A DNA stretch of 64,000 nt. Origin: Chloracidobacterium thermophilum B (GTDB lineage: Bacteria; Acidobacteriota; Blastocatellia; Chloracidobacteriales; Chloracidobacteriaceae). The translations under genes were made by a program, and so were the position numbers. Where the stretch lies: the NCBI RefSeq assembly GCF_000226295.1, contig NC_016024.1, positions 1,471,501 to 1,535,500 of the forward strand, read 5' to 3'. Of this stretch, positions 1 to 64,000 are shown piece after piece; the stretch's first letter is position 1, and each line of letters opens with the position of its first letter. The notes under the pieces are model-generated. The model saw nothing but the letters and a program-made list of their open reading frames with translations, was not told the DNA's origin and did not search any database.

Positions 1-915
1 CCCGCTCCAGCCGCGCCCGCGCCGGGCAGCCTGTTTTTCCGCCACGACTTCCAGGCGGCAGATGCCTGGCAGCTCACCGACCGGCTCCAGGTGCTCTATG
101 GCTTTGATTACCTCCGGGTGGGGCGCAGCCAGGAGGAGGTCTGGCGTCCACGCCTGGCTGTCCACTGGCAGCCCTGTACAGCCGTGCAGGTGCATACCGC
201 GCTGACCTCTGATGGACAAGCCTTCCCAGCTTGGGCTGACCTGGAGCGGCCGCTGTTGACCGACGACTTCCCCGCACCGCCTGCGCGTCTGGCGCTGGTG
301 GATGAACGGCCCGCACTGGCCCGTAACCTCCGGGTCGAGGCCGGGGTTGCCTGGCAGATGGATGCGCGGACGACAGTCAAATTCTATGCCTATCAGGACT
401 GGCTGGACGGACATCCTCTGGCCTTGGATGGACATATTTCGTCGCGTCTGAATGGCCGCGCCCACGGAACAGCCATTCTCCTTACCCGCCGTCTGCAACC
501 ACGCCTGGTGGTGACAACGGCCTATGCGGCCGGACAGAAGGCGGTGCAGATGGATGCCACGGGGCCAGCGGCTGCAACCTGGATGAACGGCACCTACCAT
601 CATGTCGTCGCTGTTGTGGCGGAAACCATCCTTTCCGGCGCGGAGACCCGGATTCAGGTCGGCTACCGCCGTGCCTGGGGGAACCCGGTTCATGCCATTG
701 ATCCCTTTACCGGCCGCCTGCCCTTCACCGACGCCGGGCTGAACCTCAGAATCGTTCAGACCCTGCCCGGCTGGATATTCCTGCCCGGACAGTGGGAAGC
801 CATCGTCGAAGGCCATAACCTAGATGAACGGCGTGGCGAAGTCACCGGGCTGGGGGCCGTTTCCGGCTTTCCCCACCGGCGGACGGTGCGTGGCGGACTT
901 CGCTTCCGCTTCTGA
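1..915 (+). CDS. Outer-membrane beta-barrel protein, C-terminal part (gene starts before the window)
   Basis: Frame 1 is open from the first base to the TGA at 913-915, so the 5' end lies outside the window and about 304 residues are visible. The sequence is a succession of amphipathic beta strands (for example LVVTTAYAAGQK and TRIQVGYRRAWG) and ends GGLRFRF with a terminal Phe, the usual outer-membrane barrel C-terminus recognised by the BAM machinery. It resembles the last third of a TonB-dependent receptor, but the plug is not visible, so the ligand and exact family cannot be told. The next gene starts 5 bp downstream, suggesting co-transcription with the PDZ histidine kinase. Confidence 0.7.
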   Translation, partial: PAPAAPAPGSLFFRHDFQAADAWQLTDRLQVLYGFDYLRVGRSQEEVWRPRLAVHWQPCTAVQVHTALTSDGQAFPAWADLERPLLTDDFPAPPARLALVDERPALARNLRVEAGVAWQMDARTTVKFYAYQDWLDGHPLALDGHISSRLNGRAHGTAILLTRRLQPRLVVTTAYAAGQKAVQMDATGPAAATWMNGTYHHVVAVVAETILSGAETRIQVGYRRAWGNPVHAIDPFTGRLPFTDAGLNLRIVQTLPGWIFLPGQWEAIVEGHNLDERRGEVTGLGAVSGFPHRRTVRGGLRFRF

Positions 916-920
916 AGTTT

Positions 921-3878
921 ATGGTATTCCGTTCCTACCCCACCTGGCTCGTGGTTGGAGTCAGTCTGACCATCACCCTGCTCGGACTGCTCAACCTGAT
1001 GGACCGTGCTGTGCAACCCCCGCCGGCCGATGATGGCGTGCGCTGGCGCGCCACACCCCAGGGGTTGGTGGCCGAAAGTGTCCGTCCGGGCAGCTCGGCT
1101 GAGCGGGCAGGTGTCATCCGGGGGGACGTTCTGCGGGCCATCATGGTTGAAACCAATTCCCAGGAGCCGCCGGAGCCACTAGCCGTCACCAAGGAATGGC
1201 AACTTCAGTACTACCTGGATGAGTACGTCCATGTCGGCGGCAATGCCATCTACCTTGTCGAACGCTACAATCCCCTGGGTTTGAGTCTTGGTCTTTGGCA
1301 GGCCGAGCTGCGTCACCTGGACCCGCAACCCAGCCGCTTCGGGCTTGAGGTCTATGCCGCCTTTGTCGGCACGCTGTACCTGCTCATCGGGTTGGTTGTC
1401 TTCGCCAAACACAGACACACCTCCCAGGCGCTCCACTTTTTTGTCATCTGCGCCTTGTCGTTCATTTATCTTGTCTGGAACACCAGTGGGGCACTGACAA
1501 CTTTTGACACTGCCATTCTCTGGGCCGACCGGGTCTCACTGATTGTGCTGTGCCCGATTTTTCTGCACTTCTGCGCCACTTTCCCCCTGCGCAGTGCGTG
1601 GCTGGAACGCCGTCGCCGTCTTATCTGGTTGATGTATGGACCGGCTCTTGTCCTGGCGCTGTTCGAGACCCTCCACCTGTCTCTGGGGCGCTACAGCACC
1701 TGGTTGCTCGACCTGCGTCCGCTGCTTGACCAACTCACCCTGATCCATTTTGCCGTAGCCTTTGCCGCTGCCCTCAGCGTTGTCACGGTGACGTTCTTCC
1801 AGACGGAAACCCCACTGCTCAAGCAGCAGATGAAATGGATGGTGGTGGGTCTGACGCTGGGCATTGTCCCGTGGCTGGCTTTCTACGGAGTGCCGGTTGT
1901 GGCGGGCGTTGAGCCAACGCCAATCATGGAGGCCCTGGCGCTGGGTCCGACCGTTTTCATCCCCCTGTCCTTTGGCTACGCCATCGTTCGCTACCGCCTC
2001 ATGGATGTGGATGTCATCGTGCGGCGCAGCCTGACCTACGCGCTGGCGACCTTTGGCGTGGTCATGATTTTCATGCTGGGGGTGATCAGGATGGCTGCCT
2101 GGATACGGGAGACCTACCCGTTTGTCCCGGCTGTGACCACGACATTTCTGCAGGTGGTGGTGCTGTCCGCCGGTGCCATCCTCTACGCTCCTTTCAAAAA
2201 CTGGCTCCAGGAACGCATTGACCGGATTTTTTATGGCGCGCGCTATGACACCCGCTTGGGGCTGGCGGACTTCGGGCGCGCCATGGCCACAACGACGGCC
2301 TTGCCCGAACTGCTTTCGGCCATTGCCCGGAAGCTGTCCGATGCGGTGTCGGTGACGGATATCGCCATTTTTCTGCCCGATTCAGATGCACCGGCCGCGG
2401 CACAGCCGCTGCGCCTGCGGCCCGTCTTCACCAGTGGGCTGACCACGCCGGTGCTGCCGCCCCATATCGAGCAGGAGATTCTCCAGACCGGTCCCCGTGG
2501 TTATCTCGTGGACGAGGCCGGGCTGGCCGAAGGCGATCTGGCCTACTATTTCCCCTGTGTTGCGCGGGGCCGGCTGGTGGCCGTTATGGCACTGGGTAAG
2601 ACGGTCGAGCGCACCCTCCTGACCTCGGAAGACACAGAGCTGCTGCGTGGCCTGGCACCCTACATGGCGGTCGCCATTGAAAACAGCCTCTTTTATGAGC
2701 GTGAGCGGGCGCGGGTCGAAGAACTGGCCCGGCTCAAGGAGTTCAACGAAAACATCATCGAGTCCATCAACGTCGGCATCGTTGTTATTGACTGCCAGGG
2801 CCGGCTCACCACCTGGAACAGTACCTTTGAGAAGCTGTTTGCCCTGCCGCCGCCGCCGCCGGAGGGGTGGACAATGGAGCTGCTGTTTGACCCGGACCTG
2901 CTGCGCATGATGCGTGGCGTCATCGGCCATGACGCGGGTTGGCAGATCACCGACGCCCGCACGATTTACCGCTGCCGTACCCAGGGGCGCAATGGACAGG
3001 CCCTGGTGCTCAACATCACCCTCCTGCCACTTCAGACGCGCGCCCTGGCCGCCGGCGGAGCCCTGATTTGCTTTGAGGACATGACGATCCGCGTCCGCCT
3101 CGAAGAACAACTCCGGGAAGCTGACAAACTCTCTTCGATTGGGCTGCTGGCGGCCGGTGTCGCTCACGAAGTCAATACCCCACTGGCCGGTATCTCCAGC
3201 TACACGCAGATGCTCCTGGCGGAGTGCAGTGACCAGGACCCCCGCCGTCCCATTCTGGAGAAAATTCGCCGGCAGACCCTGCGTGCCTCTGACATTGTCA
3301 ACAACCTGCTCAACTTCTCCCGCACCGGCAACTCCACCTTTGCGCCGGTGGACCTGGCGACGATTCTTGATGACACCATTCAGCTTCTGGAGACCCATCT
3401 GCGCGGCACCGCCATTGAAATCAAAAAAGATTATGGCGGCGCACTCCCTCCGGTCTGGGGACAGGCCAGCAAACTTCAGCAGGTGTTCATGAACCTGATG
3501 CTCAATGCGCGCGACGCCATGCCCCACGGCGGCATCCTGACCATCACGGCCACCGTACAGGGCAATGCCGTGACCATTGCCGTTTCCGATACCGGTATCG
3601 GCATTCCGCCCGAAGTCATCCACCGCATCTATGACCCGTTTTTCACGACCAAGGAAGTCGGGCATGGCACAGGTCTCGGCCTGGCCGTCAGTTACGGCAT
3701 CGTGCAGGAACACGGTGGACATGTCTTTGTCGAAAGCACGCCCGGACAGGGGACAACCTTCCGGGTCAAACTGCCCGTAGCTGCCACCCAGACGTCACCG
3801 CCCCCTCTTGCTGCCACGGCAGAAGCTGCTAGTGTAGCGGTTCGTGTGCCGGCCGAAGTGACGCCTCTGCCCCGCTGA
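921..3878 (+). CDS. Membrane sensor histidine kinase with PDZ, 7TM, GAF and PAS domains
   Basis: This 985-residue protein has a first membrane helix at about 9-27, then a PDZ-like segment (about 42-100, with [13 protein letters not shown]) before the next helix near 145. This should place the PDZ domain in the periplasm. A cluster of membrane helices to about 400 resembles the histidine-kinase 7TM input module ([19 protein letters not shown]). A GAF domain (about 443-590), a PAS domain (about 604-710), HisKA ([10 protein letters not shown], phospho-accepting His749) and a HATPase ([28 protein letters not shown]) follow. The kinase half is NtrB-like. No response regulator lies next to it, so the partner is unknown. 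The start is 5 bp after the barrel gene and has no strong ribosome binding site, consistent with coupling. Confidence 0.93.
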
Positions 3879-3960
3879 TGGCTCGCCGGGGCAACATCCT
3901 GGACGCACCGGCACACCGCTGTCAGAACACCCAAATCTGATTCTGTGCCTTGGAATTTCC

Positions 3961-4935
3961 ATGCTCCACCTTGCTCTGACCCGTCGTTACCGCGAAGCCC
4001 GGATGGTGCTGCGCGGCATCCTCGACCGTTGGCATCCGGTCCTTGTGCATATTGTGCCGATTCGGCGGTGCAACCTCGCCTGCACTTACTGCAATGAGTA
4101 TGACGCCGTTTCAGACCCCGTTCCGCTTGATGAAATGCTGCGCCGGATTGACAAACTGGCCGAACTTGGCTCTTCCATCGTGGCCTTCAGTGGGGGGGAA
4201 CCCATGCTGCACCCGGACATCTACACCATGTTCCGGCGCATTCGCGCCCACGGCATGATGGCCGGTCTCATCAGCAACGGTTACTACCTGACCCGCGAAC
4301 GGATTGAGAAACTCAATGAAGCCGGGCTGGAATACCTCCAGATCAGCATTGACAACGTCCATCCCGATGAGGTCTCCCAGAAAAGCCTCAAGGTCCTTGA
4401 CCGCCGCCTGGTGGACCTCCAGCGCTATGCCCGCTTTGCTGTCAGCATCAACTCGGTCATCGGGGGGGGCATCCGCCAACCGGAAGATGCCGTCACGGTG
4501 GCCAAACGGGCCGCGGCGCTGGGATTTGCCGTTTCCTGCGGAATTATCCACGACAACCGCGGCGCGCTCAAACCCCTGTCCGAAGCTGAACTGCGTGCGT
4601 ACGAGGAAGTCAAACGGATTGGGAAAACCGGCTACGCCATGATTCACACCTTTCAGGACAATCTTGCCCACGGGCGTCCCAACCGGTGGAAATGCCGGGC
4701 CGGTGCACGCTACCTCTACGTCTGTGAGGATGGGTTGGTCCACTACTGTTCCCAGCAGCGGGGCTACCCCGGCATTCCGCTCATCAACTACACCCGCGAC
4801 GACCTGCGCCGCGAATATGCCACGCCCAAGCCCTGCGCGCCCTTCTGCACCCTTGCCTGCGCGCATCGGGCTTCCACCATGGACTTCTGGCGCGATCCCC
4901 AGCAGGAGCGCCACCCGACTACCGTTCACACGTGA
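3961..4935 (+). CDS. Radical SAM protein with C-terminal cysteine cluster
   Basis: The 324-residue protein has the radical SAM motif CNLACTYC (Cys37, Cys41, Cys44), which binds a [4Fe-4S] cluster and cleaves S-adenosylmethionine. [11 protein letters not shown] and the SNGYYLT and [11 protein letters not shown] segments are typical of the TIM-barrel core. Further cysteines near the C-terminus ([29 protein letters not shown]) form a SPASM-like auxiliary cluster region, seen in enzymes acting on peptides or larger substrates and in HpnH-like proteins. The substrate cannot be told. There is an 82-bp gap from the kinase gene and the tRNA-Leu gene follows. No peptide precursor gene is seen beside it. 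Confidence 0.85.
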
Positions 4936-4984
4936 CACCATGATAGGCTTACGGTGAAGATGTTACCAAACCCGGTGATGCCGT

Positions 4985-5065
4985 GCGGAAGTGGCGAAAT
5001 GGCAGACGCACCAGACTTAGGATCTGGCGCCGCAAGGCATGAGAGTTCGAGTCTCTCCTTCCGCA
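4985..5065 (+). tRNA. tRNA-Leu (anticodon UAG)
   Basis: The acceptor arms GCGGAAG (4985-4991) and CTTCCGC (5058-5064) pair perfectly, with discriminator A at 5065. The anticodon stem CCAGA/TCTGG encloses loop CTTAGGA with anticodon TAG at 5018-5020. A long variable arm (GCGCC...GGC) marks it as a class II tRNA and the T loop reads GTTCGAGTC. It reads CUA codons and, by wobble, other CUN leucine codons. The 3' CCA is not encoded, because the sequence continues CTTTT. Confidence 0.96.
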
Positions 5066-5258
5066 CTTTTCTGCTCCGCCTCCTGCTCCCTCACCGGAAA
5101 AACCTCCACACAGCCCCGGACAGCCCTTTCGGAAACAGCCGTTGCACCCCAGACTGGAACGTAAGTAAGGTTACGCCCGTGGGCCGGCCGCCAGCCAATC
5201 CGGGCCGGCCTTGAGCAGGCTTTATTCCTGACGATCATTGCCTCCAAAGGAGTGTTCT

Positions 5259-5792
<534 letters not shown>

Positions 5793-5842
5793 GTTCGCGG
5801 TGACTCAATCCGTGACCTGCCGCCCACACAAGGAAAAACACC

Positions 5843-6292
5843 ATGCCGATGCGGATTGGCACGCCGCTGCCACCTCTTGACGGAGCAACGGAATGGCGCA
5901 ATGGCAGTGTCACCCCGGAAGACCTGCGGGGTCACATTGTCCTCATCCACTTTTGGGCCGTGAGCTGTGGCATCTGTTCTGAACAGATGCCACGGGTCAA
6001 TGCCTGGCGCGACACCCTGGCCGAAAAAGGCGTCCGGGTGGTAAGCATTCACATGCCTCGCTATGAAGCTGACACCGACGTGGCAGCCGTCGAGGCCGCC
6101 ATTGCCAAATATGGACTCACCCAGCCCTGCGCCATTGACAACCAACACCGGATAGCGGATGCCTTTGGCAACGAGTTCGTCCCGGCCTTTTACCTGTTTG
6201 ACGCCGAGGGCAAACTCAAAAGCTTTTCCGCCGGCGAGAACGCTGCCCGCCTCGTGCAGCCGGCCTTGGAACGGCTGCTGGGCAGCACGTGA
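5843..6292 (+). CDS. TlpA/ResA-like thioredoxin-fold protein
   Basis: The 149-residue protein has a thioredoxin fold with active site CGIC in IHFWAVSCGICSEQMPRVNAW and the cis-Pro loop FVPAFYLFD. CGIC is an unusual variant of the TlpA/thioredoxin CxxC. No signal peptide or membrane helix is evident at the N-terminus (MPMRIGTPLPPLDG), so it is probably cytoplasmic, unlike most TlpA proteins. It follows the peroxiredoxin gene by 50 bp on the same strand and is probably co-transcribed. A role as thiol reductant or redox partner is inference. Confidence 0.85.
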   Translation: MPMRIGTPLPPLDGATEWRNGSVTPEDLRGHIVLIHFWAVSCGICSEQMPRVNAWRDTLAEKGVRVVSIHMPRYEADTDVAAVEAAIAKYGLTQPCAIDNQHRIADAFGNEFVPAFYLFDAEGKLKSFSAGENAARLVQPALERLLGST

Positions 6293-6341
6293 AGGCGGCG
6301 TCGCTTCATAGAAAACGTGGCGCAGAAGCGCCCGCCAGCTT

Positions 6342-6376
6342 GGCGACCAGCGGTTAGCCGCTCATCGCTGGTCGCC
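6342..6376. terminator. Inverted repeat between convergent genes, possible terminator
   Basis: There is an 11-bp perfect stem, GGCGACCAGCG (6342-6352) and CGCTGGTCGCC (6366-6376), with a 13-base loop. It lies between the thioredoxin-like gene (+) and uvrA (-), which converge here. No T-tract follows on either strand, so it may be a factor-assisted stop or a stabilising 3' hairpin. Confidence 0.4.
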
Positions 6377-6392
6377 CATTGCCAACTGCCAA

Positions 6393-8906
6393 TCACCAAT
6401 CGCTGGCAGCCAACCTCTGCGCCAAGGCACGTCCGGTGGGGGTATCCAGAGTGGCAATCCGGGATGGTGGGCCCTCGCCTACCAACCGCCCGCCGCCGGT
6501 ACCGCCTTCTGGCCCCAAATCCACAATCCAGTCCGCAGCCCACATCACATCGGTGTGGTGCTCGATGACAATGACCGTGTTTCCCCGGTCCACCAGCGCC
6601 TGCAGGACTTCGAGCAACCGGCGGACATCCTCGAAGTGTAACCCCGTCGTCGGCTCATCCAGAATGTAGAGCGTGCGTCCGGTTGCCCGGCGCGCCAGTT
6701 CGCAGGCAAGCTTCAGACGCTGGGCTTCCCCACCGGACAGGGTTGTGGCCGGTTGCCCCAAGGTCAGGTAGCCCAAGCCCACCTCGACAAGGGTACGCAG
6801 CTTGTGCGCCACCGACGGAAAGGCCGCAAAAATCCCGGCTGCCTCCGCTACCGTCAGATCAAGCGTCTGAGCAATGTCCCGTCCCTCATACCTGACCTCC
6901 AGCGTCTCCCGGTTGTAGCGCCGTCCCTGGCAGACCTCACATGGCACATACACATCGGGCAGAAATGCCATCTCAATCCGCTTGACGCCATCCCCTTCAC
7001 AGGCTTCACAGCGTCCGCCCGGCACATTGAACGAAAACCGCCCGGGACGGTACCCCCGCGCCCTGGCCTCCGGCAGACTCGCGTAGAGCTCCCGGATGGC
7101 GGTGAACACACCCGTGTAGGTGGCCGGGTTGGAGCGGGGCGTACGGCCAATCGGCAACTGGTCAATCTCAATGACCTTGTCAAACACCCCGGCACCTTCA
7201 ATCGCCCGATGGGCACCAGGCGGTACGCCCGAACCCGACCGGTGGACCAGCGCGCGGTACAGCACATCGAGGACAAGGGATGACTTGCCTGCTCCGCTCA
7301 CCCCTGTAACAACGGTCAGGCACCCAACTGGAAACCGGGCTGTGACCTCCTGGAGGTTGTGATGCGTTGCGCCAACGACCGTAACATAACCTTGGGCCGG
7401 TGGGCGCGGCGTGCGCGGCACGACAACCTGGCGCACCCCGGACAGGTACTGTCCCGTCAGCGAATCCGGGCACTGCCGGATGGATGCTGGCGGACCGGCC
7501 GCCACCAGATGCCCACCCTGGGCTCCAGCACCGGGACCCAAGTCAATGACCCAGTCCGCCTGAGCAATGGTTTCTTCATCATGCTCAACCACAATGACGG
7601 TGTTGCCGGCATCCCGCAGACGTTTCAGCGTGTGAATCAGACGCTGGTTGTCCCGGGGATGCAGACCAATGCTCGGCTCATCGAGAATGTAGAGCACGCC
7701 CCGCAGAGGAGTTCCCAGTTGGGTCGCCAGGCGAACCCGCTGGATTTCTCCGCCCGACAGCGTTGCCGTCGGGCGGTCCAGCGTGAGGTACCCCAGGCCA
7801 ACTTCAACGAGAAAAGTAAGCCGCGACTGAATTTCCGCCACAATCCCGGCGGCGACCTGCACCTCCCGAGCAGACAGGGACAGTTCGCGCGCCCAGGTGG
7901 CCACCTCCGTGAGTGGCCACCGCGTCAAAGCCTCAAGTGGCTGCCCGTTGACTGTGACAGCCCGCGCCTCCGGCCGCAACCGCGCCCCCTGACAGTCCGG
8001 GCAGACTCGCAGCCCGGTAAAATGCTGGAGCTTAGCCCCCGGGCTGGTGTCTATGATCCCTCCCAGACCGTCACAGGTCGGGCAGGCGCCAAGCCGGCTG
8101 TTGAAAGAAAACGAGCGCGGCTCCAGCGGCGGCAGACTGAAACCACAGGCCGGGCAAGCCAAGTGTACCGAAAACAGTGTTTCACCCTGTCCATCAAGGG
8201 CAATGAGTACGGTGCCTTGGGACAGCCCAACCGCCACTCCGATGGCATTGCGCAACCGCTCCGTCAGGTTTGACTTGACGATAAGCCGGTCCACAACAAC
8301 CTCGATGTCGTGGGCTTTTCTTTGATCCAGACGGACCTCCTCTTCATCGAGCGTGCGTACTTCACCATCAATCCGCACCCGTGGGAAACCCCGTTTGAGG
8401 GCAAACTCCAGCTCTTTTCGGAAGGCCCCTTTGCGCTGGCGCGCCAGGGGTGCCAGCACCATCAGGCGGGTACCCGGCGGCTGGGACAGTACCCACTCGA
8501 CCATGGTTTCGGGCGACTGCCGCTGGATAGGCAGACGGCAGGTTGGGCAGTGCGGTTTCCCAATCGCTGCATAAAGCAGCCGCAGGTAGTCATACACTTC
8601 AGTGACGGTGCCCACCGTCGAACGCGGATTCTGGTGCGTCGTCTTTTGCTCGATGCTGATGGACGGGCTGAGACCGCGAATGGCATCCACTGCCGGACGT
8701 TCAAGCCGCGCCAGAAACTGCCGGGCATAGGCTGAGAAGGATTCGATGTACCGCCGCTGACTTTCCGCGTAGATCGTATCAAACGCCAGAGAGGACTTGC
8801 CCGACCCACTGACACCAGTCAACACCGTCAGGCTCTGTGGTGGGATGGTAAGGATAAGGTTTTTCAGGTTGTGTTCACGCGCATTGATGATTTCCAGTGG
8901 TTTCAT
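6393..8906 (-). CDS. uvrA: UvrA, excinuclease ABC subunit A (compact form)
   Basis: UvrA finds bulky DNA lesions and loads UvrB in nucleotide excision repair. The protein has two ABC ATPase halves: Walker [10 protein letters not shown] (Lys37) and GVSGAGKSS, and signatures [12 protein letters not shown] and [12 protein letters not shown]. The UvrB-binding region (about 125-260) is present. A zinc module is visible in each half (CPACGF...CPTCDG...CPDCQG, and CEACEG...CEVCQG). At 837 residues it is about 100 shorter than the usual 940-960. The loss is between CPTCDGLG and [12 protein letters not shown], where only about 20 residues remain. UvrA2-type paralogues instead lose the UvrB-binding part. 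The frame is intact. Confidence 0.95.
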
Positions 8907-9066
8907 GGTGTACGGCTTTTGTGGCTTAATGAACCAGACTTTGTAACGATAGATAGACGCCTAAGAATCATTATCAGACTATTGTTCCACCCTAACCACA
9001 ACGCCCATTGCATCTCCCCCTTGTGGCAAAATACCCGCGCCACGAGTCACCCAGCATCAACACCCA

Positions 9067-10323
9067 ATGAAAGCCCAGCCTAAAACACCCTTTCTGACCC
9101 CGCTGCCACCGCGCCCCCTGCCACCCCCAAAAAAACCGCTGCCCAGCCGCCGGGCCATCACCCGGTGGCTCTACGGACTCAGTGGCATCCTCGTCATCAT
9201 CAGTGCCGGCGCCGCGCTGTTCTACTTCTCCAAGCCCACTGTCATCGTCCTGACCAACGCCACCGGTGCCACGGTCTATCTCGACGGCGAACCACGCGGT
9301 ACGACCAACCAACTCAACCGCTTTTCCCTGACCGGCGTCTCCCCCGGCAAGCATGCCATCCGCCTCACCCACCCTGAATACCTCGATACCGAGCAGGTCA
9401 TCACCGTCGAGTATGGCTTCCTCGCCACCAAGGTTAACCTGCCCCTGCGCCCCGCCAGGTTCACGCTCACTATTCAGACCGAACCTCAGACAACAGTCCG
9501 ACTCGACGGTATCCAAGTCGGAGAAACTGATCCCCAAACCGGAGTGCTCGCCATCCAAAACGTCCGGGTTGGAACCCACCAGCTTTCCCTGCAGCGGGCC
9601 GGCTACCTTCCCTTTGCCAGCCCGGTTGACATGCCGGAAAGCGACCACCAGGTCACCTTCCCACTCCACCTCGACCTCAACGGCTACTGGAAAGGCACCT
9701 GGCAGGAAGCGGCCACCGGCAAGGCCGGCGAGTTTATCCTCAGCCTTGGCCAGACCGGCACCACCCTTTCGGGCCTCTGGGAAGAGCCAGGCCCTGCGCC
9801 AACCAAGCCTCCACGGTCATTTCCCGTTCTGGGCCGCCTCCTCGACCAGCAGCGCCTGACGCTCGAACGCAAAGACGAAACCGGACGCACCCTCACCTTT
9901 GAAGGACAGGTCTCCGCCACCGGACGCGACCTCCTCGGCACCTGGCAGGACGGCAAACGCACCGGTCACTGGACCGGCAGCCGCTCTGACACCAAACCCA
10001 CCTTCAGCCCCCTTCCCGGCGTCCCGCCACTCCCCACCGCCGTTGAGCCGGGACCACGCCTGACCATGCCGGCTGACGGACTGCCCACCCTTTCCCCGGC
10101 ACCGCCGGGCTCTGCCCTCACGGAGAGCAGTGATCCCTCCCCGCTCAGCCGTGCCCAGTCCCTCTATGAACAGCGGCGCTACGACGAGGCCCTCGCCCAG
10201 TGCGATGCCATCCTCAAACAGGACCCCAAGAACAACGCCGCCCGCGACCTCAAGCGTCGTATCCAGAAGTCACTCGATATTCTCAAGGCGCCACCTGTTG
10301 ACAATGAAACCCCATCGCCATAA
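9067..10323 (+). CDS. Membrane-anchored PEGA-domain protein with C-terminal TPR
   Basis: The 418-residue protein has a Pro/Lys-rich N-terminus, one membrane helix at about 33-54 and two PEGA-like beta repeats (about 57-130 and 131-200; ATVYLDGEPRGTT, TVRLDGIQVGET). A beta-rich domain (about 205-300, LNGYWKGTWQE) follows, then a Pro-rich linker and one TPR-like helix pair (about 355-405; AQSLYEQRRYDEALAQCDAIL). The bulk should be periplasmic. PEGA domains are common in surface and envelope proteins of bacteria with S-layers or complex envelopes, and their ligand is generally unknown. It is divergent from uvrA and followed 82 bp later by a second PEGA protein. Confidence 0.75.
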   Translation: MKAQPKTPFLTPLPPRPLPPPKKPLPSRRAITRWLYGLSGILVIISAGAALFYFSKPTVIVLTNATGATVYLDGEPRGTTNQLNRFSLTGVSPGKHAIRLTHPEYLDTEQVITVEYGFLATKVNLPLRPARFTLTIQTEPQTTVRLDGIQVGETDPQTGVLAIQNVRVGTHQLSLQRAGYLPFASPVDMPESDHQVTFPLHLDLNGYWKGTWQEAATGKAGEFILSLGQTGTTLSGLWEEPGPAPTKPPRSFPVLGRLLDQQRLTLERKDETGRTLTFEGQVSATGRDLLGTWQDGKRTGHWTGSRSDTKPTFSPLPGVPPLPTAVEPGPRLTMPADGLPTLSPAPPGSALTESSDPSPLSRAQSLYEQRRYDEALAQCDAILKQDPKNNAARDLKRRIQKSLDILKAPPVDNETPSP

Positions 10324-10371
10324 CGGGACTTCCTTCCGGAACACGCCCACGCCATACTGCCCGTGATTATC

Positions 10372-10399
10372 CATACCGACGAATTCATACCGACGAACC
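10372..10399. repeat. 14-bp tandem direct repeat before the second PEGA gene
   Basis: CATACCGACGAATT (10372-10385) is followed directly by CATACCGACGAACC (10386-10399), 12 of 14 identical. The array ends 6 bp before the ATG at 10406, in the place where a ribosome binding site would be expected, and no good Shine-Dalgarno sequence is seen there. It could be a slippage product or a binding site. Confidence 0.6.
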
Positions 10400-10405
10400 T
10401 GTGCC

Positions 10406-12961
10406 ATGCCAATGCTGAAATCCCTCCTGTGCTGGTTGTTGATCATCCTGCCCTTCATGCCTGCCGGGTACGCCCAGCAGGACACCAGGCCCCTCTCCCT
10501 CGAACAAATCAAGCGCCTGATCCAGAATGAATTTCCTGATACGGCCCTGGCCGGCGAAATCCGCGACCGGGGCATTGATTTCGCGGCCACCTTTGACCGG
10601 CAGACCCTCGAATCCCTCCGGCTGCTCGGCGCCCAGGAAAAAACCCTGCGGGCGCTCGAACCGTACCTGCCCAAAGCTTCCGTCCGCGTCATCACCAAAC
10701 TTGACCGCACCACCGTCTTTGTGGACGGCAAGCAGTACGGCATCACCGACTCAACCGGCGTACTCCAGATCAACGATCTTGAACCCGGCGAACACCTCAT
10801 CGAAACCCGTAACCGCCCCCGCTACAAAGACGGTCAACTCCGGGTCGTCCTCCGCCCCCGCGACAACCAGGAAGTCGTCTTTGAACCGGAAGTCAATGTC
10901 GGGACGCTGACCATCACCCCCCTCACCCCCAATCTGGAAGTGACGGTCTATAACGAACTTGCCTCCCTGACCGGGACGTTTGCCAAACGGGAACTTGCCC
11001 CCGGTATCTACACCCTCCAGGCCCGCAGCCGCTGGCATCAACCCATTACCCAGATTATCCAGATCAAAGCCGGCCAACACCTGACTCTGCCCATCGAACT
11101 GGAACTTGACGAAGCCCTGCTCGAAACCACCGTACTTGAAGCCCAAAAAGCCTTTTTGAGCAAAGATTACGCCAAGTCAGTCAATATCCTGCTTGAAGTC
11201 CTGAACATCACCCCACGCAACCTGCCGGCGCTCAACCTCCTGGCCCAGAACTACCTCCGGCTCAACGACACCCCCAACTTCACCGCCACCGCCAAGCGCA
11301 TCCTGGATGCCGACGGCACGCTCGACTTTGCGCTCCTGCTCCACACCGAGAAAAAAGGACCGCAACCGGTCCGCCTCCAGCTTTCCCGTACGTCCCTCAC
11401 CCTTGAATGGCTCGATGGCAGCGAGACCCAAACCTTCCCACTGGAAAACTTCTCACGGGCCTTTATCCGGGGCGATGTCCAGAGCGAGGTCTTCCTTGTT
11501 CTGGCCGGTGCACGCACCCCGAAGCGCATTCCAGACCTCCAATTTTCCATGGCCAACACCTATGACCCCCGGGATGAAAACCGCGAGCCACAACTCTCTC
11601 AGCGTGACAAAATCAATCTACTCTGGAACATAGAAGAAGTTTTACGGTTTTCACTTGAAGTTCACCGGGAATTCCTGGCCGTCGCAGCCACCCGCCCCAG
11701 CCGCGAACCCGCCAAGCCCGCCGACCAACCCCCGTCCGGCAAAGGCAAGCCAGCGGCCCCGACTCCCAAAGAACAGGAACCGGTGCCGGACACCCCCAAC
11801 CAGACTGCCCGGAAAGAACCCGGCTCCGACCAGAAAACTCCCCAGCCAGACACCAGGAATGACTCCCGGAGGAAGGGAGACGCCCAAAAAACCAAAGATA
11901 CCAAGCGTAAGGAAACCAAACCTGAAGTAGCACAGGAAAAACGGAAGGACGACCGTCCGCCGTCCACCCCGGACAGCACCGCCCCCAACCGCACGGCCCC
12001 GGCACCTCCAACCAGGCCTGGCAAGGACACCCGTTCTGCAACCTCTCCAAAGGTCACGGACGAAAACACCAGCCTTGCCGCACTCACCCCCGACGGTCCT
12101 GTGCCAGCCGCAGCGCCGCCCAAGACCAAACCTTCCAAAAAAGAAGCCCCAGTCACCCCTGGCAAACCAGACACTTCTCAAAAAACCAAACCCTCCAGAA
12201 TGATGGAGCAAATGCCAGCCCCTCGCTCGCTGCCCACCGCCGACGATGACCTTCCCACCGGGGCCCCCTCACCCGTCCGCGCCCGTGCCCTCATCGGTAC
12301 CATGCTTGGCGCCGTTGGCGGACGCGCCAATGTCGAACGCATCACCGCCGCCCAGTTCTACGGCACGCAAATCATCACTGAGCCGGACCTGACCACCCCG
12401 ACCTCCGCCCCCGACCCCAAGCCCATCCGCCAGTTCTGGACGCGTAACAAACAGCTCCGCTTTGAAATCTCCCCCGGAACGCCTACCGGCCTCGTTTACC
12501 TCCGGGTCGAAAAGGACTTCTGGCAGCGCGCCAACGGGCGTGTCGAACGCATCACCCAGACGGAACTTCTCCGACAGGTACGCATGCAGTCCAAGCTGGC
12601 CGGTGCCGGCTTGTACCAGCAGCTCCTGTCCCCGGAAAACAAGGTCGTCCGCTTTTCCCGCCACCTGGCCGACGGCCGCGTGGAGGAGACCATCCGGGTC
12701 ACGGACCGCGACGGCGATACCTACGATGTTGTCATCGACCTCGAAACCCGCCGCCCGCAGAAGTGTGCCTACCAGTTACCCACCGACCTGGGGCAGCCCC
12801 TCCAGATCGAGGAACGCTACGAGGACTTCCGGCCGGTTGGAGATGTGTGGCTGCCGCACCGGATCATTCGGAGCGTGCAGGGTGGGCGCACCGTCACCCT
12901 GACGTTCACGGACATCCAGTTGCCGCCAGCGCTCAGCGGCGACCTGTTCCGCAAGCCATGA
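10406..12961 (+). CDS. Exported PEGA/TPR protein with long disordered linker and LolA-like C-terminal domain
   Basis: The 851-residue protein starts with a signal peptide (LLCWLLIILPFMPAGYAQ, cleavage about 24). Two PEGA-like repeats follow (about 93-235; TTVFVDGKQYGITDSTG), then a helical TPR-like stretch (about 240-300). A Pro/Lys/Thr-rich low-complexity linker runs from about 430 to 620. The C-terminal beta domain (about 624-851; FWTRNKQLRFEI, VIDLETRRPQKCAYQ, FTDIQLPPALSGDLFR) resembles LolA/LolB-like or DUF620-like lipid-handling folds found in acidobacterial proteins. An envelope role is likely, but the function is unknown. The linker codons are rich in AAA/CCC, unlike the flanking domains. 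Confidence 0.7.
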   Translation: MPMLKSLLCWLLIILPFMPAGYAQQDTRPLSLEQIKRLIQNEFPDTALAGEIRDRGIDFAATFDRQTLESLRLLGAQEKTLRALEPYLPKASVRVITKLDRTTVFVDGKQYGITDSTGVLQINDLEPGEHLIETRNRPRYKDGQLRVVLRPRDNQEVVFEPEVNVGTLTITPLTPNLEVTVYNELASLTGTFAKRELAPGIYTLQARSRWHQPITQIIQIKAGQHLTLPIELELDEALLETTVLEAQKAFLSKDYAKSVNILLEVLNITPRNLPALNLLAQNYLRLNDTPNFTATAKRILDADGTLDFALLLHTEKKGPQPVRLQLSRTSLTLEWLDGSETQTFPLENFSRAFIRGDVQSEVFLVLAGARTPKRIPDLQFSMANTYDPRDENREPQLSQRDKINLLWNIEEVLRFSLEVHREFLAVAATRPSREPAKPADQPPSGKGKPAAPTPKEQEPVPDTPNQTARKEPGSDQKTPQPDTRNDSRRKGDAQKTKDTKRKETKPEVAQEKRKDDRPPSTPDSTAPNRTAPAPPTRPGKDTRSATSPKVTDENTSLAALTPDGPVPAAAPPKTKPSKKEAPVTPGKPDTSQKTKPSRMMEQMPAPRSLPTADDDLPTGAPSPVRARALIGTMLGAVGGRANVERITAAQFYGTQIITEPDLTTPTSAPDPKPIRQFWTRNKQLRFEISPGTPTGLVYLRVEKDFWQRANGRVERITQTELLRQVRMQSKLAGAGLYQQLLSPENKVVRFSRHLADGRVEETIRVTDRDGDTYDVVIDLETRRPQKCAYQLPTDLGQPLQIEERYEDFRPVGDVWLPHRIIRSVQGGRTVTLTFTDIQLPPALSGDLFRKP

Positions 12962-12992
12962 AGATCCGGCGGATTTCTCGCTCTTCTGACTG

Positions 12993-14051
12993 GTGACGGA
13001 CACGCTCCTCCTCCCCGCCCCCTTCAACCCCGACCTCACCCTGTGTGGTGGGCAAGCCTTCCGGTGGACGAAAGACCCTGCCGGCCCGGCCTACCAGGGC
13101 GTCGTCGCGGACATGGTGGTCTGCCTCACCCCAACGGCCTCCAGTGACGCGGCTTCCGGCAACTGGCGAATTCAACTTCTCAGCCACCCGCTCACCCCGG
13201 CCCGGCAGCGGCAACTCCGGGTGTACTTCGATCTCGACCGGGATTACACCGCAGCTCACCAAGCCGTCGTCGCGCGTCTGACAGCCCTTCAGAGCCACGG
13301 ACAACGTCCGGAAACCACATTCCCGGCAGATGATTCGGCAGACGAACCGGCAAATGACCCGAAGCGATCCCCGGCTGACAGCTTCCCGGCAGCCGTCTGG
13401 TTCACCCCAGACTGGCACCACCTGACCGGACTACGCCTCCTGCGCCAACCTTGGTTTGAGGTCATGGTGTCGTTCGTCATCTCCAGCAACAATCACCTGC
13501 CACGCATCCGCCAGATCATAAGCATTATCAGCCGCACGTTCGGACACCCCATCACCCCCACTGACTACACCTTCCCCACCCCGGAGGCCCTGGCCGCCGC
13601 CTGCCCCGGCACCCTGCGCCATACCTGCCGCGTCGGCTACCGCGACCACGCCCTCCACCAGCTCGCCACCCAAATCGCCCACAACCTGACCTTCTGGGAA
13701 ACGGCCGCCGCCTGCCCCACCCCTGAACTCCGCCGCCACCTCCTGGCGCTCCCCGGCGTCGGACCCAAAGTTGCCGAATGTATCCTTCTCTTCGGCTTCC
13801 ACCGCTGGGAAGCCTTCCCCATTGATGTCTGGGTCCGCCGGGCCCTCCTCACCTGCCTCGGACGGACAGCCGCTCCGCCTCCGGCTAACCGCGAACTGGC
13901 TGCCCTTGCTGCCGACACGTTCGGCCCCTTTGCCGGACTTGCCCAGCAGTACCTCTTTGAACTCGCCCGGCTTCACCGCCCCCACCGTCCCAAGCCCGGC
14001 GCTGCACCGGATGAGGGTAGCCCACCCTTACAACAACCGGGTATGATGTGA
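12993..14051 (+). CDS. 8-oxoguanine DNA glycosylase (OGG1-type, HhH-GPD)
   Basis: The 352-residue protein matches the eukaryote-like OGG1 family, which removes 8-oxoguanine and cleaves the strand. N-terminal features are LCGGQAFRW and LRLLRQPWFEVMVSFVISSNNHLPRI. The helix-hairpin-helix LLALPGVGPKVAECILLFGF carries the catalytic Lys259, and the catalytic Asp278 lies in FPIDVWVRR. An insertion of about 30 polar residues (about 100-130) separates the N-terminal domain from the core. The start is a GTG 31 bp after the preceding gene, and the stop is close to the start region of the next gene, so an operon is likely. Confidence 0.9.
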   Translation: MTDTLLLPAPFNPDLTLCGGQAFRWTKDPAGPAYQGVVADMVVCLTPTASSDAASGNWRIQLLSHPLTPARQRQLRVYFDLDRDYTAAHQAVVARLTALQSHGQRPETTFPADDSADEPANDPKRSPADSFPAAVWFTPDWHHLTGLRLLRQPWFEVMVSFVISSNNHLPRIRQIISIISRTFGHPITPTDYTFPTPEALAAACPGTLRHTCRVGYRDHALHQLATQIAHNLTFWETAAACPTPELRRHLLALPGVGPKVAECILLFGFHRWEAFPIDVWVRRALLTCLGRTAAPPPANRELAALAADTFGPFAGLAQQYLFELARLHRPHRPKPGAAPDEGSPPLQQPGMM

Positions 14052-14107
14052 CCACACCATCACTGACGAAATGGAACCCCTGCAAGCACCACCAAGGAAG
14101 CTGTGCC

Positions 14108-15796
14108 ATGCCTGAGTCGCCCCAGCCACCAACCTATCCTGCCGAAGGCACATCGGCTGCCCCCGCCGCGCCCTCGCCGCCCACGACTGGACTGCTGACC
14201 ACCGTCGGCGTGCCCGACCTGCTGCGCCGGGCCTACAGCGAACGCTTCACCGGCGAACTGCTCCTGTCCCGGGGAGACGAGCAAAAACAGATTTACTTTG
14301 AAACCGGCAACATCGTCTTTGCGGCCAGCAACCAGCCGGCCGACCGCATCGGCGCCTCACTCCTGCGGCAGGGTCTCATCACCCAGGCCGACTTCGACCG
14401 CATCCTTGCCCAGGCCCACGAAGGCAAACGCTTCGGACAGGCCTTGGTTGAAGCCGGATTGATGTCCGAACGCGACCTCATCACCAACATCACCTTTCAA
14501 ATCCTTGACATCATCTACTCCGTCTTCAACTGGACGACCGGCAACTTTGAATTCATCCCCGGTGAACACCGGGTCGCTGAAGAACTCAAACTCAAACTCA
14601 CCACCGCCAGCATCATCCTGGAAGGCGTCCGCCGCCTTGAGGACTTCGGCATCATCCGGCGCGGCCTCGGCGACCTCAACCGCTTCATCGCCCCTTCTTC
14701 CTCGCCGCTGCTCCGCCTGCAAACCGTGACGCTCAAACCCTTCGAGCGCCAACTTCTGGAACTCATCACCCAGCCCCTTGACCTGCTCCACATCCTCGTA
14801 GTGGTCAACGCCCCACCGGCTGCCACCCTCAAAGCCATTTTCGGACTCATTTCCGCCGGCATTCTCGAACAAACCGAGCCGCCGACGCTGTCGCGCGATA
14901 CCGGCAAATTTGAACTGCCGGCGGCGCTCCGGCCGGTCATCCCGCTGGCCACGCCCACGACAGCGTCTCAGGCCCAGCCAGCCTACAGCCCGGACTACGC
15001 CGCTTTCCGGTCACGGCTCGATGAACTCTGGACGCGCATCCGTCTCAATAACCCGCACCTGATCCTCAACGTTCCCGTCGGCGCGACCTTGGAAGACATC
15101 AACGTGGCCTACCTGCGCCTGGCCGACCAGTTCCACCCCGACCGCTTCCTCACCGCGCCCATCCCCCTGCGCCGTGAGGTGGAAGAAGCCTTCCGGCATA
15201 TCGTCCAGAGCTTTGAGTATCTCCGCCAGCAGGCGCTTCAGATACGCCTCCAGCGCACGACCGGCCGTTTCACGGCCACCCCTCACGTGGTCCGAACCAC
15301 TGGGGCCTACCCGATGGCGCCCCTGCCCCCTACACCCCCGACACCGCCGCCGCCAGCACCACCGCCCCAAAAGCGAACCGCCACACGTACTCCCAACCCC
15401 GTCAAGCCCACCGGCAACGCCGAAGTGGACGCCGCCATTGATGACTTTCTGGCCTATCTCGACGACCAGAAAGCCCCGCTCGTCGTCAGTGACTCCCTCT
15501 CCCTGCTGCTTCGTACCGAGCCGCCCTTTGCCCTCCCCCGTGAGCGGGTGGCTGAAATCGTGGCTGGCTGGGCCTATAATCAAGCCAGCCAGCGCCAGCG
15601 CCCCCTCAACGAAATGCTGCTGGCGGCGCTGGAGGACATTCGCCATGCGGAACGTGCGCGGGTTCTCAAGGCGTTCAACCCGGATACGTTTTACGAAGCC
15701 TTTGTCGCCGACCTCATGCTGTTCTGCCCCCCGGAAGAGCAGGAACTTTTCCAGCTCAAGCTGGGTGCTCTGCGGGACTTTCTACGTCACGCCTGA
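14108..15796 (+). CDS. DUF4388 (PATAN-like) protein with a J-domain-like segment
   Basis: The 562-residue cytoplasmic protein has an N-terminal DUF4388 module (about 25-200; RFTGELLLSRGDEQKQIYF, LVEAGLMSERDL), found in gliding, motility and two-component systems of Myxococcota and Acidobacteriota. A J-domain-like region contains the HPD motif (Gln-Phe-His343-Pro-Asp-Arg), so it may stimulate an Hsp70. A Pro-rich linker (about 400-430) leads to a helical C-terminal domain. Start 14108 is chosen for the AAGGAAG upstream and the disordered MPESPQPP N-terminus; an in-frame GTG at 14048 is less likely. Function is unknown. A related DUF4388 protein is at 53606-54391. Confidence 0.78.
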   Translation: MPESPQPPTYPAEGTSAAPAAPSPPTTGLLTTVGVPDLLRRAYSERFTGELLLSRGDEQKQIYFETGNIVFAASNQPADRIGASLLRQGLITQADFDRILAQAHEGKRFGQALVEAGLMSERDLITNITFQILDIIYSVFNWTTGNFEFIPGEHRVAEELKLKLTTASIILEGVRRLEDFGIIRRGLGDLNRFIAPSSSPLLRLQTVTLKPFERQLLELITQPLDLLHILVVVNAPPAATLKAIFGLISAGILEQTEPPTLSRDTGKFELPAALRPVIPLATPTTASQAQPAYSPDYAAFRSRLDELWTRIRLNNPHLILNVPVGATLEDINVAYLRLADQFHPDRFLTAPIPLRREVEEAFRHIVQSFEYLRQQALQIRLQRTTGRFTATPHVVRTTGAYPMAPLPPTPPTPPPPAPPPQKRTATRTPNPVKPTGNAEVDAAIDDFLAYLDDQKAPLVVSDSLSLLLRTEPPFALPRERVAEIVAGWAYNQASQRQRPLNEMLLAALEDIRHAERARVLKAFNPDTFYEAFVADLMLFCPPEEQELFQLKLGALRDFLRHA

Positions 15797-15839
15797 CCCC
15801 GCGCCATCCGCCCGGTGGCGCCCCCTTGGAGGATCGCCT

Positions 15840-16574
15840 ATGTCGTACATCACCCGTTGCCTTCACGACGCCCGTCGGTGCTGTCTGGTGTATGCCCTGA
15901 TGGGAAGTTTAGCCCTTGGACTCTCCCTTGGCAGTGCACCGGCTACGGCGCAATCGCCTAACGATCCCCCCACCCGGCCGCGCACCCATGCCCCCACTTC
16001 AAGCAACCGCGTGACGCTTCCGGCCGGCACGGCCCTCACTCTCGAACTCCTGACCCCGGTTCACACCCGCATCAATGCGCCCGGTGATGAAGTCATCGCC
16101 CAACTCCGCGAGTCAGTACGCCTTGCTGACGGCACGCTTGTGCTCCCACGTGGCACGGAAGTGCGTGGCACGATTGCTGCGGTCAACCCGGCCAGGATGC
16201 CCCAGCGGGCCGCCCGCCTTCAGATGTTTTTTGATACGGTCATCACCGATTTGGGCAACCAGCCGTTGGCTGCCGTCGTGGTTTCCATTGACGACGTGGG
16301 CAACGAAGCCCGCCTGCGCGCCGACCAGAGCGGAACGGTCTCCGGCGGCCACAGCGGACGGCGCACCGTCCGGAATGCCATCAATGGCGGCTGGTTGGGC
16401 AGCATTGGCTCTGGCATCATCGTCCTGTCCGGCGGCAGCGGCGCGGCGGCAGCCGGAACCCTGGGCGGCGGGGCCCTGGGCGGCGTCCTGCTCACCCGTG
16501 GCAACGACATCCGCCTGCCATCCGGGACGATCATCCGCCTGACCCTGACCAAGCCCAACACCTTTACGCTCTAA
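15840..16574 (+). CDS. Exported glycine-rich protein of unknown function
   Basis: The 244-residue protein begins with a signal peptide (CCLVYALMGSLALGLSLGSAPATAQ). A beta-rich region follows (VTLPAGTALTLELLTPVHTRI, LVLPRGTEVRGTI), resembling the C-terminal fold of TrbI/VirB10-like proteins and other acidobacterial secreted proteins. A glycine/alanine-rich hydrophobic stretch (about 180-220, IGSGIIVLSGGSGAAAAG) is glycine-zipper-like. No other secretion genes are nearby, so a conjugation role is unlikely. GGAGGA precedes the ATG by 6 bp, fixing the start well inside a longer open frame that overlaps the previous gene. Confidence 0.7.
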   Translation: MSYITRCLHDARRCCLVYALMGSLALGLSLGSAPATAQSPNDPPTRPRTHAPTSSNRVTLPAGTALTLELLTPVHTRINAPGDEVIAQLRESVRLADGTLVLPRGTEVRGTIAAVNPARMPQRAARLQMFFDTVITDLGNQPLAAVVVSIDDVGNEARLRADQSGTVSGGHSGRRTVRNAINGGWLGSIGSGIIVLSGGSGAAAAGTLGGGALGGVLLTRGNDIRLPSGTIIRLTLTKPNTFTL

Positions 16575-16576
16575 AC

Positions 16577-16596
16577 CCCGCGCCTCCCGGCGCGGG
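16577..16596 (+). terminator. GC-rich hairpin just after the stop codon
   Basis: CCCGCGCC (16577-16584), loop TCCC and GGCGCGGG (16589-16596) form a perfect 8-bp stem, two bases after the TAA of the upstream gene. No T-run follows, so it may be a weak terminator or an mRNA-end stabiliser ahead of the M16 peptidase gene. Confidence 0.45.
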
Positions 16597-16633
16597 CAAC
16601 CACATCCTCCGCACGGGACAGCACAAGGCAGCC

Positions 16634-18058
16634 GTGAAGAAATCCATTCCACCCGCCCCCACTCCAGAGACGACCCCCCACCAACCACAACCTTACGTTC
16701 CGGCCCACCTTACCCATCCGCGCCGGCACCGCACCCGGCGGCGCGGATGGCAACGGACCCGCCTCCCCAACGGGCTGACGGTCATCGTCGAACCCATGGC
16801 ACACATACGTTCCGTGGCCGTGTCGGCGTGGAGCCGGATTGGCGCCCGCCATGAGCCGGCGGCTTACAACGGTATCAGCCACTTCGTCGAGCACATGCTG
16901 TTCAAAGGCACCCGGCGCCGCACCACCCGCCAGATTGCCGTCGAAAGCGACCGGCTCGGCGGACAGGTCGAAGCCGCCACCATGATGGAAGGCGTCAACT
17001 ATTACATCCAGACGCTCGACCTGTACCTGCCCCAGGCCCTGGACCTGCTCCTGGACCTGCTGGGCGCGCCGCGTTTTGACGAAACAGAGTTCGCCCGCGA
17101 GCGCAGTGTCATCCTCGAAGAAATCAAAATGATTGCCGACAACCCCGAAGAGCTGGCCTTTGAGCACTTTCTGGCCAACTTCTTCCCACAGCACGCCCTG
17201 GGACGTCCGATTGAAGGCACCCCGCGTACCCTGCGTCGCTTGACTCCCGAAGACCTCCGGCACTTTCACCATCTGGCTTACCACCCCCGGCACCTTGTCA
17301 TCTCCGTGGCCGGCCACGTTGACCCCGCACTGGTTCTGGAGCACTGCCACACCGGCTTTGCCGGAACAACACCGCCTGATCCAGCACAACTTGAACGGTA
17401 TCAACTACTTGAACCTTATGTCGGCGCGCCGACGTTCTGCCTCAACGAGCACCGCGACACCGAGCAGGTTCACCTGCTCCTCGGCCTCGCCGCCCCCTCC
17501 CTCCTGTCGCCCGACCGGACGGCTTCCACCCTGCTGGCAACCCTCCTGGGCGGCGGCCTCAGTTCGCGCCTGTTCCTGCGCGTCCGGGAGGAAGCCGGAC
17601 TGGCCTACAACATCTATGCCGATGCCATGGCCTACAGCGATGCCGGTGTCTTCCTTATCTATGCTGCCGTGGCCCCACGCAACCTCAAGCGGACCGTCCG
17701 CGCCATTCTCACGGAAGTCGCCGCCGTCGCCAGCGGACAGTTCACGGACGACGAAGTTGAGCTTGCCAAAGCCCAGCACCTGACCAGCCTCCACCTCGGA
17801 CACGACACAAGCAGTGTCCGCGCCAATCAGAATGGATACCAGGAAATCACCTTCGGGCAAATCTTTAGCCAAGAAGACCTGGAGCAGGAAATCAACAGTG
17901 TCACCCGTTCCCAACTCCAGCTTCTGGCCCGGGAACTCTTCGCCGGAAAAGTCTTTTCCGGACTGGCTCTCGGCGACCTGGGACGTTACCGGCTTCACCC
18001 CGCCAGCCTGTACGTCCCACGCCATGTTTCACGTTCAACCGTTCAAGTGATTTCTTGA
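16634..18058 (+). CDS. M16 family zinc metallopeptidase (processing-protease-like)
   Basis: The 474-residue protein carries the inverted zinc motif HFVEH (His83, Glu86, His87) with the downstream Glu in RSVILEEIKM about 76 residues later. A C-terminal M16 domain (GGGLSSRLFLRVREEAGLAYNIY) is also present. It is the size of the bacterial YmxG/PqqL-small class, which degrades or processes peptides. No signal peptide is visible; the first 45 residues are Pro/Arg-rich. The start is a GTG. The MBL hydrolase gene follows after 48 bp, so co-transcription is likely. Confidence 0.92.
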   Translation: MKKSIPPAPTPETTPHQPQPYVPAHLTHPRRHRTRRRGWQRTRLPNGLTVIVEPMAHIRSVAVSAWSRIGARHEPAAYNGISHFVEHMLFKGTRRRTTRQIAVESDRLGGQVEAATMMEGVNYYIQTLDLYLPQALDLLLDLLGAPRFDETEFARERSVILEEIKMIADNPEELAFEHFLANFFPQHALGRPIEGTPRTLRRLTPEDLRHFHHLAYHPRHLVISVAGHVDPALVLEHCHTGFAGTTPPDPAQLERYQLLEPYVGAPTFCLNEHRDTEQVHLLLGLAAPSLLSPDRTASTLLATLLGGGLSSRLFLRVREEAGLAYNIYADAMAYSDAGVFLIYAAVAPRNLKRTVRAILTEVAAVASGQFTDDEVELAKAQHLTSLHLGHDTSSVRANQNGYQEITFGQIFSQEDLEQEINSVTRSQLQLLARELFAGKVFSGLALGDLGRYRLHPASLYVPRHVSRSTVQVIS

Positions 18059-18106
18059 AAGGGCCGGCAATGTCCACGCAACACCAAAAACATCACCCGG
18101 AGCCAC

Positions 18107-18898
18107 ATGCGATTCACCCTCCTGGCCAGCGGCAGCACCGGTAACGCCACCCTCATCGAGACCGCCCAGACCGCCGTCCTCATTGACGCCGGACTGTCTG
18201 CCCGCACCCTCGTGCGCCGGATGACCGACATCGGCTTTGACCCGACCCGCCTGGCGGCCATCTTCATCACCCACGAACACAGCGACCACGTCGGCGGCCT
18301 TTCCGTCCTCTCCCGCCAACTCGCCCGGCCGGTGTTCATCGCCCCGGCCACCCGCCGGCAACTGCGGTTCAAGGACCGGGACATGGCCTCCATTCCCTGG
18401 GCTGACCCCCTCGCGGCCGGGCAACCCGTGGTCATCGGCGACCTCACCCTGACCCCGATCGCCGTCCCCCACGACGCCGCCGAGCCGTTCATCTTCACCG
18501 CCACGGCCGCCGGGGTCAAACTCGCCGTCGTCACCGACCTGGGCTACATTCCCCCCCACGTCGCCCATCACCTGACAGGCTGCCAGGCCCTTGTCCTCGA
18601 AGCCAACCACGACCGCGACATGCTCCGGGCCGGCCCCTACCCTTGGGAACTCAAACAGCGCATCAGCAGCCGCGTCGGCCACCTCTCCAACGAGGATATG
18701 GCCCGCTTCCTGCGGGAAGATTTTGACGGTGCGGCCGCCCACATCGTCCTGGCCCACCTGAGCCAGCACAACAATCACCCGGCACTGGCCCGCCTGGCCG
18801 CCCTCCAGGCGCTTGATGCGCACTACCCGCACCGCACCTGGGAGACGGTCGTGACCGTGGCGCCGGCTGCCGGCCTCCCCCACTGGTGTCCCCTGTAG
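18107..18898 (+). CDS. Metallo-beta-lactamase fold hydrolase (YycJ/WalJ-like)
   Basis: The 263-residue protein has the MBL metal motif THEHSDHVGG, an N-terminal LLASGSTGNATLIE typical of the YycJ/WalJ class, and later metal ligands (EANHDRDML and VLAHLSQHNNHP). Members of this class are putative 5'-3' exonucleases or hydrolases linked to DNA repair and cell-wall control. No WalRK-type two-component system lies nearby. It is cytoplasmic, in a run of same-strand genes with the M16 peptidase upstream and the thioesterase 41 bp downstream. Confidence 0.88.
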   Translation: MRFTLLASGSTGNATLIETAQTAVLIDAGLSARTLVRRMTDIGFDPTRLAAIFITHEHSDHVGGLSVLSRQLARPVFIAPATRRQLRFKDRDMASIPWADPLAAGQPVVIGDLTLTPIAVPHDAAEPFIFTATAAGVKLAVVTDLGYIPPHVAHHLTGCQALVLEANHDRDMLRAGPYPWELKQRISSRVGHLSNEDMARFLREDFDGAAAHIVLAHLSQHNNHPALARLAALQALDAHYPHRTWETVVTVAPAAGLPHWCPL

Positions 18899-18939
18899 GG
18901 TTTCCACCCCCAAGTCCACGCACCCTCTGTACAACGGCT

Positions 18940-19383
18940 ATGCCCCGCTCCGATTTTGCCTTTGCCTATCCCCTGCGCGTCCGCTGGGCCGAAGTGGACG
19001 CCCAAGGCATCGTCTTCAACGGCCACTACCTGACCTATTTTGATGTCGGCGTCACCGAATACTGGCGCGCCGCCGGACTCCACTACCCCGGCGATTTCAC
19101 CACGCCCGACAGCGACCTCTTCCTCATCCGGGCCACCGTCACCTATCATGCCCCGGCGTATTTTGATGACCTTCTCGAAATCTGCGTCCGTTGCGCCCGG
19201 TTGGGACGCTCCAGCATGACCTATGCGCTCGCCATCTACCGCCAGGACACCCACCTGACCGACGGAGAACTCATCTACGTCAACGCCAATCCGAAAACCC
19301 GCACGGCCCAACCGCTCCCGGAGGCCCTCCGGGAACGCCTCAGCCGCCTGGCCCCTGTCCCGGATACCACACACCACCCATGA
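18940..19383 (+). CDS. Hotdog-fold acyl-CoA thioesterase (4HBT/YbgC-like)
   Basis: The 147-residue protein contains the motif RVRWAEVDAQGIVFNGHYLTYFDVGVTEYW, with the catalytic-type Asp preceding AQG as in the YbgC/4-hydroxybenzoyl-CoA thioesterase family. It should hydrolyse short or aromatic acyl-CoA; the exact substrate is unknown. Start 18940 (MPRSDFAF) fits the family N-terminus better than an upstream in-frame codon. Its TGA overlaps the ATG of purB (ATGA), so the two are translationally coupled. Confidence 0.88.
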   Translation: MPRSDFAFAYPLRVRWAEVDAQGIVFNGHYLTYFDVGVTEYWRAAGLHYPGDFTTPDSDLFLIRATVTYHAPAYFDDLLEICVRCARLGRSSMTYALAIYRQDTHLTDGELIYVNANPKTRTAQPLPEALRERLSRLAPVPDTTHHP

Positions 19384-20759
19384 TCCCACGTTATGCCCTG
19401 CCCGAAATGACCGCCCTGTGGAGCGACGAACGGCGCTTTGCCACCTGGCTGGACGTTGAACTCGCCGTGTGTGAAGTCCAGGCCGAGCTGGGTCTCATCC
19501 CGGCCGAAGCCGCCGCCGACATTCGCGCCAGGGCACACTTTACCGTTGCGCGCATTGCCGAAATCGAGCAGACCACACGCCACGATGTCATTGCCTTCAC
19601 CACGGCGGTCGCCGAACAGATCGGCCCCGCCGCCCGCTACCTCCACTTCGGACTCACCTCATCGGATGTCGTGGATACCGCCAACGCCATCCTCATGCGC
19701 GACGCCTGCGACCTGCTCCTGCGCCGCCTCGACGCCCTCGCCGAAGCCCTCCGGGTGCGCGCCTGCGAACACAAGCACACCGTCATGATCGGACGCACCC
19801 ACGGCGTCCATGCCGAGCCAACGACCTTCGGCCTTGTCCTGGCGCTGTACTACGCTGACCTCCAGCGCAACCGCCGCCGGCTTCAGCAGGCGCGCCACAC
19901 CGTCGCCGTCGGCAAACTCTCCGGTGCCGTCGGCACCTTTGCCCACCTTGACCCGGAAGTGGAAGCCCGCGTCTGCGCCCGCCTCGGCCTGCGCCCGGAC
20001 CCAATCAGCACCCAGGTCATCCAGCGCGACCGCCACGCCGAACTCCTGCTGACGCTGGCCCTGATTGGCGCCGGACTGGAGAAGATCGCCCTCGAAATCC
20101 GCCACCTGCAACGGACGGAAGTCCGTGAAGTCCGTGAAGCCTTCGGGGCCGGCCAGAAAGGCTCCTCGGCTATGCCCCACAAGCGCAACCCCATCGTCTC
20201 CGAGCAACTCTGCGGGCTGGCGCGTGTGCTCCGCGCCAACGCCCAGGCCGCCCTCGAAAACATCGCCCTCTGGCACGAGCGTGACATTTCACACTCCAGC
20301 GTCGAGCGCATCATCCTGCCGGATAGCTGTATCCTGGCCGACTACATGCTGGCCAAAAGCACCGAACTCATCACCCATCTCGTCGTGGACGCCGAGCGCA
20401 TGCGCGCCAACCTCGACAGTCTGGGCGGCGTCACCTTCTCCGGCAGCCTCCTGCTGGCGCTCGTTCAGCGTGGACTGACACGGGAAGCCGCCTATGCCCT
20501 CGTGCAGCGCCTGGCGCTCCAGGCCTGGGACGAAGGCCGCGACTTCCTCACCCTGGCCAGCCAGGACGCCGAACTTCAGCAAAGACTCACACCAGATGAA
20601 CTCCGTCAGCAGTGTGACCTTGCCTGGCAACTCCGCCACGTGGATAAGCTTTTCCAGCGGGTCTTTGACGCCCCGACCGGCGAGGCGCTCCCGTTTGGGC
20701 AAACCCACCACCAGCCGGGAAGCCCCAGCGGAGTGGCTGGCAGGGCGGAACTTTTCTAA
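19380..20759 (+). CDS. purB: Adenylosuccinate lyase
   Basis: The 459-residue enzyme of purine synthesis converts SAICAR to AICAR and adenylosuccinate to AMP, releasing fumarate. The fumarase/aspartase superfamily signature [11 protein letters not shown] is present, as are [28 protein letters not shown] and [14 protein letters not shown] with its catalytic His. It starts at ATG 19380, overlapping the thioesterase stop by 4 bp (ATGA). Length and motifs agree with the bacterial class (Bacillus/Thermotoga-type). Other purine genes are not in this window. Confidence 0.96.
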
Positions 20760-20912
20760 CCACATGTCGTTTCGACAAAGCGATGCTCGACCCGTACCGC
20801 GCCCGGCAAACCCAGTCCCGACCAGGGTTTCAATGACCAAACCGTGCCGTCAGGTGATGCCTTGCCGGGCAGACCGGAAAGATGCCGGACAGACGAAGGA
20901 GACATATCCCTT

Positions 20913-22454
<1,542 letters not shown>

Positions 22455-22496
22455 CCCGGTTCCGGCGTGGCTTGGCGTCCAGCTTCCTCCATCGCT

Positions 22497-22529
22497 CCGT
22501 GAGCGGCCCCTGGGCGGGTCCGCTCACGG
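22497..22529 (+). terminator. 10-bp inverted repeat after the DegQ-like gene
   Basis: CCGTGAGCGG (22497-22506) and CCGCTCACGG (22520-22529) pair perfectly around a 13-base loop, about 40 bp after the protease stop. There is no T-tract, so this is only a possible transcription stop. Confidence 0.4.
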
Positions 22530-22683
22530 AACCGGCCCCTGCAGCCCACGAACAGGCAGCCGGAAGAGGACTTGTCGCTCCCTGCCGGCCACACTACCCT
22601 AGCGGTTGGCTCCTGGGAGAACCACCCCCTCAGGCCGGTTTCTGTCAAGATACCGCCCAATTCCTGCCGTGAGGTGGCGGGCA

Positions 22684-22998
22684 ATGGCTTTTCGTTTCCG
22701 ACGACATGACCTGCTCTTCGTCGTGGTTGTCACGCTGGTTGTGGCCGGACTGGCCTACCTTTCCAGTCGGGGGAAACGGCCGCGCCCGGTCGCTGCCGCC
22801 TGCGACGTATCACGCCAGAAACCGGAACTGCCGGTACGCGAACGGCGCGGGCAGTGCCTGAGTTGTCACGATCCCCACCAGGGCGCAGCCGTCAACCACC
22901 GTCTTACGCCCACCCATCCACAAAAATGGCTCGATGAAAAATTTGCTTGCACGGGCTGCCACACCATCAGTAAACCCACAGTAGCCAGGATACCGTAG
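22684..22998 (+). CDS. Small membrane-anchored diheme c-type cytochrome
   Basis: The 104-residue protein has an N-terminal membrane helix (about 9-26, [18 protein letters not shown]) and two CxxCH haem-binding motifs: CLSCH (Cys58-His62) and CTGCH (Cys89-His93). Further His residues (about 65, 72, 78) could act as distal ligands. It is presumably periplasmic and carries electrons, but the partners are unknown. The size and motif spacing (31 residues) differ from standard mono- or tetraheme families. GAGGTGG precedes the ATG. The aldehyde dehydrogenase gene follows by 28 bp, so co-transcription is possible. Confidence 0.8.
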
Positions 22999-23026
22999 TC
23001 CCAAGTCCTTTCAGCGAGGCATCCCT

Positions 23027-24565
23027 ATGTCCACACCGGCCAAGAAAACCGCCACCAATGCCAGAAAAAAAGCCACCGCTCCCCCCACCTATGCCAACTA
23101 CATCCAGGGCGCCTGGGTGCCTTCCAAAAACGGCGAAGTCTTTGCCAACCACAACCCGGCCGACACCCGCGACATCGTCGGCTACTTCCCCCACTCAACG
23201 GCGGAGGACATTGACGCCGCCGTCGCCGCTGCCGCTGAAGCCTATCCCCGCTGGCGGCTTGTTCCTCCGCCCAAACGTGCTGAGTACATTTTCCGGGTGG
23301 GCGAAATTCTCATCCGGGACAAGGAAGCCATCTCCCGCGACATGACCCGCGAAATGGGCAAGGTGCTCAAGGAAACCCGTGGCGACACCCAGGAAGCCAT
23401 AGACATGGCCTATTTCGTCGCCGGTGAAGGACGGCGGCTCTATGGGCAGACGACGACCTCCGAACTGGCCAACAAGTTTGCCATGACGGTTCGGGATGCC
23501 ATTGGCGTCTGCGGACTCATCACCCCGTGGAATTTCCCCATCGCCATCCCCTCGTGGAAAATTCTGCCGGCAATCCTGTGTGGCAACACCGTGGTCATCA
23601 AACCCGCCGAGGATACGCCGCTTTCGGTGTACCGCTTCGTCAAAGCCTTTGAAGAAGCCGGGCTGCCGCCGGGCGTTGTCAACCTCGTGACCGGCTACGG
23701 GGAAACCGCCGGCGCACCGCTCGTCACCCACCCGACCATCCGTCTCGTGTCCTTTACCGGCTCAACCCAGGTGGGGCGGCTCATCGCCACCCAGGCCGCC
23801 GACAAGGGCAAGAAGTGCAGCCTTGAAATGGGCGGGAAAAACGCCCTCATCGTCATGGACGACGCCAACCTCGAACTCGCCGTCGAAGGCGCGGTCTGGG
23901 GTGCTTTCGGAACGACAGGCCAGCGCTGCACGGCGGCCTCACGCCTTATCGTTCACAAGAAAGTCATCAAAAAGTTCACCCAGATGCTCGTCGAGCGTAC
24001 TCAGGCGCTGCGCGTCGGGCCGGGTCTCGACCCCGCCAATGAAGTCGGCCCTGTGATCAACCAGGACCAGCTCGAACGGGTGCTCCACTACATTGACATC
24101 GGGCAAACCCAGGACAAAGCCAAACTGCTCTGCGGCGGAAAGCGCCTCACCGAAGGCGACCTGGCCCACGGCTACTTCATCGCCCCGACCGTCTTCGGCG
24201 ACGTGGCCCCGCAGGCCGTCATCGCTCAGGAAGAAATCTTCGGCCCCGTGACAGCCATTATCCCCTGCCAGGACTTTGAAGAGGCCCTTGCCATTGCCAA
24301 CGGCGTCGGTTATGGCCTCTCAGCCTCGATCTACACCAGCGACATCAACCGTGCCTTCCATGCCATGCGCGATCTCGAAACCGGCATCTGCTACGTCAAC
24401 GCTCCAACCATCGGCGCGGAAGTGCACCTGCCGTTCGGCGGCGTCAAGGGCACCGGCAACGGCCACCGGGAAGGCGGCTTGCAGGCATTAGAGATTTTCT
24501 CGGAGTGGAAAACGCTCTACGTTGACTTCAGTGGACGGCTTCAGAAAGCCCAAATCACCGACTGA
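23027..24565 (+). CDS. NAD(P)+-dependent aldehyde dehydrogenase
   Basis: The 512-residue enzyme oxidises an aldehyde to the acid. The catalytic Cys301 ([12 protein letters not shown]), general-base Glu267 (SLEMGGKN), Rossmann segments ([27 protein letters not shown]) and EIFGPV are all present. An N-terminal Lys/Ala/Thr-rich extension of about 20 residues is unusual. The family matches the alpha-aminoadipic/succinate-semialdehyde-like class, but the substrate cannot be fixed. It stands between the diheme cytochrome and a dienelactone hydrolase. Confidence 0.93.
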
Positions 24566-24667
24566 ACCCCGCGCAGGGGGAGCCCGCTTCCTGACCCGGA
24601 AAGCCTCCGGCCGGATGCCACCGCGTGGCCCCCTCCGCTGGTTATTCCCGACACGGAGGAATCTCCC

Positions 24668-25348
24668 ATGGCTGGACAACGTACTGCACTCACCGCACAC
24701 AACCTCAGCGTACCGGGCTATCTGAGCCTCCCGACGGCGCCTGGCCCGGGCGTCATCGTTCTGCAGGAATGGTGGGGTCTCGTCCCACACATCGAATCCG
24801 TTGCCGACCGGTTGGCCGAAGCTGGCTATACGGCGTTTGCTCCCGACCTCTACCAGGGGCAATCCACAACCTCCCCCGACGAAGCCGGCAAGCTCATGAT
24901 GGCGCTCAACATTGCCCAGACCGCCGAACAGTTGCGCGCCGTCGTCCAGGCGCTGCGCGAACACCCTTCCACCCAGGGCCACCCCAAAGTCGGCATCATC
25001 GGTTTCTGCATGGGCGGCCAGTTGGCCCTCTATGCGGCCTGCGAAAACCCGGACATCGGTGCCTGTGTGGACTTCTATGGCATCCACCCCAACGTCAAAC
25101 CCAACTTCGCCAATCTGTCCGCACCGGTGCTGGGCATCTTTGCCGAGAAAGACGCCTTCGTCACCCCAGAAGCTGTGGCGGCCCTGCGGCAGGAACTCGA
25201 CCGATACGGAAAGACCTACGACTTCGAGACCTATCCCGGCACTGACCATGCGTTCTTCAACGATACACGCCCCGAAGTCTATCACCCCGATGCCGCCTAT
25301 GACGCCTGGGACCGCGTCCTGCGCTTCTTCAAAGCCCACCTGCCATAG
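24668..25348 (+). CDS. Dienelactone hydrolase family protein
   Basis: The 226-residue alpha/beta hydrolase has nucleophile Cys114 in GFCMGGQLAL, the acid in FAEKDAFVTPEA and the His in GTDHAFFND, the Cys-Asp-His triad of carboxymethylenebutenolidase-like enzymes. Family members cleave lactones or related esters; no chlorocatechol genes are nearby, so the physiological substrate is unknown. GGAGGA lies 6-8 bp before the ATG. The ssb gene follows after 29 bp. Confidence 0.9.
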   Translation: MAGQRTALTAHNLSVPGYLSLPTAPGPGVIVLQEWWGLVPHIESVADRLAEAGYTAFAPDLYQGQSTTSPDEAGKLMMALNIAQTAEQLRAVVQALREHPSTQGHPKVGIIGFCMGGQLALYAACENPDIGACVDFYGIHPNVKPNFANLSAPVLGIFAEKDAFVTPEAVAALRQELDRYGKTYDFETYPGTDHAFFNDTRPEVYHPDAAYDAWDRVLRFFKAHLP

Positions 25349-25377
25349 CCTTCCAACCACAAGGACAGAAGCCCGCC

Positions 25378-25809
25378 ATGTCATTCAACAAAATCATCAT
25401 TTACGGCCACCTCGGACGTGACCCCGAAATCCGCTACACCCCACAGGGCATTCCTGTCTGCACCTTTTCCGTTGCCACCAGCGAGCGTAAAAAAGGGCAG
25501 GGGGACAGTGAACCGACGGAAACCACAACCTGGTTCCGCGTCACAGCCTGGCGCAATCTGGCGGAAACGGCCAGCAAGTATCTCAAAAAAGGCAGTCCGG
25601 TCTATATCGAAGGCCGACTCAGCGCTCGTGAGTGGACGGACAACGAGGGGACCAAGCGGACCTCGCTTGAAGTTACGGCCACGGAACTGCACCTGATGGG
25701 CAGCCGGAGCAGTGGTGAAGAATCCGGTGAGGTCGAATCGGAAGCGGCTGTCAAAATGGACAAAGATACTCCGCAAAAGCCTGCTGAGGACGATGCGGTG
25801 CCCTTCTGA
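25378..25809 (+). CDS. ssb: Single-stranded DNA-binding protein
   Basis: The 143-residue protein has one OB fold (FNKIIIYGHLGRDPEIRYTPQG, VASERKK-like strand, RVTAWRNLAE) and an acidic tail ending DDAVPF, the SSB-Ct tip that recruits repair and replication proteins. It binds ssDNA as a tetramer in most bacteria. The SSB is not next to rpsF/rpsR as in many genomes, so this may be a second copy or a relocated gene. It stops 12 bp before the next gene's GTG. Confidence 0.95.
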   Translation: MSFNKIIIYGHLGRDPEIRYTPQGIPVCTFSVATSERKKGQGDSEPTETTTWFRVTAWRNLAETASKYLKKGSPVYIEGRLSAREWTDNEGTKRTSLEVTATELHLMGSRSSGEESGEVESEAAVKMDKDTPQKPAEDDAVPF

Positions 25810-25821
25810 CCGGACGAAGCT

Positions 25822-27636
25822 GTGATGCCGGACGACACCCCGCGTCCCTCCCGGCTTGACGCGGCGTACCTGGCGCTGGCCTGTGGCATTGCCTTTTTTT
25901 GGCAGCTTGGCAACCTGGGTCTGGTGGGGCCCGACGAGCCGCGCTATGCCCAAGTGGCGCGCGAGATGTGGCAGCGTGGCGACTGGCTGACGCCCACCCT
26001 GGGCGGTGCCACCTGGTTTGAAAAACCGGCCCTGCTGTACTGGCTCATGGGCCTCAGCTTTCAGCTCGTGGGCTTCAACGAGTGGGGCGCCCGCCTCCCT
26101 TCAGCCGTGGCCGCCACCCTCACGGTGCTGCTGCTCGGGACGCTCCGCCCGCCCCTGGGGCCAGCGGCGGCACTGATGACAGCCACCAGCCCCATGATGC
26201 TCGCCTTCGCGCGCGCAGCCACCTTTGAAGCCCTTCTCACACTTGCAGTTACAACTGCAACACTCGCATTTCACCTAAGCTTTGAAGCCGCCCGTCAGGC
26301 GCGCCTGACACAGGCCCGCCTCATCCTTTACCTGTTCTATGTGGCACTCGGCAGCGGCCTGCTCGCCAAAGGACTCGTGGGCCTGGTTTTGCCGCTCGGC
26401 AGCCTGCTGTTCTACCTGTTGCTCACGCCGGACCTGCGGCGGGAGCCGTGGAAAGCCCTGCGCCACCTGCGCCCGCTGACGGGCAGCCTGCTGGTGCTGG
26501 CCGTCGCCGGTCTCTGGTACATCCCGGTCATCGTCCAGCACGGCTGGCCCTTCATCGAGGAATTCTTCATTGCCCACCACTTCCAGCGGTTCACCTCAAA
26601 CCGCTTTCACCATCCCGGCCCGGTGTACTACTACCTGCCTATCCTGCTGGCCGGACTGCTCCCCTGGAGCCTCTGGCTGATCGCCGGACTCTACCGCGCC
26701 GTGCAGCCGGCAAACCCTGTGGCCACGGGGCACGAAAACTCACAAAATACTTCTACTGACGACGCCAAATCACTTATCCGTCTTGCTTTGTGTGGATTCG
26801 TCACCCCCCTGCTTTTCTTCAGCTTCTCCGGCTCCAAGCTGCCCGGCTACATCCTCCCGGCTGTCCCTTTTGCCGCTCTGCTTGCGGCCCACAGCCTGTA
26901 CTGCCTGTCCGGGCGTCAGCACCTGTTCTGGCTGTGCCTGGCCTCGCTCGGCCAGCTCGGCCTTTATACCGGACTTCAGCTTGCAACTCACAAAATCTCA
27001 CCGGAAAAGGTTTTGTCTGGCAGGGAATTCTTCCTGGGCGGGCTGCTCGTGACCGTTCTCGGCCTCGGCGCCCTCCACGCCCGCCGGCGAATGTCGGGAC
27101 TGTTCCGGCTGGCCCTTGTCCAGCTCGGTCTCGTCCTGTGGTTGACGGCCCAGTTCCCCGTTCTCGAACCGCAGTTTTCAACCAAACCTCTGACGGCCAT
27201 CATCGCCCGCCAGGCACAGCCGGCGGAACTCGTGGTCTTTTTTCGCTGCCGGGAATATGCACCGGTGTTCTACAACCCGGACCATACCACCTGCTGCGAC
27301 GCCGCCCGTGAACCAAACCAGATTTCCGACCCGGCGACCATCGCCGCCACTGTCGCCCGGCGCGGCACCCTGCTGGTCATCTTCCCGCAGCGGGAACGTT
27401 CTACCCTGGAAGCCGAAATGTGGACGCTGCATCTGCTCGGTACGTCCGGGCGCTTTGCCCTGGCGCGCCTGACAGCCACCGCGCCGCCCGACCAGCCCGA
27501 TTCACCCGAGACGGGAGAAGTCCGTCACCACGGACTTGTCTCCCAGCACGACATTGTGCAGGACGCTGTTGGAGCCGACATGCACCCCACGCCCCAGAAC
27601 CGACGACTGGACGACGGCCCCCTCGGCAATCCGTGA
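25822..27636 (+). CDS. Polytopic glycosyltransferase (GT39/GT83, ArnT-like)
   Basis: The 604-residue membrane protein begins with a membrane helix and the catalytic-loop motif GPDEPRYAQVAREM, whose Asp-Glu is characteristic of ArnT/PMT-type transferases. These move a sugar from a polyprenyl phosphate to lipid A or a protein on the periplasmic side. About ten or more hydrophobic segments are visible to about 450, then a soluble domain. The start is GTG 25822 or ATG 25825. The last 45 codons (27502-27636) overlap, antisense, the 3' end of the convergent pyrophosphorylase gene; they may be dispensable read-on. Confidence 0.85.
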   Translation: MMPDDTPRPSRLDAAYLALACGIAFFWQLGNLGLVGPDEPRYAQVAREMWQRGDWLTPTLGGATWFEKPALLYWLMGLSFQLVGFNEWGARLPSAVAATLTVLLLGTLRPPLGPAAALMTATSPMMLAFARAATFEALLTLAVTTATLAFHLSFEAARQARLTQARLILYLFYVALGSGLLAKGLVGLVLPLGSLLFYLLLTPDLRREPWKALRHLRPLTGSLLVLAVAGLWYIPVIVQHGWPFIEEFFIAHHFQRFTSNRFHHPGPVYYYLPILLAGLLPWSLWLIAGLYRAVQPANPVATGHENSQNTSTDDAKSLIRLALCGFVTPLLFFSFSGSKLPGYILPAVPFAALLAAHSLYCLSGRQHLFWLCLASLGQLGLYTGLQLATHKISPEKVLSGREFFLGGLLVTVLGLGALHARRRMSGLFRLALVQLGLVLWLTAQFPVLEPQFSTKPLTAIIARQAQPAELVVFFRCREYAPVFYNPDHTTCCDAAREPNQISDPATIAATVARRGTLLVIFPQRERSTLEAEMWTLHLLGTSGRFALARLTATAPPDQPDSPETGEVRHHGLVSQHDIVQDAVGADMHPTPQNRRLDDGPLGNP

Positions 27637-28518
27637 GCCAGCCAGCACCACGCTGTCCACCACGTGAACCCCATCCTCCAGGTAGCAGTTGGCGCCGATG
27701 ACCGACCGGATGACCGACACGCCTCCCTTGAGGGTGACTTCGGGCGCAATCACCGAACCGCCATCGGTCAGCGCCGGGGAGGACTCCGGCGGATAGCGCC
27801 GCAGCTTTCCCTGCAACACATCCGTATTGGCCTGGCGGTAGCGCTCCGGCGTACCGATGTCGAGCCAGTAAGCATCGGTGATGTCGCCATACAAGGGCAG
27901 CCCCGAAGCCAGCAGACGGGGAAAGAGATCGTACTCGAACGAATACTCACAGCCCTCCGGGATAAGGTCGAGCACTTCTGGTTCGAGCAGGTAAATTCCG
28001 GCATTGATGGAAGTAGCCGTCGTGACGCCAAGCGCCGGCTTTTCATAAAACTGCCGAATCCGCCCCTCAGCATCCAGTTCGACAACGCCATAGGCCCGCG
28101 TGTCGGCCACATTGACGAGCACCAGCGTGGCCGCCGCCCGGCGCATCTGATGGCGCTGCAAAACCGGGCGCAGGTCAATGTCCGTCAGAATGTCCCCGTT
28201 GAGCACGATGAGCGTTCCCGTCACCCGCGACCGGACATGACGCATGGCACCGGCGGTTCCCAACGGCTGGCGTTCCACCACCGGCGAAACCACCAGCCCC
28301 CCCAGTGCTTCATGGCTGAGGGCTTCCTCAATCTTGCGCGGCTGGTACGACAGACTCAGCAACACTTCCATCTTCCCTGTGACATCCAGGGGACGAAGCA
28401 GATCAAGCTGGTAGTAAATGAAAGGCCGGTTGGCAATCGGCACGATAGGCTTCGGCGTATGGAGGGTGAGCGGGCGCAGGCGTGTTCCCTTGCCCCCGGC
28501 CAGGATGAGCGTTTGCAT
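27502..28518 (-). CDS. Sugar-1-phosphate nucleotidylyltransferase with left-handed beta-helix tail
   Basis: The 338-residue protein has the nucleotide-binding signature LILAGGKGTRLRPLT, then LNGDIL (metal Asp) and YEKPALG. The hexapeptide-like repeats at the C-terminus (VIAPEVTLKGGVSVIRSVIGANCYL) make a beta-helix. The best match is the mannose-1-phosphate guanylyltransferase / glucose-1-phosphate thymidylyltransferase group; the sugar is not decided by motif. It makes activated sugar for glycan or LPS. It is convergent with the GT39 gene and overlaps it by 135 bp. Confidence 0.9.
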   Translation of the reverse strand: MQTLILAGGKGTRLRPLTLHTPKPIVPIANRPFIYYQLDLLRPLDVTGKMEVLLSLSYQPRKIEEALSHEALGGLVVSPVVERQPLGTAGAMRHVRSRVTGTLIVLNGDILTDIDLRPVLQRHQMRRAAATLVLVNVADTRAYGVVELDAEGRIRQFYEKPALGVTTATSINAGIYLLEPEVLDLIPEGCEYSFEYDLFPRLLASGLPLYGDITDAYWLDIGTPERYRQANTDVLQGKLRRYPPESSPALTDGGSVIAPEVTLKGGVSVIRSVIGANCYLEDGVHVVDSVVLAGSRIAEGAVVQSSVLGRGVHVGSNSVLHNVVLGDKSVVTDFSRLG

Positions 28519-28618
28519 TGGTTTCCTTCCCTGTAAGAATCAAATTGTGGACGCCACACCCAACAGAGTACATTACCCATGCGTCCACCGAATCACCAGA
28601 GATGTGACGAGGCCCGCT

Positions 28619-28729
28619 ATGTGGAACGTCGTTGGTCAAATCATCTCCGTGCTTTGCTTTTTCATCCTGACGGTCGGCACCCTGTTTGGTATCGTCTATG
28701 TGTCTCACCTGCTGTCACGCGGGCAGTAA
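28619..28729 (+). CDS. Small single-pass membrane protein (36 residues)
   Basis: The open frame encodes 36 residues, of which about 24 (VVGQIISVLCFFILTVGTLF) form one membrane helix, followed by VYVSHLLSRGQ. The start is ATG 28619, with GACGAGG 7 bp upstream as a possible ribosome binding site. It sits divergent from the pyrophosphorylase gene and convergent with xerD. No family is recognised. The strong hydrophobic bias and short positively ended tail argue for a real gene, but this is not proven. Confidence 0.45.
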   Translation: MWNVVGQIISVLCFFILTVGTLFGIVYVSHLLSRGQ

Positions 28730-28756
28730 CCATCGCCTGACCGACCTCACCTGAAG

Positions 28757-28858
28757 CCAGGGGGAGTGCAAGATGCCGCCCACAGTGAGCCGCAGGGCAA
28801 CTGTGCCAGGCCCTGGCTCCCCCCTGACCACTGGCGGAAATCGTGCGGCATCCTGTGC
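28757..28858. other. Possible structured RNA element between small ORF and xerD
   Basis: CCAGGGGGAG (28757-28766) can pair with CTCCCCCC-TG (28817-28826) and GATGCCGC (28772-28779) with GCGGCATC (28845-28852). The two pairings interleave, giving a pseudoknot-like topology. Inside, CACAGT (28781-28786) pairs with ACTGTG (28800-28805). No known riboswitch or ncRNA core is recognised. It may be a terminator region or a chance fold. Confidence 0.25.
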
Positions 28859-28870
28859 CGGAGACAAACC

Positions 28871-29752
28871 TCAGTGTCGTGGGTGACACTTCCGATAGGT
28901 CTCACGGAGATGCTCTGCCGTGACGTGGGTGTAGATTTGGGTCGTCGTCAAGTCGGCATGCCCAAGCAACATCTGTACTGAACGCAGGTCAGCCCCACGC
29001 TCAAGCAGGTGGGTCGCAAAGGTGTGCCGAATCATGTGCGGAGTCACCGTTCCAAGGCCGGCCCGCTGCCCGTACTCCGAGACCATCTTCCAGCAGAGCT
29101 GGCGCGTCATCGGTTTGCCCCGCGCCGTAATGAAAAGGTACGGGCTGTCCGTCCCAGACTGTCGTGCGGTACGGAAGTGCAGGTAATGCGTCAGAGCCGC
29201 CAACGCCGAACGCCCAATCGGCACCTGGCGTTCCTTGCTCCCTTTTCCCAGACAGACCAGATAGCCGGCATCGCGGTTGACATCCCCCAGCTTGAGACTG
29301 CACAGCTCCGACACCCGCAGGCCCGTGGCATAGAGCAGCTCCAGCATCGCCCGGTCACGCGCGCCCGCTTCAGTCGTGATGTCGGCCTGCTGAAGCAGTC
29401 GCTCAACTTCCTCCGGGGTCAGAAACTTGGGCAACGTCTGCCAACTGCGGGGTGGTACAAGTGAGACAGTCGGATCGGTGCGCCGGTGCCCGTCAAGCAC
29501 CAGAAACTTGTACAGATTGCGCACCACCACCACCGCCCGCTCAACGGAACGGGCATCCAGACCGCTTTTGAACAGGGATTCGACAAAGGCGGTGATGTCA
29601 CTCCGCTCCAGTGCCAGCACATCCTTTTGCCGGGCAGCGGCAAAGTGCGTCAGTTTGGCCAAATCCCGCCGGTAGGCTTCGAGTGTGTTGGCTGACAGGC
29701 CGCGTTCAACCCGCAGGTAGTCCAAAAACTCCTTGATGATGTCCCGCGCCAT
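28871..29752 (-). CDS. xerD: Tyrosine recombinase XerD-like
   Basis: The 293-residue recombinase has an N-terminal SAM-like domain (about 4-85) and a catalytic domain with Arg146 (ATGLRVSEL), Lys173 (GKGSKER), His239 and Arg242 (HMIRHTFATHLL), His265 (LGHADLTTT) and Tyr274 (IYTHV). The complete active site and length of about 300 match XerC/XerD, which resolve chromosome dimers at dif with FtsK. I chose XerD over XerC on the HxxRHTFATHLLERGAD pattern; the distinction is not firm. No dif site is recognised nearby. Confidence 0.9.
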   Translation of the reverse strand: MARDIIKEFLDYLRVERGLSANTLEAYRRDLAKLTHFAAARQKDVLALERSDITAFVESLFKSGLDARSVERAVVVVRNLYKFLVLDGHRRTDPTVSLVPPRSWQTLPKFLTPEEVERLLQQADITTEAGARDRAMLELLYATGLRVSELCSLKLGDVNRDAGYLVCLGKGSKERQVPIGRSALAALTHYLHFRTARQSGTDSPYLFITARGKPMTRQLCWKMVSEYGQRAGLGTVTPHMIRHTFATHLLERGADLRSVQMLLGHADLTTTQIYTHVTAEHLRETYRKCHPRH

Positions 29753-29891
29753 GGCGGCTTCTCCTCCCCAGTCACCGCCAGGAGACAGTTGCTCCCAGTG
29801 GTGAGTTGCGATTTACTCCTCCAACGGAAACCCACAGCCGCGCGTCTCCGGCGACGGCTTAGGCTGGTTTACGCCTCTGACCCCGTTGTTT

Positions 29892-30434
29892 ATGAAGATT
29901 GAAAATCACACGACCTACAAGCTCAAACTCAACCTGGAAGAGGTCGTCCAGAAGACCTTTGCGGCGTTGCCCCGCAACCATACCCTTGGCATTACCCGCG
30001 TGGTTTTCGTGGACCGCATCCAGGACCGGAATATACCGGCTGACAAGCGCGACAAGCTGCCGCTCCTCTACCACCCGAAAACCCCGGTTTCAGGTGCCTG
30101 GTTTGAAATTGCCCTGGCTCCGCTGCTTGAACACGAAGGCTGGTGGCGACGCCTGGTGGCGCGTCGTACCTTGCACGCCAACCTGACCCACACCCTTCTG
30201 GCGCTGATGGGGCAGCACTACCATTTCAACTTTTCCCACGGCAAGAAAAAAACCGATTACGAACCCGCCATTCGGGACTACATCCGCAAGGGTCTCGAAG
30301 CCCTCCGGGAACAGGACACGAGCTTTCGCATGCGTCTGATGCGCCCGCTCATTCCCTACCTCGACCGTTTTGCCCGCTGGCTGGCCAAACAGCAGCGCAA
30401 GGCACTTCAGGCCAAAGCCAAACAGGCCAAGTAA
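29892..30434 (+). CDS. Conserved-looking hypothetical protein
   Basis: The 180-residue protein starts MKIENHTTYKLKLNLEEVV. It has mixed alpha/beta character, a Trp-rich centre (LLEHEGWWRRLVARRTLHANL) and a basic, helical C-terminus (WLAKQQRKALQAKAKQAK). The start is ATG 29892; an in-frame TTG at 29886 would add two residues. It is divergent from xerD and convergent with parB. I do not recognise a family. The basic tail could bind nucleic acid or acidic partners, which is inference. Confidence 0.6.
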   Translation: MKIENHTTYKLKLNLEEVVQKTFAALPRNHTLGITRVVFVDRIQDRNIPADKRDKLPLLYHPKTPVSGAWFEIALAPLLEHEGWWRRLVARRTLHANLTHTLLALMGQHYHFNFSHGKKKTDYEPAIRDYIRKGLEALREQDTSFRMRLMRPLIPYLDRFARWLAKQQRKALQAKAKQAK

Positions 30435-30452
30435 AGCCCCTCGAACAGCCGG

Positions 30453-31292
30453 TCATTCACCCGGTGGGTTGGCTTCCAGTTCACGCTCCAGTTCGGCCAC
30501 CACCTGCTTCAGCGCCGCCACGACCTGCCGTTTGTCCACATCCGACTTGCGAAATTTCAGGTCCAGGGTGAAGGTGCGCGCCGGCTCCTGGAAATGAAAC
30601 CTGAACGGTGTGGCGCGTTTTTTGGTTTTGGTTGTCTGGCGCACGGCATCGCGCGTCAGTCCAAGCTGGCGAATTCGGGCAATGAGCGCCCGGCGCTCCT
30701 CATCAGACGGCCGGCGCACAATCTGAAGCAAGGTGGATTTGGAGGTAATACCAGCCTGGCGGCACAGTTCCCGGATTTCGGCTGAGAGGCTGCCAATAGC
30801 CAGTGACTCGGTGATGCTGGACCGGGACTTCCCCAGCTTGCGGGCCATTTCCTCGTGCGTGTAGTTGAACCGTTCGGCCAGTGCCGTCAACCCTTCGGCT
30901 TCCTCAAACGGCGTCAGGTCCTTTCGCTGAAGGTTCTCAATGAGGGCAATCTCGGCCACGGCGCGGTCGTCCACGTCCATTTCGATGCAGGGCAACTCGC
31001 GCAATCCGGCCAGCAGGCTGGCCCGGTAGCGCCGCTCCCCGGAAATGATCATGAACCGCCCCCCGACTTCGGCCGGACGCACCAGCAGCGGCTCCAGCAC
31101 CCCCTTTTCGCGGATGGAGTTGGTCAACTCCTCCAAGTCGCCAAACTCGATCCGTGGCTGGTTGGGATTCGGCTCCAGCCGATCAATCGGGATCATGCGC
31201 CCGATGGGCGCGCCGGTGCGCGTCCAGAGTTCTTCGACGTAGTGGGACTCGTGGCGCATGCGCACCGTGGATGGCAACCCGCGTTTAGACAC
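30453..31292 (-). CDS. parB: ParB-like chromosome-partitioning protein
   Basis: The 279-residue protein has the ParB N-terminal domain ([29 protein letters not shown] with the CTP-binding GERRxR motif, [16 protein letters not shown]) and a central helix-turn-helix ([23 protein letters not shown]). The C-terminal dimerisation part ends in helices ([16 protein letters not shown]). It loads on parS and spreads as a CTP clamp. Start GTG 31292 is chosen because it overlaps the parA stop by 8 bp (GTGTCTAA), a typical coupled pair; longer starts run back into parA. No consensus parS is seen in the window. Confidence 0.9.
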
Positions 31293-32085
31293 GACGCAAC
31301 ACCTCCTCACAAAGCCTGGCGTATTCGACCGCACCACTCGACTGGGGCGCAAAAGTAAAGATGGACTCCCGGTAGGCGGGGCTTTCTTCCAGCCGCACGG
31401 ACTTGGAAATCACCGTCTCAAACACCTTGTCCCCAAAGACTTCGTAAATCTGGCGATAGATGTCCCGCGCCAGGGCCGTCCGCTTGTCGTGCAGCGTAAT
31501 GACCACCCCCAGCACTTGCAAGTTCGGGTTGGGACGCGCCTTGACCTTTTCGATGGTTTCCAGCAGGTCGTCCGTCCCCTCCATGGCGAAGTAGGAGGAC
31601 TGAATGGGAATGAGGACATGGGAAGCCGCCACTAGAGCATTGACCGTGATGAGTCCCAGCGTGGGCGGCGTATCAATGACAATGACATCATAAACGCGGC
31701 GCAGGGCCTCCAGACGGTCCTTAAGACGGTACGGAGCATCGAATTCCCCCACCAGGCGGGATTCGAGCTTCGCCAGACTGATGCGGGACGGCAGAATGTC
31801 AAGCCCCGGAACGGGCGTCGGTTGCACGACGGTAAGCGGATCGAGTTTGACATCCATCAGAAAGTCATAGGCTGACAGCCCCGCGGCTTCGTATGGCAGA
31901 TAGGACAGCGTACTGTTCGCTTGGGGATCGAGGTCCAGCAGCAGCGTGCGCCGCCCGCGCAGCGCCAACCCGGCCGCCAGGTTGATGGCCGTCGTCGTCT
32001 TGCCGACGCCTCCCTTCTGATTGGCAACAGCAATGACCAGACAGGTATCCAGTCGTCGTGGGTGATGTCCGTTCCCCGTACCCAT
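31285..32085 (-). CDS. parA: ParA/Soj chromosome-partitioning ATPase
   Basis: The 266-residue ATPase has the deviant Walker A KGGVGKTT (Lys24, Lys29), Walker A' ([15 protein letters not shown]) and the switch region [18 protein letters not shown]. It uses ATP to bind DNA nonspecifically and move ParB complexes. The short N-terminus (18 residues before the core) marks the chromosomal Soj type rather than a plasmid ParA with a helix-turn-helix. Its TAA overlaps parB, so the pair is one operon. A bifunctional-nuclease gene lies 92 bp upstream. Confidence 0.95.
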
Positions 32086-32177
32086 GGCAGTTTCCCTTGC
32101 TCAGAACAACGTCACAGCCCGATTTCACCGTTTCCAGGCCCCAAGCGCCGGACCAGACCGGCAGCGTGCCCTGCCCC

Positions 32178-32675
32178 CTAACCGCGCCCGATGTCGGATT
32201 CGTCAATTTCATCGGGCCAGTCGAACTCAAGGTCATCGCCCTTGTCCGCCGTTTCTTCTTCCGGCTGGCGCTCCACGATGACTGAGGTCGAGTTCTCCAG
32301 CACGGACTCATGGACGAAAATCGGAGCATCCACCCGCAGGGCCAGTGCGATGGCATCGCTGGGACGCGCATCCAGAAACAGCATCTTGCCGGCGACTTCG
32401 AGTTCAATGACGGCGTAGAAGGTGTTGTTGCGCAGCTCCGTCACCACCACCCGGCGCACCCGTCCGTCCATCTGCAGAATCAGGTTGCGCAGCAGGTCGT
32501 GGGTCATTGGGCGCGGCGGCGACATCTTCTCGATTTCAAAGGCAATGGCATTGGCCTCGAAGGGCCCAACCCAGATGGGCAGCAACTGGTCGCCGTTGAC
32601 CTCCTTGAGCACAACAATAGGTGTGTTGGCCGCCGGGTCAATCATCAGCCCCCGAATCTTCATCTCACGTTCCAT
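32178..32675 (-). CDS. Bifunctional nuclease family protein (DUF151)
   Basis: The 165-residue protein matches the BFN/DUF151 family: MKIRGLMIDPAANTPIVVLKE, LPIWVGPFEANAIAFEIE, RPMTHDLLRNL and DARPSDAIALALRVDAPIFV are its conserved blocks. Family members in plants and bacteria have been called RNase/DNase enzymes; their role is unsettled. The acidic tail (EEETADKGDDLEFDWPDEID) is long. It lies between recN and parA on the same strand. Confidence 0.9.
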   Translation of the reverse strand: MEREMKIRGLMIDPAANTPIVVLKEVNGDQLLPIWVGPFEANAIAFEIEKMSPPRPMTHDLLRNLILQMDGRVRRVVVTELRNNTFYAVIELEVAGKMLFLDARPSDAIALALRVDAPIFVHESVLENSTSVIVERQPEEETADKGDDLEFDWPDEIDESDIGRG

Positions 32676-32732
32676 GGCAGTCGTCCTCCAGTTTTGGCGG
32701 TATCGGGATAAAACAACAGAAAAGCTTTGTAA

Positions 32733-34442
32733 TCAACAATTAACCTGAGATGTCGGCGCGCCGACAAAACCGTCGGGCGCCAGCATTTCCCGCGCCGCCT
32801 GGCGCGCTGACTCGGTGACGACGGCCCCACCCAGCAGGCGGGCCAGTTCCTCCACCCGTGCATCCCTGTCCAGCACAACAATCTCCGTGTGCGTCCGCTC
32901 ATTGACCACGGTCTTTTCCACCCGCAGATGAGTGGTGCCAAAGCGCGCCACCTGAGCCTGGTGCGTGATGCACAGCACCTGCTGACGCTCAGCCAGGCGA
33001 CGCAGGCGGACGCCTACCGCTTCCGCCACCCGGCCGCTAATCCCCACGTCAACTTCGTCGAAAACCATCGTACGCGGAATGTCCGTCGGCGCAAGGATGG
33101 ATTTCACAGCAAGCATCACCCGGGACAACTCCCCCCCGGAAGCAACCCTGGATAACGGACGCGGCGGCTCGCCGGGATTCGAGGTAAACAGAAACTCAAT
33201 CCCTTCCAATCCGCTGCGTTCCCACCTCGCCGTATCTTCAGCCTCCCGCCAGTCGAAAGCGACAACCAGCCGTGCCTGCGGCAGCGCCAGGTATGACAAC
33301 TCGTGTTCCAGCGCTTGCTCAAAACGCGGCGCGGCTGCCTGCCGTGCGGCCCGCAGCGCCAGGGCACAGTCCCGGTACCGGACAGCCGCCGCTTCAACGG
33401 CTGCCACCAGCCGTTGCCGTTCGGCGGTGTCGTTTTCGACCTGGGCCAGTTCCGCCTGAATCCGGGCCAGCGTTGCCAGCACCTGCTCCAGGGTTCCGCC
33501 ATACTTGCGTTTGAGCCGGTCCAGATCATCGAGGCGGGCCTCAACTTCGCGCAACCGCTCTGGAGAAACCACGATGGTCTCAGCATAGTCCCGGAGAGCA
33601 AAGGCGGCTTCCTCAATGCCGTAGCGCGCGGCTTCCAGAGTGGAAAGGACTTCCGACAGCGCCGGGTCAGCCGCAGCCAAATCCTCCACCTGGCGGAGTG
33701 CCTGTGCGACCAGCGTCAGCGCCGAAGCTTCCCGCTCATAGAGCAGATCGTACCCGGCGGCAGCGGCCGCCAGCAGCCGCTCCGCATGCACCAGCCGCGT
33801 GCGTTCACGCCACAGGGTTTCATCCTCTCCGACCGCCGGCGCCACCCGCTCAATATCCCCGCGCTGGAATTCGAGCAGATCGCGCCGCTGCTGCCGGTGC
33901 AACGCCTCCTGTTCAAACTGCTCCAGGGATTGCCGCGCTGCGTGCCAGGCCGTGAAGGCCTCCGCCGTGGCGGTTGCCAGTTCCACATGCTGGCCAAAGG
34001 TATCGAGCACGCCGGCATGCGCTGCCGGAAAAATCAATGTCTGCTGATCGCCCTGCCCGTGAATGTCCACCAGGTAGGGCCGCAGCGCCCGGACGGTCGC
34101 CAGCGGGCACAACTGGTCGTTGATAAACAGCCTCCCCTTCCCGTTGAGAGACACTTCCCGCCGGATGAGCAAGGTATCCTCCGCCTCCAGCTCAGCTTCG
34201 GCAAGGATACGCCTGACTTCCGGGTGGTCAGGACAGTCAAAGAGAGCTTCCACTGCGGCCCGCGTCTCACCAGCCCGGATGATGTCCGAGGTGGCACGTC
34301 CCCCCACCACCAGGGACAGAGCATCCACAACGAGCGATTTCCCGGCGCCGGTCTCCCCGGTGACAATGGTCAACCCCGGACCAAACCCCACCTGCTGCCG
34401 ACGCACAACCGCCAGATTTTCGATGTTGAGTTGCCTCAGCAT
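32733..34442 (-). CDS. recN: DNA repair protein RecN
   Basis: The 569-residue SMC-like ATPase acts early in double-strand-break repair. Walker A GETGAGKS is at 29-36. Long helical coiled-coil arms lie in the middle (about 155-360). The C-terminal signature and Walker B read SRVASGGELSRVMLAVKSIL and TMVFDEVDVGISGRVAEAVG, followed by VLCITHQAQVARF. The start is placed at 34442 because MLRQLNIENLAVV is the canonical RecN N-terminus; 18 codons upstream are open but not family-like. Confidence 0.95.
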   Translation of the reverse strand: MLRQLNIENLAVVRRQQVGFGPGLTIVTGETGAGKSLVVDALSLVVGGRATSDIIRAGETRAAVEALFDCPDHPEVRRILAEAELEAEDTLLIRREVSLNGKGRLFINDQLCPLATVRALRPYLVDIHGQGDQQTLIFPAAHAGVLDTFGQHVELATATAEAFTAWHAARQSLEQFEQEALHRQQRRDLLEFQRGDIERVAPAVGEDETLWRERTRLVHAERLLAAAAAGYDLLYEREASALTLVAQALRQVEDLAAADPALSEVLSTLEAARYGIEEAAFALRDYAETIVVSPERLREVEARLDDLDRLKRKYGGTLEQVLATLARIQAELAQVENDTAERQRLVAAVEAAAVRYRDCALALRAARQAAAPRFEQALEHELSYLALPQARLVVAFDWREAEDTARWERSGLEGIEFLFTSNPGEPPRPLSRVASGGELSRVMLAVKSILAPTDIPRTMVFDEVDVGISGRVAEAVGVRLRRLAERQQVLCITHQAQVARFGTTHLRVEKTVVNERTHTEIVVLDRDARVEELARLLGGAVVTESARQAAREMLAPDGFVGAPTSQVNC

Positions 34443-34686
34443 GCGCTCATGGATGGGAACAGAACAACCTTCCAACCGGGAGACCGAAGGAACCACAACC
34501 AGGGGACATCAAACCGCCTTCTGCAGGCCATCTCCCGGCAAACCGGTGTTCGCCACTGGCAATCGCACCGCCCTCGTGGGAGCATACCGAAAAGGTCAAA
34601 CCCACAAGCCATGCCTTAAATCCTGTATAGTTCCGGGGTGAACTTCCCCAAATGACCAGGACCTTGTTGGAACAACAGAGCATCGT

Positions 34687-35196
34687 ATGCCGATACTACG
34701 GAGTCTGACCCAAGAGTACAAGCGACTCCTCACCGAGAGTCACACCTGCCTGAACGCCATACCTGAAGCCGCACTGTACTGGCGTCCGGCTCTACCACAC
34801 CATGACTTCAGCAATCGCTCCAGCGGCGAGAGCTTCATTGCTCTGGCTGGGGGTATCGAGTATGTCATCAACGGCATCCTCTCCAATTACTGGGACCATC
34901 CGGCCGAGTGGACGATGCGCGAAACCCTCTCCACTCCAGCCCGGCTGCAACAGTATCTTACTGACGTTATCAGTCTCACGTCAAAATTTGAAGCCACCCT
35001 GACCGACGACGACCTCCCCAAAGTCATCTACCTCCCCACCCCACGCCAGACCACCATCGGCACGCTGCTTGTCGAACGACTCGCCCTCGCCGCTCAGCAC
35101 TACGGCCAAGCCATGGCCACCTGGCGTGCATTTCTGTCCACAACCCACCACACCGCTCCCCCGCCAATCCCGCCCGAATCCGAAACCGGGACTTGA
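34687..35196 (+). CDS. DinB-like four-helix protein (tentative)
   Basis: The 169-residue protein is mostly helical. The features LLTESHTCLNAIPEAALYWRP and VERLALAAQHYGQAMATWRAF are like the DinB/YfiT/MSMEG-like four-helix superfamily, where His residues bind a metal. The likely metal His are in the first helix and in AAQHYGQ. Such proteins are thiol-dependent transferases or unknown. The assignment rests on pattern only. It is divergent from recN, with a 244-bp gap, and convergent with the beta-propeller gene. Confidence 0.55.
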   Translation: MPILRSLTQEYKRLLTESHTCLNAIPEAALYWRPALPHHDFSNRSSGESFIALAGGIEYVINGILSNYWDHPAEWTMRETLSTPARLQQYLTDVISLTSKFEATLTDDDLPKVIYLPTPRQTTIGTLLVERLALAAQHYGQAMATWRAFLSTTHHTAPPPIPPESETGT

Positions 35197-35219
35197 GCTT
35201 GTTTACAAGGATTTACATA

Positions 35220-37355
35220 CTACGGCTTAACAACCAACATAAACTTTTCACCCGTGGTGTGCAGCGCCGCATCAAGCACCCGGACGGCGATGAGATATTC
35301 CCCCGGTGACAGATTCCGATACACCAGCGTAAAAACCTCACGCGGGGAGTCCAACACCAGGTCATCCGGGTAGATCAAAATCCACTCGCCACCATCAAAG
35401 GACACTTCGGCCGACTTGAGCGGTGAGGTGGCCGTCACTACTTCAACTCTGACCTTTGCTTCCTTCGTCGAAATCTCTGAAGGCAAAAAGGTTATCTTCG
35501 GCAATGCATTCGTAATCACAACCGGCGAGAGGACCTGCGAAGAAGCCAGCGCCCACGCCGGCGGATTGGAAGCGGCATCGCTGACTTCAAGCTGGAATTC
35601 ATAAATGCCGTCCGGCAGCATCTCCGGGGAAATGACGAAAAACGGGTTACGCAGCTTTTCCGCCAACGGCTTCCAGTTGGACTGTCCACGCAACCGATAG
35701 GACAGCCGGTAGGTCAGCGTGTCGCCATTTTTGTCCTCTGCCTGCCACTGAAGCGTTCGCGCTCCGCGCTGGAACACCTTGCGCGGTGGCTGATTGGCGA
35801 TGATACCGAACTGGACCGGGTCCAAGCCGGAACTCATCACACTCGGATCAGGCGGCGGCACGACAGCTTCCTGCAAGGCCACGCCGACCGGCAGAACGGT
35901 GAACGAGGTAATGACCGGTGCCAGATTACGCGGCAGGTAAGCCACCCGGACGGCCATCACTTCGGCCCCTTTTTTCAGACGCAAACGCCACTGCAGAAAC
36001 CGTCCCCGTGGACTGGTGACGACACCTCCCGGTGCCGGCATTTCAGCCGACCAGTCACTCCACAGCGCCCCCGGCAACTGGGTGTTTCCGGTCCGGGTCT
36101 GTACAAAGACTTCCCCTTTACCCTCCACATGGATACGACCCCACGCCTCAACTACCGCTTTAGCATCCTGAACCGCTGAGGTAAACACCCCTTCATCCTG
36201 CGCCGTCGGGCTGAGGCGGTAGAGTTTGGCCAAACCACTGGTCACGACATACAGGGTCTCCCCGGCGCCGGCTTCCGCAGCGGCAATGCGTTCCTCCTCG
36301 ACAGCGCCAAACAGGGTGGATTGTCCTTCCGGCCCAACGAAAAAGAGCCGGCCCTGTCCGCCGGTCGAACTGCTGCCAAGTCCTACGAGAACGCCATCCC
36401 GCCACCGGAGCAGAACAGTGGCCGTGTCGCTGCTTGTCCAGAGGGCCGTTTGACGGCCATCTTCACCGAGTCGGTAGAGCGTTGTGCCGCCTGAAGCCGG
36501 GCGCAGCGGTGTGCCGCCACTGCTTTCCCCTTCACTGGCAATTACTTCCGCCGGCGTGCTCCCGGTGCTTCCACCGCCGCTCGCCTTCAGCTCACCGATA
36601 CCCAAGGCAAAAACAGAACCGTCCGGCATGGGCACCAGCCGCCGAATCTCACGGGAGGGTGCATCGAACACCGCCGTCACACGCCCATCGGCTATGCGCA
36701 CGACCAGCCCGCCCGGATCGGTCCCGGCCCACACCGCGCCATCCCGCGCCACCATCAGGCTTGTGACATTGGATTCATCTGTCGTCCAGAGTGCCTGCAC
36801 CGACAGCCCACCACGTGACAAGGTAAAGACACCGCCCTTCCCACCGGTGGCATAGACGAGGGTGCCATCGGGCAGACATCGCATGTCCCAGATGTATTTC
36901 TCCGGCGGGTCATACACGACCCGGAAGCCTGGTTGGCCGGCGGTCAACTGGTAAATTTTTCCGTCCGGGGAGGTGGCGGCAAAAATAGCTCCCTGGCCGT
37001 CGGTGGCCAGAGCCGTCACATCCAATTCGTCAAAATCGGCGACCAGGGTCAGCGCCCCCTCAGCCGTCGCCCGAAACAACCTGCCATCGTGGCCCGTGCC
37101 GACATACACCTCGTTGCCGACAAGCAGGCTGCAGAGCGCAAAGGGCTGCTGGGTATCCCCCACGAGTTTGGGCGTGGGCACGACGCGCAAAATGCCATTA
37201 TCAGACACTGATAGCCCACTGAGGCGACCCGCAAGGTAGTCTTCCTTGCGCACGCATTCCCAGAACGCCGTGCCTTCCGCCTGCAGCGGCAGCGTCCACC
37301 AACAGAAAAGCGCCAGGGCAAGCACGCTCTTGGTCAGAGGTCGTTGTATCAGCAT
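35220..37355 (-). CDS. Secreted beta-propeller protein with C-terminal Ig-like domain
   Basis: The 711-residue protein has a signal peptide (ALALFCWWTLPLQA, cleavage about 26). Repeated blade-like motifs follow (VYVGTGHDGRLFRAT, GAIFAATSPDGKIYQLT, AVWAGTDPGGLVVRI, VLVGLGSSSTGGQG), as in two-component-type or NHL propellers. The C-terminal region (about 520-711) is Ig/fibronectin-like (LQWQAEDKNGDTLTYRLSYRL, IYEFQLEVSDAASNPP). The true start is 37355; its ATG overlaps the acyltransferase stop by 7 bp, so the pair is coupled. Open frame upstream of this is antisense-like and not coding. Ligand unknown. Confidence 0.72.
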   Translation of the reverse strand: MLIQRPLTKSVLALALFCWWTLPLQAEGTAFWECVRKEDYLAGRLSGLSVSDNGILRVVPTPKLVGDTQQPFALCSLLVGNEVYVGTGHDGRLFRATAEGALTLVADFDELDVTALATDGQGAIFAATSPDGKIYQLTAGQPGFRVVYDPPEKYIWDMRCLPDGTLVYATGGKGGVFTLSRGGLSVQALWTTDESNVTSLMVARDGAVWAGTDPGGLVVRIADGRVTAVFDAPSREIRRLVPMPDGSVFALGIGELKASGGGSTGSTPAEVIASEGESSGGTPLRPASGGTTLYRLGEDGRQTALWTSSDTATVLLRWRDGVLVGLGSSSTGGQGRLFFVGPEGQSTLFGAVEEERIAAAEAGAGETLYVVTSGLAKLYRLSPTAQDEGVFTSAVQDAKAVVEAWGRIHVEGKGEVFVQTRTGNTQLPGALWSDWSAEMPAPGGVVTSPRGRFLQWRLRLKKGAEVMAVRVAYLPRNLAPVITSFTVLPVGVALQEAVVPPPDPSVMSSGLDPVQFGIIANQPPRKVFQRGARTLQWQAEDKNGDTLTYRLSYRLRGQSNWKPLAEKLRNPFFVISPEMLPDGIYEFQLEVSDAASNPPAWALASSQVLSPVVITNALPKITFLPSEISTKEAKVRVEVVTATSPLKSAEVSFDGGEWILIYPDDLVLDSPREVFTLVYRNLSPGEYLIAVRVLDAALHTTGEKFMLVVKP

Positions 37356-38338
37356 TGATTGTTTCCTGGTGACAAAAGATTGGAACCGTTCGGGACAGTT
37401 ACCGGAGCCAAGTCCGGTTGGGGTTGGCTTTTCCAGCGCCGGTGAATCCACAGCCACTGGTCCGGGTAGCGGCGGACCACAGCTTCCCAGCAGCGTGTCA
37501 GGCGGAGCGTGTTTTCCCGGATGTCGAAGGCTTCGTCCGCCGTCCGTACCAGCGGCACCGGTGGCTCGAACACCAGCCGGTGCCGTCCCCGCCGGGCATC
37601 CCATACGAGATACCCCGGAACAACCACCGCCCCCGTCCGCCGCGCCAGGCGTGCCACAAGCGGCGACGTGCAGGCCGGACGCCCAAAAAACGGGCAGAAA
37701 ATACCGTGCTGGGGCTGGACGTGCACATCGGCGAGAATCCCCACCGTCTCCCCCCGCCGGAGGCGGACCACCAGCCCGCGCAAGTCGCGGTGCTTGGATA
37801 GGAGGCGGTTGCCGCTCGCCGTCCGCCAGCGTGTGATCAGATGATCCACAAGGGGATTGTCTATGGGGCGCACGAGAATGTTGAGCGGATGCCCGTAAAG
37901 CGCATGTGCAAAGGCGCTGAGTTCCCAAGCGCCGAGGTGTCCGGTAAAGAAAATCACGCCCCGTCCCTGCGCCTGAGCTGCGGCAAAGTGCTCAAACCCT
38001 TCGTATTCAACCACTTCGTGGACATTCCCGGGATGCAGCTTCGGAAACTGGGAAAACTCGCCGAGCAGCCGCCCCAGGTTTGTGATGCACCCGCGGAGCA
38101 ACTGCCGCCGCTCCCGTTCCGACAGTTCCGGGAAAGCCAGGGCCAGATTGTCAGCACCCACCCGCCACAACCGTGGCAGCACACAGGCCAGAAGCCTTGC
38201 CAGAAGCATGCCGCCGCACAGGGCCCACCGCCGGGGCAGGCGTCCCAGGCCCCCCAACAGCCCGGCCACCAGAGCGGCTTCGGCCCGCTGCCGTACGGTC
38301 GGAGATGGATTGACAGGTGCACGTTCCATCGTTAGCAT
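37349..38338 (-). CDS. LpxL/HtrB-like lysophospholipid or lipid A acyltransferase
   Basis: The 329-residue inner-membrane protein has the HxxxxE-type catalytic motif in FTGHLGAWELSAF (His and Glu), followed by LVRPIDNPLVDHLI and DVHVQPQHGIFCPFFGRPACTSP. These match the LpxL/HtrB family, which adds secondary acyl chains to lipid A. A hydrophobic N-terminal helix is at about 20-45. Start 38338 is supported by GGGGAG 4 bp upstream; tRNA-Cys lies immediately upstream. It is translationally coupled with the propeller gene downstream. Confidence 0.9.
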   Translation of the reverse strand: MLTMERAPVNPSPTVRQRAEAALVAGLLGGLGRLPRRWALCGGMLLARLLACVLPRLWRVGADNLALAFPELSERERRQLLRGCITNLGRLLGEFSQFPKLHPGNVHEVVEYEGFEHFAAAQAQGRGVIFFTGHLGAWELSAFAHALYGHPLNILVRPIDNPLVDHLITRWRTASGNRLLSKHRDLRGLVVRLRRGETVGILADVHVQPQHGIFCPFFGRPACTSPLVARLARRTGAVVVPGYLVWDARRGRHRLVFEPPVPLVRTADEAFDIRENTLRLTRCWEAVVRRYPDQWLWIHRRWKSQPQPDLAPVTVPNGSNLLSPGNNQC

Positions 38339-38391
38339 CGTCTCCCCAACGTGATCGGCGCGGCATTGCCGTTCACACCAGGTGTCGGTTT

Positions 38392-38466
38392 GGTGGCGTA
38401 GCCAAGTGGTAAGGCACGGGTCTGCAAAACCCTTATTCGTCGGTTCGATTCCGACCGCCACCTCCA
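38392..38466 (+). tRNA. tRNA-Cys (anticodon GCA)
   Basis: Acceptor arms GGTGGCG (38392-38398) and CGCCACC (38456-38462) pair fully. The anticodon loop CTGCAAA carries GCA at 38424-38426, the T loop is GGTTCGATTCC, and CCA is encoded at 38464-38466 after discriminator T. The anticodon stem has one C-T mismatch at its first pair. It lies divergent from the acyltransferase gene. Confidence 0.95.
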
Positions 38467-38533
38467 GTCAGATGGCCCAGGCTGCCCCGGCGCACGACCG
38501 TCCTTCATCCCACTTCCTCCCCGGTTTTGGTTT

Positions 38534-38860
38534 ATGGCGTCAGATTTCTTTGTCGGCACGTCGTGTACGCTGATCATCACGGTCATGCTGCTGGCGTTGG
38601 CGCGTATCTCAGCAGTTCGCGTCAAAAAGGGAGCCAGTTTGTATCACGCTTCCATCCAGCCGTTGATCTTTATGTCCGGGGTGCTGTTTCTGCTGTACCT
38701 GGTCAACCTGGGGCTGATTCACCTGCTGACGGCCGCCGGTGTGCGGGGCGATCTGGCACTCTACACAGCGCTGCTGCTCGACGACATCCTGGCCTGCACC
38801 TTTCTGCTCACGATGTTTCGCCGCAACGCCCTTCGCCAGGCGGCCAAAGCCCTCAAATGA
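38534..38860 (+). CDS. Small polytopic membrane protein of unknown function
   Basis: The 108-residue protein has about three hydrophobic segments (roughly 7-27, 42-66 and 75-94), with basic residues between and at the C-terminus (RRNALRQAAKALK). It follows the tRNA-Cys by 67 bp and converges on the diadenylate cyclase fusion gene, ending 9 bp before it. No family is recognised. The composition is strongly membrane-like, so a real gene is likely. Confidence 0.6.
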   Translation: MASDFFVGTSCTLIITVMLLALARISAVRVKKGASLYHASIQPLIFMSGVLFLLYLVNLGLIHLLTAAGVRGDLALYTALLLDDILACTFLLTMFRRNALRQAAKALK

Positions 38861-38869
38861 CGTGCCGGA

Positions 38870-40798
38870 TCATCTGGTGCTTCCCTGTTCGGAACGCCGG
38901 TTGATCACCTCATCCGGGCTGACACGCACCACTTGCACCTGCTCAGCGAGGTCCGGCGGCGGCAGTACCACCACTTTCCGCCGGGGGGGACGCTCAGAGA
39001 CAAGGTCGGCACCAACCGTCGCCTGAAAATCACGCCCCCGGAGCTTTTCCACAACGGACTTGGGCCCCTCTACCGTCACCTCCAGCCGGGTGGGTGGGGT
39101 GCCCGGTGTATCCAGAATCACATCCAGACGGCGGCGCAGGATGACGGGACGAATCGTGACCTTCACTTCGACTTCCTGCGCTCCGACAATCTCGATGCGC
39201 GGGTCCTTGACATCCACCTTGTAGCGTTCCGTAAACGAACGGTCATGGACGTTGAGCCAGATGGTCTCTGTGCCCACGGACGGCAGGGCATAGACCTGCG
39301 CTTCGGGGCCGCGCAGCATTGTCGTGGCAGGCACAACCTGATACTCGGCAATTTCCCGGTCCACCGGCAGAGTGCCACGGAAGTTCGGCTTGATGTCCAC
39401 CTGCCGATAAACCTGCCGTTCCAGATTCAGGGTCAGTCGGGACGGTTCGATTTCCAGGATTTCCACCCCGGCCGGCTTCTCGATACGAGCCTCTTCCCGC
39501 AGGAGAATGACCCGGTCGCCGGGATTTTTGCCCGCCAGTGAGACGGTAATCACGAACGATTCGGGCCGCAGGCGCTCGACGACATCACGGGGGCCGCGTA
39601 CGCGCAGGGTCACTTCCTGCACTTCGTGGATGTTGGCAATGACCAGGTCCTCACGTAACCCCTGATAGTTGACGGGCACCCCGCGCAGAACAAAGGGGAT
39701 GGCATCCTGTTTGGTCGCCGACAGCCACAGGGCGCTGGTCATCACAGCGGCGATAAGCTTGAGCGTGAAGTTTTCAACAACCAGGGCGCGGACTTTTTCA
39801 CCAATCCAAATCAGCCAGTGGCGTCCCTGCTGCCAAACGGCGGCTGGATTCAAGGCCCCGCGCTCGCTGATTCGTGACATCTGGCGTCCATTGGCAATAA
39901 TGGGCGTCCCTGTCGCCGGCGTTTCACTCGTTTCACTGGGAGTATCGAGGGTGACAAAATCCACCTCCGAAGGCTCCACCAGACGACGGCGGCGGCGCAC
40001 CGGAGTGGCACTGTGGGTTGTCGTCGCATTCAGCGCCTTGGAGAGCAACTGGCGGACGGCTTGGATTTCAAGCCCACGTTTGATGTGCCCTCCTTCGACA
40101 CACGACACCATTCCGGTTTCTTCAGAAACCACAATGACAAAAGCATCGCTTTCCTCCGTGATGCCAATTGCCGAACGGTGGCGCGTCCCGGTGTCTTTGG
40201 ACAGCCGTGGATTGAGGGTCAGAGGCAGGAAACAACTGGCGGCAGCAATTCGATCCTGGCGGATGATGACCGCTCCGTCGTGGAGCGGCGCTTCCGGGTT
40301 GAAGATGTTGATGAGCAGGTCGTAGCCGAGAACCGCATCCAGCCGGACTCCCCGTGAGATGTACTCGTCCAGGTTGTCCTGCCGCTCGAAAACAATCAGG
40401 GCACCAGTTTTGTTGGCCGCCAACGTGGCGACGGCCAGCAGGACATCCTCATACTGCACCACCGACAGCTTGCGCGTCCGCCAGCCCAGATGGGACAAAA
40501 ACCGGATGTTCCGGCCAAAGTTGGCAAAGGCCAGGCGAATTTCGTTCTGAAACAGCACGACAACGGCAAAGCCAACGTAAAGCAGGCTGTGGCGGATGAC
40601 GAACTCCAACGTCGGCAGGTGCAGCCAGTGTGAGACCTGATACAGGAAGGCGACGATAGTGATCCCACTGGCAACCTGTATGGCGCGCGTCCCCTTGAGG
40701 AGCTTCAGCACCTCATAGACGACCAGAAAGACGAGGAGCAGATCGATGCCCGTCGCAAACCAGGATTGACCAAGCCAGTGCATTAACGTCGTCACCAC
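38870..40798 (-). CDS. CdaA-CdaR fusion: membrane diadenylate cyclase joined to YbbR regulator domains
   Basis: One 642-residue frame holds two proteins that are usually separate. The N-terminal part is CdaA-like: about three membrane helices (12-33, 43-62, 68-86), then a DAC domain with DGA (174-176, LHDGAVII) and RHR (206-208, GTRHRSAIGITEESDAF), the motifs of c-di-AMP synthesis. After an Arg/Pro/Thr-rich linker (about 265-335) there is a fourth membrane helix (342-362) and repeated YbbR domains (VPVNYQGLREDLVIANI onward). That is the layout of the CdaR regulator, which sits outside the membrane. No frameshift or stop separates them. Start is GTG 40798 or ATG 40783. Confidence 0.92.
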   Translation of the reverse strand: MVTTLMHWLGQSWFATGIDLLLVFLVVYEVLKLLKGTRAIQVASGITIVAFLYQVSHWLHLPTLEFVIRHSLLYVGFAVVVLFQNEIRLAFANFGRNIRFLSHLGWRTRKLSVVQYEDVLLAVATLAANKTGALIVFERQDNLDEYISRGVRLDAVLGYDLLINIFNPEAPLHDGAVIIRQDRIAAASCFLPLTLNPRLSKDTGTRHRSAIGITEESDAFVIVVSEETGMVSCVEGGHIKRGLEIQAVRQLLSKALNATTTHSATPVRRRRRLVEPSEVDFVTLDTPSETSETPATGTPIIANGRQMSRISERGALNPAAVWQQGRHWLIWIGEKVRALVVENFTLKLIAAVMTSALWLSATKQDAIPFVLRGVPVNYQGLREDLVIANIHEVQEVTLRVRGPRDVVERLRPESFVITVSLAGKNPGDRVILLREEARIEKPAGVEILEIEPSRLTLNLERQVYRQVDIKPNFRGTLPVDREIAEYQVVPATTMLRGPEAQVYALPSVGTETIWLNVHDRSFTERYKVDVKDPRIEIVGAQEVEVKVTIRPVILRRRLDVILDTPGTPPTRLEVTVEGPKSVVEKLRGRDFQATVGADLVSERPPRRKVVVLPPPDLAEQVQVVRVSPDEVINRRSEQGSTR

Positions 40799-40887
40799 CC
40801 GAGGTGTATTCCCACTAGTTTAGAGACAGATTACAGACGGGCCAAACCGCTTGGCTGAGACAGACAGGAGGCCCAGGTTCTGAGGGC

Positions 40888-42186
40888 TTACACCCAGCGG
40901 CCGTCGTGAGCTGTGAACTTGACCGCGGACACGTAGCCGCCAACCGCCACCCCGGCAACCGCGTAATAGAGCAGGTCAATCGTCCAGGCTTCCGGCAAAA
41001 GCCATCCAAACAGCAGCAGGTAGGTCGTGCTTCCAATCATCACCAACGGCCAGTGCAGGTGACGGATGACCAGAGCATAGGCAATGACAAATGACAGCGA
41101 CAACACCTGCAACCCCTGCCCGCCCTCTTCAGGCCGGATGACTTCCAGCCACCAGCACACCAGATAACTGATGGCCAGCCCACGCAGAAAACGCTGGGTA
41201 TCGGGGTAACTTGTCCAGTGAAAGGGAAACAGGATACTGGCCCACATCAGCCCCAGAATCCAGGCGGGCGCTCCCAGAAAGCGGGCGTGCAGTTCAGGGG
41301 TGACGAACGTGGTCACTGCCCAGGGGTAGGTCGCCACCAGCCAGACCGGAAGCGCCAGATCGCGCAGCACCTTGGTCAGGCGCTGTTGCGGAAGCACCCA
41401 AATATCCAGCAGGACATATCCGAGATAAGCCAGCGTGGGCAGCACCAGCGCCCAACTCCGGCCGCCGAGACCAAGCCCCAGCAGACAGACCCCCAACGGG
41501 AGATATTCATACGCCCGCAGGGCCCAGGCCGGACGGCGATACAGTTCGGCCCGCTTCGCCCCCACCTTGAGCGCCGGCAGGAGGCGGCGCTCAATGGTCT
41601 GCCGAAGCTGCTCGGTCAGGGCCTGGGCCAGTTCCTTGTCTTCGACGGCACTGGCGTCCCCTGCCCGAGGTGGGTAGATGGGCGGATGGTATTTGACCGT
41701 AATTTTCCGTGGAAGCGGCAGCCACTGCCCGCGCGGCCACGCGGCCCGCGCGCCAGCAATGGTGACCGGCACAATGGGACACGGCACGGCCAAAGCCAGC
41801 CGCGCTGTCCCGGACTTGAGCAGGGCATTCATACGCGCTTCCTTGGAAAGTCCGGCTTCAGGGAAAATTCCCAACGCCTCCCCCTCACGCAGCACCTGGA
41901 GGGCCTGTGCAAAAGCCTGCTGATCCCGCCGGGTCGTATCCACGGGAAAGGCCCCGAAGAAACGAATCAGCGGACCGAGCAGCGGAATGGTGAACAACTT
42001 GTCCCAGGCAACGAAGCGAATCCGCCGCCGAATCGGGAGCGAAATCAACACCGGGTCGAGATAGCTTGGGTGATTCCCTGCCAGAATGACCGCCCCCGTC
42101 AGGGGGACATTCTCAACCCCCCTATATTCGAGTGTGAACACCACGCGAAACAGGGCGTGGATGATGACCTTGAGAATCCACAGCAA
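40888..42186 (-). CDS. PlsC-type acyltransferase with a C-terminal polytopic membrane domain
   Basis: The 432-residue protein has a PlsC/LPLAT domain (about 1-215): NHPSYLD (His39, Asp44), FPVDTTRRDQ and IFPEAGLS match 1-acyl-glycerol-3-phosphate acyltransferases, which make phosphatidic acid. The C-terminal half (about 225-430) has about seven hydrophobic segments, an addition not found in short PlsC proteins (about 240 residues). It lies 89 bp downstream of (on the - strand, upstream of) the Cda fusion. The role of the membrane domain is unknown. Confidence 0.85.
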   Translation of the reverse strand: MLWILKVIIHALFRVVFTLEYRGVENVPLTGAVILAGNHPSYLDPVLISLPIRRRIRFVAWDKLFTIPLLGPLIRFFGAFPVDTTRRDQQAFAQALQVLREGEALGIFPEAGLSKEARMNALLKSGTARLALAVPCPIVPVTIAGARAAWPRGQWLPLPRKITVKYHPPIYPPRAGDASAVEDKELAQALTEQLRQTIERRLLPALKVGAKRAELYRRPAWALRAYEYLPLGVCLLGLGLGGRSWALVLPTLAYLGYVLLDIWVLPQQRLTKVLRDLALPVWLVATYPWAVTTFVTPELHARFLGAPAWILGLMWASILFPFHWTSYPDTQRFLRGLAISYLVCWWLEVIRPEEGGQGLQVLSLSFVIAYALVIRHLHWPLVMIGSTTYLLLFGWLLPEAWTIDLLYYAVAGVAVGGYVSAVKFTAHDGRWV

Positions 42187-42247
42187 AGCGGGCTTTCAGC
42201 TTCGGAACAGAAGAACAGGGAGCCACAGGCTGGCACTTGTTCGCCGC

Positions 42248-42709
42248 TTATGGCCGCCCGGCCAGCGAGCGCAGCTCCGACTTGAGTTTCTCAATCTGAA
42301 TGATTTTTTCCGTCACCTGCTCAAACAGGTCGCGCCGGGCCGCAATCCCTTCTCCAATCAGGTAAGCCGCGGCCTCCGAGCGGGTGGCAAAAATCCCGGC
42401 CTGCACCAGCATTTCAATCGAACGCATGGCTTCTTCGGAAAGGTGAACCGTCACGTTCAGGTCACGACTGGCCAACGCCTGCTGAATGGCAGCGCCAATG
42501 GAGCCAGGCAGCCTTCCAATGGATTCAGGCAGCGTCTTGGCCAGCTCACGGACCGAGCTGGTAATTTCCTCAATCGTCCCTTTCGGCTCCTCACTGGCAG
42601 CACTCGACGCCGGCCCGGACGAGGGCGTGGTGTCATCCTTACGTTCGATAATCACGATTTTACGGTCTTCAGGGGCAGGCATATCGAGGGCACCTCCGGC
42701 AATCAACAT
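42248..42709 (-). CDS. Small protein with a ribbon-helix-helix-like C-terminus
   Basis: The 153-residue protein has a disordered Pro/Ser/Glu-rich first half and a C-terminal part (VHLSEEAMRSIEMLVQAGIFATRSEAAAYLIGEGI) that resembles the ribbon-helix-helix pattern. A coiled-coil-like tail follows (LFEQVTEKIIQIEKLKSELRSL). It may bind DNA or make complexes, but this is inferred. The start at 42709 is supported by AAGGGAG 5-10 bp upstream; a longer in-frame start is less likely. It is divergent from the next gene. Confidence 0.6.
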   Translation of the reverse strand: MLIAGGALDMPAPEDRKIVIIERKDDTTPSSGPASSAASEEPKGTIEEITSSVRELAKTLPESIGRLPGSIGAAIQQALASRDLNVTVHLSEEAMRSIEMLVQAGIFATRSEAAAYLIGEGIAARRDLFEQVTEKIIQIEKLKSELRSLAGRP

Positions 42710-42922
42710 TTTCAGCTCCCTTACATTACCCCACACTTTGGTACCTGTCATCCCGGACCCGGCCACCCACTGTTTGCTGTGCCTATGCACCGCCGCTGGT
42801 TGACCAACCCATGACAGCGTGGCTATATTCCCGCATCACCCACAACCGTATGGCGTAATACACTTTGCGTCACCGGTTTGTTTGCATTCATTGCGCACTC
42901 CAACACTCTGAGGACCTTGGCC

Positions 42923-43138
42923 ATGCCCGGTGGAACGAACGAAGTCATGCGCGACTTCTTCATCCGCGTCATTGGGAATACCCCCGAAGAACGATTCATT
43001 TACGTCATCCGCGCCCAGAATGCTAAAGCAGCCCTGAACCTCCACATCAACAACCTTGGCGATCGTCCCTGTGTCGTCCTCGATGGGCTGACCGGTGAAG
43101 TCCTGGAGCGATACAAAGTGGACTCCAAGGGACGCTAG
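42923..43138 (+). CDS. Small hypothetical protein (71 residues)
   Basis: The 71-residue protein starts MPGGTNEVMRDFFIRVIGN. It alternates short beta strands and helices (FIYVIRAQNAKAALNLHINNLG, CVVLDGLTGEVLERYKV) and looks like a compact alpha/beta fold. GAGG lies about 10 bp before the ATG. It is followed 33 bp later by a strong terminator. No family is recognised. An upstream in-frame ATG at 42878 is less likely because it has no ribosome binding site. Confidence 0.6.
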   Translation: MPGGTNEVMRDFFIRVIGNTPEERFIYVIRAQNAKAALNLHINNLGDRPCVVLDGLTGEVLERYKVDSKGR

Positions 43139-43171
43139 GTGCCGCTTCTCAACCGAGCACAAACCAGATAC

Positions 43172-43212
43172 AAAAACGGTGAATGGTCACTACTTCCCCA
43201 TTCACCGTTTTT
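43172..43212. terminator. Bidirectional rho-independent terminator
   Basis: AAAAACGGTGAATGG (43172-43186) and CCATTCACCGTTTTT (43198-43212) form a perfect 15-bp stem with an 11-base loop. The A and T runs at the ends give a U-tract on both strands. It serves the small gene upstream (+) and the receptor gene (-), which converge here. Confidence 0.88.
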
Positions 43213-43248
43213 ATGTGCGCCTGTTTTGTGTGTGCCGGTGCGCTGGCG

Positions 43249-43284
43249 ATCAGGCTGGCGGGATCAGTCAGGCTGGCGGGATCA
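43249..43284 (-). repeat. 18-bp tandem duplication covering the receptor stop codon
   Basis: On the - strand the sequence TGATCCCGCCAGCCTGAC is directly followed by TGATCCCGCCAGCCTGAT (17 of 18 identical). The first copy begins with the TGA stop of the TonB-dependent receptor gene. A recent slippage duplication of the stop region is the simplest explanation. Confidence 0.75.
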
Positions 43285-46200
43285 GAACGTGAACTTGAGC
43301 GCCATCTGAATCCGGCGTGAGCCGCTCACCACGGCGTCCCGAATCCGACCAAAGGTGGCGCTGGTCACAATGGCCGTTGGAAAGGCAAAAGACGGCGTAT
43401 TTGTCGCATTTTGCATCTCCAGCCGGTACTGCAGGTTGACCCCTTCCACAATGCGGAAGGTCTTGGCTACCGTCAGGTCAAGCTGGAAAAAGCCCGGCCC
43501 CGTAAAGAAGTTGCGGCCGGTGTTCCCCAGCGTGCCCGGCGCCGGAATGCTGAAGCGCGCGCGTTCATCTGCCGTGAAAAAGAAGGTTGTTCCGGCTTCC
43601 TGCCGGAGAGAGCCGAGTGAGCGGGAGCACCCATTGCAGTCAGCAAACGACTGCACGGCATTGCTCAGGGTATTGGAACCGGAAAAGACCGTGAAGGGAC
43701 GCCCGGAGGTCCACCGCACCACGCCGGCTGCCATCCATCCTCCAATAATTTGATCCAGCACCGGATTGAGGCTGTTGGCATACTGGCGTCCGCGCCCAAA
43801 CGGCAACTCCCAGACAAAATTCCCCTGGAACGAATGCGTCCGGTCAAAGTCTGACCGGGCGTAGTTGATGCGCCGGTTGCGGATGTCAAACGGCGTACTC
43901 GAAGCCGACTGCACCGCGCCGCTGGCCGCCACCGTGAAGGTCGGATCAAACGAACGGGTGTCCAGGGACTTCGCCAAAGTGTAGCTGAACTGAAAGCTCA
44001 GCCCATCCCGAAACCGCCGCGACAACTGAAGTTCAGCCGCGTGGTAGTTGGAAAAGTCATAGCTGTCCACAACGAACAGACCGCCGGTGTACTGCGGAAA
44101 GTCAAAGAAGAAAAAGGGTGAAAAGCCGCGCGCCGGCAGGTTGGCGCCAATCTGCTGCGCCAGCGACACAGCCAGCCCGGCAACGTTGTTTGTCGTCAGG
44201 CTGCCACGGAAGTTGTTGATGGTCGTCTGCGAACCGTTCGGATTGGCCAGCAACTGGTTGATGAGCGGGCTGTTGCAGGCAGGCGTAAACGTCCCCGACA
44301 CGGCGCAGGGGCGCATGGTGTTGAAGGCATCGAGGAAACCATTTTCAAAGATTTTCACCTGATTGGCGTTGTAGCCGCTCAGCAGCCCGTTCCCGTGCCG
44401 CCCGATGTAGTTGGCTTCCAGCACGAGGTTCCACCCCAGGTCGCGCTGGATGCTGAGCGCCCACTGGTGAACCTTCGGCGTCCGGTAGTTCGGGTCAAAG
44501 ACCGTGATGCTGTTGGCTGAAAACGCTGGTGGCTGGCGAAGAGCATTGGGCGAGACCCCGGCCGGTGGTGACAGCGTCGGCAGGTTGCGCAGGCGTCCCC
44601 CACCTTGCCCAAACGTGTCATTGATTACCCCTATGGTTTCCCCTGGCACTGTCGGTAACAAAAACGAGGAAGCCAAGAAGGTGTTGAGGCGGTCGTAAGC
44701 CAGGCGGTAGTTGGCGCGGATTGACGTTTTGCCGTCCCCGAACGGGTCCCACGCCACGCCAACACTTGGCGCAAGGTTGTTCAGATCATCGGAAAAAGGC
44801 TCCCCCTTGATCCATCGCGCCGTATTGGTGGGCGGAGCGCCAAAGGCCAGCCGCTGGTCAGGCACGGCCAGCCGCCGTGGTTCGCGAAAGACCGGGCGAA
44901 GTTCCCAGCGCAGGCCGTAGTCAACCGTCAGATTGGGCCGCAGCCGCCACGTGTCCTGTACGTAGAAGTCATACTCTGGATAGCGTGCATCGGCTGTGAA
45001 GATCGTCCCCGGTGGGCCGTACTGGTTGCCAATTGAAACGAAGGCCTGGGAAATCCGTCCGACGCGCCCCAGCAGGTTGTTGATCGTCCGCTGCAACAGT
45101 GGCAGGTCAAAAGCCGTGTTGATGTTACCCGGAATCCCAAACGCCGCCACGCTCACCGTGTTGATGGCCGTGCTGAAGTTGACCGAGGGTTGGGTATTGA
45201 GACCGGCGACGGAAGTCCGGCGGTCAATATGCCGGCCAAAGCGCAGGTTGAAGCCTGCCTTGATTGTATGGGCGCCACGCACGTAGGTCAGGTTGTCCAC
45301 GAACTGGAAGGTCGTCAGCGCCCGCCGGTTGATGACCGGCGCCAGATTGGAAGTGGGCGTCGTCACGTCGTTGAGCGTGACCGGCGGATTGTTGGCAAAG
45401 TCCGGGTCGGGGTTGTCAAAACTGAAGGTGAACCGGTTGAGCCCCACGACGAATTCATTGGTCAGGCTGCTTGTCGGCGACCACCGGTGGTTGATGGCCA
45501 CGTTCCGGGGGCGGCGCCGGGTATCCACCAGACGTGCTGTGTTGGGAAAAGCTGCCGGGCCTGCGTTGGCAAAGTCGCCCAGCGAGTCCTGCCGCCCCCA
45601 CGAAACCCGTGCAAAAATGGTCTGCCGGTCGCTGATGACATAATCCACCTTGGTGGTGTAGTCCTCCTGCTGCTCGCGGCCGCGGGCGTTGAACAGGAAA
45701 CCGGCCGTATTGAGACCATCTCCCACGGCAAAGTTGTTGGGCAGCGGTGTCAGGTCAATGATGCGCCGGATCGTTGGGTCAAGCCCCAATCCCTGGGGGT
45801 CCATCATGCCGATGTTGTACGTCCCGATGTTGAGTCCCGGTACGGGATTGCCATTGGCATCCACCGAAGCGCCCGTAGCGCCGAAGGGCAGGTTGCGGCC
45901 TCCGATGACGTAGCGAAAGATGCCCTGCCGCGCCGTCTGGGTATAAACAATGCGCGTCACCGGACGCCCTTCGCTGGCGCGCAGCGCCTGAAAGTTCGTG
46001 AAGAAAAACAGCCGGTTGCGGACGATGGGCCCGCCCAGACTCCCCCCGGCAATGTGCTGGACGAACTGCCGCTTGACGATGCCGTTGAGATTGTTTTCGT
46101 ACTCGTTCGCGTTGAAGCCGGGCGTCTGGTAGAACCAAAACGCCGTGCCGTGAAATTCATTCGTCCCGGAGCGGGTGATCATGTTCACCTGCGCGCCGCT

Positions 46201-46920
46201 GCTGCGCCCGTTTTCGGCCGACGGGTTGCTCGTGATGACGCGAAACTCAGCCAGGGCATCGGGGTTGACACGGGTGGGCGAGAAGTTCGACCCGCCAGCG
46301 CTCGTTTCATTGGTGTCAATGCCATCGAGCGTGAAATTCACAGCGCGGTCACGGGCGCCATGCACGTGAACGCCGCCCCCGGTGTTGGCTCCAACCACGA
46401 CACCAGGCTGAAAGTTGATGAATTCCAGCGGGTTGCGGCCGCGTGCCCCGACGATGGGCAGCGCCACGATGGTCTGCTGCTCAACCAGATTGCCCAGGTT
46501 GCCGGAACTGCTGGTCTGGATGCGCTCCGCAGCGCCTGTTACTTCAACAACCTCCTGCGCCCCGCCAACCTCCAGCGTGGCATTAACCGTTGTCGGCTGT
46601 CCGACGTTGACCGGATTGCCTTTGAGAGCCAGCCGCTTGAAACCGTTGGCCTCGACCGTCACGGTATAGACTCCAACCTGAACAGAATCAAACACATAGA
46701 CACCACTTTCACTCGTCTGTGTTTCGAGTGAAACGTTTGTGCCCTCGTTGGTCAACGTCACCCGCGCGCCGGCGACGAGCGCGCCGGAAGGGTCACGTAC
46801 CGTTCCCGTCAAACGGGAGGTTGTTCCCTGCGCCATTGCCAGGGATGGCAACAACCAGACAAGCCAAAGCACCGGTACCCAACGGGCTGCCCCGTGGGCA
46901 AGCCCCCAGAAAGTCGGCAT
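43282..46920 (-). CDS. Oar-like TonB-dependent receptor with carboxypeptidase-regulatory domain
   Basis: The 1212-residue protein has a signal peptide (VLWLVWLLPSLAMAQ, cleavage about 31). A CarboxypepD-reg-like beta-sandwich (about 33-115; LTGTVRDPSGALVAGARVTLT) follows, then a plug (about 120-240) and a large beta-barrel ending MALKFTF. It belongs to the Oar-like/SusC-like outer-membrane receptors abundant in Acidobacteriota, which take up large ligands or peptides or act in adhesion. No TonB box can be assigned and no SusD partner is adjacent. GAGG lies 7 bp upstream of the ATG on the - strand. Confidence 0.9.
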   Translation of the reverse strand: MPTFWGLAHGAARWVPVLWLVWLLPSLAMAQGTTSRLTGTVRDPSGALVAGARVTLTNEGTNVSLETQTSESGVYVFDSVQVGVYTVTVEANGFKRLALKGNPVNVGQPTTVNATLEVGGAQEVVEVTGAAERIQTSSSGNLGNLVEQQTIVALPIVGARGRNPLEFINFQPGVVVGANTGGGVHVHGARDRAVNFTLDGIDTNETSAGGSNFSPTRVNPDALAEFRVITSNPSAENGRSSGAQVNMITRSGTNEFHGTAFWFYQTPGFNANEYENNLNGIVKRQFVQHIAGGSLGGPIVRNRLFFFTNFQALRASEGRPVTRIVYTQTARQGIFRYVIGGRNLPFGATGASVDANGNPVPGLNIGTYNIGMMDPQGLGLDPTIRRIIDLTPLPNNFAVGDGLNTAGFLFNARGREQQEDYTTKVDYVISDRQTIFARVSWGRQDSLGDFANAGPAAFPNTARLVDTRRRPRNVAINHRWSPTSSLTNEFVVGLNRFTFSFDNPDPDFANNPPVTLNDVTTPTSNLAPVINRRALTTFQFVDNLTYVRGAHTIKAGFNLRFGRHIDRRTSVAGLNTQPSVNFSTAINTVSVAAFGIPGNINTAFDLPLLQRTINNLLGRVGRISQAFVSIGNQYGPPGTIFTADARYPEYDFYVQDTWRLRPNLTVDYGLRWELRPVFREPRRLAVPDQRLAFGAPPTNTARWIKGEPFSDDLNNLAPSVGVAWDPFGDGKTSIRANYRLAYDRLNTFLASSFLLPTVPGETIGVINDTFGQGGGRLRNLPTLSPPAGVSPNALRQPPAFSANSITVFDPNYRTPKVHQWALSIQRDLGWNLVLEANYIGRHGNGLLSGYNANQVKIFENGFLDAFNTMRPCAVSGTFTPACNSPLINQLLANPNGSQTTINNFRGSLTTNNVAGLAVSLAQQIGANLPARGFSPFFFFDFPQYTGGLFVVDSYDFSNYHAAELQLSRRFRDGLSFQFSYTLAKSLDTRSFDPTFTVAASGAVQSASSTPFDIRNRRINYARSDFDRTHSFQGNFVWELPFGRGRQYANSLNPVLDQIIGGWMAAGVVRWTSGRPFTVFSGSNTLSNAVQSFADCNGCSRSLGSLRQEAGTTFFFTADERARFSIPAPGTLGNTGRNFFTGPGFFQLDLTVAKTFRIVEGVNLQYRLEMQNATNTPSFAFPTAIVTSATFGRIRDAVVSGSRRIQMALKFTF

Positions 46921-47212
46921 AGCGAACCTCGTGAAATACAGATGAATGTGTTGTGGAGCAGGGCTATCTTGCCTTTTCTCGCGGGGTTTGTCACGTCCCG
47001 AACCACACGTACGGTCACATTGGCGTCACAGGCTGGCAACTTCGGGTTGCCGTCCAGCGCCCTGACGGGCTAGGCTGGGGGCTGCATTCGCCTTACCTAA
47101 TCTTGGAAATGCAAAAAACCGGCCGGGTTCGGTACGCACCACACAGCGCGCGTCACTTCGCCGCTGATGAAGGCGGTGGCTACTACCGCCCGTTCGGGTC
47201 TTCCACAATCAG

Positions 47213-48907
47213 GTGACGCGACCTCTGGTTGCCTTGCGCGGGAAACGAACCTTGAAACCGGCAGCCGTTTTGGCTCACGCTCAAACGCAGCGACGCCACA
47301 GCAGACGGTCCTACCTTTGGGTCTGGCTGCTGGCTGGTCTCATCCTGGCCGTCGGTCGGGCACAAGCCGGCGAACCAACCAGTGCCGCGGAACTTCTTGC
47401 GGCTGCACAGTCTTCCCGCCAGGCTCATGCCTACGCCATAGCCGTCCGCTATGCTGAACAGGCCGCCCAGACCGGTGAGGGAGCCATTCAGGCCGACGCA
47501 CTGGCTGAAATGGGGCTGATTTACCTCACGGCGGAATGCCTTGAACCGGCAACCAGGTATTTTCAGGAACTGTCCCGCCGCTTCCCCGAAGATGACCGCG
47601 GTCCGGCCGGGCTGGCCGCCGTTGCCTTGGCTGCCGGACAGCTCGATGACTGTGAGCAGCAACTGGCCGACCTGCTGGTGCGGTATCCCGATGCGGTCAG
47701 TGTTCACATTCTGGGGGCGCGCCTGTTCATCGAGCGCAACCGGGCGGCGGAAGCGCGCCGCCATGCCGAGCGGGCCGTGGCGCTGGCGCCCAATTACCCC
47801 GATGCCCTGGCCGTGCTGTGTGCAGTGCGTGTTATGGAACGCAAGCCCAGTGAAGTACGGCAACTGGCCGAGCGCATCCTCGAACTCCAACCGGACAACA
47901 TCCGGGTACGACGTACATACTCCCAGTACATCCGCAGCCGCAAAGCCCACCGTCTGCCTTCGCCGGCCGCCCGCGCGGCCTATGCTTCAGGACAGGCAGC
48001 GCGGCAACGGCAGGACATCGAGAGCGCCTGTCGCTACTTCGATCAGGCGCTGGAACATGACCCCACCTTCTTTGCCGCCCTGCTCAGCCGGGCGGCGCTG
48101 GCCCTGGAACGTGAAGAACTGGACCGGGCAGAAGAACTCGCCCGGCGTGCCCTTGTACTCGATGCCGAGCACCCGCTGCCCCATTTGCAGTTGAGTTTGG
48201 TCAACCTGGCGCGCCACGAGGCCGCCGCCCGCACCCTGGGCGCGCCGATTCCCCAGCTCACCTTTCACGATGCCCTGCCGGTTGAGCTGGTAAAGGATGA
48301 ACTGGAAGCCGTTTTCCCGAACCTGGACACCCTGACGCCCGGCCAGCGGCAGATTGTACTGGCCACGATTGCGCCACTGGCGCATTTCCTCCCCAAACTG
48401 CGCCGGTGTGGCGCGCGGCACTGGATTTTGCCGCTTGACCGGCAGCTTGGCGATCTGCCGGGCTGTGCGTCACTGGCCGAACGGACGACGTTTGACGGCC
48501 GCTACTACGGAAGCCTGCGCGGAGTGGGCGGCGTGGTGACGGTTTCCGGTATCGAAACGCTGCGGGCCGTTGAACACGGCGGCTTCAACACACTGGCGCA
48601 TGAGTTCGCCCACCAGATTCATAGCTGTGCACTGGACGCCGCCACGCTCGAACGCATCGAGAAACTCTATGACGCTGCCGTGCGGGACGGGCATGCGCTG
48701 GACTACTATGCCGCCTCGGACAAATTCGAGTATTTTGCCCAGGGCTATGAAGCCTACATCTCCACGGCCAAGCGGCGGCCGGCAAGTCCCACAGCCGGGC
48801 ACACCCGTGAAGAACTTGCCCGCCGCGATCCCGGATTGTTTGCCCTGTTCGAGGAACTTGCCCAATGTGGTACGGTCAGCGCAGGCACGACACCGCGCCA
48901 CCGCTAG
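47213..48907 (+). CDS. Exported TPR protein with C-terminal zinc-peptidase motif
   Basis: The 564-residue protein has a membrane or signal segment at about 34-53 (SYLWVWLLAGLILAVGRAQAGE). About five TPR-like helix pairs (about 70-350; AAEARRHAERAVALAPNYPDAL) follow. A C-terminal domain has HEFAHQIH (His463-His467) and a downstream Glu in KFEYFAQGYEAYIS, giving a gluzincin-type HExxH...E arrangement similar to anthrax-lethal-factor-like or ATLF-like peptidases. It should be periplasmic or outer-surface. GTG 47213 is the open-frame start; later starts cannot be excluded. Substrate unknown. Confidence 0.7.
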   Translation: MTRPLVALRGKRTLKPAAVLAHAQTQRRHSRRSYLWVWLLAGLILAVGRAQAGEPTSAAELLAAAQSSRQAHAYAIAVRYAEQAAQTGEGAIQADALAEMGLIYLTAECLEPATRYFQELSRRFPEDDRGPAGLAAVALAAGQLDDCEQQLADLLVRYPDAVSVHILGARLFIERNRAAEARRHAERAVALAPNYPDALAVLCAVRVMERKPSEVRQLAERILELQPDNIRVRRTYSQYIRSRKAHRLPSPAARAAYASGQAARQRQDIESACRYFDQALEHDPTFFAALLSRAALALEREELDRAEELARRALVLDAEHPLPHLQLSLVNLARHEAAARTLGAPIPQLTFHDALPVELVKDELEAVFPNLDTLTPGQRQIVLATIAPLAHFLPKLRRCGARHWILPLDRQLGDLPGCASLAERTTFDGRYYGSLRGVGGVVTVSGIETLRAVEHGGFNTLAHEFAHQIHSCALDAATLERIEKLYDAAVRDGHALDYYAASDKFEYFAQGYEAYISTAKRRPASPTAGHTREELARRDPGLFALFEELAQCGTVSAGTTPRHR

Positions 48908-48967
48908 CCTGCCCGACCCTTGTGGCGTCCATTTCCCGACATTTTCCGTGGCTCATCTCCCAGCACC

Positions 48968-51085
48968 ATGCTTTTTTCGATTGTAACCCGTGGTTCACTG
49001 CCCCGTTTCCTTGTGACCTGCCTGGCGTGTGGTGCTTTGTTGGGCGGCCCGGTGGTGTTTCCTCTTCCGCACCGCGCCGCCGCCAAAGTCCGCTCCGGGC
49101 TTTCTGCCCTTGAAAGCCAGCTTCTTGCCGCGCCAGCGCCGGAACGCGCCCGCCAGACGCTGCGCACCCTGACGGCCAAGCCGCATCTGGCCGGTACACC
49201 CGAAGACTACGCCACGGCGCTCTACGTCCGGGACGAACTCCAGCGCGCCGGTTTTGACGTGGAACTCGTCGAGTATGAGGTTTATCTGCCCCGGCCCAAG
49301 TCACGGCGGGTGGAAATGACAGCCCCGACCAAATACCGCTGCACGTTGACCGAGCCGACGCTGCCTGACGATCCCGATTCCGCCTCGCCGCTGGCCGTGC
49401 CGACCTTTGCGGCCTGGTCGCCTTCGGCCAAAGTCGAAGCCCCGGTTGTGTATGTCAACTATGGGCTTCCACGCGACTACGAAGTGCTCGAAAAACTGGG
49501 CGTCAGCGTCCAGGGCAAGATTGCTCTTGTGCGCTACGGTGAGTGCTACCGGGGCGTCAAGGCCCAGGTAGCCCAGGAAAAAGGCGCCGTCGGGCTGCTG
49601 GTCTATTCCGATCCCAAGGACGACGGCTACGTACAGGGCAAGACCTACCCCGACGGTCCCTGGCGCACGGACAACTGCGTACAGCGTGGCAGTTACCGCG
49701 CCTTCACCCAGCCGCCCGGCGATCCGCTGACGCCGGGCCGTCCGGCCAAGAAAGGCACGTCGCGCCTGGCCCCCAAAGATGCCGGACTGCCCCGGATTCC
49801 CATCCAACCGCTTTCCTACCGCGATGCCCTGCCCATTCTGGAAAGTCTGCGGGGGCCGGCCGCACCCAAGGACTGGATTGGCGGGCTGCCGATTGAGTAC
49901 CGCATCGGCAACGGGGAGACGCGCGTCCGCATGGCACTCACCATGGACTACCGCCTGCGCACCATCTGGAACGTCATCGGGACGCTCACCGGACGCGACC
50001 ATCCCGACGAGTGGATTCTGCTCGGCAACCACCGGGACGCCTGGGTTTACGGCGCGGTTGATCCGTCGAGCGGCACCACGGCCATGCTCGAAGTGGCCCG
50101 GGCCTTTGGCGAGTTGCGGAAAACCGGCTGGCAGCCCCGCCGGACCATCAAGCTCTGTAGCTGGGATGCCGAAGAATACGGACTCATCGGCTCAACAGAA
50201 TGGGTTGAAGAGCACCTGACCGAACTCCGTGAAAAAGCCGTCTGCTACCTCAACGTGGACAGCGCCGTAAGCGGCGACAACTTCCGCGCCAGCGCCGTAC
50301 CGAGCCTGTGGTCCTTCACGAAATCCGTCCTGCAGGATGTCCCGGATGCCAGCGGAACGCGCAGCCTCTATGACAACTGGCGCGCCCAGGACCAGAAAGC
50401 GTCCGAAGTGCGCTTCGGCAAGCTGGGCAGCGGGTCGGACTACGCGCCCTTTTTACAGCTTGCCGGCATTGCCTGCCTGGACATGGCTTCGACCGGCAGT
50501 TACGGCGTCTATCACTCGACTTACGACAGCTTTCGCTGGATGGAAAAGTTTGGCGATCCGACCTTCAGCCGCCATGCCGCCATGGCTCGGGGATGGGCGC
50601 TGCTGGCGTTCCGGTTGGCGGAATCCCCCCGGATTGAACTCAACCTGCTGGATTACGCCCGTGAAATCGAACGCCTGGCCCGGGAACTGGCGCAGGAGCA
50701 TCCCCAACTCGACGCCACGGCGCTGCTCGATGCCGCCCGTGATCTGACCATTGCCGCAGAAGCCTTTGAAACCGAGCCGGATACCCAGGCGACGCTTGCC
50801 ATCCGCAATCGCCTGCGCCGCCAGTTTGAAGGCTTTTTGCTTGCTCCAGAAGGGCTTCCCAAACGCTACGACGCGCGCCATGTCGTCTATGCGCCGGGGG
50901 TGTTTTCGGGCTACGGCGCGGAGGTGTTCTCCGGGGTACGCTACGCGCTCACCCGCAACGATGCCGCCGATGTGGCGCGGGCGATGGAACAGATCGTCAC
51001 GGCGCTGAAAAAAGCGACCCGCACCTTGCAGGGACAACCATCTGGCAAAAAGGACACACAACCAGTGAGGAAAGGGGTTCTGTGA
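48968..51085 (+). CDS. Exported M28 glutamate-carboxypeptidase-II-like aminopeptidase
   Basis: The 705-residue protein has an N-terminal signal segment (about 10-35). A PA insert (about 130-300; APVVYVNYGLPRDY, LGVSVQGKIALVRYGECYRG) lies in the M28 catalytic domain with His355, Asp365 (NHRDAWVYGAVD), Glu402-Glu403 (WDAEEYG), Asp in NVDSAVSG and His in GVYHSTYDSF. Spacing agrees with PSMA/GCPII, a di-zinc peptidase. A C-terminal helical dimer domain (about 560-690) follows. It probably trims peptides outside the cytoplasm. The start at 48968 fits the signal peptide. Confidence 0.92.
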   Translation: MLFSIVTRGSLPRFLVTCLACGALLGGPVVFPLPHRAAAKVRSGLSALESQLLAAPAPERARQTLRTLTAKPHLAGTPEDYATALYVRDELQRAGFDVELVEYEVYLPRPKSRRVEMTAPTKYRCTLTEPTLPDDPDSASPLAVPTFAAWSPSAKVEAPVVYVNYGLPRDYEVLEKLGVSVQGKIALVRYGECYRGVKAQVAQEKGAVGLLVYSDPKDDGYVQGKTYPDGPWRTDNCVQRGSYRAFTQPPGDPLTPGRPAKKGTSRLAPKDAGLPRIPIQPLSYRDALPILESLRGPAAPKDWIGGLPIEYRIGNGETRVRMALTMDYRLRTIWNVIGTLTGRDHPDEWILLGNHRDAWVYGAVDPSSGTTAMLEVARAFGELRKTGWQPRRTIKLCSWDAEEYGLIGSTEWVEEHLTELREKAVCYLNVDSAVSGDNFRASAVPSLWSFTKSVLQDVPDASGTRSLYDNWRAQDQKASEVRFGKLGSGSDYAPFLQLAGIACLDMASTGSYGVYHSTYDSFRWMEKFGDPTFSRHAAMARGWALLAFRLAESPRIELNLLDYAREIERLARELAQEHPQLDATALLDAARDLTIAAEAFETEPDTQATLAIRNRLRRQFEGFLLAPEGLPKRYDARHVVYAPGVFSGYGAEVFSGVRYALTRNDAADVARAMEQIVTALKKATRTLQGQPSGKKDTQPVRKGVL

Positions 51086-51131
51086 CCTTCCCTGGGTCAG
51101 CCCCGCTTTCGGGCACTGGCACAAAAAGAGA

Positions 51132-51163
51132 ACAAAAAAGGCGCGTCGGAGAGGCGACGCGCC
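51132..51163 (-). terminator. Rho-independent terminator for the minus-strand gene
   Basis: GGCGCGTCG (51140-51148) pairs with CGACGCGCC (51155-51163) around GAGAGG. On the - strand the stem is followed by TTTTTTG (51139-51133). It ends the transcript of the gene at 51197-52393 and may also slow + transcripts from the M28 gene. Confidence 0.8.
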
Positions 51164-51196
51164 CAAAGCAAAACGGCTTTTCAGGAGAAATCCCAC

Positions 51197-52393
51197 TCAC
51201 TGCAACGCTTGCTCAAGGGCATAAGTTCCAATTCTTGTCGGGCTTTTGACGCCCGGAAACTCGGTCACGTCGGTCAGTTCAAGATCGCGCAGGAGCAACT
51301 TCCCGGACACCAGAAGGCGACGGTCAAAACGCAGGGTCATGACGTGCCGGCCCACAGCGGCTTCGGCAGCCGCCTGCGCCCAGGCAACCGGTTTCCCGTC
51401 CGAGGTCACGAGATTGGCGCGGGCATGGAAGCGCCCGGCCCGGGTGACGACATACTCCAGATCAACTTCCAGCCCCTGGTCGGTCAGACGCTCACCCACA
51501 ATGCGCATGAGGCGTCCACCGGCCACACCGCTGGCAATTTCGAGCAGTCCCGTCCGCCTGAAAGGCATTCCGGCGGCCGTCACCCCTTCCACATCGAGGA
51601 TGACCTTGCCAAACCGGCCAAGCTGGAGAGGCCGGATTTTGAGGCCGAAGTCCCCATTGCCCAGCCCCGTCATGGCATGCTCCAGCACCAGCGTCCCGTT
51701 TTCGTGATAAATGCGCGCTGTGGCCCGTACCTTTTCCACCGGCTTTCCACCTTCCCGCACCTGGACGTGAATTTCGGTCGTCTGGCGGGCATCCACGAGG
51801 TTGTCGGTCAGCCAGCTATGCAGCACGAGGTCATTGTCGTCGTTGACGACGACGGTTGCGCGGGGTGCAGCCGCCTTGGCCTCACCACTGCGCCCGCCGC
51901 CTTCAAGGCGCAGGCGGTAGAGTCCGGGCGGGGTGGTAACACCGCGCGGCGTCGCTTCCAACTTGCCGTGGGGTGCTTCTTCCGCCCGCGAGAGCGCCGT
52001 ACCGGGGTCAACGTCGCGCGGGACGGACTCTACTGGAAGGCGTCCCCCGGTGGGTGTCAGCAGCGTCGCCTGCGCCGTTTCATCCTCCACAAACACCCCG
52101 ATGTGGGCATGGCTACCTGTGACCGGCAGGGCGACTTCCCCAGTGACGCCTTCCAGGACATACCGCGTTGAAAACGTTTCCGTGCGGGACGACGACAGCG
52201 CCAGGTCTTCGGCCGTCAGCCGGCCGCAGTCCGGTGAAGGGCTTTCGAGCGTGGTCGTCGTCAGCGCCGAGACCGGCACCGGATGATCGACGTCCACTTC
52301 ACTCTGCGCTGGCAGTGAAGCCACGATGCCCAACCCGACGGCGACTCCGGCCGCCGCCAACCCAACCATCCATCCACGTCCTGTCAGTGCCAT
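51197..52393 (-). CDS. Exported beta-rich protein of unknown function
   Basis: The 398-residue protein has a signal or membrane segment (MVGLAAAGVAVGLGIVASLPAQ). The rest is beta-rich with probable Ig-like or DUF4785-like domains (YVLEGVTGEVALPVTGSHAHIGVFVEDET, VVVNDDNDLVLHSWLTDN, VILDVEGVTAAGMPFRRTG). It is the second gene after the lipase on the - strand, 60 bp apart, and is probably co-transcribed with it. It may be a lipase-associated or surface protein; this is guesswork. Confidence 0.6.
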   Translation of the reverse strand: MALTGRGWMVGLAAAGVAVGLGIVASLPAQSEVDVDHPVPVSALTTTTLESPSPDCGRLTAEDLALSSSRTETFSTRYVLEGVTGEVALPVTGSHAHIGVFVEDETAQATLLTPTGGRLPVESVPRDVDPGTALSRAEEAPHGKLEATPRGVTTPPGLYRLRLEGGGRSGEAKAAAPRATVVVNDDNDLVLHSWLTDNLVDARQTTEIHVQVREGGKPVEKVRATARIYHENGTLVLEHAMTGLGNGDFGLKIRPLQLGRFGKVILDVEGVTAAGMPFRRTGLLEIASGVAGGRLMRIVGERLTDQGLEVDLEYVVTRAGRFHARANLVTSDGKPVAWAQAAAEAAVGRHVMTLRFDRRLLVSGKLLLRDLELTDVTEFPGVKSPTRIGTYALEQALQ

Positions 52394-52453
52394 TGTCGTA
52401 TAACCTCCCTACCCGGCGGATTGTGCTGCATTGCCCCATCAGCGCCATGTGGC

Positions 52454-53326
52454 TTAGTAGCCATACCGGGCAATGTCTTCACCCAGTCGGCGGTAACTGT
52501 TGCGGCGGTTGTAGTGGTGATTGGCGTCGGTGTTGTACCACCGGCCACCCGGCGCTTTCGTGTAGTGGGCGCTGTATTCGGCCACCATGCCGTCATCTTC
52601 GCCAGGCAGGCCGGCCAGGCCGGAGAGCGTGGCCAACCCAACACACTCCAGACAAAAGTCATTCCACAGACCCGTGCCGGCCACGGTGAAAATCGCCTTG
52701 CTCCGCAGACTGTCGCGCATCCAGTTGGCATTGGCCGTGCGGAAATGGGCCGTTGTCAGCGCCCGGGTTGAAGGCGAATTGTTGTCCAGCAGGCTGACCA
52801 GCCAGGCGGTCATCCAGGAGCCGCTCAGCGTGCCGGCCAGGTCAGCGGCTTCCGAACCGGCATTTGGAGGCGCATAGGACAGTACATGCCGGGTATGGGT
52901 CTGAATGCGATTGAAGTTGGCGCCCCGGTAGTTGTAGTACGGGTCGGACGGATCGGCATTGCACAGGATGAAACGCATCACCACGCCGCCCATGCTGTGC
53001 GTCACGAAGACAAGGTTGCGTCGGCCGTTGGTGATAAACTGGTTGATTTGCGCGGCCACATCCACGGCGCAGTCCCAGTAGTGCTTGCGCCCGTCGTAGA
53101 ACACGACCTCGTACGGAACGGTGTAGTTGCGCGTTGCCGCCCGGATCATATCCGGCGTCCAGTAGTTGTTGATGACCTTCGTGCGGCTGTCGGTGGACAC
53201 GCCATCGGATTTTCCATGAACGAACACGAGCGTCGTCTGGGCCGTCGCACTCGTGCCACAGCCGAGCCAGAGACCAAACCACATCGCTGCCAGACCGAGC
53301 CACGTCCATCGCGGGTTGCGCATCAT
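52454..53326 (-). CDS. Secreted lipase-like alpha/beta hydrolase
   Basis: The 290-residue protein has a signal peptide (LGLAAMWFGLWLGCGTSATAQ) and the alpha/beta hydrolase features VFVHGKSDG (oxyanion region) and nucleophile Ser111 in THSMGGVVMRF. The acid and His are likely in the C-terminal third (GEDDGMVAEYSAHYTKAPGG and NHHYNRR). It resembles PGAP1/LipB-type lipases or esterases. GGAGAGACGGCA precedes the ATG. A FadR-like palindrome sits at 53349-53366, just upstream of the start, suggesting fatty-acid-linked regulation. Confidence 0.8.
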   Translation of the reverse strand: MMRNPRWTWLGLAAMWFGLWLGCGTSATAQTTLVFVHGKSDGVSTDSRTKVINNYWTPDMIRAATRNYTVPYEVVFYDGRKHYWDCAVDVAAQINQFITNGRRNLVFVTHSMGGVVMRFILCNADPSDPYYNYRGANFNRIQTHTRHVLSYAPPNAGSEAADLAGTLSGSWMTAWLVSLLDNNSPSTRALTTAHFRTANANWMRDSLRSKAIFTVAGTGLWNDFCLECVGLATLSGLAGLPGEDDGMVAEYSAHYTKAPGGRWYNTDANHHYNRRNSYRRLGEDIARYGY

Positions 53327-53348
53327 TGCCGTCTCTCCAAGCCAGGGA

Positions 53349-53366
53349 TGAATGACTGTTCATTCA
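53349..53366. promoter_or_regulatory. Palindromic operator-like site, FadR/TetR type
   Basis: TGAATGACTGTTCATTCA has perfect 7-bp arms around CTGT. It fits the TetR-family FadR consensus TGAATGAMTANTCATTCA known from Bacillus at all but one central base. It lies 23-40 bp upstream of the lipase ATG on the - strand, in promoter or leader position. Direct repeats GTACAAG at 53432-53438 and 53447-53453 lie further upstream in an AT-richer patch where a promoter would fit. No such regulator gene is in the window. Confidence 0.5.
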
Positions 53367-53605
53367 GAGCGGCAAACAACGTGCCACCCGATAAACCACC
53401 CAGACGCGCCTGACGGCAGGGCGACGTAAAAGTACAAGTCTTTGTCGTACAAGGATTTATCAAAAAGTGCGAAGGGGGTGCGCCAGCCTGCCTGTCAACT
53501 GGCTAGACGGCAGCACACTTGACAACGTCAACCGCCTTGACACCTCCCGGCGTCAGGCAATTGCCGCCGGCACGCTGCCAAACCCAGTGGGCTTCCGTGT
53601 GGGCT

Positions 53606-54391
53606 TCAGTGAATGTGGGTTCCGGCATCGCCAGCGTCATCGAGGGGAATCTCGATGACGTTTTCGCCCATGGAGCGTTCTTCGTCCAGTTCGCGCAGAA
53701 TGTCCAGAATCAGGCTGGTGTTGCTCGTGGTTTGAATGTTTTGCTTGTACTCGACGGCGGATTTTTCGACCTCGAAGTAACCGCACGTGAGTTCGGCAAA
53801 CTTCTTGAGCGCCGGAATGCCACGCAACATGTCGGTCGAGGCGTCGGCAATGAGACCGTCGTTGAAGTAGAGCTTCCCGATGAGTCCCGGCGACTGAATC
53901 GAAATGAAGCCGGTGATGCGGCTGTTTTCAATGACCTGGATGATGTCAAACAGGCTGAAGCAACTCAGGTCGCCGCTGAGCAGCGCGCGTCCACGCGCTG
54001 CGTAGTAACTCGACGCTGCCAGATTTTGCGGTGCCGGCTGGAGTGCCCCCATCTGGCGCGGATGCCGCTCGATGTCTTTGAGCGCATTCAGGCGCGAGGT
54101 AATCGAAAGCTGTGGATTGAGCCGCTTGGCATTGAGCAGTGCCGAGTTGGCCTGTTCCAGCTTCCCGGCCTCGATGTACAGGCTGGACAGCGACAGAAGG
54201 TGCTCGATGGCTTTTTGCCGCCACCCCTGCTCGATGGCGATGCTGCACGCACGTTCCCGGAGTTCGATGTTTTTGGGCGATACACCAATCGCCGTTTCCA
54301 ACAACGACAGTGCGCGGTCGAACATGCGATACTTGGTCAGCAGTTCGACATCCACCAGGACTTCTTTGACGTCAGCCAGATTGGTTGGCAT
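53606..54391 (-). CDS. TPR and DUF4388 (PATAN-like) protein
   Basis: The 261-residue cytoplasmic protein has TPR-like helices in the first half (about 10-105; RALSLLETAIGVSPKNIELRERA). A DUF4388 domain follows (about 135-230; LSGDLSCFSLFDIIQVIENSRITGFISIQS, GKLYFNDGLIADAST). This domain is common in gliding and signalling proteins of Myxococcota and Acidobacteriota. The start is set at 54391 because AGAGGA lies 7-12 bp upstream and MPTNLADVKEVLVDVELL begins the helical repeat. It may work with the DUF4388/J protein at 14108-15796. Function unknown. Confidence 0.8.
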   Translation of the reverse strand: MPTNLADVKEVLVDVELLTKYRMFDRALSLLETAIGVSPKNIELRERACSIAIEQGWRQKAIEHLLSLSSLYIEAGKLEQANSALLNAKRLNPQLSITSRLNALKDIERHPRQMGALQPAPQNLAASSYYAARGRALLSGDLSCFSLFDIIQVIENSRITGFISIQSPGLIGKLYFNDGLIADASTDMLRGIPALKKFAELTCGYFEVEKSAVEYKQNIQTTSNTSLILDILRELDEERSMGENVIEIPLDDAGDAGTHIH

Positions 54392-54488
54392 GTTGGTTCC
54401 TCTCGCCACAGTTTCCAAAAACAAAACCCCAGTGCCTTGCCATCGCCACCGTCAGAACTTTGGGACAACCTACCAAAGTGCTATCCGC

Positions 54489-54839
54489 TCAGTCTGGCCC
54501 GGCCGTGCACTGCTTCTGAACCCAGGCAGCGTAAGCTGCGGACACCGCACAGCCTGGCAGCGCCAGAATCTCCGGCGTGGTGTACGTGTGCTGCTCCCGC
54601 AGGACGGCCTCCAGCGCCGGATAGCGTGCCGGCGTCGTTTTGATGACGAGCAGGTACTCGGCCTCTTCCCGTTCGGCACCTTCCCACACATAGACCGAGG
54701 TCACCCCCGGTACGATGTTGACACAGGCGGCATATCCGCCACGGACGACCGTCCGGGCCAGCGCGCGCGCTGACTCGGCAGTGTCCGTCGTCACCAACAC
54801 GACCCACACATCTGCGGTATGCGGCACAGGATGTTCCAC
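54489..54839 (-). CDS. cutA: CutA1 divalent-cation tolerance protein
   Basis: The 116-residue protein matches CutA1: VLVTTDTAESARALARTVVRGGYAACVNIVPGV, SVYVWEGAEREEAEYLLVIKT and HTYTTPEILALPG are the conserved blocks. CutA1 forms a trimer with a PII-like fold; the role in copper tolerance is debated. It is on the same strand as the DUF4388 gene and holA, with gaps of about 100 bp, so linkage is only positional. Confidence 0.95.
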   Translation of the reverse strand: MEHPVPHTADVWVVLVTTDTAESARALARTVVRGGYAACVNIVPGVTSVYVWEGAEREEAEYLLVIKTTPARYPALEAVLREQHTYTTPEILALPGCAVSAAYAAWVQKQCTAGPD

Positions 54840-54938
54840 CCTACAATCGCTGCTGTTACAGCTTTTTCCGACGACGCCGCCGAGTATAGCAAAGCAAACT
54901 GGATTATTACACCCCGGATTTGCCGAAAAAAAATGCGG

Positions 54939-55955
54939 TCAACGTGGAGAAACCGCTGTCTCCGCCGCCAGCAGTTCACACAGGAAGAGTTCAAGCAGCA
55001 GTCGCGGCGTGGCATAGCCCCGTTTCAGGGCATCATCCACGAACTGGAGGCGGATGAGTCCCTGCCGCAGCCGGGCAGGCGACTGCTTGCGGACAGCGCC
55101 CAGAAAGGCACTTAACCGGTGGGGCGGCAGGCGCAACTCCCGGAGCAGGGTGTCACGGGGGGTGTTGACCGCCATGAGGTTGTGCGCCAGCAACATCTGG
55201 CGGAGTTGCCAGGCCAGCAACCCCACCAGCGCCACCGGTTCTTCACCCCGGCCGAGCAGCCGATGGAGCAGGCGCAGGGCCCTCGGCGCATCGCCCTGCC
55301 AGAGGGCTTCGGCCAGCAGAAAATTGTCCTCGTGCGGCGACCGGACGACCAGCGCGGCAACGGCTTCGGGACCAATGCGCCCACCCGGGCCGACGTAGTT
55401 CATCAGCTTTTCGGACTCCTGTGTCAGCCGCGCCAAATCGCACCCGACAGCACCGATGAGGGGCCCCAGCGCCTCCGGCGACCACTCAAACCCCTGCCGT
55501 CGCCCGTAAGCCAGAATCCACTTGCGGGCCTCTTCGGGCGTCAGCGGTGCACATTCGATGACCGTTGCCACCTTGAGCAGGACCGTCACGGACGTACGGC
55601 GCTTGTCGAGCGTCCCAGCGCAGAATACAAGGGTCGTGGTGGAGACCGGCTGGCGGACGTAATCTTTCAGCAGCTCGACCTCGGCTTCGGTCAGCTTCTC
55701 AAAGTTGTGGGCTACCACCAGTCGCCGCGCTGGCGGCAGGGGTAACTCCCGTGCCACGTCCAGCACCCGCCGCAGCGTGTCCCGCTCGACATCGTGTTCG
55801 GAATAGTTGAAGTCCCGCGAGACACCTTCTGGGATCAGCCGGTGCAACATCTCCCGGACACAGGCCCGCTGGAGGTACGTGTCCTCTCCTGTGAGAACAT
55901 ACAGCGGGCCTGGCTCCGTCGTCGGCAGACGCTCCAGAAATTCGGTGGCTTTCAT
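54939..55955 (-). CDS. holA: DNA polymerase III subunit delta
   Basis: The 338-residue subunit opens the sliding clamp in the clamp-loader complex. The N-terminal HolA block (PLYVLTGEDTYLQRACVREMLHRL), the central domain (LYDYVRQP-like, TLVFCAGTLDKRRTS) and the C-terminal helical collar domain (EALWQGDAPRALRLLHRLL, VALVGLLAWQLRQMLLAHNL) are visible. As usual for delta, no Walker A motif is present. The next gene on the strand (55995-56324) is 39 bp upstream. Confidence 0.9.
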   Translation of the reverse strand: MKATEFLERLPTTEPGPLYVLTGEDTYLQRACVREMLHRLIPEGVSRDFNYSEHDVERDTLRRVLDVARELPLPPARRLVVAHNFEKLTEAEVELLKDYVRQPVSTTTLVFCAGTLDKRRTSVTVLLKVATVIECAPLTPEEARKWILAYGRRQGFEWSPEALGPLIGAVGCDLARLTQESEKLMNYVGPGGRIGPEAVAALVVRSPHEDNFLLAEALWQGDAPRALRLLHRLLGRGEEPVALVGLLAWQLRQMLLAHNLMAVNTPRDTLLRELRLPPHRLSAFLGAVRKQSPARLRQGLIRLQFVDDALKRGYATPRLLLELFLCELLAAETAVSPR

Positions 55956-55994
55956 GGCTGCGGGGACGTGGGTCGGGCGGCGGCTGGCTAGCCG

Positions 55995-56324
55995 TCAGGT
56001 CGAAGCCAGCACGCGCACGAGGGCAGCGCTCGTCGAGCAGTCGGGAATCAGTACCTCAATGGCAATTTCCTCGCCACCCTGAATGAATTTGACGCCGGCC
56101 GCCGTGACTTCCTCGCGCAGCAGCGTTCCAAACCGGTCGTGGACGGTGAAATAAAGGTAAGGTGTCTGCAAACGGGTCAGTCCCGTGTTGATGACCGTCC
56201 CGGTAATGCGGACATCGCCGGATTCCAGCCGCCGGGCAAAGCAGGTCTCCACCCGTACAGCATAGTTGGGAATGTTCTGGACATCGGTTTCCAGGTCTTG
56301 TTCGAGGAGGAGCGGCGTCGGCAT
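55995..56324 (-). CDS. Small beta-sandwich-like protein (FxLYD-like, tentative)
   Basis: The 109-residue protein has the pattern DVRITGTVINTGLTRLQTPYLYFTVHDRFGTLL, like the FxLYD/DUF3426-type domain that covers extra-strand Ig-like folds. No signal peptide is seen. AAAGGAG is 8 bp upstream of the ATG, which fixes the start at 56324 rather than in the longer open frame. It lies between holA and hemD on the - strand. Function unknown. Confidence 0.6.
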   Translation of the reverse strand: MPTPLLLEQDLETDVQNIPNYAVRVETCFARRLESGDVRITGTVINTGLTRLQTPYLYFTVHDRFGTLLREEVTAAGVKFIQGGEEIAIEVLIPDCSTSAALVRVLAST

Positions 56325-56343
56325 GAGCGGTTCTCCTTTGGAA

Positions 56344-57201
56344 TCAGGTACCGGTTGGTTCCTCTGGTGGGAGTGCCTCCGGTTGGGACGCAAAATAGGC
56401 GGCAATGGCCTCGGCCAGAGCCGGCAGAGTGGCTTCCGGCGGCTCAATGGCCACGTCGAGACCCAGGTCCCGCACGGCCTGGCTGGTTACGGGGCCAATG
56501 CAGGCCACCTTGGTCTTTGCCAGCAATGCACCTGGCGCGATATTCGGAAAAGCCTCGGCCATCTGAAGCGCCGCCGAGGGACTGGCAAAGGTCACGACAT
56601 CGAACGCGCCGGATTGCAGACGTGCCTGCCACAGCACCGGGTCAAGATCGGCGCGCACCGTCTGATAGGCTTCGACCACCTCCAGGGTCACACCCAACGC
56701 CGTCAACGCCTCGCCGAGCACTTCACGCGCCATCCGGGCGCGCGGCTGCAACACCCGCAACCCGGCAACCTGCCCCCCGTGAAAGGCGACAAAGCTTTCC
56801 ACGACGCCTTCTGCATTGAAGTGCGCGGGCACAAGGTCAACTTCCAGCCCGGCATCGCGCACCACCCCGGCCGTGGCTTTGCCGATGGCGCATACGCGCA
56901 GCCCGGCAAGCAGATCGGATTGGTCACCGTGAAACGCCATGCGGTTCAGAAAAAATCTCACCGCATTGGCGCTTGTGAAGAAAATCCAGTCGTAGTGGCG
57001 GGCCGTTCCGGCTTTCTGCTCCCGCAGCCGCTGCAATGCGGCATCCAGGGGCTGCCAGCTCACCGGGTCAGTCACAGCAATTGTGGGCAGGGCCGTTACC
57101 TGCGCGCCGTACTGTTCCAGCAACGCCACAAAGGCCGCCGCCTGATGGGCGGCGCGGGTGACCAGAATGTGCTTACCGTGAAGTGGACGTGTCTGCGTCA
57201 T
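56344..57201 (-). CDS. hemD: Uroporphyrinogen-III synthase
   Basis: The 285-residue enzyme cyclises hydroxymethylbilane to uroporphyrinogen III, the branch point for haem, chlorophyll and cobalamin. It has the two-domain HemD pattern: HILVTRAAHQAAAFVALLEQYGAQV, WIFFTSANAVRFF, VCAIGKATA, and in the second half FDVVTFASPSAALQMAEAF and VACIGPVTSQAVRDLGL. The true start is ATG 57201; a much longer frame beyond it is antisense to the dehydratase gene. MLKVSKRAMTQ (57225) is an alternative start. Confidence 0.88.
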   Translation of the reverse strand: MTQTRPLHGKHILVTRAAHQAAAFVALLEQYGAQVTALPTIAVTDPVSWQPLDAALQRLREQKAGTARHYDWIFFTSANAVRFFLNRMAFHGDQSDLLAGLRVCAIGKATAGVVRDAGLEVDLVPAHFNAEGVVESFVAFHGGQVAGLRVLQPRARMAREVLGEALTALGVTLEVVEAYQTVRADLDPVLWQARLQSGAFDVVTFASPSAALQMAEAFPNIAPGALLAKTKVACIGPVTSQAVRDLGLDVAIEPPEATLPALAEAIAAYFASQPEALPPEEPTGT

Positions 57202-57285
57202 AGCCCTTTTGCTTACCTTCAACATACTCCCAAAGAGGGACTCGGAAATAGCAAAAGCTGGACTGGTGTGCGATACTTGCCCGTT

Positions 57286-58260
57286 ATGACAAAGCCTGGT
57301 GCCCTGACGCTGGCGGATGTCGTCGCCGCCCAGCATCGTCTTGCCTCCCACATTCACCGTACTCCGGTTTTGACCTCGCGGACACTGGATGCCCGGGTGG
57401 GGCAGCGTGTGTTTCTCAAGGCTGAAAACTTTCAGCGGGGCGGCTCCTTCAAGGTCCGTGGGGCCACGAACTGCCTGGCAACATTGGCTCCCGAAGTGCG
57501 TGCGCGGGGTGTTGTGGCGTTTTCTTCCGGCAACCACGCCCAGGGCGTGGCGCTGGCGGCCCGGACGTTTGGCGTGCCGGCCACCATCGTCATGCCCACC
57601 GATGCGCCGGCGGCCAAAGTTGCCGCCACCCGTGGCTATGGCGCCCGGATCACCACTTATGATCGCCAGCGGGATGACCGCGAAGCCCTGGCCTGCCGGC
57701 TGGCCGAAGCAACCGGCGCAACGGTCATTCCACCTTATGACCACCATGCCATCATGGCTGGCCAGGGAACGGTGGCCCTTGAACTCCTGACCGAAGTGGG
57801 ACCGCTCGATGCCCTGCTCGTTCCGGTGGGCGGCGGCGGGCTGCTGGCCGGATGCGCCACGGTGGCCAAAGCCTGGTCGCCGGACCTTGCGGTCTATGGC
57901 GTCGAGGCCGAACTGGCCAACGACACCTATCTGTCTTTTCGGGCCGGTCAACGGCTGACCATCCCCCCACCGGCAACCATCGCCGACGGCATGCGCAATC
58001 TCACGCCGGGTCGTCTGACCTTCCCCGTTCTTCAGCGCACGGTGACGGACATCCTGCTGGTGTCCGAGGATGAGATTCGCGCAGCGGTGGCGTTTCTCCT
58101 CACCCGGCTGAAGGTGCTCGTCGAACCGACCGGCGCTGTAGGTGTGGCCGCGCTGCTGGCAGGTAAAGTCCCCGTGCAGGGCGGACGGGTTGGGGTTATC
58201 CTTTCCGGCGGCAATGTGGATGCCGTCCAACTGGCAGACTGCCTGAACCAATGCGATTGA
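57286..58260 (+). CDS. PLP-dependent threonine/serine dehydratase-like enzyme
   Basis: The 324-residue protein is a fold-type II PLP enzyme. The PLP Lys lies in FQRGGSFKVRGATN, the phosphate-binding loop is VPVGGGGLLAG, and FSSGNHAQGVALAA is the substrate loop. It lacks the C-terminal ACT domain of biosynthetic IlvA, so it is closer to catabolic TdcB or serine racemase. It converts threonine to 2-oxobutyrate in relatives; no isoleucine genes are nearby. Start ATG 57286 is chosen for the N-terminus MTKPGALTLADVVAAQHRL. Divergent from hemD by 84 bp. Confidence 0.9.
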   Translation: MTKPGALTLADVVAAQHRLASHIHRTPVLTSRTLDARVGQRVFLKAENFQRGGSFKVRGATNCLATLAPEVRARGVVAFSSGNHAQGVALAARTFGVPATIVMPTDAPAAKVAATRGYGARITTYDRQRDDREALACRLAEATGATVIPPYDHHAIMAGQGTVALELLTEVGPLDALLVPVGGGGLLAGCATVAKAWSPDLAVYGVEAELANDTYLSFRAGQRLTIPPPATIADGMRNLTPGRLTFPVLQRTVTDILLVSEDEIRAAVAFLLTRLKVLVEPTGAVGVAALLAGKVPVQGGRVGVILSGGNVDAVQLADCLNQCD

Positions 58261-58290
58261 TTCTGTCTTCGTGAGGAAGCTCGGCAAACG

Positions 58291-59304
58291 ATGGATGAGC
58301 AATTCCCGTACATAGCGGATGGATTGGCGTACCTGGCACAAGTGGAGAACCTCCGGCAGTCATCCCCGCAATCCCCGTACCTGAGCCGACCTGACGTCAT
58401 CGAAAGTTACCAGCGGTGGCAAACCTACTTTCAGACTGTGCTGGTCACACCGACTTTTTATCTGGCCTTTCTCAGCTATCTGGGGAAACTGCCGCGCCCG
58501 GATTTGGTCAACTACCTGCGGCAACACTTCCCACTCACCAGCGGTCAGACCAGCAGCCCAGGTGCAGCCGATAGCGGAGGACGCCCCGGTACGCCCACCA
58601 CGCCGCCGGGGATGCCCGACAGTGGTGGCGTCATTCCCCTTGACCGGCTGATTGAGGAATACCGACGCGAGCAGATCGCCCGGCAGCAGGCGGCTGCGCC
58701 GGGAAGCCACACCGACGAAGAAGACCTGGAGATTGAGCGTAGCCTGACGCCCGACCGGCCGGTAGCCGCGCTCGGCCACCTTTCAAAGGAAGAGTTGCTG
58801 GCACGTATTGAGCGCCTCGAACAGGACAACCGCAGCCTGCGCCGCCGCCTTCAGGTCAAGCTCGGCCGGCGGGATGTCAGTGAACTCGAAGCCGTTGTGG
58901 CTGAATATGAACGGCGGATGCGCGAAGCCGAGCAGCAGCTTGATGAACTGCGCCGTACCATCCAGGACAGCGGCAAATTCAGCACAGAAGACATATCCGT
59001 ACCGCCTGATGCCACCAGTCCCGAAGCCGAACGCCTGAAACTGGAGAAGAAATACCAGAAGACGCTGGCCGAGGTGGCCATCCTCGCCCAAGGCATGCTC
59101 AACCACCTGACGACGTTCCTCAATGACAAAGCCTGTATGGTGGGACCCGGCGAGCAGTTCGACATCGTCATCAAATTCCCGGAAATGCAGGCGCCGGTCG
59201 TCCAGATGATTCGCAAGCTCAAGCAAATCGAAGACCTCAGCAAGCGGCGGTGCGGGATTCCCGAACTCAACGAACTGGTTGATCAGCTCTTTGGCTCTCA
59301 CTAA
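58291..59304 (+). CDS. Coiled-coil protein of unknown function
   Basis: The 337-residue protein has an all-helical N-terminus (IADGLAYLAQVENL, YFQTVLVTPTFYLAFLSYL), a disordered Gly/Pro/Ser-rich part (about 85-115) and a coiled coil (about 165-232; LLARIERLEQDNRSLRRRLQ). A C-terminal helical domain (LAEVAILAQGMLNHLTTFLNDKACMV) follows. It starts 30 bp after the dehydratase gene. No membrane segment is seen. I do not recognise the family; a structural or scaffold role is only a guess. Confidence 0.6.
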   Translation: MDEQFPYIADGLAYLAQVENLRQSSPQSPYLSRPDVIESYQRWQTYFQTVLVTPTFYLAFLSYLGKLPRPDLVNYLRQHFPLTSGQTSSPGAADSGGRPGTPTTPPGMPDSGGVIPLDRLIEEYRREQIARQQAAAPGSHTDEEDLEIERSLTPDRPVAALGHLSKEELLARIERLEQDNRSLRRRLQVKLGRRDVSELEAVVAEYERRMREAEQQLDELRRTIQDSGKFSTEDISVPPDATSPEAERLKLEKKYQKTLAEVAILAQGMLNHLTTFLNDKACMVGPGEQFDIVIKFPEMQAPVVQMIRKLKQIEDLSKRRCGIPELNELVDQLFGSH

Positions 59305-59325
59305 CGGCCGTCACAGCTCCGTGCC

Positions 59326-59982
59326 ATGGGCAAGTTTGCCGACAACTACGACAACTGCATGCGGCCGCTGGAGCGGCGTTTTTTTGAAGTGCGGCGGCGG
59401 CAGCTTATTCCTCAAGCCGCAGGTGAGGTTCTTGAAATTGGCGGCGGCACCGGCGCCAATCTGCCGTTCTATGGAACAGCCGTCACATCGCTGATGTTCA
59501 CCGACCCTGACCCGGCCATGCTGTGGATAGCTGCCGCCAAACCGCGGCCGCCCCACCTTGCCGTCACCTTTCTCGAAGCCACAGCCGAGGCGCTCCCTTT
59601 CCCGGCGGCCAGTTTTGATACGGTTGTCACGACCCTTGTGCTGTGCAGTGTGCGCGATCCCATGCAGGCGCTGGCTGAAATCCGGCGGGTTCTGCGGCCT
59701 GGCGGCTGCTTTCTGGCGCTGGAACACGTCCGCCCGCAGGGCTGGCTGGGCTACCTGGCGGATGCCCTGACTCCGCTCCAGAAGCGACTCGCCGCCGGAT
59801 GCCATCTCAACCGCCAGACCCACCGGGCCATTCGTCAGGCGGGTTTCAGCATTCGCCGCGAGCAGTTTTCCATACTGAACATCCTCGCCGAAATCGAGGC
59901 GGTTTCGGACAAAACCGGTGATCGCACCCGCTCCTGCCGTGGCGGGGCGCGGCTGTCGTCGAAGCCGCAGATGTGCGATTGA
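59326..59982 (+). CDS. Class I SAM-dependent methyltransferase
   Basis: The 218-residue protein has the Rossmann motif I VLEIGGGTGANLPFYG, motif II TSLMFTDPDPAML, and ALPFPAASFDTVVTTLVLCSV with EIRRVLRPGG, matching the UbiE/METTL7-type methyltransferases. The lipid-like class (phospholipid or quinone methylation) is likely, but the substrate is not decided. It overlaps no other gene and is 21 bp from the coiled-coil gene, so they may share a transcript. A rho-independent terminator follows. Confidence 0.88.
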   Translation: MGKFADNYDNCMRPLERRFFEVRRRQLIPQAAGEVLEIGGGTGANLPFYGTAVTSLMFTDPDPAMLWIAAAKPRPPHLAVTFLEATAEALPFPAASFDTVVTTLVLCSVRDPMQALAEIRRVLRPGGCFLALEHVRPQGWLGYLADALTPLQKRLAAGCHLNRQTHRAIRQAGFSIRREQFSILNILAEIEAVSDKTGDRTRSCRGGARLSSKPQMCD

Positions 59983-60532
59983 GCCTGCCAGCAAAGGGCA
60001 AAAAACTGACATACAAGAGAAAGTATCAACTGGATTGAGCTGGTTTCTGAAAAAACACCCCGGTTTTTTGCCGGGGTTTTCTGATTCCCCGCCCAGCCGA
60101 CCTCATTCAAGAAATAGCTTGAACCTTGATGCAGTCCGCACCGATACATCTCCAAGCCTGAAAACCCGCAACAACTTATTGTTATTTCCGTCAGGTTTTT
60201 TCAATCGGCCGGCCTCAACTTTTCCTCACACTTTCACGGAATTCGTACGTAATGGTTGAAGTAAGCCAAAGCCGTGGGGTCAAAGGTCTTTCCGGCCTGT
60301 ACCCGGCAGATGAGCCGGTTGGCTGCAAAAGCCCGAATCCAGAAACCGGCGCGTGCCCTCGGACCGTGTTGCCGCAGTCTCGGATGGCTGCAAAGGCCGC
60401 CAGCCTGCGAGCCAGCGCGCGTTTGGGCTTGCTTTCAGCCGGGCAGGGACGATACAAACACGCCAACCGTCCGTTTCAGTACCCTTCCTGACCACATCCC
60501 ATCCCAAAACACGCTGAACCTGTCCTTCGACC
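59983..60532. other. Intergenic stretch before transketolase
   Basis: This 550-bp gap holds a clear terminator near 60057-60080. From about 60215 the - strand contains frames with protein-like composition, such as FWIRAFAANRLICRVQ and KTFDPTALAYFNHYV, but no start or intact gene can be defined. The stretch may hold a gene remnant and the transketolase promoter. Nothing else is recognisable. Confidence 0.4.
60057..60080 (+). terminator. Rho-independent terminator
   Basis: ACCCCGG (60057-60063), loop TTTTTTG and CCGGGGT (60071-60077) form a 7-bp stem followed by TTT. A run of A precedes the stem, so it might also work on the other strand. It closes the transcript of the methyltransferase gene. 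Confidence 0.8.
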
Positions 60533-62557
60533 ATGGCTTCTTCCTCTGTTCCGAATGCCGCTGGCGATGCCCTTGACCAGCTCTGTATCACCACTCTGCG
60601 TACCCTTGCGATTGATGCCGTTGAACAGGCGCAGTCGGGCCATCCCGGCGCACCGATGGAGAATGCCCCCTTTGGCTATCTGCTCTACACGCGCTACCTG
60701 CGCCACAACCCCCGCAACCCGCAGTGGCCCAACCGGGACCGGTTTGTACTGTCCGCCGGCCACGGCTGCATGCTGTTGTACGGGCTGCTGCACCTGACCG
60801 GCTACGATCTACCTTTGGACGACATCAAGCGTTTCCGCCAGTGGGGTTCCAAGACGCCCGGCCACCCGGAATACGGACACACGCCCGGCGTGGAAACGAC
60901 GACCGGCCCGCTTGGTCAGGGCCTGGCCACTGCCGTCGGGATGGCCATTGCCGAAACCTGGCTCGCTGCCCATTTCAACCGTCCCGGACACAACCTGGTG
61001 GACTATTACACCTATGTGCTCTGCAGCGACGGAGACCTCATGGAAGGTGTCGCCTCGGAAGCCTGTAGCCTGGCCGGCACACTCAAGCTCGGCAAGCTCA
61101 TCGTCTTTTATGCCGACAACCGCATCACCATTGACGGAAGCACCGATCTGGCCTTCCGCGAGCAGGTCGCCACGCGCTTTCTGGCCTACGACTGGCACGT
61201 ACAGTCCATCGAAGGCAACGATCTCCGGCAAATTGCCCAGGCCATCGAGCAGGCGCAGCAGGAAACGACCCGCCCCTCGCTCATTGTGGCGCGTACGCAC
61301 ATTGGCTATGGCAGTCCCAACAAACAGGATACGGCCAAGGCCCATGGAGAACCGCTTGGGGCCGAGGAAGTCAAACTCACCAAGCAGGTTTACGGCTGGC
61401 CCTACGAGGAACCGTTCACCATTCCGGCCGAGGCGCTCGAAGTCTATCGGCGGTGCATCCCGCGCGGCGAACGGCTCGAAGCCGAATGGCAGGCCCGCCG
61501 CGCGGCCTATGCAGCCGCGTTCCCTGATCTGGCCGCCGAATGGCAGGCCTTCCAGACGCAAACCCTGCCGCCCGGCTGGGATGCCGACCTGCCCCACTTC
61601 ACCGACGCCATGGCCACCCGCCAGGCTTCCGGCAGCGTCATCAATGCTCTGGCCCCACGGCTGCCGTTCCTTATCGGTGGTTCGGCCGACCTGACGCCCT
61701 CCAACAACACGACTATCAAGGGTGCGCCGGCCTACAGCGCCACCACCCGCGCCGGCCGCAACTTTCACTTCGGCGTCCGGGAACACGCCATGGGAGCCAT
61801 TCTGAACGGGCTGGCGCTGACACCCGGCTTCATTCCATACGGCGGCACGTTTCTCATCTTTTCTGACTACATGAAAGCGGCCATCCGCCTGGCTGCCCTG
61901 ATGCGCCTGCGGGTCATCTATGTCTTCACCCACGACAGCATCGGACTGGGAGAAGACGGACCGACGCACCAGGCCGTCGAGCAGCTCGCCGGACTGCGCG
62001 CCATTCCGAACCTGACGGTCATCCGGCCGGCTGATGCCAATGAAGTCACCGCCGCCTGGTGTACGGCCATTCGCAACACGGAAGGACCGACGGCCATTGT
62101 CCTCACCCGCCAGAAAGTGCCGACCTTTGACCGCACGCGCCACGCCCCGGCCAGCCTCCTCTCCAAGGGTGCGTATGTCTTTTCAAAAGAACAAGGTGAC
62201 ACACCTGACCTCATCCTGATTGGAAGTGGCTCGGAACTCCAGTGGGCCGTCGCAGCTCAGGCGCAGCTCCAGCAGGAAGGGATTGCCACCCGCGTCGTCA
62301 GCATGCCCAGTTGGGAGTGCTTTGAACAACAACCGGCTGAGTATCGCCACAGCGTGCTGCCACCAACCATCAAAAAGCGGGTTGCCATTGAGGCGGCCGC
62401 TCCGCTTGGATGGAGAGATTACATTACAGATGAAGGTGCAATCATTGCCATGAAAGGATTTGGCGCATCAGCGCCATTTACCGTTCTGATGCGCGAATTT
62501 GGCTTCACCGTTGAAAACGTCGTCGCCACAGCCAAGTCGCTGCTATCCCAAACCTGA
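60533..62557 (+). CDS. tkt: Transketolase
   Basis: The 674-residue enzyme moves two-carbon units in the pentose phosphate and Calvin cycles using thiamine diphosphate. Visible are the N-terminal [21 protein letters not shown], the TPP motif ([15 protein letters not shown]), GRTHIG-like [16 protein letters not shown] and the pyrimidine-domain block [18 protein letters not shown] with the catalytic Glu region. Length and both halves are normal for the bacterial TktA type. The transaldolase gene follows by 93 bp, so the two serve the non-oxidative pathway. Confidence 0.97.
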
Positions 62558-62650
62558 CCGGGCAGAGCCTCACCCCAGTCTCACGCTTTACTTCACATAG
62601 ATGCAGTCAAATTGAAGTCTGAATGGCTTTTACCTATGGGAGTAGTACCT

Positions 62651-64000
62651 ATGAATCCTCTCCGGGCACTCCACGAACAGGGACAGTCTCCCTGGCTCGA
62701 CTACATCCGGCGCAGCCTGTTCACCAGCGGTGAACTCCAGCGGCTCATTGATGAGGATGGGCTGATGGGCATCACGTCCAACCCGGCCATCTTCGAGAAA
62801 GCCATTACCGGCAGCCAGGACTACACTGCCGCCCTGGCGGCACTGGAAACCGAACACCTCGATGCCATGGCTTTGTACGAACGGCTGGCCATCGAGGACA
62901 TCCAGCAGGCCGCCGACCTTCTCAAACCGGTGTATGAGCAAACCCAGGGGCGGGATGGCTACGTCAGCCTCGAAGTTTCCCCCTACCTTGCCAAGGACAC
63001 AGATGGCACGGTCGCCGAAGCCCGCCGGCTGTGGCAGGCCGTTCAGCGCCCGAACCTCATGATCAAGGTGCCGGCGACCCCGGAGGGGATTCCGGCCATC
63101 CAGACGCTGATTGGCGAGGGCATCAACATCAATGTCACCCTGCTCTTTTCGCAGGAAGCTTACCGCCGGGTGGCCGAAGCCTACCTGGCCGGTCTCGAAG
63201 CCCTGGCGGCCTCCGGCGGCGACCTCCGGCGGGTCGCCAGCGTTGCCAGCTTCTTCGTCAGCCGCATTGACTCGCTCGTGGACGCCAGACTGGAAGCCAA
63301 ACTCAAGGCCGGTGAAGGCGACCGGGCGCTGCTCGAAAGTCTCCGGGGCAAGGTGGCCATCGCCAACGCCAAGCTGGCCTATCAGGCTTACAAAAAGATA
63401 TTTGCCGGTGAACGCTGGGAACGACTGGCCGCAGCCGGTGCGCGCACGCAGCGCCTGCTGTGGGCGAGTACCGGCACGAAAAACCCGCAGTACAGCGACG
63501 TGCTCTACGTCGAGGAACTCATCGGGCCCGACACGGTCAACACCATGCCGCCGGCCACGTGGGAAGCCTTCCGCGACCACGGACGGGTGCGTCCGACGCT
63601 CGAAAGCGACCTCGACGCGGCACACGACACGCTTGAAACCCTTGCCAAAGTTGGCATTTCCCTCACCGAAGTCACGGACACCCTGCTCGTCGAGGCCGTC
63701 CGGCTCTTTGCCGAACCTTTTGACAAGCTTCTCAACTCGCTCGACAAAAAGTGCAAGGCCGTCAACTGGACGCGCCTCAACGCGCAGGAGCTGCACCTTT
63801 CGGCCGAGCATCGCCGGCTGGTGGAGGCCGAACTCGATGACTGGAAGATCAAGGGCAAGGTGCGACGGCTCTGGATGCGGGATGCCAGCCTCTGGACTGG
63901 CAGTGACGAAAGCCAGTGGCTCGGCTGGCTGGGGCTGGTGGAAGACCAGATGGCCAACCTGCCAACGCTGATGGCGGCTGCGGCCGACATCCGGCAGCAC
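62651..64000 (+). CDS. tal: Transaldolase, probably the N-terminal part of a transaldolase/glucose-6-phosphate isomerase fusion (runs off the window)
   Basis: The frame is open to the last base (450 codons visible). MGITSNPAIFEKAI, YVSLEVSPYLAKDT, LMIKVPATPEGIPAI with the Schiff-base Lys, and LLWASTGTKNPQYSD are transaldolase blocks that end near residue 370. The frame then continues (RRLWMRDASLWTGSDESQWLGWL), a linker typical of bifunctional transaldolase/phosphoglucose isomerases of about 950 residues. The isomerase itself lies beyond the window. GGGAG 9-13 bp upstream supports ATG 62651; an in-frame ATG at 62636 is the alternative. Confidence 0.9.
   Translation, partial: MNPLRALHEQGQSPWLDYIRRSLFTSGELQRLIDEDGLMGITSNPAIFEKAITGSQDYTAALAALETEHLDAMALYERLAIEDIQQAADLLKPVYEQTQGRDGYVSLEVSPYLAKDTDGTVAEARRLWQAVQRPNLMIKVPATPEGIPAIQTLIGEGININVTLLFSQEAYRRVAEAYLAGLEALAASGGDLRRVASVASFFVSRIDSLVDARLEAKLKAGEGDRALLESLRGKVAIANAKLAYQAYKKIFAGERWERLAAAGARTQRLLWASTGTKNPQYSDVLYVEELIGPDTVNTMPPATWEAFRDHGRVRPTLESDLDAAHDTLETLAKVGISLTEVTDTLLVEAVRLFAEPFDKLLNSLDKKCKAVNWTRLNAQELHLSAEHRRLVEAELDDWKIKGKVRRLWMRDASLWTGSDESQWLGWLGLVEDQMANLPTLMAAAADIRQH

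Follow-up and report, generated by a model that had tools for sequence, protein, structure and literature searches.

A single reading frame joins the diadenylate cyclase CdaA and a CdaR-type YbbR part in the Chloracidobacteriaceae

The fusion gene and its surroundings

The window analysed here is a stretch of 64,000 nucleotides from the genome of Chloracidobacterium thermophilum B (NCBI RefSeq assembly GCF_000226295.1, contig NC_016024.1, positions 1,471,501 to 1,535,500 of the forward strand). One uninterrupted frame on its minus strand begins as a membrane-bound diadenylate cyclase and continues into the layout of CdaR, i.e., a single membrane anchor and, after it, YbbR repeats. A first-pass annotation of the window had described a single open frame with a DAC domain, a linker, a fourth membrane helix and YbbR repeats, and we recovered it at exactly 38870–40798. 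The features are as follows, in window coordinates and residues of the encoded protein:

38870..40798, minus strand: cdaA-cdaR fusion gene, 642 aa, GTG start, no internal stop
40553..40762, minus strand: N-terminal membrane domain of the CdaA_N type, residues about 13–82; marginal PF19293 match at residues 18–87
40085..40435, minus strand: DAC diadenylate cyclase domain, residues 122–238; PF02457, E 6.6e-42, with matching solved CdaA structures
40271..40279, minus strand: DGA catalytic motif, residues 174–176 (D174-G175-A176); in 10/10 family translations
40175..40183, minus strand: RHR motif, residues 206–208 (R206-H207-R208); in 10/10 family translations
39779..40039, minus strand: linker, residues 254–340 (~87 aa), arginine-rich at its start and containing a TPxxxTP stretch; from the alignment of ten fusions
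39962..39964, minus strand: codon 279, GTG in the window, ATG or GTG in 9/10 fusions; putative internal start
39707..39778, minus strand: fourth membrane helix (CdaR anchor), residues 341–364; hydropathy peak at 339–357
39425..39679, minus strand: YbbR repeat 1, residues about 374–458; PF07949, 23.6 bits
39155..39400, minus strand: YbbR repeat 2, residues about 467–548; PF07949, 19.7 bits, below the cut-off of 22.3
38909..39094, minus strand: YbbR repeat 3, residues about 569–630; PF07949, 22.8 bits

The cyclase half belongs to the CdaA class. With the curated NCBIfam profile TIGR00159 (diadenylate cyclase CdaA) the fusion scored 230.1 bits (cut-off 188.8), whereas the profiles of other cyclase classes all stayed below theirs (DisA 43.8 of 201 bits, CdaS 137.7 of 225, CdaM 120.1 of 225). 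Solved CdaA structures matched this half as well, the best being 9g69 over residues 18–247 (E 1.9e-45). Both catalytic motifs had been reported as intact and were found so, at the residues given earlier. Of the three N-terminal helices in the first-pass annotation, hydropathy above 1.5 returned two (residues 9–31 and 64–90), besides the later helix at about 339–357 and a peak inside the DAC domain; the full set of three is nevertheless favored by the CdaA equivalog score and by the CdaA_N match (E 3.9e-5). The latter is marginal in the window protein, at 24.2 bits with a cut-off of 23.8; two of the ten family members exceed the cut-off and the other eight score 18.9–23.0 bits.

The three stretches of the YbbR part together reached 42.1 bits (E 1.1e-10), and scored singly two of the three units exceeded the Pfam cut-off. 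The YbbR structure 2l3u was matched weakly, with E 0.1 for the whole protein and 0.047 for the part alone. The fourth helix resembles the CdaR anchors of relatives in which the two genes are split. A structure prediction of the fusion from four sequences had a mean pLDDT of 36.3, and contacts between the helices are not supported by this model.

We searched the genome of C. thermophilum B (3.695 Mb, two contigs) with profiles for further components. The single DAC place lies in the fusion frame and no second one was found; YbbR matches likewise occurred inside the fusion frame only, with no free CdaR, in a search where YbbR was weak (best 22.8 bits against 22.3). We hence found no separate copy of either half that could do the job. 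The PgpH-type membrane domain PF07698 had no match in this genome, and of its two DHH proteins one is RecJ (TIGR00644, 438.1 bits, above cut-off) and the second, a stand-alone DHH-DHHA1 protein, comes closest to NrnA (125.6 bits, below the cut-off of 350). A GdpP-like protein was therefore not seen in the genome.

Some neighboring frames deserve mention. Beside the fusion gene, on the opposite strand, window positions 38534–38860 (plus strand) hold a 108-aa frame that had no Pfam or NCBIfam match, was 85–97% identical in three relatives of the genus and 60% in G251, and appears to encode a small conserved protein, membrane-like by eye. An 86-aa frame at 42878–43138 (plus strand) was 85–98% identical over 78–86 residues in three genus relatives. 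The 902-aa frame at 35220–37928 (minus strand) overlaps the LpxL-like gene at 37349–38461 by 580 bases, and relatives match about 700–770 of its residues only; its true start therefore probably lies further in.

Distribution of the fusion and gene order in relatives

We found DAC in open frames of 642–685 aa in all ten genomes that we compared from the family Chloracidobacteriaceae, which cover four genera; seven of them, including that of the window, belong to the genus Chloracidobacterium. Counted from plausible starts the proteins measure 637–658 aa, and each exceeds the Pfam cut-offs for DAC and YbbR, so that related genomes do carry the fusion in one frame, as the first-pass annotation had led us to ask. 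Whole-protein YbbR scores in the family were 36.6–52.7 bits; in G157 the whole-genome search at E 0.001 gave no YbbR match, while the whole protein is above the cut-off. Three of the ten (L048, L049 and L050) are 78–79% identical over residues 1–634. The first-pass annotation had also warned of a sequencing error hiding a stop or frameshift. Such an error in sequencing or assembly is refuted by the same frame in 10/10 genomes of the family, with three of them present as public assemblies too, and we give it practically no weight.

Outside the family the two halves are encoded separately. In a sample of 247 genomes from the phylum Acidobacteriota, DAC was present in 195 and YbbR in 192; the best DAC place was fused in five of these 195, all of them family members, and not fused in the other 190. 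The class Blastocatellia gave the same picture, with DAC in 153 of 162 genomes and, among the 149 listed with frames (a count that leaves out the four DAC genomes G355, G380, G297 and G257), ten family fusions and 139 others without one. These fusion counts refer to the best DAC place of each genome, and genomes with two places are often represented by one only (e.g., G075, G086, G104, G110). Three long frames were considered as further fusions and rejected: for the DAC frame of G221 (1290 aa) cdaR lies in another frame, for that of G205 (552 aa) YbbR lies in a different, 240-aa frame, and in G368 (480 aa) cdaR occupies a frame of its own. The nearest outgroup is a second family of this order; its members G252 and G253 have separate genes whose open frames are 35 and 39 bases apart. 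G255, also of this order, has a 258-aa CdaA frame with no CdaR match within 9 kb (L079, G255:C14:5000-14000). Relatives with two separate genes, to which the first-pass annotation had pointed as evidence against a genuine fusion, thus exist, but those seen all lie outside the family; they therefore date the fusion and do not refute it.

At the 14 split loci that we compared, cdaA and cdaR are neighbors on the same strand in every case, and in nine of them the first possible cdaR start is at most two bases from the cdaA stop or overlaps it. With stop and start nearly touching or overlapping, one small change would be enough to create a fusion. A tree of the cyclase part from the ten fused and 14 split loci placed the fused proteins in one clade (support 0.998); the sister of this clade had a support of 0.093. 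These comparisons are most simply explained by a single in-frame merger of adjacent cdaA and cdaR in the ancestor of the family, which the distribution, the single clade and the shared linker support.

Fusion of neighboring genes is common and often neutral. The merger may accordingly have been a neutral one, fixed by descent, in which the YbbR part acts as before and the fusion carries no regulatory meaning; genes that nearly touch in 9/14 split loci fit this account. Against it, the fusion has been kept in 10/10 genomes from four genera with a linker of conserved length, and TPxxxTP in 9/10, which suggests function. We regard a purely neutral merger as unlikely, though it has to be taken seriously.

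We also located glmM in searches with the GlmM of C. thermophilum B. A frame for it adjoins cdaR in 9/14 split loci and in the additional locus L080, and none was found in L078 from the same genus as L080. The split loci without an adjoining GlmM are G227 (at a contig end), G211, G197, G114 and G243. In five loci scanned with the NCBIfam GlmM profile the downstream match exceeded the cut-off in four and fell below it in G124. At fused loci a GlmM frame was found in 0/6. The window's own genome has a sole GlmM match above cut-off, at C1:267079; some 1.24 Mb separate it from the fusion at C1:~1.51 Mb. Read from gene order, then, the first two genes of cdaA-cdaR-glmM have become one in this family, and the third is not beside them. 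Because several split genomes are also without an adjoining GlmM, the merger and the absence of glmM are not tied to each other.

The c-di-AMP riboswitch RF00379 was detected in two of the ten family genomes, the only two larger than 8 Mb, and in none of the seven genus members. Its sites are L075 (G051:C28:86607-86801) and L076 (G063:C4:24216-24388).

The linker and a putative internal start

The linker is the least conserved part of the protein. In the alignment of the ten fusions 9 of its 87 positions are invariant, compared with 84 of 136 in the DAC domain. Pairwise dN/dS values, which are rough since several dS exceed 1, were 0.01–0.10 for DAC (five pairs), 0.07–0.13 for helix 4 plus YbbR (four pairs, the fifth being saturated) and 0.10–0.46 for the linker (five pairs). 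Hence the linker is translated and under purifying selection, i.e., constrained though loosely.

Between the RHR motif and the anchor lie 139–144 residues in the fusions. When the CdaA tail and the CdaR tail, the latter taken from the first possible cdaR start, are added up for each of the 14 split loci, the sum is 73–140 residues, and 130 or fewer in 13 of them. The fusions thus stand at the upper end of the split range and not far outside it, as a neutral joining of two existing tails would have it. TPxxxTP occurs in the linker of 9/10 fusions, and its first TP and last proline are invariant in 10/10. A script search of the 14 split loci also returned it once, in the tail of the G189 CdaR, and it is therefore not a mark of the fusion alone; the motif may have come from the CdaR side or have arisen by chance.

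A long and poorly conserved linker (about 87 aa) could also be the place where the fusion, translated whole, is cut after membrane insertion, which would restore an ordinary two-protein system. No cleavage site is evident in it, and the reading frame has been kept across four genera. We consider processing of this kind quite improbable.

Alternatively, one gene might give two products, if translation also began at codon 279 and yielded a free CdaR-like membrane protein, so that the ratio of the two halves would not be 1:1. Nine of the ten fusions have ATG or GTG as codon 279, which is one of only two alignment columns with ATG or GTG in all seven genus members. Five of these seven have Shine-Dalgarno-like pairing ahead of it of -5.6 to -5.9 kcal/mol, similar to that of several main starts. 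Pairing is weak in the nearest relative G157 (-2.6 kcal/mol) and in G096 (-3.1), the three other genera gave 0.4, 0.4 and -3.5 kcal/mol (pairing is absent in G251, at 0.4), and a serine codon takes this position in G051. Moreover, 12–16% of all codons pair equally well, even in the five better cases, and synonymous change is not consistently reduced in the linker (dS 0.36–1.80) relative to the remainder of the gene. These data argue weakly for initiation at codon 279, which we regard as possible. As a start-type codon has been kept in 9/10 linkers, a separate CdaR product is possible too and the 1:1 ratio is not assured; as an account of the whole system, we rate two products from one gene as improbable.

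Proposed operation and relation to known systems

In CdaA, c-di-AMP is made by DAC domains that pair. By analogy with this chemistry, two protomers of the fusion would pair their DAC domains and form c-di-AMP from two ATP. Three helices would anchor the protein with the DAC domain in the cytoplasm, a cytoplasmic linker would lead back to the fourth helix, and the three YbbR units would lie outside the inner membrane, a topology modeled on published CdaA and CdaR. The fourth helix might then pack on the cyclase helices and tune their pairing or activity, whereby the external part would regulate its own cyclase with a built-in 1:1 stoichiometry. We propose that the protein is a natural single-polypeptide CdaA-CdaR fusion whose YbbR part regulates its own cyclase in cis and at 1:1, and put the probability of this reading at roughly 0.7. 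The single-frame fusion and the intact motifs of the first-pass annotation are thereby confirmed; its external sensing, cis action and fixed stoichiometry stand as proposals. A further-reaching version, in which a three-gene module has become a one-protein transmembrane receptor-cyclase, control has shifted to a YbbR part that works in cis from outside, away from the cytoplasmic partner GlmM with its departed gene, and the start at codon 279 tops up free CdaR to adjust the ratio, appears to us very improbable.

Contacts of this kind are described for the separate proteins. According to a 2023 review (PMC10243994), CdaR and CdaA touch via membrane helices and the YbbR part of CdaR lies outside; the Firmicutes proteins have the same domains in the same order as the fusion, YbbR outside and DAC inside. 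The review also reports that CdaA and CdaR are fused in some streptococcal strains (A5LQF8, E1M7C3, V8IIN0), where the helix of CdaR is predicted to touch the first helix of CdaA. The first-pass annotation's statement that cdaA and cdaR are separate adjacent genes in Firmicutes therefore holds as a rule, with these strains as exceptions. The Firmicutes operon cdaA-cdaR-glmM consists of separate genes and includes glmM, whereas here one polypeptide is encoded and glmM is elsewhere in the genome.

The streptococcal proteins likewise unite CdaA and CdaR in one polypeptide, and the architecture is thus already in print, which limits its novelty. They differ, by the description in the review, in being reported from some strains, in contrast to 10/10 genomes of a family in another phylum. 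We infer a separate origin because none of the 190 other genomes with DAC in the phylum sample is fused. What appears new is a second fusion, apparently independent, in another phylum, family-wide and with no glmM beside it at the loci scanned, and the merger of CdaA and CdaR is now placed outside Firmicutes. Our literature search, of partial coverage, returned nothing on Chloracidobacterium together with c-di-AMP, and the matches listed included none on Chloracidobacterium with diadenylate cyclase or YbbR. Within Acidobacteriota the split cdaA and cdaR are homologous to the halves of the fusion, with 43–57% identity for CdaA and 24–35% for CdaR; they are two genes in 14/14 loci and in L078, L080 and L082, and one gene in the Chloracidobacteriaceae.

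The DacA-YbbR pair of Chlamydia likewise has three helices in DacA and one in YbbR. As described for this pair (PMC12422730), both proteins are needed, YbbR being required for full c-di-AMP synthesis; the pair is bicistronic, with two proteins of which YbbR is limiting, and a fusion would remove this limitation. In S. aureus, by contrast, an insertion in ybbR raised c-di-AMP according to PMC11520302, so that the reported sign of the CdaR effect on CdaA differs between the two organisms. Two further papers also touch on this effect: one on Leptospira describes the CdaR of some Gram-positives as a negative regulator (PMC12974146), and one on Borrelia cites co-expression in B. subtilis as raising c-di-AMP (PMC8316131). 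The amounts of two separate proteins can vary apart from each other, whereas the family-wide fusion fixes their ratio unless the internal start works. The fusion is therefore a natural construct for testing the role of the external part, and not a surprise of kind.

Plasmid records were searched with the fusion as query as well; 30 matched and none covered 80% of the query. On a Rossellomorea plasmid (L077, CP128836.1 396911-403570) cdaA and a CdaR-family gene are separate and overlap by 4 bases, and genes for DHH and DHHA1 adjoin the pair.
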